From Azospira sp. I13 (GTDB lineage Bacteria; Pseudomonadota; Gammaproteobacteria; Burkholderiales; Rhodocyclaceae), in assembly GCF_003112695.1 (NCBI RefSeq), contig NZ_BFBP01000011.1, forward strand, positions 325,401 to 389,400: DNA of 64,000 nt, written 5' to 3'. The notes under the pieces were generated by a model. The model had not been told where the DNA came from. It saw nothing but the letters and a program-made list of their open reading frames with translations, and made no database searches. The first letter of the stretch is position 1. The number at the start of each line of letters is the position of its first letter. The position numbers and the translations under genes were made by a program. Shown piece by piece: positions 1 through 64,000 of the stretch.

Positions 1-358
1 CGACCGCATCGCTGCGGCCCAGGCCCTCTCCCAGCAATTTGCCGCCTGGGTTGCCCTGAAGGGGGCCGGCACCGTCGTGGCCGCCCCGGATGGACGCTGG
101 TGGATCAACACCAGCGGCAACCCGGGCCAGGCCGCCGCCGGCCAGGGCGACATCCTCACCGGCATCACCGCTGCCCTGCTGGCCCAGGGTTGGGAGGCCG
201 GCACCGCCCTGCTCGGGGCCGTCCACCTGCATGGCACCGCCGCTGATTACCTGGCGGGAACCGGCATCGGCCCCGCCGGTCTGACAGCCTCGGAAACGGC
301 CGTAGCCGCCCGAACCGTTTTCAATGCCTGGAGCCAGCCCCCTGCCCTATCGGCTTGA
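1..358 (+). CDS. nnrD: ADP-dependent NAD(P)H-hydrate dehydratase, C-terminal part
   Basis: Only the 3' end of the gene is in the window; it is read in frame from base 2 to a TGA at 356-358. The visible 118 residues include the segment NTSGNPGQAAAGQGDILTGI, which matches the nucleotide-binding glycine-rich signature of the YjeF C-terminal (ribokinase-like) domain. This enzyme dehydrates damaged NADHX/NADPHX back to NAD(P)H. Whether the missing 5' part also carries the YjeF N-terminal epimerase domain cannot be seen. The next gene on the strand begins about 225 bp later. Confidence 0.85.
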   Translation, partial: DRIAAAQALSQQFAAWVALKGAGTVVAAPDGRWWINTSGNPGQAAAGQGDILTGITAALLAQGWEAGTALLGAVHLHGTAADYLAGTGIGPAGLTASETAVAARTVFNAWSQPPALSA

Positions 359-582
359 GAGCTGTCGGCTGCCGACAAGGATTGCGGTTCTTGCCCAGCA
401 CCACGCCGGTTGATTGCCGGATGCCTGCGGGCAGCGGCCCGGTATGCCGCCATCTCACGGATATCACTTCGCAGCCGAACCACCGCGGAACGCGCCCAAC
501 TTGCCACCTGAACAGGGCTCGACCGCCCATTCAGCACCCTCGACACTTTTCCGGGCCAGATGGCCCGGTCCTTGAAAGCGCC

Positions 583-1461
583 ATGACTTCAGCCCATCAC
601 CCGTTGCGCGGCATTCTGCTGATGCTCGCCGCGGTCTTCTTCTTCGCCCTGCTCGATGCCACCTCGAAGGGGCTGGCGGCCACCTACCCGGTGCCCTTTC
701 TCGCCTGGTCCCGCTATCTGGTGCATTGCCTGCTGATGGTGGTGTTTCTTGGCCCGCGCCTGGGTCGGGGCCTGGTCGCCACCCGTCGCCCGGGGCTGCA
801 GATACTGCGCGCCCTGCTCCTGGTGGGCGTCACGGCCTGCATGATGGCAGCCCTGCGCGCCATGCCCCTGGCAGAAACCACAGCGGTGGTCTTCATCACC
901 CCGCTGCTGGTGGCCATCCTGGCCGGCCCCTGGCTGAAGGAAAAGATCGGTCTCAATCGCTGGCTGGCGGTGGGCGTCGGCTTCATCGGCGTGCTGCTGG
1001 TGGCCCGGCCCGGCGGCGGTTTGAGCGGCGAAGGTATTGCCTGGGCCCTGGCCTGTGCCGCCTGCTACACGGTGTACCAGCTGCTCACCCGGCAGCTTTC
1101 GCCAACGGAAAACACCCTGACCATGCTCTTCTACACCGCCCTGGTAGGCACCCTGAGCATGACCCTGGCGACGCCCTGGTTCGGCACCATTCCTGCCATT
1201 CAGGGCTGGGACTGGCTGCGCATCTGCGCCATGGGGCTGTTCGGCGGCACCGGCCATTTCCTGCTCATCGCCGCCTTCCGCCATGCGCCGGCCTCCACCC
1301 TGTCGCCCTTCCTTTATGTGCAGCTACTCTGGGCCACCTTGTTGGGCTGGCTGGTCTTCGGCCATCTGCCGGATGCCATGGCGGCCCTGGGCATGGCCGT
1401 CATCGCCGCCAGCGGCCTGGGTCTGGCCCTGATCCAGCGGCGGGAAAGTCGCAGGGCCTGA
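583..1461 (+). CDS. DMT-superfamily transporter (EamA domains)
   Basis: A 292-residue integral membrane protein with about ten hydrophobic segments arranged as two EamA repeats, the size and architecture of the 10-TMS drug/metabolite exporters. The ATG at 583 follows GAAAG and begins MTSAHHPLRG just before the first membrane helix; the open frame extends further upstream to 355 but that part is not hydrophobic and lacks family character. Typical motifs are AETTAVVFITPLLVA near the end of repeat 1 and FLYVQLLWATLLGWLVFG in repeat 2. The substrate cannot be told from sequence. The gene converges on the next one with only 7 bp between stops. Confidence 0.85.
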   Translation: MTSAHHPLRGILLMLAAVFFFALLDATSKGLAATYPVPFLAWSRYLVHCLLMVVFLGPRLGRGLVATRRPGLQILRALLLVGVTACMMAALRAMPLAETTAVVFITPLLVAILAGPWLKEKIGLNRWLAVGVGFIGVLLVARPGGGLSGEGIAWALACAACYTVYQLLTRQLSPTENTLTMLFYTALVGTLSMTLATPWFGTIPAIQGWDWLRICAMGLFGGTGHFLLIAAFRHAPASTLSPFLYVQLLWATLLGWLVFGHLPDAMAALGMAVIAASGLGLALIQRRESRRA

Positions 1462-1468
1462 TGCCCGT

Positions 1469-2953
1469 TCAGGTGCGCCGCGGGTAGGGGTAGAGCATGT
1501 TGAGAGCGACGCTGTCGCCATTGGGCTGGACGATGCGCACATGCTCGCGGCGGAATTCCCGGGCGTGGCGCAGGCCGCAGGAGTGGGCAATCATGTCCAT
1601 CTCCTTGCCCATGTTGCGGCAGTAGGCGGCAACCCGCTCCCCCTTGTCCCCCACATCCAGACCCCGCTGCAGGCGCTCGTTGTGGGTGGTGATGCCGGTG
1701 GGGCAGGTGTTGGTGTGGCAACGCAGGGCCTGGATGCAGCCCAGGGAGAACATGAAGCCCCGGGCGGTGTTGATGAAGTCGGCACCGCAGGCCAGGGCCC
1801 AGGCGGCCTTGGCCGGGGTCACCAGCTTGCCGGCGGCGATGACCCGCACCCGGCCCTTCAGATCGGCCTCCAGCAGGGCATCCACCACCCGGGGCAGGGC
1901 CTCGCTGATGGACAGGGCCATATGGTCGGCCAGGGCCTGGGGCGCTGCGCCGGAGCCCCCTTCCCCGCCATCGATGGCGAGAAAATCCGGGGCGCTGTGC
2001 AAGCCACGGCGCAACACGGCCTCGTTGAGCAGGTGCATGAATTCCCAGCCGCCGATGGCGGTCTTGATGCCTACCGGCTTACCCGTGACATCCCGCACCC
2101 GCTCCACCATGTCCAGCAGCTGGTTCATGTCGGCGATGTCCCGGTGACGGTTGGGCGAGAGGGAATCCTGGCCCACCGGAATGCCGCGGATAGCGGCGAT
2201 TTCCGGCGTCACCTTGGCCGCCAGCAGCACCCCGCCCTTGCCCGGCTTGGCCCCCTGGGCCAGCTTGATTTCGAAGGCACGGACGTTGTCGTGGGCCGCC
2301 AGCTCCCTCAGTTTCTGGTCGGATAGCTGGCCCTGGGCGTCACGACAACCGTATTTGGCGGTGCCGATCTGGAAAATGACGTCGCACTCGCCTTCCAGGT
2401 GGTAGGGCGACAGTCCGCCCTCTCCGGTATCCATCCAGCAGCCGGCCATATGGGCGCCCCGGGAAAGGGCCTGCACCGCCGGCTTGGAGATGGCGCCAAA
2501 GCTCATGCCGCTGATGTTGATGAGGGAGCGGCCGGTGAAGGGCTGCTCGCACCACCCCTCGCCGATGACCAGGGGCGGCGTTGGCAGGCGCTCCTCGTCG
2601 AGCACGGGGAATGGCGCATTGACGAAGAGGATGGCGCCGGTCTGGTGCAGGTCGTAGGTGGAGCCAAAGCCCAGGATGCCGCCCTCGTTCTTGGCCAGGC
2701 GGTAGATCCAGCCCCGGGTGGCCCGGTCGAAGGGGCGCTCTTCCCGGTCATTGAGGAAGAAGTACTGGCGGAAGTACTCCCCCAGTTTCTCGAAGAAATA
2801 GCGCAGGTGGCCAACGATGGGGTAATTGCGCAACACCGTGTGGCGCTTCTGGGTGATGTCCTGCACGTACCAGTACACCAGCCAGGCCGCCAGGAACAGG
2901 GCCAGCAGCACCCCCAGACTGATGTGCAGGATTCCCAACGCTTCGCCGCCCAT
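1469..2953 (-). CDS. Membrane-anchored FMN-binding glutamate synthase-like protein (GltB2 domain)
   Basis: The 494-residue protein has one N-terminal membrane helix (about residues 5-25, [20 protein letters not shown]) followed by the TIM-barrel FMN domain of the glutamate synthase large subunit. The Cys pattern [15 protein letters not shown] near the C-terminus is the [3Fe-4S] cluster motif of that domain; [10 protein letters not shown] is the FMN/2-oxoglutarate region. It lacks the glutaminase and GXGXG beta-helix domains of true GltB, so it is a stand-alone GltB2-family flavoprotein whose physiological reaction is not established. Start is the ATG at 2953 rather than the longer open frame, which runs antisense into nadC. 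It diverges from nadC. Confidence 0.85.
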
Positions 2954-3017
2954 GGCGCTCTCCTTGCGGATGTTAGAATTGCTGACATTCAATCTAACAC
3001 GAACCCGAAAGCCCGCC

Positions 3018-3914
3018 GTGGAGTCCCGCCTTTCCCTGCAATTGCCCCCCGCCGCCGAAATTGAACGCAATGTGGATGCCGCCCTGGCCGAAGATGTGGC
3101 CACCGGCGACCTGACGGCCCAGCTGATTCCCGCCGGCCAGCCCGGCACCGCCACCGTCATCTCTCGGGAAGAGGCCACCCTCTGCGGCACCGCCTGGTTC
3201 GATGCTGCCTTCCGCAAGGTGGATGCGGCCTGCCGCATCACTTGGCATGCCCAGGACGGCGAGCGAGTGCGCCCCGACCAGCTGCTCTGCGAAATCGCCG
3301 GCCCGGCCCGGGCCCTGCTCACCGCCGAGCGTACCGGCCTCAACTTCCTGCAGCTGCTTTCCGGCGTCGCCACCCGCACCCGCCGCTTCGTGGACACCGT
3401 GGCCGGCACCCGGGCCCAGATCGTCGATACCCGCAAAACCCTGCCCGGCCTGCGTCTGGCCCAGAAATACGCCGTCACCTGCGGCGGCGGCGCCAACCAT
3501 CGCATCGGCCTCTACGACGCCATCCTCATCAAGGAAAACCACATCCTGGCGGCCGGCGGCATCGCCCAGGCCGTGGCCGCCGCCCAGGCCGTGGCTACCA
3601 CCGCCAGCGTGCCCTGCAAGTTCATCCAGGTGGAGGTGGAAAATCTGGACGAGCTGCGCCAGGCCCTGGACGCTGGCGCCTCCATGGTCCTACTGGACAA
3701 CATGAGCCTGGCCGACATGACGGAGGCTGCGCGCATTGCCGCCCAGCGTGGGCCCCAGTCCGGCGCCGGAAAAGCGGTGCTGGAAGCCTCCGGCGGCGTC
3801 AATCTGGAAACCGTCCGGGCCATCGCCGAAACTGGAGTGGACCGCATCTCCATCGGTGGCCTGACCAAGGATGTTCAGGCCCTGGACCTCTCGATGCGCT
3901 TCAAGGCCGGCTGA
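3018..3914 (+). CDS. nadC: Quinolinate phosphoribosyltransferase (decarboxylating)
   Basis: NadC makes nicotinate mononucleotide from quinolinate and PRPP, the last step of de novo pyridine ring synthesis before NAD assembly. The 298-residue product carries [13 protein letters not shown]-like N-terminal sequence ([15 protein letters not shown]), [17 protein letters not shown], the [17 protein letters not shown] phosphate/substrate-binding stretch, [20 protein letters not shown] and the C-terminal [11 protein letters not shown] motif. The start is inferred to be GTG at 3018 ([11 protein letters not shown]); the only upstream ATG lies inside the divergent gene. No Shine-Dalgarno is obvious. Family length is normal. 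Confidence 0.93.
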
Positions 3915-4015
3915 GTCTCCCCAAGGGGTGCCGCCGCGCCAGGGCGGCTTCCCGAGCCGGCGCCCCTTGCCCGTACAGCTGCCAACTATGTCACGGCAGT
4001 GCCAAAGCAGGCCTC

Positions 4016-4021
4016 TATAAT
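4016..4021 (+). promoter_or_regulatory. Candidate -10 element before the 45-aa membrane protein gene
   Basis: A perfect TATAAT lies 70 bp upstream of the small gene at 4091. No convincing -35 box is present at 16-18 bp. The leader between them contains a CCGCCC-GCAC-GGGCGG hairpin at 4040-4055. Confidence 0.35.
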
Positions 4022-4090
4022 CATTGCAGGACCTGCGGACCGCCCGCACGGGCGGCCCTCCCGAGCAGGCCGTCACCCCGGGGGAATAAC

Positions 4091-4228
4091 ATGCTGTTCG
4101 CGCTCTTCTACGTCATCGCGATTGCGGTGCTGGTGCTGCACTTCACGGGCTTTCTCGCCCGGCACAATCTGGAATGGCTGGTACTGGCCCTGGCTGTTGC
4201 CGTCTTCCCGGCCGTCATCTATCTCTGA
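4091..4228 (+). CDS. Small two-helix membrane protein of unknown function (45 aa)
   Basis: ATG at 4091 is preceded by GGGGAATAAC, a good Shine-Dalgarno with 6-7 nt spacing. The product is almost entirely hydrophobic: helix 1 about residues 2-21 (MLFALFYVIAIAVLVLHFTG), a short basic/polar loop LARHNLEW, and helix 2 about residues 30-44. It has its own TATAAT upstream and sits between nadC and a convergent methyltransferase gene. No family is recognised. It could be a small inner-membrane regulator or accessory subunit, but nothing in the context says of what. Confidence 0.6.
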   Translation: MLFALFYVIAIAVLVLHFTGFLARHNLEWLVLALAVAVFPAVIYL

Positions 4229-4262
4229 CCCCCTCGAATCCCGGCGGGCGCCCGGCGCCCGC

Positions 4263-4889
4263 TCAACGAGGCTTACGCGCCACCAGATCAATCAGGGCCG
4301 ACGGCCCGCGGTGGGCCACCCCCTCCTGCAGTTCCACCTCGTACTCCCGCAACTCCTCGATCTCCAGCCCCAACCCGGAAAAGGCCTGCCGTAACAGCTC
4401 CTGCGTATAGAGGTTTTCCACTTCCTTGGGACCACCAGTACCGTATTCCAGTTGTTTTGGCGTGTAGCCATGCAACAACAGGCGGCCGCCGGGCTTAAGA
4501 GCCCGGGCCATGCCGGCAAAGATGTGCGCCCGTTCCACCGGACCGGTGAACTGGATGAACACGCCCAGCACAAGGTCGTAGGCAGACGCTGGCCAATCCC
4601 AGGTGAGCAGATCAGCCACCTGAAAATCCACGAAGACCCCCCGGCCGGCCGCCAGCTTGCGGGCCTTTTCCACCGCCACCGGGGAAATTTCCAGCGCGCT
4701 GACCTGCAGGCCCTGTTCCGCCAGCCAGACACTGTTACGCCCCTCCCCATCCGCCACCGAGAGGGCGGTACTGCCCTCCCCAAGGAGGAAAGCGTGGAGG
4801 GCCAGGAAACGGGAAGGCGCCGTGCCGAACAGATAATCGTCACCGGCATTGCGAAAGCGTTCACTCCAGAATTGTTCGTGCTGGCTCAT
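4263..4889 (-). CDS. Class I SAM-dependent methyltransferase (TehB-like)
   Basis: A 208-residue protein with the Rossmann methyltransferase fold: motif I is degenerate (STALSVADGEGRNSVWLAEQG), followed by VSALEISPVAVEKARKLA and DLVLGVFIQF. This is the pattern of small thiopurine/tellurite-type methyltransferases. The ATG at 4889 has AGGAG six bases upstream, so it is preferred to a TTG at 4910. It lies downstream of thrC on the same strand but after a terminator-like hairpin. Substrate unknown. Confidence 0.8.
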   Translation of the reverse strand: MSQHEQFWSERFRNAGDDYLFGTAPSRFLALHAFLLGEGSTALSVADGEGRNSVWLAEQGLQVSALEISPVAVEKARKLAAGRGVFVDFQVADLLTWDWPASAYDLVLGVFIQFTGPVERAHIFAGMARALKPGGRLLLHGYTPKQLEYGTGGPKEVENLYTQELLRQAFSGLGLEIEELREYEVELQEGVAHRGPSALIDLVARKPR

Positions 4890-4910
4890 GGCATGCTCCT
4901 GAAAAGACAA

Positions 4911-4930
4911 GGGGCGCCCGCAGGCGCCCC
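4911..4930 (-). terminator. Terminator-like hairpin after thrC
   Basis: GGGGCGCC-CGCA-GGCGCCCC is an 8-bp perfect stem. On the minus strand it follows the thrC stop by about 20 bases and is followed by TTGTCTTTT, a weak U-tract. It would separate thrC from the methyltransferase gene. Confidence 0.5.
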
Positions 4931-4950
4931 GAGAGGGATTCCAGCCCGGC

Positions 4951-6390
4951 TTACACCCGGGCCTGGATGAAGGCCTTCACCGCATTGACATCGGGGTCCA
5001 TGACCTCGACGCGCTGGGGCAGCTTTTCCAGACCTTGCAGGTCGGTGGGCACTTCCGGCTCCCGGCCCAGGGCTTCGCGGATAGTTTCGGCGAACTTAGC
5101 CGGCAGGGCCGTTTCCAGCACCACGGTAGGCATGCCGGCAACGGGATTTTCCTTGGCCACCTTGAGGCCGTCGGCGGTGTGGGTGTCGATCATCACGCCG
5201 TAGGTCTGCCAACAAGACTGGATGGTGGCCAGGCGGTCGGCATGGCTGCTGGCGCCGGAAACGAAGGCGAAGCCGGCCAGCTTGTCCATGTAGGGGGTGC
5301 CGCGCAGATCGAAAGCCTGGCCCGCATCCACCTTAGCCCACAGCTCCCGCACCTTGGCCGGATCACGGCCCACCAGATCGAAGACGAAACGCTCGAAATT
5401 GGAGGCCTTGGAAATGTCCATGGAGGGGCTGGAGGTGACGAAGGTCTCGGCGGTCTTGCGGGGACGATAGACGCCGGTCTTGAAGAACTCGTCCAGCACG
5501 TTGTTTTCGTTGGTGGCCAGGATCAGCTTGCCGATGGGCAGCCCCATCATGCGGGCGATGTGGCCGGCGCAGATATTGCCGAAGTTGCCGGAAGGTACGC
5601 AGAAAGCCACCTGCTGGTCGTTATTCTCGGTGGCGCCGAAGTAGCCCTTGAAGTAATAGACGATCTGGGCGGCGACCCGGGCCCAGTTGATGGAATTGAC
5701 GGCGCCGATCTTATACTGGGCCTTGAAGGCGGCGTCGTTGGAGACGGCCTTCACGATGTCCTGGGCGTCGTCGAACATGCCGCGCACGGCGATGTTGTGG
5801 ATGTTCTCATCCTGCAGGGAATACATCTGGGCGCGCTGGAAGGCACTCATCTTGCCGTCCGGGGAGAGCATGAAGACGCGCACGCCCTGCTTGCCGCGCA
5901 TGGCGTATTCGGCGGCGGAGCCAGTGTCGCCAGAGGTGGCGCCAAGGATGTTGATCTCTTCGCCGCGCTGCTTCAGCACGTATTCGAAGAGGTTGCCCAG
6001 GAGTTGCATGGCCATGTCCTTGAAGGCCAGGGTGGGGCCATTGGACAGTTCCTGCAGGGCCAGCTTGCCCTTCTCCAGCCAGTGGATGGGAGTCACGTCG
6101 GCAGCGTTGTCGCCGGGACGGGCATGGCAATAGACCTCGGCGGTATAGGTCTTGTCGCAGATGGCCTTGAGGTCATCTGCCGGAATGTCGGTGATGAACT
6201 TGGACAACACGGCAAAAGCCAGTTCGGCGTAGGACAGCTGACGCCAGGCATCCAGTTCGGCCCGGCTCACCTGGGGATAGGTCTCCGGCAGGTAGAGGCC
6301 GCCATCGGGGGCCAGGCCGCCGAGGAGGATGTCGCAGAAGGATTGGCTCGGGGAGGATGCAGCATCGCCGCGGGTAGACAGATAGCGCAT
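4951..6390 (-). CDS. thrC: Threonine synthase
   Basis: ThrC converts O-phosphohomoserine to threonine with PLP. The 479-residue length and the N-terminal MRYLSTRGDAA fit the long gamma/betaproteobacterial form. The Schiff-base lysine is Lys124 in NGPTLAFKDMAMQL; ILGATSGDTGSAAEYAMRG is the phosphate-binding loop region and CVPSGNFGNICAGHIA the second PLP-phosphate motif. The partner gene hom lies about 1.8 kb further along, separated by a flagellin and a DUF2249 gene. An extended -10-like TGGTATCCT occurs on the minus strand about 45 bp upstream of the start. Confidence 0.96.
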   Translation of the reverse strand: MRYLSTRGDAASSPSQSFCDILLGGLAPDGGLYLPETYPQVSRAELDAWRQLSYAELAFAVLSKFITDIPADDLKAICDKTYTAEVYCHARPGDNAADVTPIHWLEKGKLALQELSNGPTLAFKDMAMQLLGNLFEYVLKQRGEEINILGATSGDTGSAAEYAMRGKQGVRVFMLSPDGKMSAFQRAQMYSLQDENIHNIAVRGMFDDAQDIVKAVSNDAAFKAQYKIGAVNSINWARVAAQIVYYFKGYFGATENNDQQVAFCVPSGNFGNICAGHIARMMGLPIGKLILATNENNVLDEFFKTGVYRPRKTAETFVTSSPSMDISKASNFERFVFDLVGRDPAKVRELWAKVDAGQAFDLRGTPYMDKLAGFAFVSGASSHADRLATIQSCWQTYGVMIDTHTADGLKVAKENPVAGMPTVVLETALPAKFAETIREALGREPEVPTDLQGLEKLPQRVEVMDPDVNAVKAFIQARV

Positions 6391-6498
6391 GGAAAATCCG
6401 GGAGGTTCAAGGACTTAAGGAAGGGCGAGAGGATACCACGGCCGGCCCCTGCCGTAGCTGCCCCAGGGCACCTATCGCCAGCTGTGGCGACAGCATAG

Positions 6499-6530
6499 GC
6501 CGTACGTGTCATTCAAGTTTCGCCGTACGT
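6499..6530. repeat. Direct repeat GCCGTACGT x2 at the flagellin promoter
   Basis: The 9-mer GCCGTACGT occurs at 6499-6507 and 6522-6530, a 23-bp period (close to two helical turns). The second copy sits in the spacer of the sigma-28 promoter and the first lies just upstream of its -35 element, so the pair could be an operator. No regulator is known. Confidence 0.45.
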
Positions 6531-6539
6531 ATCCGTTAA
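6513..6539 (+). promoter_or_regulatory. Sigma-28 (FliA) flagellar promoter
   Basis: TCAAGTTT at 6513-6520, an 11-bp spacer, and TCCGTTAA at 6532-6539 match the FliA consensus TAAAGTTT-N11-GCCGATAA at 7/8 and 6/8 positions with exactly the right spacing. It lies 52 bp upstream of the flagellin start codon and points into it, as expected for a class 3 flagellar gene. Confidence 0.8.
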
Positions 6540-6591
6540 AGGTAAGCCCTTTTTCTGTTCACCATCTCGCCGCCCCTGAACCGAGCGCCCC

Positions 6592-7767
6592 ATGCCTTTG
6601 ACCGTCAACACCAACGTTCTCGCACACCAGGTGCTGCGAAACTTGGCGCGCTCGTCGTCGGCCCTGGGGCTTTCCCTACAACGGCTGTCGTCGGGTCTGG
6701 GCATCAACAGCGCCCGGGACGACAGTGCCGGCATGGCCGTGGCGGAACGTCTGAATTCAGTGATGAAAGGGACCGATCAGGCCATACGCAACGCCAACGA
6801 CGGTATCTCCATGGGCCAGATTGCCGAAACGGCCCTTGGCCAGATCAGCGGCAACTTGCAACGCATCCGGGAAATTGCCGTACAAGCTGCCAACGGCTCC
6901 ATCACGGACAACAACCGTTCCCAGCTGCAAAAGGAAGTAGACCAGCTCACTCAGGAAATCAGCCGTACCGTTCAGACCACGGAATACAACGGTGCCCGTC
7001 TGCTTTCCGGCACCGCCACCCTCACCTATCAGATCGGCTACAGCGGCGGCCCAGGCCATCAGGTGGGCCTGCTGACGACCGATCTCGCCCAGTCCCTGGG
7101 CAGTCCAAGCCCTGGGGCCAAAGCTGCCGGCGCAGTACAAAGTGCAGTGCAGAGCGGCGGCAGCGCTCTGGCTGCCATGATGGCGGCCGACCAGGCATTG
7201 CGCCAGTTCATTCCCAACGGCCTAGTCACAAATGTGGGACCCAATACCTACTCGGTGACCGGCTTCGCTTCCGGAACACCAGCCCAGGATGCGGCCTGGG
7301 CCATCTACAAAGCAGCGGAGGATGCCTACAACGGCAACGGCGGCAACGTGGCCGGCACTTATGCGGCCATGAACAGCGCCACGGCCAGTGCAGCTTCGGG
7401 CTATGGCTGGATCAGCAGCGGCTCCGGCCTCTACGCCTACTACCAGGACATTACGGCGACCGGTACCGTCAATATCACCAATCAGGCCTTTGCCGCCGCG
7501 GCCATTGGCGATGTGGATATGGACATTGCCAAGGTAGCCAATGTCCGCGCCACCTTTGGAGCGGTACAAAACCGCTTTACCAGCGTGGTGGCGGGCCTGC
7601 AGAGTTTCATGGAAAACGTCGGAGCTTCCCGCAGCCGCATTACCGATACGGACTTCGCCAACGAGTTCGCCATCCGAACCCGCAACCAGATCATCCAGCA
7701 GGCCGGCATCGCCGCCCTTAGCCAGGCCAATGCCTCGGCCGCCGGCGTGCTGCGCCTACTACGGTAA
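6592..7767 (+). CDS. Flagellin
   Basis: A 391-residue flagellar filament protein. The N-terminal D0/D1 region (about residues 1-150) has VNTNVLAHQVLRNL, LQRLSSGLGINSARDDSAGMA and ANDGISMGQIAETALG; the C-terminal D1/D0 region (about 310-391) has GAVQNRFTSVVAGLQ and ends ASAAGVLRLLR. The middle (about 150-310) is short, low in charge and rich in Ala, Gly, Ser, Asn and Tyr, so the exposed D2/D3 domain is small. No other flagellar gene is near: it stands alone between thrC and hom, transcribed against both. It has its own FliA-type promoter. The start codon has no clear Shine-Dalgarno, but it is the first ATG in the frame and fits the flagellin N-terminus. Confidence 0.93.
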   Translation: MPLTVNTNVLAHQVLRNLARSSSALGLSLQRLSSGLGINSARDDSAGMAVAERLNSVMKGTDQAIRNANDGISMGQIAETALGQISGNLQRIREIAVQAANGSITDNNRSQLQKEVDQLTQEISRTVQTTEYNGARLLSGTATLTYQIGYSGGPGHQVGLLTTDLAQSLGSPSPGAKAAGAVQSAVQSGGSALAAMMAADQALRQFIPNGLVTNVGPNTYSVTGFASGTPAQDAAWAIYKAAEDAYNGNGGNVAGTYAAMNSATASAASGYGWISSGSGLYAYYQDITATGTVNITNQAFAAAAIGDVDMDIAKVANVRATFGAVQNRFTSVVAGLQSFMENVGASRSRITDTDFANEFAIRTRNQIIQQAGIAALSQANASAAGVLRLLR

Positions 7768-7783
7768 GCTCGACGTCCGCCGT

Positions 7784-8041
7784 TCAGCCCTGCTTGGTGA
7801 AGTCGATAACGATGGCGCCCGGTTCGCGCTGCACATAGGCGATGGCAATGCCGTCGCCGTAGCGGGTCAGCAGCTGGTTGAGGAGCGGCAGGGGATCGTG
7901 GTCGTTGCAGAAACGCATGGTTTCGCCAGGAATCAGGGAATCAAAGGCGCCGAAAATGGCGGCATGGCGGAAACGCTTGGCGACGCCGCGGGCGTCAAAG
8001 GGATAGATGGCTTCGGGAGTGGGGTGGTCGCAGGCATGCAT
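7784..8041 (-). CDS. DUF2249 domain-containing protein (TusA-like fold)
   Basis: The ATG at 8041 gives an 85-residue protein with GAGGA about 8 nt upstream; a longer frame to 8101 has no ribosome site. The stretch FDARGVAKRFRHAAIFGAFDSLIPGETMRFCNDHDPLPLLNQL has the DUF2249 layout (an L-x-PGE turn, then a 'ndHdP' loop), related to the TusA/YedF sulfur-carrier fold, but the N-terminal catalytic CPxP of TusA is absent. Such proteins are often near denitrification or hemerythrin genes; here the neighbours are flagellin and hom, which gives no hint of its role. Confidence 0.7.
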   Translation of the reverse strand: MHACDHPTPEAIYPFDARGVAKRFRHAAIFGAFDSLIPGETMRFCNDHDPLPLLNQLLTRYGDGIAIAYVQREPGAIVIDFTKQG

Positions 8042-8118
8042 GGTTTTTGTCCTCGTGTGGGGTGAATCGAGGTTGCGATTCTGACCCTGCGAGGCAGGCA
8101 AGTCTTTGATCCAGATAG

Positions 8119-8149
8119 GCGAAACCCCTGCACCGGGCAGGGGTTTCGC
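8119..8149 (-). terminator. Perfect 13-bp inverted repeat downstream of hom
   Basis: GCGAAACCCCTGC, a 5-base loop and GCAGGGGTTTCGC form a perfect 13-bp stem 40 bp past the hom stop codon. It most likely ends the alaC-alaA-hom transcript. There is no U-run after it on the minus strand, so an intrinsic terminator is not certain; a processing or protective hairpin is possible. Confidence 0.55.
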
Positions 8150-8188
8150 AGGGGTAGCAGACGACTACCTGGGCAAATAGCGGCAGGC

Positions 8189-9499
8189 TTACTGCAGCTC
8201 TTCCAGACGCAGGCGGGTGACCTGGCCTTGCACGGCAGCCAGGGCCTCAATCTTGGCGATGGCGGCGTCGACGTTCTTTTCCCGGGTGACATGGGTCAGC
8301 AGGATGATGTCGGTCTGCACTTCGCCCTCGCCCGGCTCCTTCTGGATCATGGCGTCGATGGAGATGGACTGGTCGGCCAGGATGCGGGTGATGTCGGCCA
8401 GCACGCCGGGCTTGTCTTCCACCCGCAGGCGCAGGTAGTAGGCGGTCTGCACTTCGGCCAGGGGCAGGATCGGCAGGTCCACCACGGCGTCCGGCTGGAA
8501 GGCCAGGTGGGGCACCCGGTGTTCCGGATCGGAGGTGTGCAGGCGGGTGACATCCACCAGGTCGGCGATGACGGCGGAAGCGGTGGGCTCGGCACCGGCA
8601 CCCTTGCCGTAGTAGAGGGTGGCGCCGACGGCGTCGCCCTTCACCAGCACTGCGTTCATGGCGCCTTCCACGTTGGCGATGAGGCGCTTTTCCGGGATCA
8701 GAGTGGGATGCACGCGCAGTTCCACTCCTTCTGGGGTGCGCTTGGTCACGCCCAACAACTTGATGCGGTAGCCCAGCTGCTCGGCGTACTTGATGTCGAT
8801 GGCATCCAGCTTGGTGATGCCTTCCACGTGGGCCTTGTCGAAGCTCATGGGGATGCCGAAGGCGATGGCGGACATGATGGTCAGCTTGTGGGCTGCGTCC
8901 ACGCCTTCCACGTCGAAGGTGGGGTCGGCTTCGGCATAGCCCAGACGCTGGGCTTCCTTCAGCACGTCGGCAAAGGACAGGCCCTTGTCGCGCATCTCGG
9001 AGAGGATGAAGTTGGTGGTGCCGTTGATGATGCCGGCGACCCACTCGATGCGGTTGGCGGAGAGGCCTTCGCGCAGGGCCTTGATGATGGGGATACCACC
9101 GGCCACGGCGGCTTCGAAGGCGACGATGACGCCCTTCTTCTGGGCAGCGGCGAAGATTTCGTTGCCGTGGGTGGCCAGCAGGGCCTTGTTGGCGGTGACC
9201 ACGTGCTTGCCATTCTCGATGGCCTTCATGACCAGGTCCTTGGCCACGCCGTAGCCGCCGATCAGTTCGACGACGATGTCCACATTGGGATCGGTGACCA
9301 CGGCGAAGGCGTCGTCGGTGACCTTGCAGGCGCCGCCGGTGACCTGGCGGGCCAGGTCCAGATTACGATCGGCCACCATGGTAATTTCGATGGGACGGCC
9401 GGCCCGGCGGGTAATTTCTTCCGCATTACGTTTGAGGACGGTGAAGGTGCCGCCACCGACGGTACCGATGCCGAGCAGGCCGACGTTGATCGCTTTCAT
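8189..9499 (-). CDS. hom: Homoserine dehydrogenase
   Basis: Reduces aspartate semialdehyde to homoserine, the branch point to threonine and methionine. The 436-residue monofunctional enzyme has the NAD(P)-binding LLGIGTVGGGTF at its N-terminus, ITANKALLATHG-like VVTANKALLATHG, the catalytic-domain GIINGTTNFILSEM, and a C-terminal ACT domain (YYLRLRVEDKPGVLADITRI, about residues 350-436), so feedback control by threonine is likely. The ATG at 9499 is preceded by AGGGA. It appears to be the last gene of an alaC-alaA-hom run. Confidence 0.96.
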   Translation of the reverse strand: MKAINVGLLGIGTVGGGTFTVLKRNAEEITRRAGRPIEITMVADRNLDLARQVTGGACKVTDDAFAVVTDPNVDIVVELIGGYGVAKDLVMKAIENGKHVVTANKALLATHGNEIFAAAQKKGVIVAFEAAVAGGIPIIKALREGLSANRIEWVAGIINGTTNFILSEMRDKGLSFADVLKEAQRLGYAEADPTFDVEGVDAAHKLTIMSAIAFGIPMSFDKAHVEGITKLDAIDIKYAEQLGYRIKLLGVTKRTPEGVELRVHPTLIPEKRLIANVEGAMNAVLVKGDAVGATLYYGKGAGAEPTASAVIADLVDVTRLHTSDPEHRVPHLAFQPDAVVDLPILPLAEVQTAYYLRLRVEDKPGVLADITRILADQSISIDAMIQKEPGEGEVQTDIILLTHVTREKNVDAAIAKIEALAAVQGQVTRLRLEELQ

Positions 9500-9564
9500 A
9501 TGCAAGATCCCTAGTTGCTGAGTTAATTATCGTGGTTGGAAAAATCGGGGGTGGTCAGTTGCCA

Positions 9565-10791
9565 TCAAGTGCCATGGCGCTTGCGGTAACCGGCCAGGAA
9601 ACGGTCGATACGCCCGACGGCATCCTTGAGGTCGTCCACATGGGGCAGGAAGACCAGGCGGAAGTGATCCGGATCGGGCCAGTTGAAGCCGGTGCCCTGG
9701 ACCAGCAGCACCTTTTCTTCTTGCAGCAGTTCGGCAATGAACTGCTGGTCGTCCTGGATCGGGTAAACCTTGGGATCCAGGCGGGGGAACATGTACAGGG
9801 TGGCCTTGGGCTTGACGCAGGAGACCCCGGGAATGGAGGTGATCAGCTCGTGGGCGATGTCCCGCTGGCGGCGCATGCGACCGCCTTCAGAAACCAGGTC
9901 ATTGATGCTCTGGTAGCCGCCCAGAGCGGTCTGGATGGCCCACTGGCCGGGCACGTTTGCGCACAGACGCATGGAGGCCAGCATGTTGAGGCCTTCGATG
10001 TAGTCGGCGGCGGGGCGACGGTCGCCGGAAACCATCATCCAGCCGGCCCGGTAGCCACAGGAGCGATAGTTCTTGGAGAGGCCGTTGAAGCTGATGGTCA
10101 GCACGTCTTCCGAGAGGGAGCCGATGGCGGTGTGTTCAACGCCATCGTAAAGCACCTTGTCGTACACCTCGTCGGCGTAAATGATCAGATTGTTCTGACG
10201 GGCGATCTCGACGATTTCCTTGAGCAGGTCGTCGGGGTAGAGGGCGCCGGTGGGGTTGTTGGGGTTGATGATGACGATGGCCCGGGTGTTCTCGGTGATC
10301 TTGGCCCGGATGTCGTCCAGGTCAGGCAGCCAGCCGGCACCTTCGTCGCAGATATAGTGCCGCGGCGTGCCACCGGAAAGGCTGACGGCGGCGGTCCACA
10401 GGGGGTAGTCGGGAGCCGGCACCAGCACTTCGTCGCCCGGGTTGAGCAGGGCGTTCATGGCCATGACGATCAGTTCGGAAACGCCGTTGCCCACGTAGAT
10501 GTCTTCCAGGCCCACGCCCTTGACCTTCTTCTGCTGGGCGTAGTGCATGATGGCCTTGCGTGCCGCGAAGATGCCCTTGGAGTCGGAATAGCCCGCCGAA
10601 TTGGGCAGGTTGCGGATCATGTCCTGCTGGATTTCTTCCGGCGCGTCGAAGCCGAAGGAGGCCAGGTTGCCGATGTTGAGCTTGATGATCTTGTGGCCGT
10701 CCTCTTCCATCTGCTTGGCCTTTTCCAGCACGGGGCCGCGGATGTCGTAGCAGACGTTGTCGAGCTTGGCGGATTTCTTGATGGGTCGCAC
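9565..10791 (-). CDS. alaA: Alanine aminotransferase, AlaA (YfbQ) type
   Basis: Class I/II PLP aminotransferase that makes alanine from pyruvate and glutamate. The 408-residue sequence follows E. coli AlaA closely from memory: KLDNVCYDIRGPVL, VGNGVSELIVMAMNALL, VPAPDYPLWTAAVSLS, VIINPNNPTGA and NGLSKNYRSCGYRAGWM, with the Schiff-base lysine at Lys240. It starts at GTG (10791) with AGGA eight bases upstream; no ATG fits. It lies 65 bp upstream of hom and 70 bp downstream of alaC, in one strand and probably one transcript. Confidence 0.93.
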   Translation of the reverse strand: MRPIKKSAKLDNVCYDIRGPVLEKAKQMEEDGHKIIKLNIGNLASFGFDAPEEIQQDMIRNLPNSAGYSDSKGIFAARKAIMHYAQQKKVKGVGLEDIYVGNGVSELIVMAMNALLNPGDEVLVPAPDYPLWTAAVSLSGGTPRHYICDEGAGWLPDLDDIRAKITENTRAIVIINPNNPTGALYPDDLLKEIVEIARQNNLIIYADEVYDKVLYDGVEHTAIGSLSEDVLTISFNGLSKNYRSCGYRAGWMMVSGDRRPAADYIEGLNMLASMRLCANVPGQWAIQTALGGYQSINDLVSEGGRMRRQRDIAHELITSIPGVSCVKPKATLYMFPRLDPKVYPIQDDQQFIAELLQEEKVLLVQGTGFNWPDPDHFRLVFLPHVDDLKDAVGRIDRFLAGYRKRHGT

Positions 10792-10861
10792 TTTGTTTTC
10801 CTGCGGGGTTGCCGGCGGAGCCGGACGAAGATCAATTCAGTTTTATTGTGCCGCCGGCTTC

Positions 10862-12049
10862 TTACTTGAGCAGGCCGTCCTTACGGAACATGTCCTTGAT
10901 GCCGCGCACAGCCTGGCGGGTACGGGCCTCGTTCTCGATCAGGGCGAAACGCACATGGTCGTCGCCGTAATCGCCGAAGCCGATGCCCGGGGAGACGGCT
11001 ACCTTGGCCTCCGCCAGTAGCTTCTTGGCGAATTCCAGGGAGCCCAGGTGGGCGTAGGGCTCGGGAATCTTGGCCCAGATGTACATGGAGGCCTTGGGCA
11101 CCTCCACCATCCAGCCCGCCTCGTGCAGCCCCTTGGCCAGCACGTTGCGGCGCAGTTCGTAGGTCTGGCGCACTTCTTCCACACAGTCCTGGGGGCCGTC
11201 CAGGGCGATCACCGAGGCCACCTGGATCGGCGTGAAGGTGCCGTAGTCGTGGTAGCTCTTGATGCGGGCCAGGGCGGCGCACAGGTCCTTGTTGCCCACC
11301 ATGTAGCCGACGCGCCAGCCGGCCATGTTGTAGCTCTTGGACATGGTGAAGAATTCCACCGCCACGTCCCGGGCGCCGGGCACTTCCATGATGGAGGGGG
11401 CGCGGTAGCCGTCGAAGACGATGTCGGCGTAGGCCAAGTCATGCACCACCAGGATGTCGTGTTCCTTGGCCAGGGCCACCACCCGCTCGAAGAAGTCGAG
11501 TTCGACGCAGCGCGCCGTGGGGTTGCTGGGAAAGCCCAGGATCATCATTTTTGGCTTGGGCGTGCATTCCCGGATGGCCCGCTGCAATTCTTCGAAGAAA
11601 TCCACATCGTCGGTCATGCGCACCGAGCGGGTGTTGGCCCCGGCGATGATGGCGCCGTAGATGTGGATGGGGTAGCTGGGATTGGGCACCAGCACCGTGT
11701 CGCCCCGGTCCAGAGTGGCCAGCATGAGGTGGGCCAGGCCCTCCTTGGAGCCGATGGTGACCACGGCTTCGCTGTCCGGGTCGAAGGCCACGTTGTAGCG
11801 GCGCAGGTACCAGTCGCAGATGGCCTTGCGCAGGCGGGGGATACCCTTGGAAACGGAATAGCCGTGGGTGTCGCCGCGCTGGGTGGCGTCCACCATCTTG
11901 TCCACAATGTGTTTCGGCGTGGCGCCGTCCGGGTTGCCCATGGACATGTCGATGATGTCTTCACCGCGGCGACGCGCGGCCATCTTCAACTCAGCAGTGA
12001 TGTTGAATACGTAAGGCGGCAGGCGCTTGATGCGGGGAAAGTCTTTCAT
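10862..12049 (-). CDS. alaC: Alanine aminotransferase, AlaC (YfdZ) type
   Basis: A second, more distantly related PLP aminotransferase of 395 residues: [19 protein letters not shown] at the N-terminus, [52 protein letters not shown] and [17 protein letters not shown] (Schiff-base Lys238) are AlaC signatures. Together with alaA it would cover alanine synthesis and balance pyruvate and glutamate pools. The ATG at 12049 gives the family length; the open frame continues 216 codons further but only as antisense to the divergent gene. It shares its upstream region with the Mth938-domain gene. Confidence 0.92.
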
Positions 12050-12112
12050 GGGGGCAGGTAAATCCGGCTGTCGGCAACGCGCCGGCCGGGCCGGACGGGC
12101 GCGTAAAAAGGC

Positions 12113-12118
12113 TATAAT
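12113..12118 (+). promoter_or_regulatory. -10 element for the Mth938-domain gene
   Basis: A perfect TATAAT in the divergent region 40 bp before the ATG at 12158. No good -35 box is seen at 16-18 bp. Confidence 0.4.
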
Positions 12119-12157
12119 CCTACCCTTTCTTCCCCGGTTTGTGCACCGCAGCCGACC

Positions 12158-12541
12158 ATGAAGCTCCATCGCGACAATACTGACGGCCATTACGCCTTTT
12201 CCGGCTATGGCGACGACTACGTGGCCATCAACGGCAACCGCCTGCAGGGCAATCTGGTGGTGCTGCCCCGGCGGCTGATCCGGGATTGGACCCAGGCCAC
12301 CTTCGAAACCCTGAGCCAGGCCGATTTCGATGCCCTGGCGGAGTTGGGGGTGGAGATCATGATTCTCGGCACCGGCGCCAGGCAGCGCTTCCCTCATCCC
12401 CAACTGCTGCAAGGCCTGATGCGGGCTGGTATCGGCCTGGAGGTGATGAATACCCAGGCTGCCTGCCGCACCTACAATATCCTCGCCGCCGAAGGCCGCA
12501 GTGTCGGCTGCGCCCTGTTGCAGGATTCGGTCACCCCGTGA
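12158..12541 (+). CDS. Mth938-like domain-containing protein
   Basis: A 127-residue protein of the MTH938/NDUFAF3 fold. Diagnostic stretches are [22 protein letters not shown] near the N-terminus, [17 protein letters not shown] (the conserved 'llGTG' turn) and the C-terminal [22 protein letters not shown]. In bacteria the family is widespread, but its biochemical role is not settled; the mitochondrial relative assists respiratory complex I assembly. It begins a plus-strand run and the next gene starts 7 bp after its stop. Confidence 0.88.
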
Positions 12542-12548
12542 GCCCTCT

Positions 12549-12923
12549 GTGAGCCCGATCGCCTTTGCCCTGATCCTCACCGGGGTCATTCTCAACGCCG
12601 CCGGCCAGTTGCTGCTCAAGGCCGGCACCAATGCCGTGGGCCATTTCGAATTCCACCTGGACAATGTCCTGCCCATCGGCCTCAAGCTGGCCTTCAATCC
12701 CTACATTCTCAGCGGCATGGCCGCCTATGGCGTCAGCCTGGTGGTGTGGATCATGGCCCTCTCCCGGGTACCGGTCTCCATCGCCTACCCCATGCTTTCC
12801 ATTGGCTACGTCATCAACGCCTTCATCGCCTGGCACTGGTTCGGCGAGGCCCTCTCCCTGGAGAAGCTGGCGGGCATCGGCCTGATCGTCCTGGGCGTTT
12901 ACGTCATCACCCGTACCGCCTGA
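12549..12923 (+). CDS. Small four-helix EamA/ArnE-F-like transporter
   Basis: A 124-residue integral membrane protein with four predicted helices. The segment [19 protein letters not shown] and the ending [13 protein letters not shown] resemble the ArnE/ArnF subunits that flip undecaprenyl-phosphate-aminoarabinose, and more broadly SMR/EamA half-size carriers. The only start that begins at the first helix is GTG at 12549; an ATG at 12501 overlaps the previous gene. The next gene is ArnD-like, which favours a lipid-linked sugar role, but no other arn gene is visible. Confidence 0.8.
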
Positions 12924-13223
12924 TCTCCTGCAAGTCAGTAGCGCGTCAGGAGAATCCCTTACAATGAAGGCTGTCCTCTCCTCCAAGCAGGACAGTTGTA
13001 CCTTGAACGCGCGCCGGCGTTTTTCGGGGGTGTTCGCCCGGTCGAATGTCGGAGCGCGTTATTTTTCCCGCGGCTTTGCTCCCGCCCTCCCGTTTCCCCT
13101 CCCCGCGCCCTCCGCACTCCCCTTCTCTCCCATTCCTGCCGGCCAGCCCCAGACGGCCCCCGCAAGACGCCGGATTGCTTTTACAATCCGCACCTCTCCG
13201 CTCTATCCAGGCATCTTTTCGCC
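12924..13223 (+). other. 300-bp intergenic region before the ArnD-like gene
   Basis: No convincing gene: the open frames here (for example 12964-13248) are Pro/Arg/Ser-rich and lack a ribosome site. Two TACAAT sequences (12960-12965 and 13182-13187) could be -10 elements. The second overlaps a perfect hairpin, CGGATTG-CTTTTA-CAATCCG at 13171-13190, which may be an operator. Confidence 0.4.
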
Positions 13224-14153
13224 ATGTCCAGCCCTCAACTCGCCCTGAAAATCAACGTCGACACCCTGCGCGGCACCCGCAGCGGCGTGCCCCGCCTGGT
13301 GGAACTGCTGCAAAAGCACGGCGCCCAGGCCACCTTCCTGTTCTCCCTCGGCCCTGACAATACCGGCAAGACGCCGCGGCAGCCGCGCCCGGCCGGTAGT
13401 CGGAAGAAAGGGAAATCCGCCAGCAAGCCCATCTCCCGGCGGGAGCGCTATGGTTTTACCAGCCTGCTCTACGGCACCTTCCTGCCGGCCCCGGACATCG
13501 GCCGGCGCTGCGCCCACATCCTCAAGGCCGTTCATGAGGCCGGATTCGAAACCGGCATCCAGAGCTGGGACCGGGCCGACTGGCAGTTGCGCATCGGCGA
13601 CGCCGCCAATGCCTGGGTGGAAGTGGAAATGGCCAAGGCAGCCAAACGCTACGAAGACATCCTCGGCCAGCGCCCCACCGTACATGGCGCCACCGGCTGG
13701 CTGATGAACCGCCACGCCCTGCGCCTGACCCAACGCCTCGGCCTGGCTTACGGCAGCGACACCCGGGGCACCGGCCCCTTCCTGCCGGTAGTGGAAGGCG
13801 AACTGGTGGCCTGCCCGCAGTTGCCCACCACCCTGCCCCCCCTGGATGAACTCATCGGCCAGGGCGACATTACCGCCGATAACGTGGCAGACCGCCTGCT
13901 CCTGGAGACCCGCAACCCGCCGGCCGCCGGCCACGTCTTCACCCTGCATGCGGAACTGGAAGGCATGAAGTTTCTGCCGGTTTTCGAAAAACTGCTGGAA
14001 GGATGGAAGGAACAGGGCTATGCCCTGGTGGCCTGCCGCCAGCTGGCCGCCGGCCTGGACCAGGATGCCCTGCCCCGCTGCCAGGTCCTGCGCAGCGATC
14101 TGCCGGAGCAGGCCGGACAGATGATCCAGGGGCCGGAGTTCCTCGCCGCCTGA
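13224..14153 (+). CDS. ArnD-like polysaccharide deacetylase family protein lacking the metal-binding His pair
   Basis: ArnD removes the formyl group from undecaprenyl-phosphate-4-formamido-arabinose in lipid A modification. This 309-residue protein aligns from KINVDTLRGTRSGVPRLVELL (keeping the catalytic Asp of the VDT motif) through FLFSLGPDNTGK, GATGWLMNRHAL and FTLHAELEGMKF (keeping the late His). The second metal motif, HAWDH in E. coli ArnD, reads QSWDR here (codons at about 13558-13572), so both histidine ligands are gone. A Lys/Arg/Pro-rich stretch replaces ArnD residues after GPDN. Start is the ATG at 13224. It may be a pseudoenzyme or a divergent enzyme with other ligands. Confidence 0.8.
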   Translation: MSSPQLALKINVDTLRGTRSGVPRLVELLQKHGAQATFLFSLGPDNTGKTPRQPRPAGSRKKGKSASKPISRRERYGFTSLLYGTFLPAPDIGRRCAHILKAVHEAGFETGIQSWDRADWQLRIGDAANAWVEVEMAKAAKRYEDILGQRPTVHGATGWLMNRHALRLTQRLGLAYGSDTRGTGPFLPVVEGELVACPQLPTTLPPLDELIGQGDITADNVADRLLLETRNPPAAGHVFTLHAELEGMKFLPVFEKLLEGWKEQGYALVACRQLAAGLDQDALPRCQVLRSDLPEQAGQMIQGPEFLAA

Positions 14154-14252
14154 GCCGCCCGGGCACAACCTGGCAGGCGCGGAAAGCCCGGCGGATTGTT
14201 GACCGCCGCCGGCCTTTCCCCCAACAATGGGGCATCAATCATGGAGAACAAC

Positions 14253-14735
14253 ATGAGCCCCAGCCCCCTTCCCCAAGCCATTCTTGATACCCCCGTCGCC
14301 GATTTCACCCTGCCGGCCACCGGCGACTCCCCCTTCACCCTCTCGGCCCAACGTGGCCAGCACATCGTCCTGTATTTCTACCCCAAGGACAGCACGCCCG
14401 GCTGCACCACCGAGGCCCAGCAGTTCCGCGACCTCTACCCGTCTTTCCAGGCCGCTGGCACGCGGGTGCTGGGGGTTTCCCGGGATTCCTTGCGCTCCCA
14501 CGACAATTTCCGCACCAAGCAGAACCTCCCGTTTGACCTCATTTCCGATGGCGAGGAAGTGCTGTGCCAGATGTTCGCTGTCATGAAGCTGAAGAAAATG
14601 TATGGCAAAGAAGTGCGTGGTATCGAACGCAGTACTTTTGTCATCGACAGTGCCGGCGTGCTGCGCAAGGAATGGCGCGGCATCAAGGTCCCCGGCCATG
14701 CCCAGGAAGTGCTCGAGTTCGTGCAGTCCCTTTAA
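14253..14735 (+). CDS. bcp: Thioredoxin-dependent peroxiredoxin, BCP/PrxQ type
   Basis: Reduces hydroperoxides. The 160-residue protein has the peroxidatic cysteine Cys51 in YPKDSTPGCTTEAQQF. Both usual resolving positions of PrxQ are missing: the +5 residue is Gln rather than Cys, and the alternative Cys of HDNFCAKQ-type proteins is Arg (HDNFRTKQ). Cys105 (EVLCQMF) remains but is not a known resolver, so it may work as a one-Cys enzyme. ATG at 14253 has GGAG six bases upstream, better than the in-frame ATG at 14241. It is followed 29 bp later by phoH. Confidence 0.9.
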   Translation: MSPSPLPQAILDTPVADFTLPATGDSPFTLSAQRGQHIVLYFYPKDSTPGCTTEAQQFRDLYPSFQAAGTRVLGVSRDSLRSHDNFRTKQNLPFDLISDGEEVLCQMFAVMKLKKMYGKEVRGIERSTFVIDSAGVLRKEWRGIKVPGHAQEVLEFVQSL

Positions 14736-14764
14736 AACGACGTTCAACCAGACAGGACGCCCCC

Positions 14765-16204
14765 ATGGCCCGCAAACCCGCCGCGAGCAGTAAAACGGTA
14801 GCTTCCTCCACCTCCGCATCGTCCCGCTGCAAGATTTTTGTCCTCGACACCAACGTGCTCATGCACGACCCCACCAGCCTGTTCCGTTTCGAGGAGCACG
14901 ACGTCTTCCTGCCCATGATGGTGCTGGAGGAACTGGACAACAACAAGAAGGGCATGTCGGAAATCGCCCGCAACGCCCGCCAGGCGAGCCGCACCCTGGA
15001 CGACATCCTGGCCCATGCCGGCGACGAGATCGAGTCCGGTATTGCCCTGGAAACGCCGTCAAGCAAGCTGGCCACCGGCCACCTCTTCCTGCAGACCGAG
15101 GCCATCAGTTCCGAACTGCCCCAGGCCCTGCCCACCGCCAAGTACGACAACCAGATCCTGGCTGTCGTCTTCCACCTGCAGCGGCGCCATCCCAAGCGCT
15201 CGGTGATCCTGGTGTCGAAAGACATCAACATGCGCATCAAGGCCCGCACCCTGGGTCTGGCGGCCGAGGATTACTTCAACGACAAGGTTCTGGAAGACAC
15301 CGACCTGCTGTACACCGGCGTGCGTGAGCTACCGGCGGATTTCTGGGAAAAGCACGGTCAGGGTATGGAATCGGGCAAGCGGGAGGGCCGCACCTATTAC
15401 CGCATCAAGGGCCCCCTCTGCTCCCAGTTGCTGATCAATGAGTTCGTCTATCAAGAAGGCGCGCAGCCTCTCTACGCCCTGGTGCGCAGCGTTTCGGGGA
15501 AGACAGCCGAGCTGGAAACCCTGATCGACTTCACCCACCCTAAGAACAACGTCTGGGGCATCACCGCCCGCAACCGGGAACAGAACTTCGCCCTCAACCT
15601 GCTGATGGACCCGGAGGTGGATTTCATCACCCTGCTGGGCCAGGCCGGCACCGGCAAGACCCTGCTGACCCTGGCCGCTGGCCTGACTCAGGTACTGGAA
15701 ACGAAGCAGTATTCCGAAATCATCATGACCCGGGTGACGGTGCCGGTAGGCGAGGACATCGGCTTTCTGCCCGGCACCGAGGAAGAGAAAATGGCCCCCT
15801 GGATGGGCGCCCTGGAAGACAATCTGGACGTGCTCAACAAGACCGATGACGAGGCCGGCGACTGGGGCCGTGCCGCCACCCGGGACCTGATCCGCAGCCG
15901 CATCAAGGTCAAGTCCCTCAACTTCATGCGGGGCCGCACCTTCATCAACAAGTACCTGATCATCGATGAAGCCCAGAACCTGACGCCGAAACAGATGAAA
16001 ACCCTGATCACCCGGGCCGGCCCCGGCACCAAGGTGGTCTGCCTGGGCAACATCGCCCAGATCGACACGCCTTACCTGACCGAAGGTTCTTCCGGTCTCA
16101 CCTATGTGGTGGATCGCTTCAAGGGATGGGACCATTCGGGCCACATCACCCTGCAACGGGGCGAGCGCTCCCGTTTGGCGGACCACGCGGCCGAAGTGCT
16201 ATAA
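14765..16204 (+). CDS. PIN domain-PhoH ATPase fusion
   Basis: A 479-residue two-domain protein. The N-terminal PIN nuclease domain (about residues 20-150) shows FVLDTNVLMHDPTSLFRF, LEELDNNKKG and SVILVSKDINMRIKA, with the acidic residues in place. The C-terminal PhoH domain has Walker A GQAGTGKTLLTLAAGL (about residue 293) and Walker B YLIIDEAQNLTPKQMK (about 397). This PIN-PhoH architecture (PhoH2-like) is linked to RNA unwinding and cleavage in other bacteria; no separate antitoxin gene is seen. A strong terminator follows. Confidence 0.9.
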   Translation: MARKPAASSKTVASSTSASSRCKIFVLDTNVLMHDPTSLFRFEEHDVFLPMMVLEELDNNKKGMSEIARNARQASRTLDDILAHAGDEIESGIALETPSSKLATGHLFLQTEAISSELPQALPTAKYDNQILAVVFHLQRRHPKRSVILVSKDINMRIKARTLGLAAEDYFNDKVLEDTDLLYTGVRELPADFWEKHGQGMESGKREGRTYYRIKGPLCSQLLINEFVYQEGAQPLYALVRSVSGKTAELETLIDFTHPKNNVWGITARNREQNFALNLLMDPEVDFITLLGQAGTGKTLLTLAAGLTQVLETKQYSEIIMTRVTVPVGEDIGFLPGTEEEKMAPWMGALEDNLDVLNKTDDEAGDWGRAATRDLIRSRIKVKSLNFMRGRTFINKYLIIDEAQNLTPKQMKTLITRAGPGTKVVCLGNIAQIDTPYLTEGSSGLTYVVDRFKGWDHSGHITLQRGERSRLADHAAEVL

Positions 16205-16225
16205 TTTTTTTCAGTTTTCATCCCC

Positions 16226-16258
16226 CTAAAGCCGCACGTCAGTGCGGCTTTAGTTTTT
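16226..16258 (+). terminator. Rho-independent terminator after phoH
   Basis: A perfect 12-bp stem, CTAAAGCCGCAC-GTCA-GTGCGGCTTTAG, followed by TTTTT. It ends the run that starts at 12158 and lies immediately before the Shine-Dalgarno of the next gene. Confidence 0.9.
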
Positions 16259-16272
16259 ACGGAGGAATGAGC

Positions 16273-17487
16273 ATGAAGCGCCGTGCCTTTCTCGCACTGG
16301 CTGGCGGCCTTGCCGTCGCGCCTGGCAGCGTTCTGGCTGCCAAGAAAACCAATTCCAGCCCCAAACCTGACCCCAAGGCAACCAAGAAGCCTGTTGCCAA
16401 GCCCAATGCCAAGACTGCTGCAGCCGGCAAACCGTCCGCCAAGGCCGGCTTGCGTGCCCCTGCCGGCAATCCCCGCGGCGCCGCCAGCGGCCCGGTCAGC
16501 GGCCACGTGGGTGGCATGCGACCAGCCGCCCTGCCCCTGCCCCGCCAGCAATCCTGGCGCCACTACGATCTGGTGGTGAAGGTTGGTGCCCCCGACAACA
16601 CCCAGCCTCTGCGGGCGTGGATTCCCCTGCCCCAGGAAAACGAATGGCAGCGGGTGGAAGACATGGATTGGCAGGGCAATTACGCCAAGGCTGGCCTGCG
16701 CCGGGATGGCGACAGCGGCCTGCTCACCTTCTTTGCCGAATGGCCGGCCGGCAGCCGGGCGCCGGCTGCGGAACTGCGCTTGCGTCTGGGTACCCGCCAG
16801 CGCCTCTTCGACATCACCCGCCGCGGCACCTCCACCGAATCCGAGGACGTGCTCAACCTCAATCTCGCCCCGGCCGGCCCCTGGCCCCAGGATGTCATTG
16901 CGGACCTAGCAGACCGCGTCACCGGCCGTATCCGGGAACCCATGCCCCAGGCCCTGGCCATCTACGACTGGGTGGTGGACCACGGCCTGAGCTGTAATGG
17001 CGTCCCCGAGTCGGTGCAAAAATCCCTCTGCGCCCAGAACGACGGCGGTGCCGGCTTGGCCGGCGTCTTTGTCGCCCTCTGTCGGGCCACCGGCATTCCG
17101 GCACGGCGGGTCAGCGGCCAGCGTATCGGCCCCTCCCGCCAGTCCGCCAGCCTCGGTGCCAGCGGGGATGTCTCCGCCGCCCAGCATTGGCGTGCTGAAT
17201 TCCATGCTCCCTTCTATGGCTGGATTCCAGTGGACCCGGCCGACGCGGTGCTGGCCCAGCGCCGGGATGGCGACAGCGGCTCCCTGCGCAAGCGTCTTTT
17301 CGGTTTCTGGGAAATGAACTGGGCGGCCTATTTCAGCGGCGATGGCGTACGCCTGCCCCTGGGCCCGGGAGAAAGCCTGTCTGTCGTGGATCGCCCATTG
17401 CTGGGCCAGGTGGAACGGGATGGCAGCGTCCGCCTGATCAACCGCCAGGCCAACATCAGCCTGGAAGCCCACCCCAGCGAAAACTGA
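16273..17487 (+). CDS. Tat-exported transglutaminase-like protein, probably without the catalytic Cys
   Basis: The 404-residue protein opens with a Tat-type signal, KRRAFLALAGGLAVAPG, then an Ala/Pro/Lys-rich linker to about residue 80. The C-terminal half is a transglutaminase-like domain ending in VALCRATGIPARRVSGQR and AQHWRAEFHAPFYGWIPVDPADA, with His305 and Asp321 of the triad conserved. Aligned by the GIPAR anchor, the catalytic Cys position is Gly259 (DGGAGLAGVF); a Cys253 lies six residues away. ATG 16273 has GGAGGA with six-base spacing, better than ATG 16267, which directly abuts it. A folding, binding or weakly active role is possible. Confidence 0.8.
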   Translation: MKRRAFLALAGGLAVAPGSVLAAKKTNSSPKPDPKATKKPVAKPNAKTAAAGKPSAKAGLRAPAGNPRGAASGPVSGHVGGMRPAALPLPRQQSWRHYDLVVKVGAPDNTQPLRAWIPLPQENEWQRVEDMDWQGNYAKAGLRRDGDSGLLTFFAEWPAGSRAPAAELRLRLGTRQRLFDITRRGTSTESEDVLNLNLAPAGPWPQDVIADLADRVTGRIREPMPQALAIYDWVVDHGLSCNGVPESVQKSLCAQNDGGAGLAGVFVALCRATGIPARRVSGQRIGPSRQSASLGASGDVSAAQHWRAEFHAPFYGWIPVDPADAVLAQRRDGDSGSLRKRLFGFWEMNWAAYFSGDGVRLPLGPGESLSVVDRPLLGQVERDGSVRLINRQANISLEAHPSEN

Positions 17488-17491
17488 TGAC

Positions 17492-17983
17492 TCAGTAGAT
17501 GCCGAGGGCCAGCCCTGCCGCCAGGGCGGCTCCGGTGTCGGCACAGCGCTGCAGGTCGGCCGGATCGAGGATTTTTGGCGCCTGGATGGCCTCCCGGGTC
17601 TGGGCCCGGGTACAGACGATCAACGGCGCACAAATGGCTTTGAGACGCCAGCCAGCAGCGATCCGCTCCACCTGCCGCACGGCCCCCTGGCCGTCGCTGC
17701 CGGCACACACCAGCAGGACGTAGGGGCGGCCGTTGAGCTGATCCAGGGCGTCGTAATAACTGCGGTCAAAAAAGTCCTTCAGACGCCCCGCCATGCTGCC
17801 CAAGTACTCCGGCGTGACGAAGATGAAAGCATCAGCCGCAATGGCGTCGGCGGGCCCCACGTCTTCCGCCTGGCAGAGACGCACCACCACGCCGCCCTCC
17901 CCCGCCGCGCCTGCGGCTGCCGCCCTGGCCATGGCAGCTGCGCCGCCGGTCTGGGAGTGGTAAATGATCAGCAGGGTTTTCAT
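17492..17983 (-). CDS. Flavodoxin-fold NAD(P)H-dependent oxidoreductase-like protein
   Basis: A 163-residue protein with flavodoxin-like features: N-terminal beta strand and FMN-phosphate loop KTLLIIYHSQTGG, and FIFVTPEYLGSMAGRLKDFFDR, the second FMN-contact loop typical of NADPH-dependent FMN reductase-like proteins. The ATG at 17983 puts the first strand at the N-terminus. It converges on the transglutaminase-like gene with a 4-bp gap and lies 38 bp downstream of dnaB. Substrate unknown. Confidence 0.8.
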   Translation of the reverse strand: MKTLLIIYHSQTGGAAAMARAAAAGAAGEGGVVVRLCQAEDVGPADAIAADAFIFVTPEYLGSMAGRLKDFFDRSYYDALDQLNGRPYVLLVCAGSDGQGAVRQVERIAAGWRLKAICAPLIVCTRAQTREAIQAPKILDPADLQRCADTGAALAAGLALGIY

Positions 17984-18021
17984 GGCTGATTTCCAGGTGC
18001 GCCCACCACACACCAACAGGA

Positions 18022-19452
18022 TCAGTATTCGGGGCCGCTGCTGCCCCGGTAGGCGGAATTCTCGAAGCGGGTGTATTCCCCAAGGAAGGTGAGGTGCACC
18101 GTGCCCGTGGGGCCGTTACGCTGCTTGCCGATGATGACCTCGGCCATGCCCTTGTTGTTCTCGCTTTCCTTGTTGTAGTACTCATCCCGGTACATCATCA
18201 TGATGACGTCCGCATCCTGCTCGATAGCGCCGGATTCCCGCAAGTCGGACATCATGGGACGCTTGTCGGTCCGCTCTTCCACCTTCCGGGAAAGCTGTGA
18301 CAGCGCGATCACCGGTACCGACAACTCCTTGGCCAGGGATTTCAGGGCGCGGGAAATTTCCGACACTTCCGTCGCCCGGTTCTCGCCACCGCCGGCCTTG
18401 GCCGACACCATCAACTGCAGGTAGTCGATGACGATCAGGCCCAGCTTGCCGCCGTACTGGCGCGCCAGGCGTCGCGCCCGGGCCCGCAGATCGAGCGGAT
18501 TCAAACCACCGGTCTCGTCAATGTAGAGGGGCTTCTCGTGCATCTTGCCGAGGGCAAAGGAAAGACGGCCCCACTCGTCGTCGTCCAGGCGGCCGGTACG
18601 CAGGTTGTGGGAATTGAGCTTACCCAGGGAGGCCAGCATCCGCATGGCCAGCTGGGCGCCGCCCATTTCCATGGAAAACACCCCGACCGGCAGGCCCTGC
18701 TCCACCGCCACATATTCGGCGATGTTGAGGGCAAAGGCAGTCTTACCCATGGAAGGACGGCCGGCGACGATGATCAGGTCGCCAGGCTGCAGGCCGGAGG
18801 TTTTCTGGTCCAGGTCGATGAAGCCGGTAGACACGCCGGTAATGTCCGAGGGATTGTCCCGGTCGTGCAGTTCTTCAATTTTCTGCACCACCTCGTTGAG
18901 CAGGGGATTGATGTGCACAAAGCCCTGCTGGGACAAGGCGCCCTTTTCAGCAATCTCGAAGACCCGGGACTCGGCCTCGTCGAGCAGGGACTTGGCATCC
19001 CGCCCCAGGGGGTTGAGGGCGCTGGAGGCAATTTCGTCCCCCGCGGTCACCAGCTGGCGCAGGATGGCCCGCTCCCGCACGATTTCCGCATAGCGGCGGA
19101 TATTGGAGGCGGAAGGCGTATTGGCGGCCAGTTCCCCCAGATAAGCCAGGCCGCCGGTATGTTCGCTCTCCCCGGCCGCATCCAGGGCTTCGGAAACGGT
19201 CACCACGTCCGCCGGCTTGCCGATGGAAAGGAGACGCTGGACCTGGCGGAAGATGCGGCGGTGTTCGTCCCGATAGAAGTCGGTCTCCGTCACCATGTCA
19301 CCTACCTTGTCCCAGGCCTGGTTATCCAGCAGCAAGCCACCTAGCAGGGACTGCTCCGCTTCCACGGAATGGGGTGGCACCCGCAGCTGGGCAAGCACAG
19401 GGTCGGTGGAATCCAGGGAATCGGAACGGGAGAAACGGCGGGGCTTGTTCAT
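18022..19452 (-). CDS. dnaB: Replicative DNA helicase DnaB
   Basis: The hexameric 5'-3' helicase of the replication fork. The 476-residue protein has the N-terminal DnaB domain (PHSVEAEQSLLGGLLLDNQAW) and the RecA-like domain with Walker A VAGRPSMGKTAFALNIAEY (about residue 232), GLIVIDYLQLM (Walker B) and the motif H4-like SQLSRKVEERTDKRPMMSDLRESGAIEQDAD. No intein or insertion is seen. It is downstream of the ribosomal genes but separated from them by a strong terminator, and it begins at ATG 19452. Confidence 0.97.
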   Translation of the reverse strand: MNKPRRFSRSDSLDSTDPVLAQLRVPPHSVEAEQSLLGGLLLDNQAWDKVGDMVTETDFYRDEHRRIFRQVQRLLSIGKPADVVTVSEALDAAGESEHTGGLAYLGELAANTPSASNIRRYAEIVRERAILRQLVTAGDEIASSALNPLGRDAKSLLDEAESRVFEIAEKGALSQQGFVHINPLLNEVVQKIEELHDRDNPSDITGVSTGFIDLDQKTSGLQPGDLIIVAGRPSMGKTAFALNIAEYVAVEQGLPVGVFSMEMGGAQLAMRMLASLGKLNSHNLRTGRLDDDEWGRLSFALGKMHEKPLYIDETGGLNPLDLRARARRLARQYGGKLGLIVIDYLQLMVSAKAGGGENRATEVSEISRALKSLAKELSVPVIALSQLSRKVEERTDKRPMMSDLRESGAIEQDADVIMMMYRDEYYNKESENNKGMAEVIIGKQRNGPTGTVHLTFLGEYTRFENSAYRGSSGPEY

Positions 19453-19535
19453 GGCAGGGCCTGTATCGGGGATGGGCAATTCTACCCTTGCCCGCGATTG
19501 CATTGGCGACATCGAAGGAACGGGAATGGCGGCAG

Positions 19536-19575
19536 AAAAGAAAAAGGCCTTGCAGGACGAATCCGCAAGGCCTTT
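19536..19575 (-). terminator. Rho-independent terminator after rplI
   Basis: An 11-bp perfect stem (GCAAGGCCTTT with AAAGGCCTTGC, 11-base loop) 34 bp past the rplI stop, followed on the minus strand by TTTTTCTTTTC. It separates rpsF-priB-rpsR-rplI from dnaB. Confidence 0.88.
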
Positions 19576-19608
19576 CTGGGGAAGCGCCCGCGAAGGCGCT
19601 GCCGCTGC

Positions 19609-20058
19609 TTAGTGCTCGCCGAGAACGGAGACGGTGATCTGAGCGATCACGTCGGTGTGCAGAGCGACATCGATGGGGTAGTCACCGATGGCCTTGAGGT
19701 GGCCGTTGGGCATGCGGATGGTGGACTTCTCCACCTTGTGGCCTTGGGCTTCCAGGGCTTCGGCGATGTCGAAGTTGGACACGGAACCAAACAGACGGCC
19801 ATCCATACCGGCCTTACGGCTGATCTGAACCATCAGGCCGTTCAATTGACCGGCTTGGGCTTCGGCAGCGGCCAGCTTGTCAGCCTGAGCCTTTTCCAGC
19901 TCGGCGCGCTTGACTTCGAATTCAGCCAGGGCAGCGGGAGTAGCACGCTTGGCCTTGCGCTGGGGGATCAGGAAGTTACGGGCGTAGCCGTCCTTGACCT
20001 TGACCACGTCGCCCAGGTTACCCAGGTTGACAACCTTTTCCAGAAGAATGATTTGCAT
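19609..20058 (-). CDS. rplI: 50S ribosomal protein L9
   Basis: The 149-residue sequence starts [32 protein letters not shown], the L9 N-terminal signature, and ends with the C-terminal domain [28 protein letters not shown]9 bridges the L1 stalk base of the large subunit. It is last in the rpsF-priB-rpsR-rplI operon, 15 bp after rpsR. Confidence 0.97.
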
Positions 20059-20073
20059 GTTTCTCTCTCCCGA

Positions 20074-20352
20074 TTAAACGTGGTTGTCGGTGTAGGGCAG
20101 CAGGGCCAGGTAGCGAGCACGCTTCACAGCGACGCCCAGCTGACGCTGGTAGTGGGCCTTGGTGCCGGTCAGACGAGCCGGCATGATCTTGGCGTTTTCA
20201 GCGATGAAGTCCTTCAGCAGGTCCACGTCCTTGTAGTCGATCTCAACGATCTTCTCGGCAGTGAAGCGGCAGAACTTGCGGCGCTTGAACATACCGCCAC
20301 CGCGGCGCTTTTTCTTGTCATCGTCCTTCTTCTTGAAAAACGGTCGAGCCAT
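20074..20352 (-). CDS. rpsR: 30S ribosomal protein S18
   Basis: The 92-residue protein has the S18 core [25 protein letters not shown] and [19 protein letters not shown]. The N-terminus [20 protein letters not shown] is the usual basic tail. Two in-frame ATGs exist; the one at 20352 has GGAAGG at 8 nt and is preferred to 20358, where the spacing would be 2 nt. Its first 35 bases overlap the end of priB in another frame. S18 partners with S6, encoded two genes upstream. Confidence 0.96.
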
Positions 20353-20674
20353 TTTCATTTCCTTCCAAAAATTCGATTCGTTCTACGTGCAACATGGGCT
20401 GCCGGCTGTTTCTGCTCTTCAGGGCCAAAAACCCTTCGAGCCTTACCGCCTTGCCGAGCCCGGCGTCCTGCAGCCATTTGGCTGTGGTTCCCAGGGCAAC
20501 GACGTTGATTTCACACTCAACCTTGCGGGGGTGGCCGGCTTCGATCATTTCTGATTCGTGGCGCAGGCGCCCTTCGCTCACCGGCACGCCGGCGGGGGTG
20601 TAACGCAAGGGTTTGTGTTCGATCAGCGTCCCGGTGATTACAACGCGGTTATCAACCAGCTTCGTGGCAGCCAA
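20318..20674 (-). CDS. priB: Primosomal replication protein N
   Basis: PriB is a dimeric OB-fold ssDNA-binding protein that helps PriA reload the replisome. The 118-residue product carries [53 protein letters not shown] and [11 protein letters not shown]. The only start matching the family N-terminus is TTG at 20674, eight bases after the rpsF stop. The reading frame continues about 16 residues past the usual end and overlaps rpsR by 35 bp, which suggests translational coupling. Confidence 0.92.
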
Positions 20675-20681
20675 CGATTAA

Positions 20682-21065
20682 TTAGGCAGCCGGGGTCGCT
20701 TCGGCGGCAGGGGCTTCAGCCTTGCCATCCAGCAGGGACTTGGACTTCTCTTCCTTCATCATGGGAGAAGGAGTGGTCGTAGCAGCCTTGGTCTTGACGG
20801 TGAGGTGACGCAGCACGGCGTCGTTGAACTTGAAGGAATGCTCCAGTTCGTTCAGGGTCTCGCCGTCGCACTCGATGTTCATCAGCACGTAGTGGGCTTT
20901 GTGAACCTTCTGGATCGGGTAAGCCAGCTGACGACGGCCCCAGTCTTCCAGACGGTGGATCACGCCGCTGCGGGTGGTCACGATCGAACGGTAGCGTTCG
21001 ACCATGGCCGGAACCTGCTCGCTCTGGTCCGGATGGACGATAAATACGATTTCGTAATGGCGCAT
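20682..21065 (-). CDS. rpsF: 30S ribosomal protein S6
   Basis: The 127-residue sequence begins [21 protein letters not shown] and contains [23 protein letters not shown], both S6 hallmarks, with an Ala/Pro/Lys-rich C-terminal tail. It heads the operon. In many bacteria an S6:S18 complex represses this operon by binding the rpsF leader; the leader here has small hairpins (for example GGCT-GTT-AGCC close to the start), but the motif is not certain. Confidence 0.97.
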
Positions 21066-21132
21066 GAATTCTCCTTTTGGCTAACAGCCCTCCGCCATGC
21101 GTTCGCGGTAGGACAAGGTTGGAAAGCCGACG

Positions 21133-21162
21133 ATTATGGCACGGTTTTTCACGGAAAATCAA
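21133..21162 (-). promoter_or_regulatory. Sigma-70 promoter of the rpsF operon
   Basis: On the minus strand TTGATT (-35), an 18-bp spacer, then CATAAT (-10), with the start of transcription expected about 60 bp before rpsF. It is the best-formed housekeeping promoter in the window. Confidence 0.65.
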
Positions 21163-21303
21163 GGAAAACCGCAGCCTGGACGAAGAGCCCCGACCCTAAC
21201 CCAAGACAATTTGGCAGGGAATCGACAAAAGGGGGCATGGCAGACATGTGTCCTCGCCTCGGTCAAACACCCATGGCAGCTGGCTGCCCGGGGCTCGGTA
21301 CGG

Positions 21304-22278
21304 TCAGAGCTGGTATTCGTCCTCGCCCCGACCCGCTGCGCCGGAGAGCGCACCTTCCATGGACTTCTCCACGGCCTTGCGGGTCAGATGGGGGGCGAAG
21401 AGTTCGATGAAGTCGTACTCGTAGCGCCGCAGATAGGTGCCCCGGCGCAGCGCCAGGCGAGTGGTGTTGGACTCGAACAGATGCCCCGCATCCAAGGCCA
21501 CCAGGCCACCCTGGCTACCGTCCCGCTCGGGATCGAAGGCGATGCGGGCGATGATGCCCAGACCCAGACCTAGGCTGACGTAGGTCTTGATCACATCCGC
21601 ATCGATGGCGGAGAGCACCACATTCGGCGTCAGGCCGTGGCGCTCGAAGGCACTGCTGATGCGCCCGCCACCGGTAAAGGCCGGATCGTAGGTAATGAGG
21701 GGGAAACGCGCCAGTACTGCCAAGGACAGCGGCCCCTGCTCCAGGATCGGATGGCCGGTGGGGGCAATGACGCAATGGGACCACTGGTAGCAGGGCATGG
21801 TCACCAGATTGGGCACATGGTCCAAGGCCTCGGTAGCGATGGCGATGTCGGCCTCGCCGTTGGCAGCCCATTCGGCGATCTGGGTCGGGCTACCCTGATG
21901 CAGGGAGAGGCGCACCCGGGGATAACGCTCGGTAAAGCGCTTCACCACCTGGGGTAGCGCATAGCGGGCCTGGGTATGGGTGGTGGCAATGATCATGCTG
22001 CCGGAGTCGCCACCGGCGTATTCCTCGCCCACCCGCTTGAGGTTTTCCGCCTCCCGCAGGATGCGGTTGGAAATCTCCAGCACCGCCTTGCCGGGTTCGG
22101 TAATGCCGGTCAGGCGCTTGCCGCTGCGTTCGAAGACAATGATGCCCAGTTCGTCCTCGAGCATCTTGATCTGCTTGGAAACCCCGGGCTGGGAGGTGTA
22201 AAGTGCTTCCGCCGCTTCGGAAACGTTGAGTCCGCGGCGGGAAACTTCGACGAGATATCGCAGCTGCTGCAGCTTCAT
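21304..22278 (-). CDS. cysB: LysR-type regulator CysB
   Basis: The 324-residue protein begins MKLQQLRYLVEVSRRGLNVSEAAEALYTSQPGVSKQIK, the CysB-type winged helix-turn-helix, followed by the effector domain (ATTHTQARYALPQVV, ITYDPAFTGGGRI, GLGLGIIARIAFDPERD). CysB activates sulfate assimilation in response to N-acetylserine and sulfur limitation. It is transcribed divergently from the TauE/SafE-cysI-cysH-cysDN genes, which are its expected targets; a dyad in the shared region is a candidate binding site. Confidence 0.93.
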   Translation of the reverse strand: MKLQQLRYLVEVSRRGLNVSEAAEALYTSQPGVSKQIKMLEDELGIIVFERSGKRLTGITEPGKAVLEISNRILREAENLKRVGEEYAGGDSGSMIIATTHTQARYALPQVVKRFTERYPRVRLSLHQGSPTQIAEWAANGEADIAIATEALDHVPNLVTMPCYQWSHCVIAPTGHPILEQGPLSLAVLARFPLITYDPAFTGGGRISSAFERHGLTPNVVLSAIDADVIKTYVSLGLGLGIIARIAFDPERDGSQGGLVALDAGHLFESNTTRLALRRGTYLRRYEYDFIELFAPHLTRKAVEKSMEGALSGAAGRGEDEYQL

Positions 22279-22293
22279 GACGATAGCCTGTTA

Positions 22294-22308
22294 ATAACTT
22301 TAGGTTAT
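22294..22308. promoter_or_regulatory. Candidate CysB binding site
   Basis: ATAAC-TTTAG-GTTAT is a perfect 5-bp dyad that also fits the LysR-family T-N11-A rule (T at 22295, A at 22307). It lies 16 bp upstream of the cysB start codon and 77 bp upstream of the permease gene, in position to control both. Confidence 0.5.
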
Positions 22309-22384
22309 ATCAATGTAGCACGATATTCTTTTGAGGCCAATAAACGGCTGTTACGATGCGCCCCACTTCACGACTAGGCGCATC

Positions 22385-23158
22385 ATGGACTGGCTGTATA
22401 CCCTCTCTGGATTCGTGGTCGGCGCCATTGTCGGTTTGACGGGCGTTGGCGGCGGCTCCCTCATGACTCCCCTGCTGGTCCTCCTGTTCGGCATCCACCC
22501 GGCCACCGCCGTGGGCACCGACCTGCTCTACGCCGCCGTCACCAAGGCCGGCGGCACCGTGGTGCATTCGCGCAAGGGCCACGTGGAATGGCGTATCGTC
22601 GGCCTGCTGGCTGCCGGCAGCATGCCTGCCACTGCCATCACCCTGTACGCCCTGGCCCACCTGCCCAAGCAGGGCCCGGAAACCACCGGCCTGATCTCCA
22701 TTGGCCTGGGCATCGCCCTGCTGCTCACCGCCTGCGCCATCATCTTCCGCCAGAAGTTGCAGTCCTATGCCCTGAGCCACGAAACTTCCTTCGTGCAGCG
22801 GCATCACACGCCCATCACCATTGCCGTCGGCGCCACCCTGGGGGTGCTGGTTTCCATTTCCTCCGTTGGCGCCGGTGCCCTGGGTGTAGCCGCCCTCTTC
22901 TTTCTCTACCCCAAGCTGCCCGCCGTGCGCATCGTCGGCAGCGACGTAGCCCACGCTGTGCCCCTCACCCTGGTGGCGGGTACCGGCCACTGGATGCTCG
23001 GCAGCGTGGATTGGCACCTGCTGTCTGCTCTGCTGGTCGGCTCCCTTCCTGGCATCTGGGTTGGCAGCCACATTTCGGCCAAGGTTCCGGATAAAATCCT
23101 GCGCCCCATCCTGGCCACCATGCTGGTGCTGATCGGCGCCAAGCTCATTGCCCATTAA
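22385..23158 (+). CDS. TauE/SafE-family sulfite or sulfur-compound permease
   Basis: A 257-residue protein with about eight membrane helices and two TauE/SafE half-repeats: VGAIVGLTGVGGGSLMTPLL near the N-terminus and LGVLVSISSVGAGALGVAAL at the midpoint. Family members export sulfite/sulfoacetate or move other sulfur anions. Placed between cysB and cysI, it may export excess sulfite or import sulfate. ATG 22385 starts at the first helix; the upstream extension to 22331 is not hydrophobic. Confidence 0.88.
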   Translation: MDWLYTLSGFVVGAIVGLTGVGGGSLMTPLLVLLFGIHPATAVGTDLLYAAVTKAGGTVVHSRKGHVEWRIVGLLAAGSMPATAITLYALAHLPKQGPETTGLISIGLGIALLLTACAIIFRQKLQSYALSHETSFVQRHHTPITIAVGATLGVLVSISSVGAGALGVAALFFLYPKLPAVRIVGSDVAHAVPLTLVAGTGHWMLGSVDWHLLSALLVGSLPGIWVGSHISAKVPDKILRPILATMLVLIGAKLIAH

Positions 23159-23177
23159 AAGTAATCCCGAGGCCCTT

Positions 23178-24854
23178 ATGTACCGTTACGACCAATACGA
23201 TCACGCCCTCGTCCAGGAACGGGTTGCCCAGTTCCGCGACCAGGTCCGCCGCTGGAAAGCCGGGGAACTTTCGGACGATGAATTCCGCCCCCTGCGCCTG
23301 CAAAATGGCCTCTACATCCAGCGCCATGCGCCCATGTTCCGGGTCGCCGTGCCCTATGGCATGCTGTCGAGCGCCCAGCTGCGCCGCCTGGCCAAGATCG
23401 CCCGGGACTACGACAAGGGCTACGCCCACTTCACCACCCGCCACAACCTACAGTACAACTGGATCCCCGTAGAGCGGGTGCCAGACGCCCTGGCGGAGCT
23501 GGCGGAAGTGGAAATGCACGCCATCCAGACCTCCGGCAACTGCATCCGCAACGTCACCACAGACCAGTTCGCCGGCGTCGCCGCCGATGAAATCCTGGAC
23601 CCTCGCCCCCTGTGCGAACTGCTGCGCCAGTGGAGCACCTTCCACCCGGAATTCGCCTTCCTGCCGCGCAAGTTCAAGATCGCGGTGAATGGCGCCCTGG
23701 AAGACCGGGCCCTGACCTGGTTCCACGACATCGGCCTGCACATCCGCAAGAACGAAGCCGGCGAAGTGGGCTTCCGCGTCATCGTCGGTGGCGGCCTGGG
23801 GCGCACCCCCATCCGCGGCCAAGTGGTGCGCGAGTTCCTGCACTGGCAGGACATCCTCACCTATAACGAAGCCATTCTGCGGGTCTACAACCGTTACGGC
23901 CGCCGCGACAACGCCTACAAGGCCCGCATCAAGATCCTGGTGCAGGCCCTGGGCGTGGAGAAGTTCGCCGAGCAGGTGGAAGCCGAATGGGCCCACCTCA
24001 AGGGCGGCCCGGCCACCCTCACCCAGGCCGAATACGACCGGGTGGCGGCCTTCTTCAATCCCCCCGCCTACGTGCAGCTGCCGGCCATCGACGAAGGCTT
24101 TGTGCAGGCACAGGCCGAACTGCCCGCCTTCGCCCGCTGGGTGGAGCGCAATGTGCGCCCCCACCGGGTGCCGGGCTACGCCTCCGTCACCCTCTCCCTG
24201 AAGAAGCCGGGCACTGCCCCGGGCGACGTCACCGACCAGCAGATGGAGCGGGTGGCTGATCTGGCCGACCGCTACAGCTTCGGCGAAGTGCGGGTCACCC
24301 ACGAACAGAATCTGGTGCTGGCCGATGTGCGCCAGGACGAACTGCAAGCCCTGTGGGAAGACGCCAAGGCGGTGAGCCTGGCCACCCCCAACATCGGCCT
24401 CATCACGGACATGATCTGCTGCCCCGGCGGCGATTTCTGCGACCTGGCCAACGCCAAGTCCATCCCCATCGCCAACGCCATCCAGGCCAAATTCGAAGAC
24501 CTGGACTACCTCTACGACATCGGCGACATCGAGCTCAACATCTCCGGCTGCATGAACTCCTGCGGCCACCACCACGTCGGCCACATCGGCGTGCTGGGCG
24601 TGGATAAGGGCAACGAGGAGTGGTACCAGATCACCCTGGGCGGCCGCCAGGGCAACAACGCCCTGCTGGGCAAGGTCATCGGCCCCTCCTTCCCCGCCGA
24701 CGAAGTGGCTGGGGTGGTGGAAAAGCTGATCCAGGTGTACCTGGAAAACCGCCACGAGGAAGAACTGTTCATCGACACCCTGGACCGTCTGGGTGTGGAA
24801 CCCTTCAAGACCCGGATTTACGGCGACCGCCTCAAGGGCAAGAACGCTGCCTGA
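23178..24854 (+). CDS. cysI: Sulfite reductase, hemoprotein (nitrite/sulfite reductase family)
   Basis: Reduces sulfite to sulfide with siroheme and a [4Fe-4S] cluster. The 558-residue protein has two ferredoxin-like/siroheme half domains. Cluster ligands fit C-x5-C ... C-x3-C: Cys415 and Cys421 in CCPGGDFC, Cys458 and Cys462 in SGCMNSCGHH. HFTTRHNLQYNWIP and QTSGNCIRNVTTD are substrate-region motifs. No cysJ flavoprotein gene is nearby, so electrons may come from ferredoxin or from a reductase encoded elsewhere. The next gene is DUF934, a frequent partner. Confidence 0.93.
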   Translation: MYRYDQYDHALVQERVAQFRDQVRRWKAGELSDDEFRPLRLQNGLYIQRHAPMFRVAVPYGMLSSAQLRRLAKIARDYDKGYAHFTTRHNLQYNWIPVERVPDALAELAEVEMHAIQTSGNCIRNVTTDQFAGVAADEILDPRPLCELLRQWSTFHPEFAFLPRKFKIAVNGALEDRALTWFHDIGLHIRKNEAGEVGFRVIVGGGLGRTPIRGQVVREFLHWQDILTYNEAILRVYNRYGRRDNAYKARIKILVQALGVEKFAEQVEAEWAHLKGGPATLTQAEYDRVAAFFNPPAYVQLPAIDEGFVQAQAELPAFARWVERNVRPHRVPGYASVTLSLKKPGTAPGDVTDQQMERVADLADRYSFGEVRVTHEQNLVLADVRQDELQALWEDAKAVSLATPNIGLITDMICCPGGDFCDLANAKSIPIANAIQAKFEDLDYLYDIGDIELNISGCMNSCGHHHVGHIGVLGVDKGNEEWYQITLGGRQGNNALLGKVIGPSFPADEVAGVVEKLIQVYLENRHEEELFIDTLDRLGVEPFKTRIYGDRLKGKNAA

Positions 24855-24883
24855 CCCCATCGACACGGAATAAAGGAACGACC

Positions 24884-25402
24884 ATGACCCGCATCATCAA
24901 GAACCGCGCCGTCGTCGAAGACAGCTGGAGCGTGCTGCGCCTGGCCGAAGGCGAGACGGCCGACACCATTGCCCTGCCCCAGGGCCCAGTACTGGTGCCG
25001 CTCTCCGTCTGGACTACCCGGAAGTCCGCGCTGCTGGCCGCTTCCAGCCCTGCCGCCCCGGTAGGCGTCTGGCTGGCCGCCGGCGAAGGGCCGGAAGGCC
25101 TGGTGGACGATCTGGCCCGGCTGCCCGTGATCGCCGTGGATTTCCCCAAGTTCACCGATGGCCGCGGCTATTCCGCCGCCCGCCTGCTGCGGGAACGTTA
25201 CAACTTCCAGGGCGAAATCCGCGCCATCGGCGACGTGCTGCCGGACCAGCTGTTCCTCATGGCCCGCTGCGGCATCGACGCCTTCGCCCTGCGCGCCGAC
25301 AAGGACGCCGACAAGGCCCTGGCCCTCTTCGACACCTTCAAGACCCCCTACCAGGCTGCGGTGGACCAGCCCCAGCCCCTCTTCCGCCGGAGGGCCGCAT
25401 GA
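24884..25402 (+). CDS. DUF934 protein linked to sulfite reduction
   Basis: A 172-residue soluble protein with the family pattern: VPLSVWTTRK early, VGVWLAAGEGPEGLVDDLARLPVIAVDFPKF in the middle, and FTDGRGYSAARLLRERYNFQGEIRAIGDVLPDQLFLMARCGIDAF near the C-terminus. DUF934 proteins are found almost only beside cysI/cysH in proteobacteria and may supply electrons or assemble the sulfite reductase, but no reaction is proven. AAGGAACG precedes the ATG; its stop overlaps the cysH start (ATGA). Confidence 0.9.
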   Translation: MTRIIKNRAVVEDSWSVLRLAEGETADTIALPQGPVLVPLSVWTTRKSALLAASSPAAPVGVWLAAGEGPEGLVDDLARLPVIAVDFPKFTDGRGYSAARLLRERYNFQGEIRAIGDVLPDQLFLMARCGIDAFALRADKDADKALALFDTFKTPYQAAVDQPQPLFRRRAA

Positions 25403-26121
25403 GCGTCATTCCCGCCCAGTTCCGCGTCTCCGACGAGCTGCGGGCTGCCACTGCGGCCAAGGCGGAAGCCGCCAAGACCCTGCTGGCCCAGATCGCCCGG
25501 GACTTCTCCCCGGCCACCTTCGCCAACAGCCTGGGGGCCGAGGACATGGTGCTGACCGACCTCATCGTCAAGACCGGCCTGCCCATCGAAATCTTCTCCC
25601 TGGACACGGGCCGCCTGCCCCTGGAAACCTACGACCTGATGGCCGCCGTGCAACAGCACTACGGCTTGAAGCTGAAGGTGTTCTATCCCCGCCACGATCT
25701 CACCGAGGAATACGTGCGGGCCAACGGCATCAACGCCTTTTACGAATCCATCGAGCTGCGCAAGGGCTGTTGCTATGTGCGCAAGGTGGAGCCCCTGCAG
25801 CGGGCCCTGGCCGGCAAGCAGGCCTGGATCACCGGCATGCGCGCCCAGCAGGCCGCCACCCGGGACGGCCTGGCGGTGCGCCTGTTCGACGAAACCAACG
25901 GCCTGGAGAAGTTCAACCCCCTGGCCGACTGGAGCGAGAAGGAAGTGTGGGCCTATCTGCTGGATAATGGCGTGCCCTACAACAAGCTGCACGACCAGTT
26001 CTACCCCAGCATCGGCTGCGCCCCCTGTACCCGCTCCGTCACCCCCGGTGAGGACATCCGCTCCGGCCGCTGGTGGTGGGAGAATCCCGAGACCAAGGAA
26101 TGCGGCCTGCACAAGAAGTAG
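25399..26121 (+). CDS. cysH: Adenylyl-sulfate (APS) reductase
   Basis: Reduces activated sulfate to sulfite. The 240-residue protein has the PP-loop-like fold with AEDMVLTDLI and FSLDTGRLPLETYDLM, and the Cys pairs Cys124-Cys125 (KGCCYVRKVEPL) and Cys207-x2-Cys210 (GCAPCTRS) that bind a [4Fe-4S] cluster in the APS-specific branch; the catalytic ECGLH is at the C-terminus. The cluster cysteines, and the absence of a CysC kinase domain in this cluster, point to APS rather than PAPS as the substrate. Confidence 0.94.
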   Translation: MSVIPAQFRVSDELRAATAAKAEAAKTLLAQIARDFSPATFANSLGAEDMVLTDLIVKTGLPIEIFSLDTGRLPLETYDLMAAVQQHYGLKLKVFYPRHDLTEEYVRANGINAFYESIELRKGCCYVRKVEPLQRALAGKQAWITGMRAQQAATRDGLAVRLFDETNGLEKFNPLADWSEKEVWAYLLDNGVPYNKLHDQFYPSIGCAPCTRSVTPGEDIRSGRWWWENPETKECGLHKK

Positions 26122-26176
26122 GCCTCACCTGCAAGCTCCGCTGATCTTAGAAAACGTTGCGACCCGGTACTGAAAA

Positions 26177-27112
26177 ATGACCACTCTGACCAAGCAAACC
26201 CTCTCCCACCTCGACTGGCTCGAGGCGGAGGCCATTCACATCATGCGTGAAGTGGCCGGCCAGTGCGCCAACCCGGTGCTGCTCTTCTCCGGCGGCAAGG
26301 ACTCCATCTGCATGCTGCGCATCGCCGAAAAGGCCTTCCGCCCCGGCCGTTTCCCCTTCCCCCTGATGCACATCGACACCGGCCACAACTACCAGGAAGT
26401 GGTGGAATTCCGCGACAAGCGGGCCGCCGAGCTGGGCGAGCGCCTCATCGTGCGCTCCGTGGAAGATTCCATGAAGCGCGGCACCGTGGTGCTCAAGCAT
26501 GAGGGCGAATCCCGCAACAAGCACCAGTCCGTGACCCTGCTCGAAGCCATCGAGGAATTCGGTTTTGACTGCTGCATCGGCGGCGCCCGCCGGGACGAGG
26601 AAAAGGCCCGGGCCAAGGAGCGCATCATGAGCTTCCGCGACGAGTTCGGCCAATGGGACCCGAAGAACCAGCGCCCCGAACTGTGGAACCTCTACAACGC
26701 CCGGGCCCACAAGGGCGAGAACATCCGCGCCTTCCCCATCTCCAACTGGACGGAAATGGACGTCTGGCAGTACATCGAGCGGGAAGGCCTGGAGCTGCCC
26801 TCCATCTACTTCGCCCACACCCGCCCGGTGGTGATGCGCCAGGGCGCCATCGTCCCGGTCAATGTGCCCCTGGTTTCCGGCGAGCTGACCAACCTGCCCA
26901 AGGCCGGCGAGGAAATCATCGACCTGCAGGTGCGGTTCCGCACCGTGGGCGACATCTCCTGCACCGCCCCGGTGGAATCCGATGCCGACACGGTGGAGAA
27001 GATCGTCCTGGAAACCGCCACCACCACCATCACCGAACGGGGCGCCACCCGTCTGGACGACCAGACCAGCGAGGCCTCCATGGAACAGCGTAAGAAGGAA
27101 GGGTATTTCTGA
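26177..27112 (+). CDS. cysD: Sulfate adenylyltransferase subunit 2
   Basis: The catalytic subunit of ATP sulfurylase, 311 residues. It has the PP-loop LLFSGGKDSICMLRIA (about residue 37), MHIDTGHNYQEVVEFRD, and CIGGARRDEEKARAKERI. It works with CysN to make APS from sulfate and ATP. The gene begins 55 bp after cysH and its TGA overlaps the ATG of cysN by one base. Confidence 0.96.
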   Translation: MTTLTKQTLSHLDWLEAEAIHIMREVAGQCANPVLLFSGGKDSICMLRIAEKAFRPGRFPFPLMHIDTGHNYQEVVEFRDKRAAELGERLIVRSVEDSMKRGTVVLKHEGESRNKHQSVTLLEAIEEFGFDCCIGGARRDEEKARAKERIMSFRDEFGQWDPKNQRPELWNLYNARAHKGENIRAFPISNWTEMDVWQYIEREGLELPSIYFAHTRPVVMRQGAIVPVNVPLVSGELTNLPKAGEEIIDLQVRFRTVGDISCTAPVESDADTVEKIVLETATTTITERGATRLDDQTSEASMEQRKKEGYF

Positions 27113-28386
27113 TGTCCGCCCCCGAAAAAATTGAAGATCACGGTCTGCTGCGCTTCCTCACCTGCGGCAGCGTGGACGACGGCAAGAGCACCCTGATCGG
27201 GCGCCTGCTGTTCGACACCAAGACCATCCTGGCCGACACCCTCTCCGCCATCGAGCGCACTTCCCAGAAGCGCGGCATGGAAGCGGTGGACCTCTCCCTG
27301 CTCACCGACGGCCTGCAGGCCGAGCGGGAACAGGGCATCACCATCGACGTGGCCTACCGTTACTTCAGCACCGGCACCCGCAAGTACATCATCGCCGATG
27401 CCCCGGGCCACGAGCAGTACACCCGCAACATGGTGACCGCCGCCTCCACCGCCAACCTGGCCATCATCCTGGTGGATGCGCGCAAGGGCGTGCTGACCCA
27501 GACCCGGCGCCACTCCTACCTGGCCCACCTGGTGAACATTCCCCACCTCTTGGTGGCGGTGAACAAGATGGATCTGGTCAATTACGACCAGGCCGTGTTC
27601 GAGAAGATCAAGGCCGACTACCTGGCCTTCGCCGCCCAGCTGGGTATCGAGGACGTGCGTTTCATCCCCCTCTCCGCCCTCAACGGCGACATGGTGGTGG
27701 ACCGGGGCGAAGCCCTCTCCTGGTACAAGGGCCCGACCCTGCTGGAAATCCTGGAAGCCGCTCCCGGTGCCCACAGCGAACAGGCCGAAGCCTTCCGCTT
27801 TCCGGTGCAGTTCGTCTGCCGCCCCCAGGATTCCGCCAACCCGGAACTGCATGACTACCGCGGTTTCATGGGCCGGGTCGAATCCGGCGAGCTGGCTGTC
27901 GGCGAAGCGGTCACCGTGCTGCCTTCCGGCCGGGAAACCAAGGTCAAGGACATCCAGATCGGCGGCCAGAGCATTCCCGCGGCCGTCTCCGAACAATCCG
28001 TCACCCTGCTGCTGGAAGACGAGATCGACATCTCCCGGGGTGACATGATCGTGCGCAGTGCGGCCCAGCCCCAGGTGGTGAAGCAGATCGACACCACCGT
28101 CTGCTGGCTGGCGGAAACGCCCCTGGACCGGGCCCGCACCTACCTGATCCGCCACACCACCCGGGAAGTGAAGGCCAAGGTGGCCAGCATCGATTACCGG
28201 GTGGACGTGAACACCCTGGAACAGCAGGCCACGGACAAGCTGCAGATGAACGATATCGCCCGCGTCAGCTTCAAGCTGGCCCAGCCCCTGTTCATCGACC
28301 CCTACAGCCAGAACCGGGCGACCGGCGCCTTCATCGTCATCGACGAAAGCACCAACAACACCATCGGCGCGGGGATGATCGGCTGA
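27112..28386 (+). CDS. cysN: Sulfate adenylyltransferase subunit 1 (GTPase)
   Basis: EF-Tu-like GTPase that drives ATP sulfurylase. The 424 residues contain G1 GSVDDGKSTLIGRLLFD, the G2 region EREQGITIDVAYRYF, G3 DAPGHEQYTRNM and G4 NKMDLV, followed by beta-barrel domains. The length shows that no APS kinase (CysC) domain is fused at the C-terminus. It is the last gene of the sulfate operon and is followed by a long intergenic palindrome. Confidence 0.96.
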   Translation: MSAPEKIEDHGLLRFLTCGSVDDGKSTLIGRLLFDTKTILADTLSAIERTSQKRGMEAVDLSLLTDGLQAEREQGITIDVAYRYFSTGTRKYIIADAPGHEQYTRNMVTAASTANLAIILVDARKGVLTQTRRHSYLAHLVNIPHLLVAVNKMDLVNYDQAVFEKIKADYLAFAAQLGIEDVRFIPLSALNGDMVVDRGEALSWYKGPTLLEILEAAPGAHSEQAEAFRFPVQFVCRPQDSANPELHDYRGFMGRVESGELAVGEAVTVLPSGRETKVKDIQIGGQSIPAAVSEQSVTLLLEDEIDISRGDMIVRSAAQPQVVKQIDTTVCWLAETPLDRARTYLIRHTTREVKAKVASIDYRVDVNTLEQQATDKLQMNDIARVSFKLAQPLFIDPYSQNRATGAFIVIDESTNNTIGAGMIG

Positions 28387-28397
28387 GGTGGGTTAAA

Positions 28398-28425
28398 GGC
28401 TATTAGCCACAGAGGACACAGAGGG
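28398..28425. repeat. GGCTATTAGCC dyad and CACAGAGGACACAGAGG tract
   Basis: Just after cysN, the dyad GGCTA-T-TAGCC is joined to CCACAGAGGACACAGAGGG, an internally repeated motif (CACAGAGG twice). Very similar tracts occur between genes in many unrelated proteobacterial genomes, from memory; their role is unknown. Confidence 0.5.
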
Positions 28426-28458
28426 CACCGAGATCAAGGGGCCCATGGAGCTGAAGTG

Positions 28459-28545
28459 GCAGGTGCCCTGAAAGGCAAGAGGGACGCCATTCTCCGCAAT
28501 ATCGAGGCGGAGAATGGCGTCCCTTCTGCTTTCCGGGGCACCTGC
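28459..28545. terminator. 87-bp near-perfect palindrome between convergent genes
   Basis: An inner perfect 18-bp stem (28480-28497 with 28507-28524, 9-base loop) and an outer 10-bp stem (GCAGGTGCCC with GGGCACCTGC) are joined by imperfect arms, so arms are about 39 bases. On the plus strand TTTTT follows at 28546. It sits between convergent cysN and rlmD and probably ends transcription from at least the cysN side. The length is far greater than a normal terminator, so a mobile or REP-like origin is also possible. Confidence 0.65.
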
Positions 28546-28555
28546 TTTTTGGCGA

Positions 28556-29854
28556 CTACACCTTCTCGAACAGGGCGATGGATTCCACGTGGGAGGTGTG
28601 GGGGAACATGTTCACGATGCCCGCACCGCTGAAGCGGTAGCCCTTCTGATGCACCAGGATGGCCGCATCCCGGGCCAGGGTGGAGGGGTTGCAGGAGACA
28701 TAGACGATGCGCCGGGGGCTGTCGTCTCCCAGGGCCTTGACCACCTCCGCCGCCCCTTCCCGGGGCGGGTCGATCAGCATCTTGTCGAAATGCCCCAGGG
28801 CGCCGAGAGCCTCAGGCGTGCATTCGAAAAGGTTGGCCACACCGAAGGAGACCTTGGCGGCCAGGCCGTTGGCCGCCGCATTTTCCTCCGCCCGCCGGGT
28901 CAGTTCCTTGAGGCCTTCCACCCCCACTACCTGGGCACCGCTGCGGGCGATGGGCAGAGTGAAATTGCCCAGGCCACAGAACAGGTCGGCAATGCGCTCC
29001 CCGGGCTGGGGGTCCAGCAGGCGCATGGCGCGGCGGATGAGCATCTGGTTGATGCCCGGATTGACCTGGGTGAATTCGGTGGGGGCAAAACGCATCTCCA
29101 ACCCGAATTCCGGCAGCAGGTAGGAAAGCTCCGGGCCGTCCACGGGATGGAAGCGGTAGGCCGAAGCCGGCCCCTGGGGCTGCAGGAAGAAGACGATACC
29201 GTGCGCGTCGGCAAAGGCCCGCAGCAGCTTCTCGTCGGTGCCGTTGAGGGGCGCCAGGATACGCAGCACCATGACGGTGCACTTGTCGCCCACGGCAATT
29301 TCCACCTGGGGCAGCCGGTCCCGGATGGAGAGGCGTACGAAGAGCTGGCGCAAAGGCACCAGCAGGTCGGAGACGTGGGCCGGCAGGATCGGGCAGGTCG
29401 TCAGATCGGCCACATAGCTGCTGCGCTTTTCGTGGAAGCCCACCAGCACGCCGCCCTTGGATTCCACCATGCGCACGGTCAGCCGCGCCCGGTGGCGATA
29501 GCCCCAGGTGGGGCCGTAGATGGGGTTGTAGACCTGCTCCGGGCGGAGCCGGGCCAGGTGCCACAGATTGTTTTCCAGCAAACGCTGCTTGGCCGCCACC
29601 TGGGCGGTGGGTTCCAGATGCTGCATGCTGCAGCCGCCGCAGGTGCCGAAATGGGAACAGCGGGGGGCCACTCGGGCGCAGGAGGGCCGCAACACGGCCG
29701 TTGCTTCGCCCAAGGCGTAGTTGGGCTTTTCCCGGTACAGGGCGTATTCCACCGTTTCCCCGGGCAGGCCGCCTTCGACGAACACGGCCTTGCCCTCCAG
29801 GCGCGTCACGCCCCGGGCGTCGTGGTCCAAGGATTCGATCTTGCCGACAGGCAT
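28556..29854 (-). CDS. rlmD: 23S rRNA (uracil-5-)-methyltransferase RlmD
   Basis: Methylates U1939 of 23S rRNA. With the start at ATG 29854 (GAGGGA upstream) the protein has 432 residues, the length of E. coli RlmD; a GTG at 29899 is less likely. It has an N-terminal TRAM region ([24 protein letters not shown]), the [4Fe-4S] cysteines in [17 protein letters not shown]-binding [16 protein letters not shown], and the catalytic-Cys motif [12 protein letters not shown]. It converges on the palindrome shared with cysN. Confidence 0.94.
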
Positions 29855-29951
29855 GGGCCCATCCCTCGAAAAAAGGCGCCATTCTACCAGCGCCGCCACC
29901 GTTGCCGCCGGCCCTTCCAGTTGTTAAGGTAGGCGCCTTATCGGAGGTTTC

Positions 29952-30425
29952 ATGCCTGAAAAACTGCTGACGTCCCGCACCGAACTGGATGCCGCCCTGG
30001 AAGCGGTGCTGCTCGCCGCCCGGCGCCATTTGCGCCTGTTCGACGGGAGCCTGGCCTCCTTCAAGCTGGAGAATCCCCAGCGTATTGAGTTGCTGGGCAA
30101 CTTTCTCAGCCAGCCAGGCGCCCGCCTGACCCTGGTACTCCAGGACCCGGAGCCCTGCCGCCGCCAGCACGCGCGGCTCATGGCCCTGTTTGCCCGCCAC
30201 AGCCCGGCCTTCGAATTTCTTCAGGCGCCGGACAGTCTGGCGAACCTGAAGGACGCCCTGGTCCTGGCGGACGACAACCACGCCGTCATCCAATTCCACC
30301 GGGACCAGCCCCGGGGAAAACACATCACCGAAGATGCCAAGGCCTGCCATCCCTATCTGGAACGATTTACCGCCATCCTGGCGGAAGGCTGCATTCCCCT
30401 GGGCAACACCCACCTGGGCCTGTGA
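29952..30425 (+). CDS. Conserved protein of unknown function (157 aa)
   Basis: A soluble protein with no signal peptide. The opening MPEKLLTSRTELDAALEAVLLAARRHLRLFD and the alternation FLSQPGARLTLVLQDPEPCRRQHARLMALF suggest an alpha/beta fold like the phospholipase-D-superfamily 'record' domains, but no HKD motif is present. The C-terminal half has FHRDQPRGKHITEDAKACHPYLERF, with conserved-looking charged residues. A GGAGGTTTC stretch upstream is a good ribosome site. I do not recognise a named family; similar small proteins seem to occur in other betaproteobacteria. Confidence 0.75.
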   Translation: MPEKLLTSRTELDAALEAVLLAARRHLRLFDGSLASFKLENPQRIELLGNFLSQPGARLTLVLQDPEPCRRQHARLMALFARHSPAFEFLQAPDSLANLKDALVLADDNHAVIQFHRDQPRGKHITEDAKACHPYLERFTAILAEGCIPLGNTHLGL

Positions 30426-30487
30426 CAAACCGTTACATGCCAGAGGTATGGAAAGCGTCGTTTCGGGCTAGTCCCGGTTTTTTTTGG

Positions 30488-30496
30488 TGCTATAAT
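30488..30496 (+). promoter_or_regulatory. Extended -10 promoter for the small lipoprotein gene
   Basis: TGCTATAAT is a perfect extended -10 (TG-N-TATAAT) 78 bp before the start codon, following an 8-T tract. There is no clear -35 box, as is usual for extended -10 promoters. Confidence 0.6.
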
Positions 30497-30573
30497 CCTG
30501 CGCTGGTCACCTCCCCCTGGCTGACCAGCCTCAGGATCGTTTGGATCACCAATTTATTGATAGGGAATAAACA

Positions 30574-30837
30574 ATGAAGCATTCTCTCCTCGTCGCCGCT
30601 CTGGTTGCTCTGGCTGTTTCCGCTTGCGGTAAGGCTCCCGAACCCGCTCCCGCTCCGGCTCCGGCCCCCGTTGCCGCTCCCGCCGCTGAAGCCCCGAAGC
30701 CCGCTGAAGCTGCTGCTCCCGCCGCTGCTGACGCTGCCAAGCCCGCTGAAGGCGCTGCTGCTGCTCCCGCCGCTGCTGACGCTGCCAAGCCCGCTGAAGC
30801 TGCTGCCCCCGCTGCCGCTCCTGCCGAGAAGAAGTAA
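30574..30837 (+). CDS. Small Ala/Pro-rich lipoprotein
   Basis: An 87-residue precursor: signal peptide MKHSLLVAALVALAVSAC with a lipobox ending at Cys18, then a mature chain made almost only of Ala, Pro, Lys and Glu, including two copies of PAAADAAKPAE. The DNA behind these copies is a 43-base direct repeat. It stands alone with a strong extended -10 promoter, AGGGAA before the ATG and a strong terminator, so it is probably well expressed. The flexible, charged, Lys-ended chain could link the outer membrane with peptidoglycan or act as a spacer, but it has no recognised domain. Confidence 0.85.
   Translation: MKHSLLVAALVALAVSACGKAPEPAPAPAPAPVAAPAAEAPKPAEAAAPAAADAAKPAEGAAAAPAAADAAKPAEAAAPAAAPAEKK
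30709..30799 (+). repeat. 43-bp direct tandem repeat within the lipoprotein gene
   Basis: Bases 30709-30751 and 30757-30799 are identical, with a 48-bp (16-codon) period. The period keeps the reading frame, so gain or loss of a unit would change the length of the Ala/Pro chain without a frameshift. Confidence 0.85.
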
Positions 30838-30854
30838 TCTCGCCAGCTAGGCCG

Positions 30855-30885
30855 AAAAAAGCCGACCGGATGGTCGGCTTTTTTT
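30855..30885 (+). terminator. Rho-independent terminator after the lipoprotein gene
   Basis: AAAAAA-GCCGACC-GGAT-GGTCGGC-TTTTTTT: a 7-bp GC stem extended by A:T pairs, with seven T. It lies 18 bp past the stop. Confidence 0.92.
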
Positions 30886-31028
30886 ACGTCTGGATTTTCT
30901 GTTCCCCTTCTGGCCTGGCACCCAAACATCAGTTGTGCTGCGCCTTGCCTGATCTTTCGCGATACGCCACGGCATCACCGGAAGATTCGCCACCTGCTCT
31001 TACCCCAGCACCGGCCAGCCGGACCGCT

Positions 31029-31799
31029 TCAGCCGAGCAGATCGCGCCAGCCGAATCCTTCTTCCTGTCCGGCGACCCCCACCCATTCGGGTTCGCAACC
31101 AAGAACCCCTGCCAACGCCGCTACCGCCAACGCCGGACGGTTGTTCTGTTCACTCAGATGAGCAGCGACGATGTGTTGCAACTTATCCACTGCCAGCTTA
31201 CCCAGCAATTCCGCCGCCACCTCATTGCTCATGTGGCCCAGGGGACCGGCAATACGCCGCTTGAGAAAGGCTGGATAACGCGAAGCCGCCAACAGTTCCG
31301 GATCGTGATTGCACTCCAGCACCAAGCCCTGGCAATCCGACAGCACCTGGCACACATAGGCCGTCGGAGCCCCGCAATCGGTCAGCACGGCAAGACGGCG
31401 AGCGCCATCGGAAAACCGGTACTGAACCGGCTCGCGAGCATCATGGGGAACGGGGAAAGGCAGGATTTCCAGATCGCCGACAGCCAGGGCCGCATGACTA
31501 TCGATGCGTTGCAGGCCGGCATAGGCCTGGGCCTCCGTCGATAACTGGGCCGCAGTGCCGGCCGTCAGCCAGACCGGCAGATCGTAGGCAGCCGCCAGGC
31601 GGATGACGCCGGCGAGATGATCGGAGTGTTCGTGGGTGACCAGGATACCGGTCAGGGAGGATGGTTCGACCTTCAGGCGCAGCAGGCGCCGTTCGGCATC
31701 GCGCCTTGAAAAACCACAGTCCAGCAGCACTCGCGTGCTGCCGGACTGGACGATCAGGCCGTTGCCCCGGCTACCGCTTCCCAGGGAGGCGAAGCGCAT
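31029..31799 (-). CDS. MBL-fold metallohydrolase, YycJ/WalJ type
   Basis: The 256-residue protein begins MRFASLGSGSRGNGLIVQSG and carries the metal motif THEHSDHLAGV plus later ligands LTDCGAPT, ECNHDPELL and GHMSNEVAA. This is the YycJ/WalJ-like family, thought to be 5'-3' DNA exonucleases linked to repair or replication. It lies 9 bp after bamC on the same strand. The 190 bp between it and the lipoprotein gene hold nothing recognisable apart from that gene's terminator. Confidence 0.87.
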   Translation of the reverse strand: MRFASLGSGSRGNGLIVQSGSTRVLLDCGFSRRDAERRLLRLKVEPSSLTGILVTHEHSDHLAGVIRLAAAYDLPVWLTAGTAAQLSTEAQAYAGLQRIDSHAALAVGDLEILPFPVPHDAREPVQYRFSDGARRLAVLTDCGAPTAYVCQVLSDCQGLVLECNHDPELLAASRYPAFLKRRIAGPLGHMSNEVAAELLGKLAVDKLQHIVAAHLSEQNNRPALAVAALAGVLGCEPEWVGVAGQEEGFGWRDLLG

Positions 31800-31808
31800 G
31801 GGCTGGGA

Positions 31809-32948
31809 TTACTTCAGCTGTTCGTAGAGCAGGGCCAGGATCTTCTTGGCGGTTTCGGACTGGTCCGCACCGCCTTCCCGGGTCAGGACCTGGACGGTAC
31901 AACGGCTGCCCTCATCCCGCACCAGGATGCGGTACTGGATGCGCGGGTCGGTGGACTTGTCGTCGCCCTTCCAGAAAGCCAGCTTGGAGAGGAAGCCCTT
32001 TTCGTCCTTCTTCTTGTCGTCCTTTTCCGGATCCACGTAGCGGACGAAGAACAGGCCCTTGGAGCGGTCCCGGTCTTCCACGGTGAAGCCGACACGATCG
32101 AGGGAGAGGCCGACACGGCGCCAGGCGCGGTCGAAACGCTCCTGCAGTTCCAGGGCACCCTGACCGCTGTCGGAGCGGGTCAGCTTGGCCCGTTCGACCT
32201 GGCGCTCCTTGGCCACGGCCAGCATGGCTTCGGCCTTCTTCTCTTCCGTGCCGAAGCGCACCATCAGGCGGCGCAGCATTTCGGCTTCCAGCTCGGGATC
32301 AGCATCCCGGGGCTGCCAGCGGGTCTGGTCCTTGCCTTCGGTGACGTAGATTTCATACATGCCGCGGTGGCTGATGAAAATGTCCACGGTGCCCGGCTCG
32401 GAACCGGGCTCGATACGGGTGCGGAACTTGTCCCGCTCGGCGGTGGAATAGAGGGAATCCAGCACCTTGCCGAGGGCCGAACGCAGCCAGTCCTGGCCGA
32501 TCTTGGCTCGATTCTCGGCCCAGTCGGTTTCCATGACGCCGGCTTCAGGCAGCTCCACATTCACCAGGAAACCGGTTTCCTGCCAGAACTCCTTGATCAC
32601 CGGCCAGATCTGATCCGGCGTCCCCGCCACCACCAGCCAGCGCTGGGTACCGGAACGCTCGATACGGGTCTTGTCCACCTGGGGCAGGACCTCGCTGTTG
32701 CGAGCCGAGGTGCGCGCCTGGGGATCCCGCTCCGCCGCGTAGGCAGAGAAGGTGGCGCTGCCGCGGCCACCCGTATCGGGTACGGCATAGCGGTCATCCC
32801 GGGTCGGGGAAGTCAGGTCGGGCGGAATTTCCAGGGTCGGGGCCTTGACCGCCGACTTGTAATCGATCTTTTTCGATTCCGGCAGGATGCCGCTGCAGCC
32901 GGCCAGCAGCACGGCAGCCAGCAAGGACGGGAGAACGATGCGCTTCAT
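31809..32948 (-). CDS. bamC: Outer-membrane assembly lipoprotein BamC
   Basis: A component of the beta-barrel assembly machine. The 379-residue precursor has a signal peptide MKRIVLPSLLAAVLLAGC (lipid-modified Cys18), the flexible N-terminal 'lasso' with PTLEIPPDLTSPTRDDRYAVP that binds BamD, and two helix-grip domains (QRWLVVAGTPDQIWPVIKEFW and RRVGLSLDRVGFTVEDRDRS). It lies 15 bp after dapA, the same dapA-bamC order as in E. coli. Confidence 0.93.
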   Translation of the reverse strand: MKRIVLPSLLAAVLLAGCSGILPESKKIDYKSAVKAPTLEIPPDLTSPTRDDRYAVPDTGGRGSATFSAYAAERDPQARTSARNSEVLPQVDKTRIERSGTQRWLVVAGTPDQIWPVIKEFWQETGFLVNVELPEAGVMETDWAENRAKIGQDWLRSALGKVLDSLYSTAERDKFRTRIEPGSEPGTVDIFISHRGMYEIYVTEGKDQTRWQPRDADPELEAEMLRRLMVRFGTEEKKAEAMLAVAKERQVERAKLTRSDSGQGALELQERFDRAWRRVGLSLDRVGFTVEDRDRSKGLFFVRYVDPEKDDKKKDEKGFLSKLAFWKGDDKSTDPRIQYRILVRDEGSRCTVQVLTREGGADQSETAKKILALLYEQLK

Positions 32949-32963
32949 GGGATTCCGATGCGA

Positions 32964-33842
32964 TTAAGCGAGAACGCCAGCCTGGCGCATGGCAGCGCGG
33001 ACCCGCTCATGACACTCGGGGGAGAGGGTCGTCAGGGGCAGGCGGATGCCACCGGGGATCAGGCCCAGTTGCTGTACGGCCCACTTCACCGGAATCGGGT
33101 TGGCCTCGCAGAACAGATGGCGGTGCAGGCCCAGCAGCTTGAAATGGATCTCGCGGGCCTTGGCCACATCGCCGGCCAGGGCGGCGGCGCACATTTCGTG
33201 CATCAGGCGCGGCGCCACGTTGGCGGTGACGGAAATGTCGCCCTTGCCGCCCAGCAGGATCAGGGCCACGGCAGAGGCGTCATCGCCGCTATACACGGCG
33301 AAGTCGGCCGGAGCGCGGGCGATCAGGTCGGCGCCACGTTCCAGGTTGCCGGTGGCGTCCTTGATACCTACCACGTTGCCGATCTGGGCCAGGCGCAGGG
33401 CGGTGTCGTTGGACAGGTCGGCCACGGTGCGGCCGGGCACGTTGTAGAGGATCACCGGAATATCCACCGCCTCGGCGATGGAACGGAAATGCTGGTACAG
33501 GCCTTCCTGGGTCGGCTTGTTGTAGTAAGGCACCACGGAGAGGGCGGCATCGGCACCGACGCTCTTGGCGAAGCGGGTCAGTTCGATGGCTTCGGCGGTG
33601 GAATTGGCACCGGTGCCGGCAATCACGGGGATACGGCCGGCGGCGTGCTGCACGGTGGTGCGGATCAGTTCGGCATGCTCATCCACATTGACGGTGGGAG
33701 ACTCGCCGCTGGTGCCGACGATGACGATGCCGTCCGTGCCTTCCTGTACGTGGAAATCGATGAGCTTCTTCAGGCTGTCGTAATCGAGACGGCCATCGTC
33801 GGACATGGGGGTGACGATGGCAACAATGGAACCGGTAATCAT
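32964..33842 (-). CDS. dapA: 4-hydroxy-tetrahydrodipicolinate synthase
   Basis: Condenses pyruvate and aspartate semialdehyde in lysine and meso-diaminopimelate synthesis. From ATG 33842 ([13 protein letters not shown]) the protein is 292 residues, as in E. coli. It has [15 protein letters not shown], the catalytic Tyr in [13 protein letters not shown], and the Schiff-base lysine in [17 protein letters not shown] nine bases upstream is less likely. A TAGAAT sequence about 35 bp upstream could be the -10 box. Confidence 0.95.
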
Positions 33843-33968
33843 GGAGGTCACGAATTCGGGAAAAATGATCGCAGGATTCTACCCCGAAGATCGGAGCAAA
33901 AGTGTAACGGCTTTGTGACCCGGACCGGGGAATCCCGGCCGGGGCAAAAGCAAAGGAGGGAACGGGGC

Positions 33969-34895
33969 TTAGAGGTCGGCCAGGGCCCGCAGGTGGGCGC
34001 AGACGCTGCGCGCCAGGGAGGAAAGAACGTAGCCACCCTCCAGCATGGAGACGATGCGCCCCTGGCAATGGCGCTCGGCCACCACCTTCAGCTGCTGGGT
34101 AACCCAGGCGTAATCGGATTCCACCAGTTTCATGCTGCCCATGTCGTCCTCGTAGTGGGCATCGAAGCCGGCGGAGATGAACAGCATCTCCGGGCGGAAC
34201 TCGTGCAGGCGGGGCAGCCAGATGTCGGACACCACCATGCGGAAGTCCTCGCCACCGGTACCGGCGGGCAGGGGCACGTTGCACATGTTGGCCGCCGGAG
34301 CGTCGGCCCCGCTGTAAGGGAAGAAGGGGTGCTGGAACATGCTGACCATCAGCACCCGCTCGTCGCCCTTGAAGATGTCTTCGGTGCCGTTACCGTGGTG
34401 CACATCGAAATCGATGATGGCCACGCGCTTCAAGCCGTGGGCTTCCAAGGCATGGCGGGCGGCCACGGCGATGTTGTTCACGAAGCAGAAGCCCATGGCA
34501 TTTTCCCGCTCGGCGTGGTGGCCGGGGGGACGGATGGCGCAGAAGGCGTCATTCACTTCACCCTTCATCACCAGATCCACCGCCATCACACCGGCCCCGG
34601 CGGAGCGCTGGGCCGCCGTCCAGGTATGGGGGTTCATGGCGGTATCCGGGTCCAGGTGGGCGATGCCGGTTTCCGGGCTGGTGCGCTTGAGCTTTTCCAG
34701 GTGGGCAGGCGGATGCACCCGCAGCATCTGATCGAGGGAAGCCAGGGGAGCGTCGTAGTAGGAAAAATAAGGATCCAGGCCCTGGGCGATCATCTGGTCG
34801 CTGATGGCCGTGAGGCGGGCGGGACATTCCGGGTGATAGGACCCCATGTCATGCAGCTGGCAGTCCCGGTGGGTAATGAAGGCGGTGGTGGTCAC
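33969..34895 (-). CDS. Histone deacetylase family protein (acetylpolyamine amidohydrolase-like)
   Basis: A Zn-dependent deacetylase of 308 residues. The class II HDAC pattern is complete: RPPGHHAERENAMGFCFVNN (the His pair), IIDFDVHHGNGTEDIF (Zn-binding Asp and His), SAGFDAHYEDDMG (third Zn Asp) and MLEGGYVLSSLARS (catalytic Tyr). The N-terminus is best placed at GTG 34895 (VTTTAFITHRDCQLHDMG). Likely substrates are acetylated polyamines or other small acetamides. It diverges from the moxR operon. Confidence 0.9.
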   Translation of the reverse strand: MTTTAFITHRDCQLHDMGSYHPECPARLTAISDQMIAQGLDPYFSYYDAPLASLDQMLRVHPPAHLEKLKRTSPETGIAHLDPDTAMNPHTWTAAQRSAGAGVMAVDLVMKGEVNDAFCAIRPPGHHAERENAMGFCFVNNIAVAARHALEAHGLKRVAIIDFDVHHGNGTEDIFKGDERVLMVSMFQHPFFPYSGADAPAANMCNVPLPAGTGGEDFRMVVSDIWLPRLHEFRPEMLFISAGFDAHYEDDMGSMKLVESDYAWVTQQLKVVAERHCQGRIVSMLEGGYVLSSLARSVCAHLRALADL

Positions 34896-34981
34896 GTGGT
34901 TCGTCCGAGCGTTGAGCGGACCTGGGTACGGCATTTCCCCAACTGGGGAAGTCTCCTCCCGGCCCGAATTTTGGTTATGGA

Positions 34982-34987
34982 TATAAT
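34982..34987 (+). promoter_or_regulatory. -10 element for the moxR operon
   Basis: Perfect TATAAT 67 bp upstream of the moxR start, in the region shared with the deacetylase gene. No clear -35 box. Confidence 0.4.
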
Positions 34988-35048
34988 CATTCGTGCTGCT
35001 ACCGTTCTCATGCATGATTATTATCCCAACACCGGGAAGCCACAAGCC

Positions 35049-36077
35049 ATGCCCCTGTCTGAGCCAGTTTCCGCGCCGGTTTCCACGCCACACTCAGCGC
35101 CCCTTGCCCAACCCCACACCACCCCGTACGCCATCGCCGACGGCATCGGCGGGGGTACCGCCACCGCGCCGGAAATCACCGCCGTGCTCGCGGCGGCCAA
35201 CCGCATCATTCTCGGCAAGGAAATTCCCATCCGCCTGGCCCTGGCCTGCCTGCTGGCCCGGGGCCACCTGCTGATCGAAGACCTGCCCGGCGTCGGCAAG
35301 ACCACCCTGGCCCACACCCTGGCCCGCCTGCTGGGGCTGGATTTCCAGCGCGTGCAATTCACCAGCGACATGCTGCCGGCAGACATTCTCGGCACCTCCA
35401 TCTTCGACCGGGAAAAAAGCAGCTTCCGCTTCCTGCCCGGCCCGGTGTTCACCCAGGTGGTGCTGGCCGACGAGATCAACCGGGCCACCCCCAAGACCCA
35501 GAGCGCCCTCCTCGAAGCCATGGAGGAAGGCCAGGTGACGGTGGAAGGCGAAACCCGTCCCCTGCCCGAGCCCTTCTTCGTCATCGCCACCCAGAATCCC
35601 AGCCACCAGATCGGCACCTTTCCCCTGCCCGAATCCCAGCTCGACCGTTTTCTCCTGCGCCTCTCCCTGGGCTACCCGGACAGCCGGGCCGAGCGGGCCC
35701 TGCTGGAATCCGGCGACCGGCGCTCCCACCTGGCCGCCCTGCAGCCCTGCCTGAGCCCCGCCGACCTGCCCCGCCTACAAGCCCAGGCTGCCGCCGTGCA
35801 TGCCGCACCGGCCCTGCTGGACTATGTGCAGGCCCTGGTGGAAGCCACCCGGCGCAGCGCCGCCTTCCGCCACGGCCTCAGCCCCCGGGCGGCCCTCGCC
35901 CTGCTGGCGGTGGCCCGGGCCTGGGCCTATCTGGCCGGCCGGCCCCAGGTGCTGCCGGAAGACATCCAGGCCGTCTGGCCCTGGGTGGTCAGCCACCGCC
36001 TGCCCCTGGCCCAGGGCGGCAGCCAGGCCCGCCCGGAAGACGCCCTGGCCCTGCTGCACGACGTTCCCCTGCCCTAA
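35049..36077 (+). CDS. MoxR-family AAA+ ATPase
   Basis: The 342-residue chaperone-like ATPase has Walker [19 protein letters not shown], Walker B VVLADEINRATPKTQSALLEAMEEGQV, sensor FFVIATQNPSHQIGTFPLPESQLDRF and the C-terminal lid. The N-terminal 40 residues are Pro/Thr/Ser-rich and poorly conserved, so the start is uncertain: ATG 35049 is chosen, ATG 35010 is possible. MoxR proteins assist maturation of partners that are usually encoded beside DUF58 proteins, as here; the DUF58 gene follows 11 bp later. Confidence 0.92.
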   Translation: MPLSEPVSAPVSTPHSAPLAQPHTTPYAIADGIGGGTATAPEITAVLAAANRIILGKEIPIRLALACLLARGHLLIEDLPGVGKTTLAHTLARLLGLDFQRVQFTSDMLPADILGTSIFDREKSSFRFLPGPVFTQVVLADEINRATPKTQSALLEAMEEGQVTVEGETRPLPEPFFVIATQNPSHQIGTFPLPESQLDRFLLRLSLGYPDSRAERALLESGDRRSHLAALQPCLSPADLPRLQAQAAAVHAAPALLDYVQALVEATRRSAAFRHGLSPRAALALLAVARAWAYLAGRPQVLPEDIQAVWPWVVSHRLPLAQGGSQARPEDALALLHDVPLP

Positions 36078-36088
36078 AAGCCCGCCCC

Positions 36089-37096
36089 ATGCCCCTGCCC
36101 GCCCTGCGCCGGCGCCTGCGTCAAGCCCTGGGCCGCTGGCTCTTCCGCCTCACGCCGGACCGGGGGGAAACCACCCTGCACCGGCGCCGCATCTTCATCC
36201 TGCCCACCCGCAGCGGCCTGCTCTACGCTGCCGCCCTGGTGGTGATGCTGCTGGGGGCCATCAACTACGACCTGGCCCTGGGCCACGCCCTCACCTTCCT
36301 GCTGGCCGGCATGGGCATGGCCGCCATGGTGCACACCTTCCGCAACCTGGAAGGGCTGCAGCTCGCCAGTGGCGCCGTACTCCCCGTCTTCGCCGGCGAA
36401 TCGGCCCGGCTGCCCCTGCAACTACGCCACGGCCGGCAAGACGACCGGCGAGCCATCGATGTGCTGGTGGCAGGCGAAATCCGCGCCCAGGGCGACGTAG
36501 CCGGCGGCAACAGCACCACCCTTTCCGTCCCTTTCCCGGCCCCTCGCCGGGGCCGCCACCCCCTGCCCCGGCTGACGCTGGCCTGCGTCTATCCGCTTGG
36601 ATTGTTCCGCGCCTGGGCCTACTACCAGCCGGCCCAGACCCATCTGGTGTATCCCTGCCCGCTCAACAGCCCCCTCCCCCCTGCCCGGGCCACGGCAGGC
36701 AGCAGCGAACAGCCGGGCGAGGGCGGCCAGGAGGATTTCTCCGGCCTGCGCCCGCGCCAGCCCGCCGACCCCCTGCGCCACATCGCCTGGAAGGCGGCTG
36801 CCCGCGATGCGGGGGATCGCCCCCTGCCGGTGAAGCAATTCTCCGGCGGTAGCGCCCAGGAGCTGTGGCTGGCCTGGGCCGACCTGCCGCCCCGTATCGG
36901 GTGGGAAGACGGCCTCAGCCACCTGACCGGCTGGGTCCTGGCGGCGGAACAACAGGGTCTGCATTACGGCCTGGACCTGCCCGGCATTACCATCGCCCCA
37001 GCCCATGGGCCGGCCCACCAGCAGCGTTGCCTGGAGGCCCTGGCCCTCTATCCGGGCGCCCCAGGCGCGCCGCAGCCGGAGGATGAGCGTCCATGA
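36089..37096 (+). CDS. DUF58 domain-containing membrane protein
   Basis: A 335-residue protein with two membrane helices near the N-terminus ([22 protein letters not shown] and [17 protein letters not shown]) followed by a soluble domain with [15 protein letters not shown] and the DUF58 core [31 protein letters not shown]58 proteins act with MoxR ATPases and often precede VWA or transglutaminase genes. Its TGA overlaps the ATG of the next gene (ATGA), so translation is coupled. Confidence 0.9.
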
Positions 37097-39099
37097 AGCT
37101 CTGGCGCCGCACATCCGAATCCCGCCCCCTGCCGCCGCCCCTTCCAGCAGAGGCCCTGCCCTGGCTGCTGGCGGCGGCCCTGTTCACCGTCGCCCCCCAT
37201 TTTCTGTATCAGCCCGGCTGGCTCACCGCCCTGGCCGGCCTGGTCTTCGCCTGGCGCGGCTGGCTGGTCTGGAAGCGCCTGCCCCTGCCGCCCCGCTGGC
37301 TGCTGACGCTGCTCGTCACCGCCGGGGTAGCCGCCATCGCCCTGGAATACCGCACCCTTTTCGGGCGGGATGCGGGGGTAGGCCTGCTGGTGCTCTTCCA
37401 GGGCCTCAAGCTGATGGAACTGAAAGCGCGGCGGGACGGCGTGGTGGCCCTGATGTTGGGCTACTTCCTGCTGCTCACCCATTACTTCCACTCCCAGAGC
37501 ATTGCCACCGGCCTGTGGATGTTCCTCGCCCTGCTCACCGTCACCGCCGCCCTGCTGCGCCTGCACGGCGACGGCCCCGCCCGGCCGGCGGCCAGCCTGC
37601 GTCGGGCCGGCCTGCTGCTGCTCCAGGCGGTGCCTTTCATGCTGGTCTTCTATCTGCTGTTTCCCCGCATCAGCGCCCCCCTCTGGGGCTTGCCGCGGGA
37701 TGCCCACGCCGGCCTCACCGGCCTTTCCGACACCATGGCCCCGGGCAGCCTGTCGGAACTGATCCAGAACGGCGCCATCGCCTTCCGCGTGGAATTCGCC
37801 GGCCCGGTACCGCCCCGCCAGGCCCTCTACTGGCGCGGCCCGGTGCTGGTGCGCTACGACGGCAGCCGCTGGCACCCCCGCCCGGCGGACGATCTGCGCC
37901 CCCCCAGCATCGAAGCCCGGGGGCCGGAAATCGCTTACACCCTGACCCTGGAACCCCACAACCAGCGCTGGCTGCTGCCCCTGGACAGCCCCCGGGCCGG
38001 GCCGCCGGAAAGCGTGCTGACCCAGGACCGCCAGCTCCTGGCCAAGCAGAAGGTGATCGCCCGGGGCCGCTACGCCTTCCGCTCGGTGCTGGATTACCGC
38101 CACAACGGCGTGGAACAGCCCGATGTGCTGGCCCGATCCCTGGAACTGCCACCCCGGCGCAATCCCCGCAGCCTCGCCCTCGCCGCCCGCTGGCGGGCCG
38201 AAGACCCGCGGCCGGAGCGGCTGGTGCAAAAGGCCCTGGCCTTCTTCCGCCAGGAGCCCTTCTACTACACCCTGCGCCCGCCCTACCTGGGGCGGGAGGC
38301 CATGGACGAATTCCTCTTCGACACCCGGCGCGGCTTCTGCGAGCACTACGCCTCGGCCTTTGTCGTGTTGATGCGCGCTGCCGGCGTCCCGGCCCGGGTG
38401 GTCACCGGCTACCAGGGTGGCGAAGTCAATCCGGTGGATGGCTACCTCACCGTGCGCCAGTCCGACGCCCACGCCTGGGCCGAGGTCTGGCTGGCTGGCG
38501 AAGGCTGGCGGCGGGTGGATCCGACCGCTGCCATTTCCCCCGCCCGGGTGGAATCGGGCATCGCCGCCGCCCTGCCCGATGCCGAAGGCCTGCCCCTGAT
38601 GCTGCGCATGGACGTGGATTGGCTGGTGCAGTGGCGCAACCGCTGGGAGGCGGTGAATAACGCCTGGAACCAGTGGGTCCTCGGCTACAACCCGGAACGC
38701 CAGCGCCAGCTGCTCTCCCGCCTCGGCCTGCCGGATACGGACTGGCGCACCCTGGCGGCGGCCCTGGCCGGCAGCACCGGCCTGCTGCTGCTCGCCCTAC
38801 TCCTCTGGAGCCTTGGCCGACGGCCCCGGCTGGCGCCGGAAGTCCGCCTGTGGCAACGCTTCTGCCGCCGCGCCGCCCGGGGCCGCCCCGCCCTGCTGAT
38901 CCAGCCCTGGGAAGGCCCTATGGCCTACGCCGCCCGTCTGGCCCAAGCAGCCCCGCCCCTGACCGAACTCGCCGCAGAAGCTGCGGGGCTTTACGCCGCC
39001 CTGCGCTATGGGCCACCATTGCCCCCCTCGCAACGCCGACAACTGCAACAAGGGCTGGCCGCCTGCATCCGCCGCCTGCCTTCCCGGAGACTTTCTTGA
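37093..39099 (+). CDS. tgpA: TgpA-like membrane transglutaminase (DUF3488-transglutaminase-DUF4129)
   Basis: A 668-residue protein with an N-terminal bundle of about five to six helices (DUF3488), a periplasmic transglutaminase domain, one more helix near residue 560 and a cytoplasmic DUF4129 tail. The catalytic triad is intact: Cys416 ([12 protein letters not shown]), His460 ([10 protein letters not shown]) and Asp476 ([10 protein letters not shown]). It resembles P. aeruginosa TgpA, an essential periplasmic enzyme of unknown substrate. Its stop overlaps the TTG start of mltB. Confidence 0.9.
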
Positions 39100-40322
39100 C
39101 CTTGACCCTGGCGCCCTCCGCCCGCCCCGCTTTCTCCACCTCTCCCGCTTCCGCTGATGCCGCACTACGCCCGGCACACGCAGCCCAGGCCACGCTGACC
39201 GCCCTGGCCCCGATCTTCGCCGTGCTCTTTGGCCTCGCCGCCGGCCCGGCCCTGGCGGGCCACACCGCCCACGGGGGACATCCTCCGCCCCTCAGCGCCG
39301 CCCATGGGGCCCACCCGGCTGCCGCCAAGCCGGCCCACAAAGCCACGCCCCACAAAACCAGCCGGCGTACCACGCCCACGGAAACCTTCGCCCAGGACCC
39401 GGAAGCCGCCACTTTCATCGACGAGATGGCCGAGCGCCACGGCTTCGACCGCCAGGAGCTGCAACGGCTGTTCGCCGCCACCGGCCCCAATGCCTCCGTG
39501 CTGAGCGCCATCCAGCCCGCGGCCACGGCGGAGCGGCGCTCCTGGCAACGCTACCGGGCCCGCTTCGTGAACGACGCCCGCATCCGCGGCGGCCTGGCCT
39601 TCTGGCAGGAAAATGCCGGCGCCATCGCCAAGGCCAGCGCCATCTATGGCGTGCCGGCGGAAATCATCGTCGCCATCATCGGCGTGGAAACGGAATACGG
39701 CCGCAACACCGGCCGCTACTCGGTGCTCCAGGCCCTGGCCACCCTCGCCTTCCGCTACCCGCCCCGAGCCCCCTTCTTCCGTGGCGAGCTGGAGAATTTC
39801 CTCCTCCTGGCCCGGGAAAACGGCCAGGCGCCGGACAGCATCAAGGGCTCCTACGCCGGTGCCATCGGCATTCCCCAGTTCATGCCCAGCAGCCAGCGCC
39901 GCTTTGCCGTGGATTTCGATGGCGACGGCCACGTCAATCTGCGGGAAAGCCCCACCGACGCCATTGGCAGCGTGGCCAGCTTTCTCGCCCAGCACGGCTG
40001 GCTGACCGGCGCCCCGGTGGCCCACCCCCTGCCCCTGGGCAGCGAACCGCCGGAGGCCCTGCGCCAGAGCGACCTGACGCCCCGCCACGACGCCGCCGCC
40101 CTGGGCGCCGCCAACCTGCCGTCCCCGGGCCGGACCGATAGCCGCTACGCCCTGGTGGATCTGGTGACCCCCGAGGCGCCGACGGAATACTGGCTGGGGG
40201 AACACAATTTCTGGGTCATCAGCCGCTACAACCGCTCCAGCTTCTACGCCATGTCGGTATATCAGTTGGGGGAAAGGCTGCGGGAAGAACGCCAAGCCCA
40301 GCTGGCCGCCGGACAGCAGTAA
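39096..40322 (+). CDS. mltB: Membrane-bound lytic murein transglycosylase B
   Basis: Cleaves the beta-1,4 bond of peptidoglycan to leave 1,6-anhydromuramyl ends. The 408-residue precursor has a signal-like helix at about residues 29-50 ([17 protein letters not shown]), a His/Pro/Ala-rich linker, and the MltB domain with catalytic Glu198 in [31 protein letters not shown] and [10 protein letters not shown]. The start is most likely TTG 39096, with GGAGA five bases upstream and overlapping the tgpA stop. The helix has no lipobox, so it may be soluble periplasmic rather than lipid-anchored. Confidence 0.88.
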
Positions 40323-40841
40323 GCCAAGTCCAGGAAAGAGCAGCGCTGCAACGGCACCCCGGCGGGGCAGGAAAGACGCCATTCTTCCAACCCCCATGGC
40401 GGCAGGGCGCGTGGAATATGGATCAGCGGCGGGCAGTCATGGAGATGCCCGTCCCTATTGCCTCTGCGGGCATATTCAAATTTCGGGAAGTCTTCCCCGC
40501 CACCCAGGCGGGCGACCCTAAGGCGCGAAAACAGGCAGCCGGGGGCCGTTGTCGACGATGGGCGAAAACACGGCAGGAAACTCGCCAGCGCCGAAAATCA
40601 GCGGGCGCTGGGCGGCGGCAGCGCTGGGCGACGGCAGGATTACCAGCGGGGAAAGCGGAGCAGAAAGTGCGGCAAGGACAGAAAGTGCGCCGGCCGCGTT
40701 CCAGAACGTGGGGGGAAGCGTCATGGGCCGGGCCACCCAGGGAACGTCGGGAGGGGAGTTGAAAAGCGCAGAAAACAGCAGAAAAAACGGTGAAACCCGG
40801 GAAATCAAAGCCGCCACGGCCTTGCCCGGCCGGGAGCCGGC
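40323..40841. other. 519-bp intergenic region between convergent mltB and rpoS
   Basis: No gene can be supported firmly. A 99-codon minus-strand frame at 40518-40817 (GTG start) has a hydrophobic beginning but no Shine-Dalgarno; plus-strand frames are Gly/Arg/Ser-rich. Next to the rpoS stop there are GC-rich partial dyads (GCCGG-CTC-CCGGC), which may terminate rpoS without a U-tract. Confidence 0.5.
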
Positions 40842-41831
40842 CTAGAGCACGCTGTCCCGATCCACCCCGCCGCGCTTGATGATGCGGCGCAGCTGGTTGA
40901 GGGCCTCGCCCTGGATTTGCCGCACCCGTTCCCGGGTCAGGCCCAGGTCGGCGGCGATGGTTTCCAGGGTGGCCACTTCGGCGCCCTTCAGGCCGTAGCG
41001 GCGCTCCACCACCTGACGCTGCTTTTCCGGCAACTGGTCCACCCACTGCAGGACCAGATCGTTGAGTTCGCTTTCCTGCAACAGGCCCACCGGGTCGGCA
41101 GCAGCGGAATCGTCGGCCACCGAATCCCCCACCGTGTGGTTGGGGTCGATATCCAGGGGCGTGTCGAGGGAGCCCACGTGTTCGTTGAGGTGCAGCATGT
41201 GCCGCACTTCATCCACGGGACGGCCCAGCAGGTGGGCCACTTCCTCCAGGCGGTTTTCCCGGGAATGGGTGTAGCCCCGGGCTGCTTCCAGGTGGCGGAT
41301 GGCCCGCAGCACCACGTTGATTTCCTTCACCACGTGCACCGGCAGGCGGATGGTGCGGGACTGGTTCATGATGGCCCGCTCGATGCTCTGGCGGATCCAC
41401 CAGGTAGCGTAGGTGGAGAAGCGGAAGCCCCGCTCCGGGTCGAATTTTTCCAGGGCGTGGATGAGGCCCAGGTTGCCCTCTTCCACCAGGTCGAGCAGGG
41501 GAATGCCCCGGTTCAGGTAGTGCTTGGCGATGTTCACCACCAGGCGCAGGTTGTGCTCGATCATTTTCTGCCGGGCAGCGAATTCGCCGGCCTTGGCCCG
41601 GCGCGACCACTCCTGCTCCTCTGCCGGCGTCAGCAGGGGCTTGGCGCCGATTTCGTTGAGGTAGAGCTGGGTGACGTCGTTGAGCAGCTCGTAGGCCGGC
41701 GCACCGCCATCGCCTTCGGTCTCCGGGACGGCAGGGTTGCCGCCCTCTTCCAGGGCCGGCGGCTCCGCCTCGACGTAACCGGCCTCGGGCTCCTCGTCGG
41801 GAAACTCGGCGGCGTCGTCGGCGTCGCGCAT
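40842..41831 (-). CDS. rpoS: RNA polymerase sigma factor RpoS
   Basis: The stationary-phase/general-stress sigma factor. The 329-residue protein has an acidic N-terminal tail, region 1.2 (VTQLYLNEIGAKPLLTPAEEQEW), region 2 (EHNLRLVVNIAKHYLNRGIPLLDLVEEGNLGLIHALEKFD and RFSTYATWWIRQSIERAI), region 3 with the RpoS-type VGSLDTPLDIDPNHTVGD, and region 4 (TLETIAADLGLTRERVRQIQ). The placement after surE-pcm-nlpD is the classic rpoS locus, and part of its promoter is expected inside nlpD. Confidence 0.96.
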   Translation of the reverse strand: MRDADDAAEFPDEEPEAGYVEAEPPALEEGGNPAVPETEGDGGAPAYELLNDVTQLYLNEIGAKPLLTPAEEQEWSRRAKAGEFAARQKMIEHNLRLVVNIAKHYLNRGIPLLDLVEEGNLGLIHALEKFDPERGFRFSTYATWWIRQSIERAIMNQSRTIRLPVHVVKEINVVLRAIRHLEAARGYTHSRENRLEEVAHLLGRPVDEVRHMLHLNEHVGSLDTPLDIDPNHTVGDSVADDSAAADPVGLLQESELNDLVLQWVDQLPEKQRQVVERRYGLKGAEVATLETIAADLGLTRERVRQIQGEALNQLRRIIKRGGVDRDSVL

Positions 41832-41841
41832 GGCTCAGTCC

Positions 41842-42789
41842 TTAGCGCTTGGGCAGGTACTGGGTGGGGTCCACCGGCTTGCCCTGCCGACGGATTTCAA
41901 AGTGCAGCTTGACCTGATCCGTATCCGTATTGCCCATTTCGGCAATCTTCTGGCCCCGGGTCACGGCCTGGCCTTCCTTCACCAGGATGTTGCTGTTGTG
42001 GGCGTAGGCGGAGAGGAAGGTGGCATCGTGCTTGATGATGACCAGCTTGCCGTAGCCCCGCAGGCCGCTGCCGCTGTACACCACCTTGCCGTCGGCAGCG
42101 GCGAGCACCGGATCGCCGGACTTGCCGGCGATATCGACGCCTTTGTTGGTGGCTTCATTGAAGCCGGCAATGGACTTGCCGCTGGCCGGCCAGGCCCAGT
42201 TGGGGCCATCGGCGGCCGGGGCAGCTGCTGCAACGGCGGCTACCGGTTCGGCGGCCTTGGCCGAGGAAGCGGCGGCCGGGGCCGGATTCTGGGCGGCCTG
42301 GGTTTGGCTTTGACTCTTGGCCCAGGCCTGATCGCTATAGGGCTCCTTGCCGGCCTTGGGCTCCCGCTTCACCGGATCGTTGGCGGCCGCGGCAGAGGCA
42401 GCAACCGGGGCCGGACTGCCATCGAGGGAACGGCTTTCCACCACGCCGCCGCCAATGGGCTTGGCCACGGCAACGCCGTTGGCCGGAGCATCGGCAGGCG
42501 TCACCCGCAACTGCTGGCCCACCAGGATGCGGTTGGGGTTATCCAGGTTGTTCCAGGCGGCCACGTCTTTGTAGTCCTGGCCGTGGTCGAGGGCGATGCT
42601 GTAAAGGGTGTCGCCCTTTTTCACCGTGTAGTAGTCCTTGCTGGACAGGGCCGGCGCGGCGGCCTTGCTCGGCACACCCCGATCCACCACGGGAGCCGGG
42701 GTGGTGGTGCTGGCACAGCCGGCAAGGAAAAGGAGGGCGACAGCACCGGACAAGATCGCGGTGCGAAGCATCAAACCTGGCGTATTCAT
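41842..42789 (-). CDS. nlpD: NlpD: LysM and degenerate LytM lipoprotein
   Basis: NlpD activates murein amidases at the division septum. The 315-residue precursor has a lipobox ([10 protein letters not shown]), a LysM domain ([18 protein letters not shown], about 53-96), an Ala/Pro-rich linker, and a C-terminal M23/LytM domain (about 200-315). The M23 metal residues are lost ([14 protein letters not shown] and [11 protein letters not shown]), as in E. coli NlpD, so it should be a regulator rather than an enzyme. The start overlaps the pcm stop by 4 bases. Confidence 0.93.
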
Positions 42790-43457
42790 TCGACTCCCGA
42801 CAGCAGCGGCACGAAACGTACCGCGTCAAGCTTGGTCTCAATAAACCCCTGGGGCGTGCGTTCGATCAGGTGCAGGGCTTGCTCGCCGGCCCCCACGGGC
42901 AGCACCATTCTGCCACCAACGGCTAGCTGCTGCAAAAGCGCCGGGGGCACCCGGTTGGCCGCTGCGGCAACGATGATCGTGTGGAAGGGCGCGGCTTCCG
43001 GCAGGCCCAGATGGCCATCGGCATACTTCAGGCGGACGTTGAACTGCTGCATCTGCCGCAGGTTGAGCTTGGCCCGTTCGATGAGGGGCTCGATGCGCTC
43101 CACGGCGTAAACCTCGGGCGCCAGCTGGGCCAGCACGGCGGCCTGGTAGCCGCAGCCGGCGCCGATCTCCAGGGTCTTGCCGAGACCGCCGGGCAGGCTT
43201 TGCTCCCGACCGGCCCGCAACAACTCGATCATGCGGGCGACGATGTAGGGCTGGGAAATGGTCTGGGAATGGCCGAGAGGTAGGGCCGTGTCCTCGTAGG
43301 CCCGATGGGCCATGGCCTCTTCGACGAAGATGTGCCGGGGAACTGCGGCCATGGCGGCCAGCACCCCTTCATCCTGGATGCCCTTTTCCCGCAGACGCTC
43401 CACCATGCGCATGCGGGTGCGCATGGAGGTCATACCAATACCGGAGACAGTTGCCAT
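42786..43457 (-). CDS. pcm: Protein-L-isoaspartate O-methyltransferase
   Basis: Repairs isoaspartyl residues in aged proteins. The 223-residue product shows [17 protein letters not shown], the SAM motif [29 protein letters not shown] and the ending EAVRFVPL-like [11 protein letters not shown]. The ATG at 43457 is two bases after the surE stop and gives a slightly long N-terminus; a later Met (43433) is possible. surE-pcm-nlpD-rpoS is a conserved stress operon. Confidence 0.94.
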
Positions 43458-43459
43458 GG

Positions 43460-44200
43460 TCAGGCCAGCCATTTCTGCAACCGGGGCAGTTGCTGAACGT
43501 GGGTCAGATCGATCTGCAGGGGAGTGACCGAGGCCCAGCCCTGGGCAACGGCGTGGAAGTCCGTGCCTTCCCCGGCATCCTGGGCGGCACCGGCGGCGCC
43601 GACCCAATACACCGTTTCGTGGCGCGGCGTCACCGCCTTCACCACGGGCTCTGCCTTGTGACGCTTGCCCAGGCGGGTGACGGCCACGCCCTTGAGCGCC
43701 GCGTAAGGCACATCCGGCACATTGACGTTGAGCAGGGCCGGCTGGCCAAGGGGCTGCTGCTGAAAGCGCAGGACCAGGTCCCGGGCCACCCGGGCCGCCG
43801 TTTCGAACTGGCTGGCTTCCTTGCCCACCAGGGAGACGGCGATGGCCGGCACACCGAGCAGGTAGCCTTCGGTGGCCGCTGCCACGGTGCCGGAATAGAC
43901 GGTGTCGTCCCCCATATTGGCGCCATGATTGATGCCGGAAACCACCATGTCGGGCAAATGGTCAAGCATCCCCGTAACGGCCAGATGCACGCAGTCGGTG
44001 GGGGTGCCATTGACGAAATAAAAGCCGTTGGGCGCCCGCCGCAGGGAAAGGGGCCGGTCCAGCGTCAGGGAATTGCTGGCGCCGCTACGGTCCCTTTCCG
44101 GTGCGACGACCGTCACATCGGCGATATCGCCCAGGGTTCGGGCGAGAATTTCGATGCCGGTGGCGAAATAACCGTCATCGTTGCTAATAAGAATGCGCAT
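43460..44200 (-). CDS. surE: 5'/3'-nucleotidase SurE
   Basis: A metal-dependent nucleoside-monophosphate phosphatase and stationary-phase survival protein. The 246-residue sequence begins [16 protein letters not shown], with metal-binding Asp8 and Asp9, and has [29 protein letters not shown] and [20 protein letters not shown]. It is first in the surE-pcm-nlpD-rpoS group and lies 51 bp downstream of the H-NS gene. Confidence 0.96.
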
Positions 44201-44251
44201 AAAACAAACAGCCCGAAAAAAGACCGGGAAAAGAAAACAGACTGCCGAAAA

Positions 44252-44569
44252 TCAGACGGCGAGTTCCTCGATCTTGCGGCCGCCGTTCAGCCATTCCTGC
44301 ACCCACTGGGGCTTGCGGCCACGGCCGGTCCAGGCCAGATCGGCATTGTCGGGGTGGCGATACTTGACCTGCACGGTGCGGCCGACCTTGGTCTTGCCCT
44401 TTTCGCCGCCCTTGACTAGCTGATCCAGGGAGAACCCGCGGGATTCGGCGATCAGCTTCAGTTCATTCAGCACTTTTTCCTTTTCCTGGGATTCGCGCTT
44501 CTTGATTTCCAGGGGAATCTGCTGTTGCAGCAGCTTCAGTTCAGCCAGGGAGAGGTTGGAAATATCCAT
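44252..44569 (-). CDS. H-NS family nucleoid-associated protein
   Basis: A 105-residue DNA-binding protein of the betaproteobacterial H-NS/BpH3 type: an N-terminal coiled-coil oligomerisation region (MDISNLSLAELKLLQQQIPLEIKKRE) and a C-terminal domain with YRHPDNADLAWTGRGRKPQWVQEWL, containing the RGR DNA minor-groove motif. It should silence AT-rich and foreign genes. The upstream 315 bp is unusually AT-rich for this genome, as expected if the protein binds its own promoter. Confidence 0.92.
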   Translation of the reverse strand: MDISNLSLAELKLLQQQIPLEIKKRESQEKEKVLNELKLIAESRGFSLDQLVKGGEKGKTKVGRTVQVKYRHPDNADLAWTGRGRKPQWVQEWLNGGRKIEELAV

Positions 44570-44884
44570 AATCAAAACTCCAATAAAATATTTAAACCGG
44601 GGAAATAAACCGTCTGCTGAAATACGGGGAAAAGCGCACCAGGCAGCGAATGCCGCCCCTCCTCCCATGCATTGCCTATTCTTTTCTTATTTTTCTTCGC
44701 GTCACGCTGAATCAGCTGCGATAACGGGCTTTATACGGCTATTTTTAAGGGACTGATTTTATCCCAGAAAAACCGCCCCATTTTTATTCCGCACCGGGTT
44801 TTTCGTTCTTTTATTCCTTTTGTCGATTTCATTCGGACATGCCGCCCCATTTTGGGGCAGAAACCCCTCCGGCCGGCGCCAAGC
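44570..44884. other. AT-rich intergenic region upstream of the H-NS gene
   Basis: A stretch of about 315 bp with many A/T runs (for example AAAATATTTAAA near 44590, TATTTTTAAGG near 44740), in contrast to the GC-rich flanks. No gene is seen. A GCCCCA-TTT-TGGGGC hairpin at 44844-44858 lies beyond the stop of the transporter gene and may end its transcript, although it lacks a U-tract. H-NS autoregulation is a reasonable guess. Confidence 0.5.
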
Positions 44885-46537
44885 TCAGCGCCGGGAACGG
44901 GCGATCTGGCGGGAGACGGCGATCAGGGGCAGGACCCCCACCACGACGATGGCCAGGGCGGCGGTAGAGGCTTCCGCCAGGCGCTCGTCAGCGGCCAGGG
45001 TGTAGGTCTGAGTGGCCAGGGTATCGAAGTTGAAGGGGCGCATCACCAGGGTGGCCGGCAATTCCTTCATCACGTCCACAAACACCAGCAGGCCGGCAGT
45101 CAGCAGACTGCCCTTGAGCAGGGGCGCGTGGACCTGCACCAGGGTCTGCCCCTGGGAGAGGCCCAGGCTGCGGGCGGCATCATCCATGGAGGGGGTGATC
45201 TTGCCCAGGCTGGCATCCACGGTCTGCAGGGCCACGGCGAGGAAGCGCACCAGGTAGGCATAGACCAGGGCGGCAATGCCGCCGGTGAGCAGTAGCCCCG
45301 GATTGCTGCCGAACCAGACCTGCCATTGGCCGGCCAGCCAGTTGTCGAGCCGGGTGACGGGAATCAGCACGCCGACGGCGATGACCGAGCCGGGCACGGC
45401 GTAGCCCAGGCCCACCAGGCGGTTGAGGCCCCGGGCCAGCAGGCTGGGCCAGCCGGGCTGACTGCGGCGGGCCAGGCGCACGCTGTAGGCCAGCACCAGG
45501 GCCAGCAGCACGGCGATGGCGGCGGTGACGCCGGCCACGGTGAAGCTATTGCGGGCGAGGATAAGGAAGCGCTCGCCGAACTGGGCATCACCCTCGGTCA
45601 GGGCCATTTTCAGCAGCAAGGCCGCGGGCAGGAGAAAGCCGGCGGTCAGGGGCAGCAGGCAGGCCAGGAAGGCCAGGGCACCTTTCCAGCCGGTCAGTTG
45701 CTGGCCTGCCAGGGGGCGATTGCGGCCGGTGGTGTTGTGGAAGCGGGCCCGGCCCCGGGAGATTTTTTCCAGCAGCACCAGCAGGATGACGAAGCCCAGC
45801 AGGCTGGCAGCCAGTTGGGCGGCGGCAATGCGGTCACCGAGGGAGAACCAGGCCCGGTAAATGCCGGTGGTGAAGGTCTGCACGGCAAAGTAGGCCACGG
45901 TGCCGTAGTCCGCCAGGGTCTCCATGAGGGCCAGGGAGACGCCCACCACGATAGCCGGCCGGGCCAGGGGCAGGGAGACGCGGAAGAAACTGGCCCAGGG
46001 CCCCACGCCGAGCATCCGTGCCGCTTCCAGCATGCCCGAGGCCCGCTCCAGGAAAGCCGCCCGGGCCAGCAAATAGACGTAGGCGTAGAGGGTGCAGATA
46101 AACATGGCGACGGCACCGCCCAGGCTGCGCACCTCGGGGAACCAGTAATCCGCCTTGCTCCAGCCGAAAGTTTCCCGCAGCCAGGTCTGCACCGGGCCGA
46201 CGAACTGCAGCAGGTCGGTATAGACGTAGGCCAGCACGTAGGCCGGCACCGCCAGGGGCAGCACCAGGGCCCACTCGAACACGGGCTGACCGGGGAAGCG
46301 GTGCATGGCCGTCAGCCAGGCGGTGGAAACCCCCACCAGGGCCGTGCCCAGACCGACGCCGAGGCACAGCCAGAAGGTGTTGCCCACATAGTCCGGCAGC
46401 ACCGTGGCGGCCAGATGGCTCCAGGTCTCGCCGGTACCACCGGCGAACAGATGGGTCAGCACACTGGCCACCGGCAAGCCCACCAGGGCGGCAATGGCAA
46501 CAGCGATGAGCAGCAACGGGGAGCGGATGAAGGTCAT
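44885..46537 (-). CDS. Iron(III) ABC transporter permease, FbpB-like
   Basis: A 550-residue protein with about twelve membrane helices formed by two fused BPD_transp_1 permease domains, as in FbpB/SfuB. The two EAA-like loops are GMLEAARMLGVGPWASFFRVSLPLA and SMDDAARSLGLSQGQTLVQVHAPLL. It is divergent from the ATPase gene at 46625. No periplasmic binding protein gene lies beside it. ATG 46537 precedes the first helix; a TTG at 46603 is less likely. Confidence 0.88.
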   Translation of the reverse strand: MTFIRSPLLLIAVAIAALVGLPVASVLTHLFAGGTGETWSHLAATVLPDYVGNTFWLCLGVGLGTALVGVSTAWLTAMHRFPGQPVFEWALVLPLAVPAYVLAYVYTDLLQFVGPVQTWLRETFGWSKADYWFPEVRSLGGAVAMFICTLYAYVYLLARAAFLERASGMLEAARMLGVGPWASFFRVSLPLARPAIVVGVSLALMETLADYGTVAYFAVQTFTTGIYRAWFSLGDRIAAAQLAASLLGFVILLVLLEKISRGRARFHNTTGRNRPLAGQQLTGWKGALAFLACLLPLTAGFLLPAALLLKMALTEGDAQFGERFLILARNSFTVAGVTAAIAVLLALVLAYSVRLARRSQPGWPSLLARGLNRLVGLGYAVPGSVIAVGVLIPVTRLDNWLAGQWQVWFGSNPGLLLTGGIAALVYAYLVRFLAVALQTVDASLGKITPSMDDAARSLGLSQGQTLVQVHAPLLKGSLLTAGLLVFVDVMKELPATLVMRPFNFDTLATQTYTLAADERLAEASTAALAIVVVGVLPLIAVSRQIARSRR

Positions 46538-46591
46538 TATGGAGGCGAGGCCGGGGGCGGCAAAAGCGGCAGCAAAGGCGCCGCGGCACAT

Positions 46592-46597
46592 TATAAT
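46592..46597 (+). promoter_or_regulatory. -10 element in the divergent transporter promoter region
   Basis: TATAAT, part of the symmetrical ATTATAAT, lies 27 bp before the ATPase start codon. The region is only 87 bp between the two divergent start codons. No clear Fur box was found. Confidence 0.4.
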
Positions 46598-46624
46598 TGC
46601 CAATCCTTCTCAAAGACCCCAAAG

Positions 46625-47692
46625 ATGGCCCATCTGGAACTGGCGAACGTGACGCAGCGCTACGGCGACCACACGGTGGTCAACGGAATCGCTTTCCACA
46701 TTGAGGCCGGCGTCATCGCCTGCCTGCTGGGCCCTTCTGGCTGCGGCAAGACGACCCTGCTGCGCTGCATCGCCGGCTTTGAGGACATCGCAGCCGGCAC
46801 CATCCACCTGGATGGCGAGCAGGTCAGCGAGGCCGGCTTCAAGCGGCCGCCGGAGCAGCGGCGCATCGGCATGGTCTTCCAGGACTACGCCCTCTTCCCC
46901 CACCTGACGGTGGCCGACAACATTGCCTTTGGCCTCAGGACCAAGGGCGGCGAGCGGCAGCAGCGGGTTGCCGCCATGCTCGACCTGGTGGGCCTGGCCG
47001 GCCAAGGTGAGAAGTACCCCCACGAGCTTTCCGGCGGCCAGCAGCAACGCGTCGCCCTGGCCCGGGCCCTGGCCCCGGCGCCCCGCCTGGTGCTGCTGGA
47101 CGAACCCTTCTCCAACCTGGATGTGGACCTGCGGGAACGCCTCTCCCTGGAAGTGCGGGAGATCCTGAAGAAGGCCGGCACCACCGCCATCCTGGTGACC
47201 CACGACCAGCACGAAGCCTTCGCCATGGCCGACGAAATCGGCGTCATGCACGAGGGCCGCATTCAGCAATGGGATACGCCCTACAACCTCTACCACCAGC
47301 CGGCCAACCGCTTCGTCGCCGACTTCGTCGGCCAGGGCGTATTCCTGCCCGGCACGGTGCTGGCCGGCAACCGGGTGAAAATGGAGCTGGGGGTGCTGGA
47401 ATCCGGTGTGCCCGTCGAATGCAGTGCCGGCTGCGGCATCTGCGGCAAGGGCTGCGGCGTGGATATCCTGCTGCGCCCCGACGACGTAGTACACGACGAC
47501 CAGAGCCCCCTGCAGGCGGCGGTGGAGCACAAGGCCTTCCGCGGCGCCGACATCCTCTACACCCTGCGCCTGGCCAGCGGCGCCCGGGTGCTTTCCCTGG
47601 TGCCTTCCCACCACAACCATGCCCTCGGCGAAAAAATCGGCATCCGCCTGGACGTGGATCACGTCGTCGCCTTCAAGCAAGCCCTCGCCTGA
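46625..47692 (+). CDS. Iron(III) ABC transporter ATP-binding protein, FbpC-like
   Basis: A 355-residue ATPase with Walker A LLGPSGCGKTTLLRCIAGF, Q-loop VFQDYALFPHLTV, signature ELSGGQQQRVALARALA, Walker B LVLLDEPFSNLDVDLRERL and the His switch LVTHDQHEAFAMA; the C-terminal third is the TOBE regulatory domain. Within it the segment ECSAGCGICGKGC holds four cysteines (266, 270, 273, 277) in C-x3-C-x2-C-x3-C spacing, which could bind a metal or Fe-S cluster. It works with the divergent permease. Confidence 0.9.
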   Translation: MAHLELANVTQRYGDHTVVNGIAFHIEAGVIACLLGPSGCGKTTLLRCIAGFEDIAAGTIHLDGEQVSEAGFKRPPEQRRIGMVFQDYALFPHLTVADNIAFGLRTKGGERQQRVAAMLDLVGLAGQGEKYPHELSGGQQQRVALARALAPAPRLVLLDEPFSNLDVDLRERLSLEVREILKKAGTTAILVTHDQHEAFAMADEIGVMHEGRIQQWDTPYNLYHQPANRFVADFVGQGVFLPGTVLAGNRVKMELGVLESGVPVECSAGCGICGKGCGVDILLRPDDVVHDDQSPLQAAVEHKAFRGADILYTLRLASGARVLSLVPSHHNHALGEKIGIRLDVDHVVAFKQALA

Positions 47693-47758
47693 CCATCGGC
47701 CCTGAACGAAGGGCCAATCCCGCAGTCCTACCCGGCAGAAGCGCCAGGGAGGAAGGCC

Positions 47759-50700
47759 ATGCCCCACACCACTGAAGCCTTGCGCCGCGCCATAGCGGCT
47801 GCCCATCGTGCCCCCGAGGCCGCCTGCGTGGCAGCCCTGGTCGATGCCTACCGTGCCGTACGCTCTGAACCGGCCGGCGTCACGGCCAGGGCCATGGCCC
47901 TGGCCGGGGAAGTACGGCGCCGCCAGGGCAACGGCATCGAGCCGCTGATGCAGGAATTCCCCCTTTCCAGCCAGGAGGGCCTGGCCCTGATGTGCCTGGC
48001 CGAAGCCCTGCTGCGCATTCCCGACAGCGCCACGGCCCAGGCGTTGATCGAAGACAAGCTGGGCCGGGCGGACTGGCAAGCCCACCTGGGCCACAGCCCA
48101 TCCCTGTGGGTCAACGCCGCCGCCTGGGGCATGAGCATCGGCGGCCGGCTCAGCGCTCCCCACGACGGCCACGGTGGCCACGACTTGGCCGACACCCTGG
48201 CCCGGGCGGCCAGCCGTTGTGGCGCCCCCCTCCTCCGCCGCGCCCTGGAGAAGGCCATGGATCACCTGGGGCGGCACTTCGTCATGGGGGAAAACATCGC
48301 CGCAGCCCTGGAGCGCAGCCGCAGCGGCGAACGCCAAGGCTACCGCTATTCCTTCGACATGCTGGGGGAAGCCGCCCTCACCGAAGCCGATGCGGAACGC
48401 TACACCCAGGCCTATGCCGAAGCCATCCAGGCCATCGGCCAGGAAGGTGCGGGCAACCTGGGCCATGGCCGCATTCAGGACGGAGCAGGAATTTCCATCA
48501 AGCTCTCGGCCCTCCATCCCCGCTATTGCCTGACCCAGAAGGCACGAGTCATGGCCGAACTGCTGCCCCGGCTCCGCCGGCTGCTGGCCCTGGCCCGGGT
48601 ATACGACATGGGGGTGAATATCGATGCGGAAGAAAGCGAGCGCCTCGAACTCTCCCTCGACCTGCTGCAAGCCCTGGCGGACGACCCGGCCCTGTCCGGC
48701 TGGAATGGTCTGGGCTTCGTTGTCCAGGCCTACCAGAAGCGGGCCCCGGCGGTCATCGACTTCCTTGCCGCCCTGGCTGCCCGCAGCGGCCGCCGCTTCA
48801 TGCTGCGCCTGGTCAAGGGCGCCTATTGGGACAGCGAGATCAAGCGAGCCCAGCAGGAAAGCCTGGCCGACTACCCTGTCTATACCCGCAAGGCCCACAC
48901 CGACCTGGCCTATCTGGTGTGCGCCGACCGCCTGCTGGCCGCCCCCGAGGCCTTCTATCCCCAGTTCGCCACCCACAACGCCCATACCGTTGCCGCCGTA
49001 GAGGCCCTGGCTGCCGCCCGGGCCAACAACGACTACGAATTCCAGTGCCTGCACGGTATGGGCGAGCCCCTTTACGATGCCATGGTGGCCGAGCGCCCCT
49101 GCCGCATCTATGCCCCGGTCGGCAGCCACCAGGCCCTGTTGCCCTATCTGGTACGGCGCCTGCTGGAGAACGGGGCCAATACTTCCTTCGTCAACCGTCT
49201 GGCCGACACCTCGGTGGATCTGCGACACCTGCTGGCCGATCCCCTGGAGCAGGCCGAAGCCTCGGCGGGCAGCCCCCATCCCCGCATCCCCTTGCCGCTG
49301 GATCTGTACCTGCCCCGCCGCAATGCCGCCGGGCTGGATCTGGCCAGCCCCGGCGAACTGGCGGCCCTGGAAGCAGCCCTGGCGACCCTGGACAAGCGCA
49401 GTTGGACCGCAGGCCCGCTGCCGGCGCATCAGGACATGGCCCTGGCGGAGTACCGCCCGGTTCGCAACCCCGCCCGGCCCGACGACAGGGTGGGCATGGT
49501 CCAGGAAGCTGCCGCCGATGCCGCCGCCCAGGCCATTCACTTTGCACTGGCTCACAGCAGCTCCTGGCGCGAAACTCTGGCGGCAAGCCGGGCCGCCACC
49601 CTGGAGCAGGCTGCCGACCTGCTCCAGGCCCATCGGCCGGAACTGATCAGCCTGTGCATCCGGGAGGCCGGCAAGACCTGGGCCAACGCCCTGGGCGAAG
49701 TGCGGGAAGCCGTGGACTTCCTGCGCTACTACGCTGCCCAGTTGCGCCAGTACGCGCCCCCATGCCTGGGCGATGCCGCTCCCCTGGTATGCATCAGCCC
49801 CTGGAATTTCCCCTTGGCCATTTTCATCGGCCAGGTGGCGGCCGGGCTGGCGGCCGGCCGTCCGGTCATTGCCAAGCCGGCGGAGCAGACGCCTCTGGTG
49901 GCGGCCCGGGCCACCGCCCTTCTGCACCAGGCCGGCATACCGCCGGCCGCCCTGCAACTGCTGCCGGGCCGCGGCGAATCCCTGGGGGCGGCCCTCTGCG
50001 CCGATCCCCGCATCGCCGGGGTGCTGTTCACCGGCTCCACGGAGGTGGCCCAACACATCCACCAGCAGTTGGCCGCCCGCCCGATGGCAGCCACTGCGCC
50101 GGTGTTCATTGCCGAAACCGGCGGCATCAATGCCATGGTGGTGGATGCCTCCGCCCTGCCGGAGCAGGTGGTCCAGGATGTGCTCGTCTCCGGCTTCGAT
50201 AGTGCCGGCCAACGCTGCTCCGCCCTGCGGCTGCTGTGCCTGCAGGAGGAAATGGCCGATGCCCTGCTGGCGTTGCTGCGCCAGGCCATGGCCGAGTGGC
50301 GTCTAGGGGATCCGCGCCGGCTGGATACCGACATCGGCCCGGTCATCGATGCCGAGGCCCGAGAGCGGCTGGAAAGCCACATCGCCCGCCTGGCCGCCGC
50401 CGGCTGCCGGGTGTTCCGCCCGCCAGCGGCCCTTCCCGCCAACACCGATCCGGCCGCCACCTTCGTGGCCCCCACCCTCATCGAGATCGACGAACCGGCG
50501 CAGCTGCCGGACGAGGTCTTCGGCCCGGTGATCCACGTGCTGCGTTATCGCCAAGCCGACCTGGAAGGACTGATCGAGGCTATCAACGGCCTGGGCTATG
50601 GGCTCACCTTCGGCCTGCACAGCCGCATCGACAGCACCGTGACTCGGGTGGTCAGCCGCATCCGGGCGGGTAACGTCTATATCAACCGCAACATGGTGGG

Positions 50701-51448
50701 GGCCGTGGTGGGAGTACAGCCCTTCGGCGGCGAAGGCCTCTCCGGCACCGGCCCGAAGGCAGGCGGCCCCCTCATGCTGCCCAGCCTGCTGGACCTGCCA
50801 CAGTTGCCGCCGGCAGCCCTGGGCGGTTCGGGGGCAGCGGCTGCCCTGCATCGCCCAGCCCTGGACGGCCTGGCCGAATGGGCCGCCAAACACGGCCGGG
50901 AAGCACTGGGCACGGCCTGTGCCGAGTATGCCGCCGAGAGCCTGGCCGGCAGGGAAATCCGCCTGCCCGGGCCCACCGGCGAAGACAATCGCCTGCACTT
51001 CGTTGCCCGGGGCACCCTGCTCTGCGTCGGCCCGACGGAAGAAACACGGCTGCAACAGCTGGCTGCTGCCCTGGCCACGGATAACCGCGCCCTGCTGCCC
51101 GATGATGCTGCTGGCCGCAGCCTTCTGGCCGATCTGCCAACCGCCGTGAGGAAGCAGGTTGCGCTGGTGGCCGGTGAGCCAGCTCGGCACGACGCTGTGG
51201 CGAGTTCAACAACCGCCCCTTCCCCGGCAATGGCAGATCGACCGGGGGCGGTTCTCTGTGCGCAAGATGCCGTGGCAGAGGCGGCCGCCTGGCGCCGCTA
51301 TCTGGCCGCCAGCCCCGGCCCCAGGGTACCGGTGATCTGCGCCCGCAATGGCCGTTACCCCCTCTACCGGCTGGTGCTTGAGCGATCCCTCTGCATCAAT
51401 ACGGCCGCCACCGGCGGCAACGCAGGCTTGCTAAGCCTGGAGGAATGA
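47759..51448 (+). CDS. putA: Bifunctional proline dehydrogenase / L-glutamate-gamma-semialdehyde dehydrogenase
   Basis: Oxidises proline to glutamate in two steps. The 1,229-residue protein has the FAD-linked proline dehydrogenase barrel (YRYSFDMLGEAALTEAD, GISIKLSALHPRY, RLVKGAYWDSEIKRAQ, FATHNAHTV) and the aldehyde dehydrogenase module (CISPWNFPLAIFIGQV, Glu786 in FIAETGGINAM, Cys820 in SAGQRCSALR, FGGEGLSGTGPKAGGP). There is a C-terminal extension of about 200 residues, as in long PutA forms, but no N-terminal ribbon-helix-helix DNA-binding domain, so it should not repress its own gene. GGAGG stands six bases before the ATG. Confidence 0.95.
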   Translation: MPHTTEALRRAIAAAHRAPEAACVAALVDAYRAVRSEPAGVTARAMALAGEVRRRQGNGIEPLMQEFPLSSQEGLALMCLAEALLRIPDSATAQALIEDKLGRADWQAHLGHSPSLWVNAAAWGMSIGGRLSAPHDGHGGHDLADTLARAASRCGAPLLRRALEKAMDHLGRHFVMGENIAAALERSRSGERQGYRYSFDMLGEAALTEADAERYTQAYAEAIQAIGQEGAGNLGHGRIQDGAGISIKLSALHPRYCLTQKARVMAELLPRLRRLLALARVYDMGVNIDAEESERLELSLDLLQALADDPALSGWNGLGFVVQAYQKRAPAVIDFLAALAARSGRRFMLRLVKGAYWDSEIKRAQQESLADYPVYTRKAHTDLAYLVCADRLLAAPEAFYPQFATHNAHTVAAVEALAAARANNDYEFQCLHGMGEPLYDAMVAERPCRIYAPVGSHQALLPYLVRRLLENGANTSFVNRLADTSVDLRHLLADPLEQAEASAGSPHPRIPLPLDLYLPRRNAAGLDLASPGELAALEAALATLDKRSWTAGPLPAHQDMALAEYRPVRNPARPDDRVGMVQEAAADAAAQAIHFALAHSSSWRETLAASRAATLEQAADLLQAHRPELISLCIREAGKTWANALGEVREAVDFLRYYAAQLRQYAPPCLGDAAPLVCISPWNFPLAIFIGQVAAGLAAGRPVIAKPAEQTPLVAARATALLHQAGIPPAALQLLPGRGESLGAALCADPRIAGVLFTGSTEVAQHIHQQLAARPMAATAPVFIAETGGINAMVVDASALPEQVVQDVLVSGFDSAGQRCSALRLLCLQEEMADALLALLRQAMAEWRLGDPRRLDTDIGPVIDAEARERLESHIARLAAAGCRVFRPPAALPANTDPAATFVAPTLIEIDEPAQLPDEVFGPVIHVLRYRQADLEGLIEAINGLGYGLTFGLHSRIDSTVTRVVSRIRAGNVYINRNMVGAVVGVQPFGGEGLSGTGPKAGGPLMLPSLLDLPQLPPAALGGSGAAAALHRPALDGLAEWAAKHGREALGTACAEYAAESLAGREIRLPGPTGEDNRLHFVARGTLLCVGPTEETRLQQLAAALATDNRALLPDDAAGRSLLADLPTAVRKQVALVAGEPARHDAVASSTTAPSPAMADRPGAVLCAQDAVAEAAAWRRYLAASPGPRVPVICARNGRYPLYRLVLERSLCINTAATGGNAGLLSLEE

Positions 51449-51566
51449 ATCAGCGCCAGAGAGACTTGGGCAGCCACGACCAGGGCTGTGGGCGGTGGTA
51501 GCCGCAACATTACGGGCCAGGGATTCATGGCACCATGTGCCGTCCAATTCACTGCGGGAAAATGCC

Positions 51567-51767
51567 ATGCCCTACGTCAACATCCAGATCACCGCCGGGG
51601 CCAGCCGGGAACAGAAAGCCAGGCTGGTGGCCGAGGTCACCGACAGCCTGGTGCGGGTGCTGGGCAAGAAGCCGGAACACACCCACATCGTCATTCAGGA
51701 AATCGCAGAAGAGAACTGGGGCTTTGCCGGCCTGCTCACCGACGACTGGAAGCAGCGCCAGGGCTGA
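51567..51767 (+). CDS. 4-oxalocrotonate tautomerase family enzyme
   Basis: A 66-residue protein with the catalytic N-terminal proline (MPYVNIQITAG after Met removal), the conserved helix GASREQKARLVAEVTDSLVRVL and VIQEIAEENWGFAG. The family forms small hexamers that tautomerise 2-hydroxymuconate-like keto acids. Start ATG 51567 is fixed by the Pro1 requirement. No aromatic catabolic genes are adjacent, so the natural substrate is unclear. Confidence 0.9.
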   Translation: MPYVNIQITAGASREQKARLVAEVTDSLVRVLGKKPEHTHIVIQEIAEENWGFAGLLTDDWKQRQG

Positions 51768-51938
51768 TCCGGCATCCACCAGCCGGGAATACTTGAACCC
51801 CTGGATTCCGGCAACAAAAAGCCCCGGCGATATTGGCTGGTCGAAGCCTGTCAGGAGACGCAGGGCAAGGGAAGCAAACGGTAAGCAAGCCGGGTGGGCG
51901 GCAAGCGGCCAACAGGCCCGGCGGCGCCGGGCCGCTGC

Positions 51939-52922
51939 TCAGACGGTAGTCAGGCCGTTGCCTTCGACGGCAACGATGGCCTTGGCCTGGTTGAAGTCTT
52001 CAGCATAGCCGCTGGCGTAAAGGCAGCAGGCCAACTGGTTGGCCAGGGGCAGGGGCAACGACGTCTGCCCGTCGAGCACCTTGCGGATCCACTGGGCGCT
52101 GGCCTTGGCATCGCATTCCTCAGGCAGGTTGGGCAGGGCCTTGAGGCTTTCATGCTCGGCTTCGAACAGCACCTCGCAATGTTCTTCGTGCAGGTACTCG
52201 ATGCGGGGCCGGCGCTTCGGATTGGCGAAGGGCTCGCCTTCCGTAGCCCGCAAGAGCAGGGCCCGGCCGCCGCCATAGGAAAGAATATCCCGCATCAGAT
52301 CCATATAGGCCGGGTGGGTGGCTGCCGCCAGGAGGACGCCGCCCCCCTTGAAGGGATCGAGCATCTTGACCAGGCTGTGGGCGCTGTTGCGCAGCCCCAA
52401 CCGGCCCCGCAGGGCCAGCAGGTTGTTGAGCCCGGGACTGAGGACGGAGAGCGGCACGAAGGCCACGCCGTAGCCATCCATGGCCTGCTGGGCAGCGCTG
52501 TGGGTGGCGCAGGGCATGATGCCCAGTTCCCGGAAAACATGGGCGCTGGTAATACGGCCATAGCCTTCGAGCAGGCCGTGCACCAGTACCGGCACACCGA
52601 AGCGTTGCAGTAGCAGGGCCAGCAGGGGCGTCAGGTTGGCCCCCTTGCGGGCACCGTTGTAGCTGGGAATGACCACGGGCCGCAGACGACCGGCCGGCGG
52701 CCGCAGGGCATGGGCTCGCTCGCTGGCAGCGGCGAGAAAGCCGATCATTTCGTCCGTGCTCTCACCTTTCACCCGCAGGGCGATGGTGATGGCGCCGAGT
52801 TCCAGGTCAGGAACGCCACCATCGAGCATGGCGCCGTAGAGCTGGCGGGCTTCGTCCTGGCTGAGGTCCTTGGCGCCTTCGGCACCGCGGCCGAGTTCCT
52901 TGATGAAATGGGCAAAATTCAT
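51939..52922 (-). CDS. ybiB: YbiB-type DNA-binding protein (TrpD2 family)
   Basis: A 327-residue homolog of anthranilate phosphoribosyltransferase that has become a DNA-binding protein in E. coli (YbiB, LexA regulon). Motifs are LSQDEARQLYGAMLDGGVPDLELGAITIALRVKGES (N-terminal helices), YNGARKGANLTPLLALLLQ, VLVHGLLEGYGRI and GLRNSAHSLVKMLDPF, with the PRPP-binding KGGG region GGGVLLAAATHP. ATG 52922 follows GGAGA at about 10 nt and gives the family length. Confidence 0.87.
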   Translation of the reverse strand: MNFAHFIKELGRGAEGAKDLSQDEARQLYGAMLDGGVPDLELGAITIALRVKGESTDEMIGFLAAASERAHALRPPAGRLRPVVIPSYNGARKGANLTPLLALLLQRFGVPVLVHGLLEGYGRITSAHVFRELGIMPCATHSAAQQAMDGYGVAFVPLSVLSPGLNNLLALRGRLGLRNSAHSLVKMLDPFKGGGVLLAAATHPAYMDLMRDILSYGGGRALLLRATEGEPFANPKRRPRIEYLHEEHCEVLFEAEHESLKALPNLPEECDAKASAQWIRKVLDGQTSLPLPLANQLACCLYASGYAEDFNQAKAIVAVEGNGLTTV

Positions 52923-53234
52923 GATGGGGAGTCTCCGCTTCCCGCCCGGCCCCTTGGGCCCGGTCAGGAGCAATAGTGTTCTTTTGACTGCGAACGGAAA
53001 CGCGGGAGGCAAGCTCCGCATTCCAGCGCCTGCATTTTAGCGTCTAATCGCCGCCGCCCCCGGATAGCCGGGCAGGGTAGCCGACGAGAAGAAACAGCCG
53101 GACATTGCCCAGCAACAGCCATGCCAAAGCCATCCCCCTGATTTGACGCCCTTTCCAACGGCACGCCAGGTCGACTACTCCGCCGGCCTGGGCAAACGGG
53201 CCCCACCTTGGCGCATGTGGCGCCAGCTTGGTGC
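52923..53234. other. Intergenic region between ybiB and the sspB terminator
   Basis: About 310 bp without a firm gene. A 29-codon minus-strand frame at 53044-53133 begins MALAWLLLGNVRLFLLVG and would encode a single hydrophobic helix, but its Shine-Dalgarno-like AGGGGG abuts the ATG. Nothing else is recognised. Confidence 0.4.
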
Positions 53235-53235
53235 A

Positions 53236-53276
53236 GGCAAAGAAAAACCGCCTCGGCCTGGGGCAAGAGGCGGTTT
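53236..53276 (-). terminator. Rho-independent terminator after sspB
   Basis: On the minus strand AAACCGCCTC and GAGGCGGTTT form a perfect 10-bp stem with a 12-base loop, followed by TTCTTTG, 26 bp past the sspB stop. Confidence 0.85.
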
Positions 53277-53302
53277 GCATGGAGCGGGCAGCGTACTGTG
53301 GG

Positions 53303-53758
53303 TCACTTCACCCGTTGCAGATGGGGACGACCACTGCCAGGAGCCGGGGCTGCCGGCGGGGTTGGCGGCTCGGGGCTGTCGGCGGCACCAGCGGGCTCAG
53401 CCGGCCGATCGCCATCGACTTCGGCAACGGTTTCCGCCTCCACCGGCGCTTCCATATCGAAGGCCATCCCGGCACCGTTTTCCCGGGCATAGACCGCCAC
53501 GATGTTACCGATGGGGATGGAAATATCCCGGGCCACGCCCCCGAAGCGGGCGGCGAAGTTGATGTAATCGTTGCCCAGATTGAGGTGAGAGGTGGCATCG
53601 GCACTGATGTTGAGCACGATTTGGCCATCCCGCACGTATTCCCGGGGCACCTTGGCATGCTGATCGACGACCACCGCCAGGTAAGGCGTAAAGCCGTTGT
53701 CCATGCACCATTCGTAGATGGCGCGGATCAGATAGGGCTTATTGGTAGGCAGAGTCAT
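53303..53758 (-). CDS. sspB: ClpXP adaptor SspB
   Basis: SspB brings ssrA-tagged and other substrates to ClpXP. The 151-residue protein has the substrate-binding core (PYLIRAIYEWCMDNGFTPYLAVVVD, VLNISADATSHLNLGNDYINFAARFGG), a Pro/Ala-rich linker, and the C-terminal ClpX-docking tail GSGRPHLQRVK. It follows sspA on the same strand with a 122-bp gap. Confidence 0.94.
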   Translation of the reverse strand: MTLPTNKPYLIRAIYEWCMDNGFTPYLAVVVDQHAKVPREYVRDGQIVLNISADATSHLNLGNDYINFAARFGGVARDISIPIGNIVAVYARENGAGMAFDMEAPVEAETVAEVDGDRPAEPAGAADSPEPPTPPAAPAPGSGRPHLQRVK

Positions 53759-53880
53759 GGAGAAATCCGGTCAACAGCGAGGGGCCAGGAGAGAAGGCGG
53801 GAGTGGGCAGCAAGGGGCTGCCGAGGTGGCGCAGGAAAAAGCGGGGGCCCGGCCGGGGAAGGACGGGCCCACCTGCTTGC

Positions 53881-54477
53881 TTACTTGCGCATGACCTTTT
53901 CAGAGGGGGTCAGGGCATCGATGAAGCCCTGGCGGCTGAAGATACGCTCGGCGTACTTCATCAGCGGTGCAGCCGTCTTCGGCAGGTCGATACCGTAGTG
54001 GTCCAGGCGCCACAACAGGGGGGCGATGGCCACGTCGAGCATGGAGAACTCGTCACCCAGCATGAACTTCTGCTTGGAGAACATGGGAGCCAGCTCGGTC
54101 AGGCGGTTGCGGATTTCGGTCCGCGCCTTGTCGGCGGTCTTGGCGTTCTTTTCCAGGGGCTCGATGTAGGCGAAGATTTCCCGTTCCATGGTGGACAGCA
54201 GCTGACGCGCCCGGGCCCGCATGATAGGGTCGGCCGGCATGAGCTGGGGATGGGGAAAACGCTCATCAATGTACTCGTTGATGATGTTGGGTTCGTACAG
54301 GATCAACTCGCGCTCGACCAGCACCGGTACCCGGTTGTAGGGGTTGATGACGGCGATGTCTTCGGGCTTGTTGAAGAGGTCCACATCGATCACCTGGAAG
54401 TCCATGCCCTTTTCATACAGGACGATGCGGCAACGGTGGCTGAAGGGATCGGTGGTGCCGGAATAGAGGTTCATCAT
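53881..54477 (-). CDS. sspA: Stringent starvation protein A
   Basis: A glutathione-S-transferase-fold RNA polymerase-associated protein of 198 residues. It shows MNLYSGTTDPFSHRCRIVLYEKG, NPYNRVPVLVERELILYEPNIINEYIDERFPHP (the SspA pocket residues) and FMLGDEFSMLDVAIAPLLWRL. Starts at ATG 54477 or the adjacent ATG 54474. It lies 81 bp after petC; petABC-sspAB is a common betaproteobacterial order. Confidence 0.94.
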   Translation of the reverse strand: MMNLYSGTTDPFSHRCRIVLYEKGMDFQVIDVDLFNKPEDIAVINPYNRVPVLVERELILYEPNIINEYIDERFPHPQLMPADPIMRARARQLLSTMEREIFAYIEPLEKNAKTADKARTEIRNRLTELAPMFSKQKFMLGDEFSMLDVAIAPLLWRLDHYGIDLPKTAAPLMKYAERIFSRQGFIDALTPSEKVMRK

Positions 54478-54558
54478 GACTCGTTACCTCAAAAAGGAAT
54501 CGGCACCGCCGCCGGGAAAGTCCCGGATCGGCGATGCCGTGGCCTGAAGTCAGGCGGG

Positions 54559-55272
54559 TTAGTGCACGTCTTTCCAGTACTCGCGCTTGAGCGCGTAGGC
54601 GACGACGAAGAGCACACCGAGGAACAGCAGCACGGCGATACCCAGCTGCTTGCGCAGGCCGGCGATCGGCTCGCCCATGTACACCAGGAAGCCAACCAGA
54701 TCAGCGATCTGCTTGTCGTACTCGGCGGGAGACAGGGTGCCGGGAACGGCCAGTTCCAGCTTGTGGGTTTCGTGGTTCAGCACTTGCTGGCCCTGCATTT
54801 CCCACAGGATGTGGGGCATGCCGACGTTCTCGAACACCACGTTGTTCCAGCCGGTGGGACGCTTGTCGTCACGGTAGAAGGAACGCAGATAGGTGTAGAG
54901 CCAGTCGGCACCGGGACCATGCTCGGAAGCACGGGCACGGGCGATCAGGGTCAGGTCGGGCGGGGTGGCACCGAACCATTGCTTGGCTTCGTCGGGACGA
55001 ATGGCCACGCGCATGGGTTCGCCCACCTTGTCGGCGGTGAACAGCAGGCTGTCCTTGATTTGCTGCTCGGTCAGACCGATGCCGGTCAGACGGTTGTAGC
55101 GCATGAAGGAAGCACCGTGGCAGTTCAGGCAGTAGTTCACGAACAGCTTGGCGCCATTTTGCAGGGCCGCGTTGTCGCCGGAAACGTCCGGAGCCTTGTC
55201 CAGGTGCAGCGCAGCGCCGCTGGCCAGCGCCATCAGGGGCGCGAAGAGCAATGCAGTAAGCAGTTTTTTCAT
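54559..55272 (-). CDS. petC: Cytochrome c1 of the bc1 complex
   Basis: The 237-residue precursor has a signal peptide (MKKLLTALLFAPLMALASGAA), the covalent haem c site NYCLNCHGASF (Cys48, Cys51, His52), GEPMRVAIRPDEAKQWFGATPPDLTLIARAR and a C-terminal membrane anchor (LGIAVLLFLGVLFVVAYAL). It passes electrons from the Rieske protein to soluble cytochrome c. It is the third gene of petABC, 13 bp after petB. Confidence 0.95.
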   Translation of the reverse strand: MKKLLTALLFAPLMALASGAALHLDKAPDVSGDNAALQNGAKLFVNYCLNCHGASFMRYNRLTGIGLTEQQIKDSLLFTADKVGEPMRVAIRPDEAKQWFGATPPDLTLIARARASEHGPGADWLYTYLRSFYRDDKRPTGWNNVVFENVGMPHILWEMQGQQVLNHETHKLELAVPGTLSPAEYDKQIADLVGFLVYMGEPIAGLRKQLGIAVLLFLGVLFVVAYALKREYWKDVH

Positions 55273-55285
55273 GTCGCTCTCGTCC

Positions 55286-56590
55286 TTAATTCATGGTCAC
55301 ACGCTCGGGTTCCGGCGTGTACTTGTCCACCTTGGAATACCACGGCATCAGCAGGAAGAAACCGAAGTAGATCAGGGAGCAAACCTGGGAAACCTTTTCG
55401 CCCCAGTAGGAGGGCGGCTGGGTGCCGAGGTAGCCGAGGATCACGAAGGCGATGACGAACAGGGTCAGGAAGGTCTTGTAGATCGGACCACGGTAGCGGA
55501 TGGACTTCACCGGGCTGCGATCCAGCCAGGGCAGGAAGGCGAAGATCACCACGGAAGCGCCCATGGCCACCACACCCCAGAACTTGGCATCCAGACCCAG
55601 GATCGGCCAGACCATGGCGCGCAGGATGGAGTAGAAGGGGGTGAAGTACCACACCGGAGCGATGTGAGGCGGGGTCTTCAGGGGATCAGCCGGGATGAAG
55701 TTGTTGTATTCCAGGAAGTAGCCGCCACCTTCGGGTGCAAAGAACACCACGCAGGAGAAGACCATCAGGAAGACCACGACGCCAACGATATCCTTGACGG
55801 TGTAGTAGGGATGGAAGGGAATACCGTCCAGGGGATGGCCGTTCTCGCCCTTCAGCTTCTTGATCTCGACGCCGTCCGGGTTGTTGGAACCCACTTCGTG
55901 CAGGGCCAGGATGTGAGCGGCGACGAGGCCGATCAGCACCAGGGGCATGGCGATGACGTGGAAGGAGAAGAAGCGGTTCAGGGTTGCATCGCCCACCACG
56001 AAGTCACCGCGCAGCCAGACGGAGAGGTCCGGTCCGATCAGGGGAATGGCGGAGAACAGGTTCACGATCACCTGGGCGCCCCAGAAGGACATCTGGCCCC
56101 AGGGCAGCAGGTAGCCGAAGAAGGCTTCGCCCATCAGGCACAGGAAGATGCCCACGCCGAACAGCCAGATCAGTTCCCGGGGCTTGCGGTAGGAACCGTA
56201 GAGCATGCCGCGGAACATGTGCAGGAAGACGACGATGAAGAAGGCGGAAGCACCGGTGGAGTGCATGTAGCGGATCAGCCAGCCCCAGGGCACGTCGCGC
56301 ATGATGTACTCGACGGAGGCGAAAGCCACGGGCACGCCGGCGGCGTTCAGGGAGGCATCCGGCTTGAAGTGCATCACCAGGAAGATGCCGGTGACGATCT
56401 GCAGCACCAGGACCAGCAGGGCCAGGGAGCCGAAGAAATACCAGAAGTTGAAGTTCTTCGGAGCGTAGTACTCGGACAGGTGCCCCTTCCACATGGCAGT
56501 GGCGGGGAAGCGGGCATCCACCCACTCCAGCACATTGCCGGGGATGGAACCGTCGGACTTGTACTTCTCGAAATTGGTATTGGCAGCCAT
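55286..56590 (-). CDS. petB: Cytochrome b of the bc1 complex
   Basis: A 434-residue membrane protein with about eight helices and the four haem-ligand histidines in two helices (for example LIRYMHSTGASAFFIVVFLHMF and FFSFHVIAMPLVLIGLVAAHILALHEVG). The Qo-site PEWY-like sequence is HIAPVWYFTPFYSILRAM, where the PxWY is conserved as PVWY. It oxidises ubiquinol at Qo and reduces quinone at Qi. The start is 3 bp after the petA stop. Confidence 0.95.
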   Translation of the reverse strand: MAANTNFEKYKSDGSIPGNVLEWVDARFPATAMWKGHLSEYYAPKNFNFWYFFGSLALLVLVLQIVTGIFLVMHFKPDASLNAAGVPVAFASVEYIMRDVPWGWLIRYMHSTGASAFFIVVFLHMFRGMLYGSYRKPRELIWLFGVGIFLCLMGEAFFGYLLPWGQMSFWGAQVIVNLFSAIPLIGPDLSVWLRGDFVVGDATLNRFFSFHVIAMPLVLIGLVAAHILALHEVGSNNPDGVEIKKLKGENGHPLDGIPFHPYYTVKDIVGVVVFLMVFSCVVFFAPEGGGYFLEYNNFIPADPLKTPPHIAPVWYFTPFYSILRAMVWPILGLDAKFWGVVAMGASVVIFAFLPWLDRSPVKSIRYRGPIYKTFLTLFVIAFVILGYLGTQPPSYWGEKVSQVCSLIYFGFFLLMPWYSKVDKYTPEPERVTMN

Positions 56591-56593
56591 TCC

Positions 56594-57190
56594 TTACGCC
56601 CCCTTCTTGTCTTCGCCGATCAGGATGCGAGTATCGGAGAGATACATGTGCGGCGGAACTTCCAGGTTGGTGGGAGCCGGCTTGGCCTTGTACACGCGGC
56701 CGGCGAAGTCGAAGGTGGAACCGTGGCAGGGGCACAGGAAGCCGCCCAGCCAGTCGCTCGCCATGCCTTCTTCGGAACCATGCTTGAACTTGGAAGAAGG
56801 CGAGCAGCCCAGGTGGGTACAGATACCCACGGCCACCAGAATCTCGGTCTTGATGGAACGGGTTTCGTTCTGGCAGTAGGCGGGCTGCTGGTCCTTTTCG
56901 GACTTGGGATCGGCCACGGCATCAGCCAGCTTCGGCAGGGTGTCGAGCATTTCCTTGGTGCGGTTGATGATCCACACCGGCTTGCCACGCCACTCGACGG
57001 TCATCATCTGACCCGGCTCCAGCTTGGAAATATCCACTTCCACCGGAGCGCCAGCTGCCTTGGCGCGTTCGGACGGCAGCATGCTGGAGACGAACGGCAC
57101 GAGTGCCGCCACCGCTCCGGCGCCGCCCACGGCCGCGGTAGCGACGATCAGGCGCCGCCTCCCACAGTCCACTTTGTGCTCTTTGCTCAT
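56594..57190 (-). CDS. petA: Rieske iron-sulfur subunit of the bc1 complex
   Basis: The 198-residue protein has a Tat-type N-terminus (GRRRLIVATAAVGGAGAVAAL) that stays as a membrane anchor, and the [2Fe-2S] ligands Cys124, His126 (CTHLGC, with Cys129) and Cys153, Cys155/His156 (CPCHGS). It begins at ATG 57190, with AGGGA upstream; the open frame beyond that is not conserved. petA-petB-petC are spaced by 3 and 13 bp and form one operon. Confidence 0.95.
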   Translation of the reverse strand: MSKEHKVDCGRRRLIVATAAVGGAGAVAALVPFVSSMLPSERAKAAGAPVEVDISKLEPGQMMTVEWRGKPVWIINRTKEMLDTLPKLADAVADPKSEKDQQPAYCQNETRSIKTEILVAVGICTHLGCSPSSKFKHGSEEGMASDWLGGFLCPCHGSTFDFAGRVYKAKPAPTNLEVPPHMYLSDTRILIGEDKKGA

Positions 57191-57339
57191 AGCGCAGATC
57201 CCTAGAACGTTGAAATTAAATTCGGAAAAACAATTCGGTAAGGCTATCGGCAGGGAACCAAACAGGTCCGGGCCGAACAAAACTGCGAGATTATACTCGA
57301 ATCCCTCCCCGGACTGGAACCGGGACAGGGCAATCCGCC

Positions 57340-57945
57340 CTAGCCGCCATCCACGGACTTGCGCTCCCGTACCGCCTGAGCCAGGGTGCCGGCATCGACA
57401 TACTCCAGCTCCCCGCCCACCGGCACGCCTCGGGCGATGCGCGTCACCCTGATGCCGCGGCTGCGCAGCAGTTCGCCTACGTAATGGGCGGTCGCTTCGC
57501 CTTCATTGGTGTAATTGGTAGCCAGGATCACCTCCCGCACCTGGCCATCTCCGGCCCGGGCCAGCAGACGGTCCAGCTGCAATTCCCGCGGGCCTACGCC
57601 ATCCAGCGGCGACAGGCGACCCATGATGACGTAGTAGAGCCCGTTGTAGGCATGGGTCTGCTCCATCATGTTCATGTCCACCGGAGTTTCCACCACGCAC
57701 AGCAGGCTGGCATCCCGCTTCGGCGAGAGACAGCGTTCGCAGACGTCGGATTCGGTAAAGGTGTTGCAGCGGCCACAATGGCGAATCGCGCCCAGGGCAT
57801 GGGCCAGGGCATCCGCCAACCGGCCCGCCCCCTGGCGGTCCCGCTGCAGCAGGTGGTAGGCCATGCGCTGGGCCGATTTCGGCCCTACGCCGGGCAGACA
57901 ACGCAGGGCCTCGATCAGGGCATCGAGGCTGGACGGCGTGCTCAT
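57340..57945 (-). CDS. recR: Recombination protein RecR
   Basis: RecR loads RecA at gaps with RecF/RecO. The 201-residue protein has the helix-hairpin-helix [24 protein letters not shown], a four-Cys zinc finger ([17 protein letters not shown]) and a Toprim domain ([29 protein letters not shown]). Its ATG overlaps the ybaB stop by one base. Confidence 0.96.
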
Positions 57946-58268
57946 CAGAAGGGCAGCTTGAATCCGGGCGGCAGGTTCAGGCCGGCAGTAAAGCCAGACA
58001 TGCGTTCCTTGCTCATTTCCTCGCCACGGCGCACAGCATCGTTCACGGCAGCGGCGATCAGGTCCTCCAGCATTTCCTTGTCGTCCATCACCGAAGGATC
58101 GATGGTGACCCGACGCACGTCGTGGGAACAGGTCATCAGCACCTTGACCATGCCGGCACCGGCCTGGCCTTCAACCTCGACGCGACCCAGCTCTTCCTGG
58201 GCCTTCTTCATGTTTTCCTGCATTTGCTGGGCCTGTTTCATCAGGCCGGCGATTCCGCCTTTCATCAT
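57945..58268 (-). CDS. ybaB: YbaB/EbfC nucleoid-associated protein
   Basis: A 107-residue dimeric DNA-binding protein with [30 protein letters not shown] and [33 protein letters not shown], the family core. ATG 58268 has AGGA about 8 nt upstream. dnaX-ybaB-recR is conserved in many bacteria; the gaps are 11 bp and a one-base overlap. Confidence 0.95.
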
Positions 58269-58279
58269 TTTCGGGGTCC

Positions 58280-60037
58280 TCAACTGATAGGTTTGATGGA
58301 AGATTCAATCAGGGTGGCATCGAAAATCTCGATGACATCCTGGACAAAAGGGTCCTGCTCAATGGCAGCCACAGCCCGGTCCTGCAAGGCCTCGCGCTCC
58401 TGCTGACGCAGGGCGGCAGGCGTCATGGTACTGACTTCGGCCACTTCGATGCGCAGTTGCACCGGAGCACGGCAGTAGTCACCCAGGGCCTGCTGCAGGC
58501 GATCCTGGGCCGCTTTCATGATCAGATGGCGATGGGCCGGCGGCAGGCGCAGGTGGACATTGCCCTGGTCCATGGACAGCAGTTCACAGTGCTGGGCCAA
58601 AGCCCGGGCCATACCCGACAACTGCAGGTGCTGGACGATCTCCGTCCAGCCCTCCTCTCCGGTCCAGGGAGAGGAAGCAGCCCCGGAAGCTGTGGCCGTG
58701 ACAGCAGCCGACACCGGAGCCGGCACATCTCCGACCAACGGCACTTCCGTAGAAACGGCAACAGGCGGGGCAACGGATGTGACCGCAACAGCGGCAACGG
58801 GAGCAACGACAGGGGCGGCAACGATGGCAGGCGCCGGCTCAGGTAGCGGAGGGCGCGAAACGGGGGATTGCCGTGAAGCAGCCGCCTTAGCCGCGGGCAC
58901 CGGCTCCCGCGGGGCGGCCGGGGCTTTTCCCGGCGGGCGGCCCTCCCCGGGAGACTGGGGTGAGAAGGCATGGAGGCGCAACAGGGCCATGACGAAGCCG
59001 CTATGGGGATCCGGTGCCAGGGGCAATTCACTACGTCCATGCACGGCGATCTGGTAAGCCAGCTGGACCCCCTGAGGCTCCAGCCCCCGGGCCAGGGCCA
59101 GCAGGCGCTCCCGGTCCGGCGTGTCTTCGGCGATGGCGGCGGGCGCCAACTGGGCCACCTGAAGGCGGGTCAGCAGGGCAGCCAGATCCTGCAGGGCGCT
59201 ATCGAAGGACAGGCTACGTTCCGCCATGCGCTCGCCAACCACCAGCATTTCGCCGATGTCCCCAGCCTGCATCGCCTCCAGCAGGGTGAAGAGGTAGTCC
59301 TGATCCACGGTGCCGAGCATGTCCCGCACCAGGGATTCCTCCACCTTGCCGGTGCCGTGGGCAATGGCCTGATCGAGGAGGGAAAGGGCATCGCGCATGC
59401 TGCCGTTGGCCGAGCGGGCCAGCAGCCCGAGGGCGGGCGCCTCGAAGGCAACCGACTCCGCTTCAAGAATGTGGGCCAGGTGGCCGGTAATGGCCTGGGG
59501 CGGCATCTGCTTCAAGTTGAACTGCAGACAGCGGGAAAGGACCGTTACCGGAATCTTCTGGGGATCAGTGGTGGCCAGGATGAACTTGACGTGCTCCGGC
59601 GGCTCCTCCAGGGTCTTCAACATGGCGTTGAAGGCCGAATTGGAGAGCATGTGCACTTCGTCGATAACGTAGACCTTGAAGCGCCCCCGGGTCGGCGCAT
59701 AGACCGCGTTCTCGAGCAGCTGGCGCATTTCGTCCACCCGCGTATTGGTGGCCGCATCGACCTCGAGCAGGTCGACGAAGCGGCCGCCATCAATCTCCTG
59801 GCAGGCCGAACACTGGCCGCAGGGCGTGGCGGAGATGCCCGTTTCGCAATTCAGGGATTTGGCCAGGATACGGGCCAGGGTGGTCTTGCCGACACCTCGG
59901 GTGCCGGTAAAGAGATAAGCGTGATGCAGCCGCTGCTCGGTAAGGGCATGGGTCAGCGCACGGACCACATGCTCCTGGCCGACCAGGGTGGAAAAGCTTC
60001 GAGGGCGCCATTTACGCGCCAGGACCTGATAGCTCAT
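58280..60037 (-). CDS. dnaX: DNA polymerase III subunits gamma/tau
   Basis: The clamp-loader ATPase. The 585-residue tau form has Walker [18 protein letters not shown] (about 45-55), a zinc module (Cys64, Cys73, Cys76, Cys79), Walker [11 protein letters not shown] and SRC motif VLSRCLQF. The middle (about 370-460) is Pro/Ala/Val-rich, and the C-terminus should bind DnaB and the alpha subunit. No A-AAA-AAG slippery site was noticed, so production of a short gamma form by frameshifting is not evident. ATG 60037 starts [15 protein letters not shown]. Confidence 0.95.
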
Positions 60038-60099
60038 GCCGAATAGTCTCGCACGACAGCGGCACCCGACCGCCCATGGCGGCTGCCGGAAATGAAAGT

Positions 60100-60195
60100 G
60101 GCGAGCCTTACCCCCGGCACTTGCAGTAAGTAGCTGTGGCTGCTTCCTTCCGGACCTGACCAGGTTCACCACCCTGCAATGCGGGGAGACCCGCC
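60100..60195 (-). ncRNA. ffs: 4.5S RNA (signal recognition particle RNA)
   Basis: On the minus strand the sequence contains GGTCCGGAAGGAAGCAGCC (60138-60156), the universally conserved apical loop and Ffh-binding bulge of bacterial SRP RNA, and further TGCCGGG. The 5' end GGCGGGTC can pair with the 3' end GGCTCGCC, closing a hairpin of about 96 nt. Exact ends are estimated from this pairing. It lies about 60 bp upstream of dnaX on the same strand, as in other betaproteobacteria. With Ffh the RNA targets nascent membrane proteins. Confidence 0.93.
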
Positions 60196-60202
60196 GGCGC
60201 GA

Positions 60203-60208
60203 ATTCTA
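60203..60208 (-). promoter_or_regulatory. -10 element of ffs
   Basis: On the minus strand TGCTAGAAT is an extended -10 sequence ending about 8 bp before the estimated 5' end of the 4.5S RNA. The -35 region is not clear. Confidence 0.5.
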
Positions 60209-60300
60209 GCACAGCCCCGACGGATTCCCGACCAGCCGCCGGATATTTTTTCACCCCCTGCTGCCGGGCCCGGAGTGGTCACAAAAAGAGGTGGTTTGAC

Positions 60301-61200
60301 CTACTTCAGACCAAGCTTGGCGCGAATCTGGGGCAGGGCCGCCTGGGCCGCCCGCTCCCCTTCCAGGATGGCGTCGTTACGGGATTTGAAGTCGGTGGAG
60401 CCGATGCCCGGAATATCTGGCCGGATCACCACGTCCGCCTCCTTCAGCTCCTCCTGCCCCAGGTGGCTGCCCATGATGGCAAAGGTCTGCAGCAGCACAT
60501 CCATCAGCCCCGAGACGCGGGCATTGGCCGGTTTGCTGGAAATATCCACGGCGATCACCACCTCCCCTCCCATGGCCCGGGCGGCCCGCACCGGCACCGG
60601 GCTGACCAGACCACCATCCACATAATCCCGGCCGTTGATGGAGACCGGCTGGAACACGCCTGGCACGCTGCTGGAAGCCCGCACCGCCATGCCCGTGTTG
60701 CCGCTACGGAACAGCACCGCCTCGCCGCTTTTCAAGTCCGTCGCCACGGCAGCGAAAGGCTTCTTCAAATGTTCCAGGGGCTGGGATTTGACGGCCTCGT
60801 TGATGAACTTCTGCAGCGCCTCACCCTTCAGCACCCCACGGGCCGGCAGGGACCAGTCGGCGATGGAACTCTCCTCCAGCTTCATGGCCTGCTTCTGCAG
60901 GTCGAAACCCGAGTAGCCGGCCGCATACAGAGCCCCCACCACGGAGCCGGCACTGGTGCCCACCACCATATCCGGCACGATGCCGTGGGATTCCAGGGTC
61001 TTGATCACCCCCACATGAGCAAAACCACGGGCCGCACCGCCCCCCAGGGCCAACACCACCTTGGGCGGGGTGCGGGGCGCCATGGCCGTGGTGCCGGCAG
61101 GCACGGCTGCCGACTGAGGAGAGCGGCCAGTGGTGACACAGGCCGAAAGCAGGAAAACAACCGCAAGGACCAAACAGGGGAGACGGCAGAAAAACGACAT
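60301..61200 (-). CDS. Patatin-like phospholipase, lipoprotein
   Basis: A 299-residue precursor with a lipoprotein signal (FLLSAC, Cys21), then a patatin domain: oxyanion-hole LALGGGAARGFAHVGV, nucleophile Ser83 in GTSAGS and catalytic Asp195 in YVDGGLVSP. It resembles RssA-type acyl hydrolases but is exported, so it may act on membrane phospholipids from the periplasmic side. ATG 61200 is chosen over a GTG at 61212. It diverges from aat. Confidence 0.87.
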   Translation of the reverse strand: MSFFCRLPCLVLAVVFLLSACVTTGRSPQSAAVPAGTTAMAPRTPPKVVLALGGGAARGFAHVGVIKTLESHGIVPDMVVGTSAGSVVGALYAAGYSGFDLQKQAMKLEESSIADWSLPARGVLKGEALQKFINEAVKSQPLEHLKKPFAAVATDLKSGEAVLFRSGNTGMAVRASSSVPGVFQPVSINGRDYVDGGLVSPVPVRAARAMGGEVVIAVDISSKPANARVSGLMDVLLQTFAIMGSHLGQEELKEADVVIRPDIPGIGSTDFKSRNDAILEGERAAQAALPQIRAKLGLK

Positions 61201-61253
61201 GAACACTCGCACAATCGAAAAGCCGACACCAAGGCCGGGCCGGAAGGCGCCAT

Positions 61254-61259
61254 TATAAT
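61254..61259 (+). promoter_or_regulatory. -10 element for aat
   Basis: Perfect TATAAT 28 bp before the aat start codon, in the 86-bp region shared with the patatin gene. No -35 match. Confidence 0.4.
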
Positions 61260-61286
61260 GATCCGAATTTCCTCCTCCTGACCGCC

Positions 61287-62003
61287 ATGCTGCCCTGGCT
61301 CACCGCCCACGCCCCCTTTCCACCCCTGAGCGCCGCCCTCAAGGAGCCCAACGGCCTGCTCGCCGTGGGTGGCGACCTCTCGGCGGAGCGGCTGCTGGAA
61401 GCCTATCGGCGAGGTATTTTTCCCTGGTACTCGCCAGGGGAGCCGATCCTCTGGTGGAGCCCGGACCCGCGCATGGTGCTGTTTCCCGAGGAATTCCGCA
61501 TTTCCCGCTCCCTCGGCAAGATTTTGCGCCGGGGCGACTACGAAGTGCGGCTGGACAGCGCCTTCATGCAGGTCATCGAGGCCTGCGCCGATACGCCGCG
61601 CCCCGGCCAGCACGGCACCTGGATCGTACCGGAGATGCAGGCGGCCTACCGGAAACTCCATGAACTCGGCTACGCCCATTCGGTCGAAGTATGGGCGTCG
61701 GGAGAATTGATTGGAGGCCTTTACGGCATCGCACTCGGGCGTATGTTTTACGGCGAATCCATGTTCTCCTGGCGCACCAATGCTTCCAAGATTGCCGCTG
61801 CCCACATGGCCCGCTTCCTGCAACAACAGGGCTTCGGCCTGGTGGATTGCCAGATGCGCACCGCGCACCTCGCCTCTCTCGGAGCGCGGGAGATTCCCCG
61901 CCAGGAATTCATCGCCCGCCTGACCACCCTCACTGCCGCCGGCCCGGCGCCACAGCCCTGGCCCCGGGACGGCGCCAGCCAACCCTGGTCCAGCGCGACC
62001 TAG
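61287..62003 (+). CDS. aat: Leucyl/phenylalanyl-tRNA--protein transferase
   Basis: Adds Leu or Phe to proteins with N-terminal Arg or Lys, creating N-degrons. The 238-residue protein has [55 protein letters not shown] and [18 protein letters not shown]. The next gene is the complementary transferase bpt, 30 bp downstream. Confidence 0.96.
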
Positions 62004-62033
62004 ACGCAGAGGCATTTTCGGAACCCTGCCATC

Positions 62034-62792
62034 ATGTCCCAGCTCAACGACTCCGCCCTGCCCTTCTCCCTGTTGCAGTTCTATGCCACCTCCCCCTACG
62101 GCTGCAGCTATCTGCCGGACCGGCTGGCGCGCTCCCAGGTAGCCACGCCCACCCACCTGATCAACACGGAAATCTACGGCGAACTGGTGCGGGCCGGCTT
62201 CCGCCGCAGCGGCGTATTCACCTATCGCCCCTGGTGCGACACCTGCAAGGCCTGCATTCCGGTACGGGTGCCGGTGCAGCAGTTCCAGCCCAACCGCACC
62301 CAGAACCGCACCTGGCGCCAGCACGGCAACCTGGAGGCACGGGAACTTCCCCTGGATTTTCACGAGCGCCACTACGCCCTCTACCAGCGTTACCAGGCCG
62401 CCCGCCACGCCGGCGGCGGCATGGACCAGGACAGCCACGAGCAGTACGCCCACTTCCTGCTGCAAAGCCGGGTGGATACCCGGCTGATGGAATTTTGCGA
62501 AGGTGATGCGGTGCGCATGGTGAGCATCATCGACGTCCTCACCGACGGGCTGTCGTCCGTCTACACCTTCTACGACCCGGACATCCCCGGCGCCAGCTAC
62601 GGCACCTACAACATCCTCTGGCAGATCCGCCAATGCCAGGAACTGGAATTGCCCCACCTGTATTTGGGCTACTTCATCGCCGAAAGCCGCAAGATGGCCT
62701 ACAAGATTCGCTTCAAGCCCCTGGAAGGGCGAGTGGACGGCACCTGGCAGACCCTTGATCCCACGGCCTACCCCGACAGCTCCGCACCATAG
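62034..62792 (+). CDS. bpt: Aspartate/glutamate leucyltransferase
   Basis: Transfers Leu to N-terminal Asp or Glu. The 252-residue arginyltransferase-like protein has [17 protein letters not shown], the Cys motif [31 protein letters not shown] and [13 protein letters not shown], and [18 protein letters not shown]. Together with Aat it feeds substrates to ClpAP through ClpS. Confidence 0.94.
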
Positions 62793-62846
62793 CCACTTGG
62801 TTTATTAGCAACCGTGGGGGCGAGGCGGGCTCCAGTCGCTTTGGGG

Positions 62847-62852
62847 TACAAT
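62847..62852 (+). promoter_or_regulatory. -10 element for pyrD
   Basis: TACAAT only 11 bp before the pyrD start codon. If used, the mRNA would have almost no 5' untranslated leader. No -35 match. Confidence 0.35.
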
Positions 62853-62863
62853 TTCGCCCCACT

Positions 62864-63898
62864 ATGCTCTATTCACTCGCACGCAAAATTTTCTTCTCCC
62901 TGGATGCGGAGAAAGCCCACGGACTCGGCCTCAACGGCCTGGCCGCCCTCCACGCCGCCGGCCTCTCCTGCCTCATGGGCAAGAAGGCGCCGGAATGCCC
63001 GGTGGAAGTCATGGGCCTCAAATTCCCCAACCCCGTAGGCCTGGCTGCCGGCCTGGACAAGAACGGCGAATGCATCGACGGTATGGCCGCCATGGGTTTC
63101 GGCTTCCTCGAGGTGGGCACCGTGACCCCCCGCCCCCAGCCGGGCAATCCCCGGCCCCGGCTGTTCCGCCTGGAAGACAAGCAGGCCATCATCAACCGCA
63201 TGGGCTTCAACAACGAAGGGGTGGACCATCTGCTGCGCAACGTGGCCCTGGCCCAGTTCCCCAAGTGCGGCGGCATTCTCGGCATCAATATCGGCAAGAA
63301 CTTCGACACACCCATCGAGAAGGCCGCCGACGACTACCTGATCTGCCTGGAAAAGGTCTATGCCGCCGCCAGCTACGTCACGGTCAATATTTCCAGCCCC
63401 AACACCAAGAACCTGCGCGACCTGCAGCGCGATGATGCCCTGGATGAACTGCTGCGCCAGCTCAAGGCCGCCCAGGCCCGCCTGGCAGACAAGCATGGCA
63501 AATACACGCCCCTGGCCCTGAAGATTGCACCGGACCTGGACGATGCCCAGATCCAGGCCATTGCCGACCTGCTGCGCCTGCACCGCATGGATGGCGTCAT
63601 CGCCACCAACACCACCCTTTCCCGCAACGGTGTCGAAGGCTGCAGGTACGGCAACGAGGCCGGCGGCCTCTCCGGCGCCCCGGTACGGGAGCTGTCTACC
63701 CAGGTGATCCGCAAGCTGGCCACCGCCCTGCAGGGCGAAGTGCCCGTCATCGGCGTCGGCGGCATTCTCTCCGGCGCCGATGCGGCGGAAAAGATCGAAG
63801 CCGGCGCCAAGCTGGTGCAGATCTATTCCGGCTTCATTTACCGGGGTCCGGACCTGGTCCGGGAAGCAGCGGAAACCCTCTGCCAGATGGGGCGCTGA
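62864..63898 (+). CDS. pyrD: Dihydroorotate dehydrogenase (quinone)
   Basis: Class 2 enzyme that oxidises dihydroorotate to orotate and reduces ubiquinone. The 344-residue protein has an N-terminal amphipathic helix ([20 protein letters not shown]) for the membrane, then [64 protein letters not shown] and [17 protein letters not shown]. It follows bpt by 71 bp but has its own -10 candidate. Confidence 0.96.
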
Positions 63899-63946
63899 GC
63901 CCCGCCCAGGGCGGCCCGGCGGGCAATGCCCCCAGGGCCGCCAAGG

Positions 63947-63975
63947 TTGCCCCTTACGTTGTTCGGCGGGATAAT
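63947..63975 (+). promoter_or_regulatory. Candidate sigma-70 promoter at the window end
   Basis: TTGCCC at 63947-63952, a 17-bp spacer and GATAAT at 63970-63975, pointing out of the window into a gene that is not visible here. Confidence 0.45.
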
Positions 63976-64000
63976 GCACCGCCCCTGAAAATCCGACCAT

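Follow-up and report, generated by a model that had tools for sequence, protein, structure and literature searches.

The gene at positions 13224 to 14153 (forward strand) of the window, by which we mean the whole 64,000-nucleotide stretch of DNA that was analysed, encodes a predicted ArnD-like pseudoenzyme of 309 residues plus a stop codon, as judged from its reading frame, alignment, family assignment and structural model. Two small genes precede it on the same strand: the first (12158 to 12541) encodes what we take to be an Mth938-like protein, and the second (12549 to 12923, assuming a GTG start) an SMR-type protein resembling ArnE/ArnF, which scores 69 bits against the ArnF model, below its cut-off of 99. 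Downstream lies a frequent neighbour of arnD, presumably the gene for a BCP-type peroxiredoxin (14241 to 14735, forward strand), and upstream, on the reverse strand, two genes that we take to be hom and alaC (8189 to 10791) form a conserved anchor of the locus. In relatives, including another Azospira genome (G081), the order at this site is Mth938, arnT, SMR, arnB, arnC, formyltransferase, dehydrogenase/decarboxylase and arnD (names that we presume from our knowledge of the sequences and of the family), often with bcp and phoH directly after arnD. Of this operon, the window and Azospira oryzae DSM 21223 retain at the site only Mth938, arnD and the other remaining arn gene, SMR. Between these two species the block of Mth938, SMR and arnD is strongly diverged (t of 0.65, 0.66 and 1.14), far more than its neighbours hom, alaC and the gene for a second aminotransferase (0.12 to 0.21), and local recombination or gene exchange is a possible cause. 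In A. oryzae (L113), unrelated genes stand in place of bcp-phoH downstream of arnD in the stretch compared. A search for phage defence with PADLOC gave no match.

Alignment with Salmonella ArnD (8t0j) and relatives identifies five active-site positions (11, 13, 113, 117 and 242), which read D/D/H/H/H in the relatives and N/D/Q/R/H in the window protein. Both metal histidines are replaced, as an earlier note on this DNA had stated, by Gln at codon 113 (CAG, 13560 to 13562; H113Q) and by Arg at codon 117 (CGG, 13572 to 13574; H117R), within GIQSWDRADW (residues 111 to 120). Additionally, codon 11 (AAC, 13254 to 13256) places Asn where 29 of 29 non-redundant relatives with an intact site have Asp, the putative catalytic base (D11N). 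The metal-site Asp at codon 13 (GAC, 13260 to 13262) is retained, and so is the His at codon 242 (CAT, 13947 to 13949), which only 4 of the 78 dead orphan copies described below have kept, most others having lost it. The same note had pointed to a VDTLRG-type start and a late HAELEG motif, and both are indeed there (LKINVDTLRGTRSG at residues 8 to 21 and TLHAELEG at 240 to 247); its HAWDH is one form of the usual metal motif, which in relatives is H(C/T/S/A)WDH. The motifs SDTRGTGPFLPV (residues 178 to 189; 13755 to 13790) and CPQLPTTLPPLDE (residues 197 to 209; 13812 to 13850) are retained in active and dead copies alike, and the insert at residues 50 to 80 (13371 to 13463), many of whose columns are near-invariant in active relatives, is degenerate in the window, with pLDDT below 50 at residues 54 to 65. 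All these features lie on the forward strand.

The N/Q/R triple also occurs in the ArnD of A. oryzae, which is 73% identical to that of the window; with an independent genome carrying all three changes, sequencing error is ruled out as their source. Among 112 loci (many genomes appearing twice), 106 read D/D/H/H/H, five N/D/Q/R/H (three of the window gene and two of A. oryzae) and one H/D/H/H/H, the last being on a metagenome contig where the frame contains a stop. G081, the third Azospira genome, has an intact active site and a full arn operon, and a plasmid search gave 118 records, all below 60% identity. The copies read later in the family and the order add no further N/D/Q/R/H set; Q113 and R117 recur in a few other orphans (e.g. 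L162, L215 and L210) together with additional changes, and other orphans lost the site differently, which is not the conserved QxxxR subfamily of Rhodocyclales that had been envisaged. We also considered a substitute pair of histidines in the metal site. The window protein has histidines at 32, 98, 104, 154, 164, 237 and 242; in the secondary structure of the model H98, H104 and H164 fall in helices and H32 after one, and H154 corresponds to Gly in A. oryzae, so that alignment and predicted secondary structure together suggest no candidate pair.

By sequence, the sole significant relative in the PDB is Salmonella ArnD, an undecaprenyl-phosphate-Ara4-formyl-N deformylase (8t0j, E 6.5e-45). The best NCBIfam family is NF011923 (192 bits, with a cut-off of 382), a cut-off that is uninformative as a test of membership, since four intact relatives also score below it (238 to 255 bits). 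An AlphaFold2 model (mean pLDDT 89.3) ranks 8t0j first (Z 35.0, rmsd 2.1 over 267 residues, 35% identity; the next row has Z 23.8), in agreement with the well-kept fold of the earlier note, and may inherit the fold of the relatives, because 46 of the 48 sequences in its input alignment were intact relatives (the others being one dead copy and the window protein). In the model the fold is thus of the NodB type and closest to ArnD. The window protein also shares with the Salmonella enzyme the DTLRG, GW, SDxRG, QxPxTLPTxDE and HAE(L/V)EG regions and, through its relatives, the same ancestral operon, but it has neither Asp 11, nor the metal His pair, nor the insert at 50 to 80, and no Ara4N enzymes were found in its genome. 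Of the features expected of an ArnD deformylase, the His of HAExEG (H242) is present, and the MT1 Asp pair (here N11 and D13), HxxxH (here Q113 and R117) and co-occurrence with ArnA, ArnB, ArnC and ArnT are not; those of a CE4/NodB pseudoenzyme, namely a NodB fold, missing metal and catalytic residues and a conserved gene, are all found. Judged by its residues, the protein is filed as an ArnD-derived pseudoenzyme and not as an ArnD deformylase, its inactivity being predicted.

The rest of the pathway was searched for genome-wide. In the window genome and in A. oryzae we did not find the ArnA-type dehydrogenase (E 1e-60), ArnT (1e-30), ArnC (1e-30) or ArnB (1e-60), and a formyltransferase query returned only relatives of 29 to 30% identity (29% in the window genome), which are probably Met-tRNA formyltransferases. 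The ArnE/ArnF-like SMR protein is retained in the window even though ArnT, ArnC and ArnA were not found. The earlier note had offered either a non-catalytic role or a different chemistry on a lipid-linked sugar, to be assayed with formamido-arabinose lipid; the former is favoured (residues gone, predicted fold kept, purifying selection), and chemistry on that lipid is unsupported, because the enzymes making it were not found in the genome. ArnD, the dehydrogenase and ArnT were searched throughout the family, and ArnB, ArnC and the formyltransferase in G081 and in the 40 family genomes that have ArnD and no dehydrogenase. In the other 38 of these, the best identities were at most 38% for the formyltransferase, 37% for ArnC and 40% for ArnB, and ArnT matches occurred only in G018 and G125, at 34 to 36%, where they are probably other glycosyltransferases.

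Across the family, the state of the active site follows the state of the operon. ArnD was detected in 128 of 297 genomes, and copies from 124 of them were read, giving 132 copies (the count excludes short or weak matches in G032 (L221, no ArnD match), G179 (L223), G197 and G203, as well as an additional piece in G170). Eighty-four copies lie near arn genes (including L024, whose dehydrogenase is 1.8 kb upstream), and 82 of these read D/D/H/H/H, the other two being cut by contig ends, with no loss seen. The remaining 48 are orphans, of which 46 are dead (one to five of the five residues lost) and two intact (L181 and L016). One residue is lost in one of the dead copies, two in 15, three in seven, four in 15 and all five in eight, and the resulting sites are varied (e.g. 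E/P/F/P/T, D/A/L/G/Q and H/G/S/R/R). Since two orphans of the family and two of the order are fully intact, and the orphan L219 has a single changed residue, the site is not lost at once. Only two genomes have the dehydrogenase and no ArnD (G032, where a contig ends inside arnD, and G085, an assembly of 1,240 contigs), so that, of the enzymes searched family-wide, ArnD is the one that stays. Yet in 171 of the 211 family genomes that lack the dehydrogenase, no more than weak matches to ArnD were found, and the dead protein is therefore dispensable over long times. Seven genomes (G105, G134, G170, G194, G229, G284 and G289) have, at the ancestral site, a dead copy and, elsewhere, one in an arn operon (the pairs L124/L125, L148/L130, L131/L144, L143/L138, L141/L187, L163/L164 and L129/L159; in G170 the operon copy is truncated by a contig end, and the four residues that can be read in it are intact). 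Where they are in the tree, these operon copies branch apart from the clade of the orphan, and the operon was possibly regained from outside.

The neighbours of the orphans offer no constant operon partner. What we take to be Mth938 adjoins 46 of the 48 family orphans, and the SMR gene is at just 12 of these loci, so it is not a general partner. Mth938 and bcp/phoH belong to the ancestral neighbourhood of the gene, and neither is found at the loci in families f5, f21 and f51. When bcp, phoH, Mth938, SMR, selD/selU-type and other genes (labels that we presume) were compared, none was common to all orphans read; the neighbour maps of L287, L288, L290 and L301 are incomplete, ArnD itself being absent from them.

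The pattern extends to the order, where ArnD was found in 209 of 399 genomes and the dehydrogenase in 166, with 44 genomes having only the former and one (G484) only the latter. Four of these 44 belong to the family and have dead copies; the other 40 were read, and 33 had lost residues, five were intact (for three of them the locus did contain a match to the dehydrogenase) and two were fragments. Beyond the family (f1), dead copies occur in eleven others (f5, f6, f13, f19, f21, f22, f24, f36, f38, f39 and f51), and in genus g80 full operons with intact sites, intact orphans and orphans with one to three losses coexist. In L268, L271, L273 and L275 the five residues are present and one in-frame stop is flagged in the aligned stretch. 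The order rows of a 186-row tree comprise 32 dead and two intact orphans, against 22 intact and no dead copies in genomes or loci with the dehydrogenase; part of the intact copies at this level were read, and other members of the order may have a dead copy next to a dehydrogenase. The whole tree (104 arn/intact, 78 orphan/dead, 4 orphan/intact and 0 arn/dead rows, omitting copies with an unreadable site and L257) needs 13 changes of the dead state, at least eight of them on starred (well-supported) branches. Removing the five catalytic columns and seven long rows gives a 179-row version with 11 changes, of which no fewer than eight are once more on starred branches, and a 107-row tree (omitting L093 and L159, copies of unclear context, and roughly two in three of L034 to L112) needs six, at least four on starred branches. 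The number of origins is approximate, because the trees were built quickly, their only branch support is SH-aLRT, some long branches come together, and gain and loss are not separable. In ten independent pairs differing in operon state, the site follows in seven to eight and never goes the opposite way (sign test, median p 0.0078 on both of the larger trees). One dead clade of 18 rows spans the genera g19, g31 and g52.

It could be that these orphans are decaying relics, with arnD as the functionless last gene of a collapsed operon, drifting to loss, and the disappearance of catalytic residues where the operon is lost, the many family genomes left without dehydrogenase or ArnD and the intermediate states inside g80 are all in keeping with this. 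Selection on the dead copies speaks against it. In a purpose-written pairwise codon model (GY94, F3x4), omega between the window and A. oryzae ArnD is 0.114 (2dlnL 113.4 in the comparison with omega 1), the values for nine other orphan pairs are 0.079 to 0.187, and omega 1 is rejected in ten of ten (smallest 2dlnL 41.8). Five active pairs give 0.021 to 0.078, and the window against G081 0.058, at long distance (the pair of A. oryzae and G081 has no finite ML distance and was left unused). By NG86 the window pair is at 0.42, the highest of all, the other usable orphan pairs at 0.125 to 0.357 and the active ones at 0.037 to 0.102 (two Mth938 control pairs took implausible values in this comparison); estimates above those of the codon model are expected with strong codon bias. 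Orphan ArnD is thus under purifying selection, relaxed relative to the active copies, and the relaxation speaks for decay. No internal stop was flagged in the listed orphan rows (a 32-residue contig-end piece of G032 was flagged), 28 columns are invariant across 33 diverged orphans, and the dead clade of 18 rows has reached three genera; the relic reading is already disfavoured, and we regard it as improbable. The SMR gene, compared between the window and A. oryzae, is also strongly constrained (omega 0.052).

What the dead copies keep was examined by columns, in 33 non-redundant family orphans (L160 also being excluded) and 29 non-redundant active copies. D11 is kept in 70% of the orphans, H113 in 55%, D13 in 45%, and H117 and H242 in 6% each, compared with 100% throughout in the active copies, and the 50 to 80 insert, many columns of which hardly vary among active copies, has been deleted or altered. 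This conserved insert is suspected to serve membrane association in ArnD. The invariant columns are P23, L25, L29, F38, G43, G107, W120, W159, R167, Q170, D179, G182, P185, P188, V189, E193, C197, Q199, P201, T203, L204, P205, E209, W261, G265, L283, Q302 and G303, and the pocket motifs SDxRGxxPFxP and CPQLPTTLPTxDE are largely retained. In orphans of other families both can mostly be read, with single changes (the first Cys is commonly replaced by Val or Leu), and L256 and L257 show them poorly. In the predicted secondary structure W159, D179 and R181 come after strands 153-155 and 176-178, at the end where the catalytic residues used to lie, an arrangement suggesting that the walls of the pocket persist in dead ArnD.

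With such a pocket, and with D13 and H242 also present in the window, the proteins might still be enzymes, performing an altered and perhaps metal-independent chemistry on another substrate. Arg is the commonest residue of dead copies at both 117 (38 of 78) and 242 (42 of 78), and changes from His to Arg at these positions are repeated on one reconstruction, much of this being inherited within large clades. The orphans have, however, no common set of replacements at 11, 13, 113, 117 and 242, and since a common chemistry should fix common residues, a shared new one is disfavoured; we find this reading slightly less credible than that of a relic. It is very unlikely that the frame is kept solely for other content of the DNA (a bcp-phoH promoter or an overlapping antisense gene), for although ArnD is directly upstream of bcp in many genomes (bcp is present in 27 of the 48 family orphan stretches) and a long antisense ORF overlaps the window gene, long antisense ORFs are ordinary in DNA so rich in G+C, the sole promoter-like site in 12880 to 14300 lies after the gene (14199 to 14228), A. 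oryzae and 17 of the 18 rows of the dead clade have ArnD without bcp in the stretch compared (a few of these stretches ending at contig ends), and selection acts on the amino acids.

We therefore consider it fairly likely that the ArnD orphans are a recurrent predicted pseudoenzyme, with a non-catalytic and probably ligand-binding role. According to this pseudoenzyme reading, the window arnD would be the remnant of an L-Ara4N (arn) operon from which the five arn genes between Mth938 and arnD, SMR excepted, were lost. ArnD would have, or readily acquire, a second and non-catalytic function, which would become its sole one after Ara4N production ends. Through the old pocket face the dead protein may bind a ligand, either small or lipid-linked, or else another protein, and so act in the cytosol as a sensor or scaffold without turnover. 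Binding through this face appears likeliest because W159, SDxRG, PF, CPQLPTTLPT and DE are best kept while the metal ligands and the insert are lost, and Arg at 117 and 242 may substitute for the charge of the missing metal. The role of the dead protein probably differs from that of the enzyme, because seven genomes hold both copies and the conserved insert is gone. A wider proposal, which we put forward tentatively and hold to be somewhat doubtful, is that ArnD in Betaproteobacteria is bifunctional, combining deformylation with a hidden binding function, and has repeatedly become a dedicated non-enzyme after Ara4N loss; the outcome would be a widespread family of pseudoenzymes, as yet unnamed, with the two pocket motifs as its hallmark.

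Dead proteins with a NodB fold are already known. E. cuniculi EcCDA (2vyo) is missing both metal histidines and the MT1 Asp (PMC10967932), and BA0330 and BA0331 are reported to have no deacetylase activity and nevertheless to contribute to cell shape and to adaptation to salt (PMC4505593); the PDB titles of BA3943 (7bkf, 6hpa and 6hm9) name a CE4 pseudoenzyme. All of them resemble the window protein in having a NodB fold without the catalytic activity or its residues, but they match it less closely than ArnD does, and BA0330 and BA0331 are, unlike it, lipoproteins. In the literature within reach of our search, outside which most subscription papers lie, we found no report of a dead orphan ArnD or of repeated loss of a NodB active site tied to the loss of a pathway; the accessible parts of PMC12748117 and PMC9765128 contain no dead orphan ArnD, the "arnd" of the latter being the name of an author.

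In the orphans, nature has repeatedly made a non-enzyme out of an enzyme, and because one genus contains intact, intermediate and dead sites, the order and the cost of losing catalysis become open to study. Throughout a large bacterial order, they point to a further function for a protein of lipid-A modification, and proteins annotated there as "ArnD" or "polysaccharide deacetylase" may be non-catalytic, which is relevant when the potential for polymyxin resistance is predicted from annotation.
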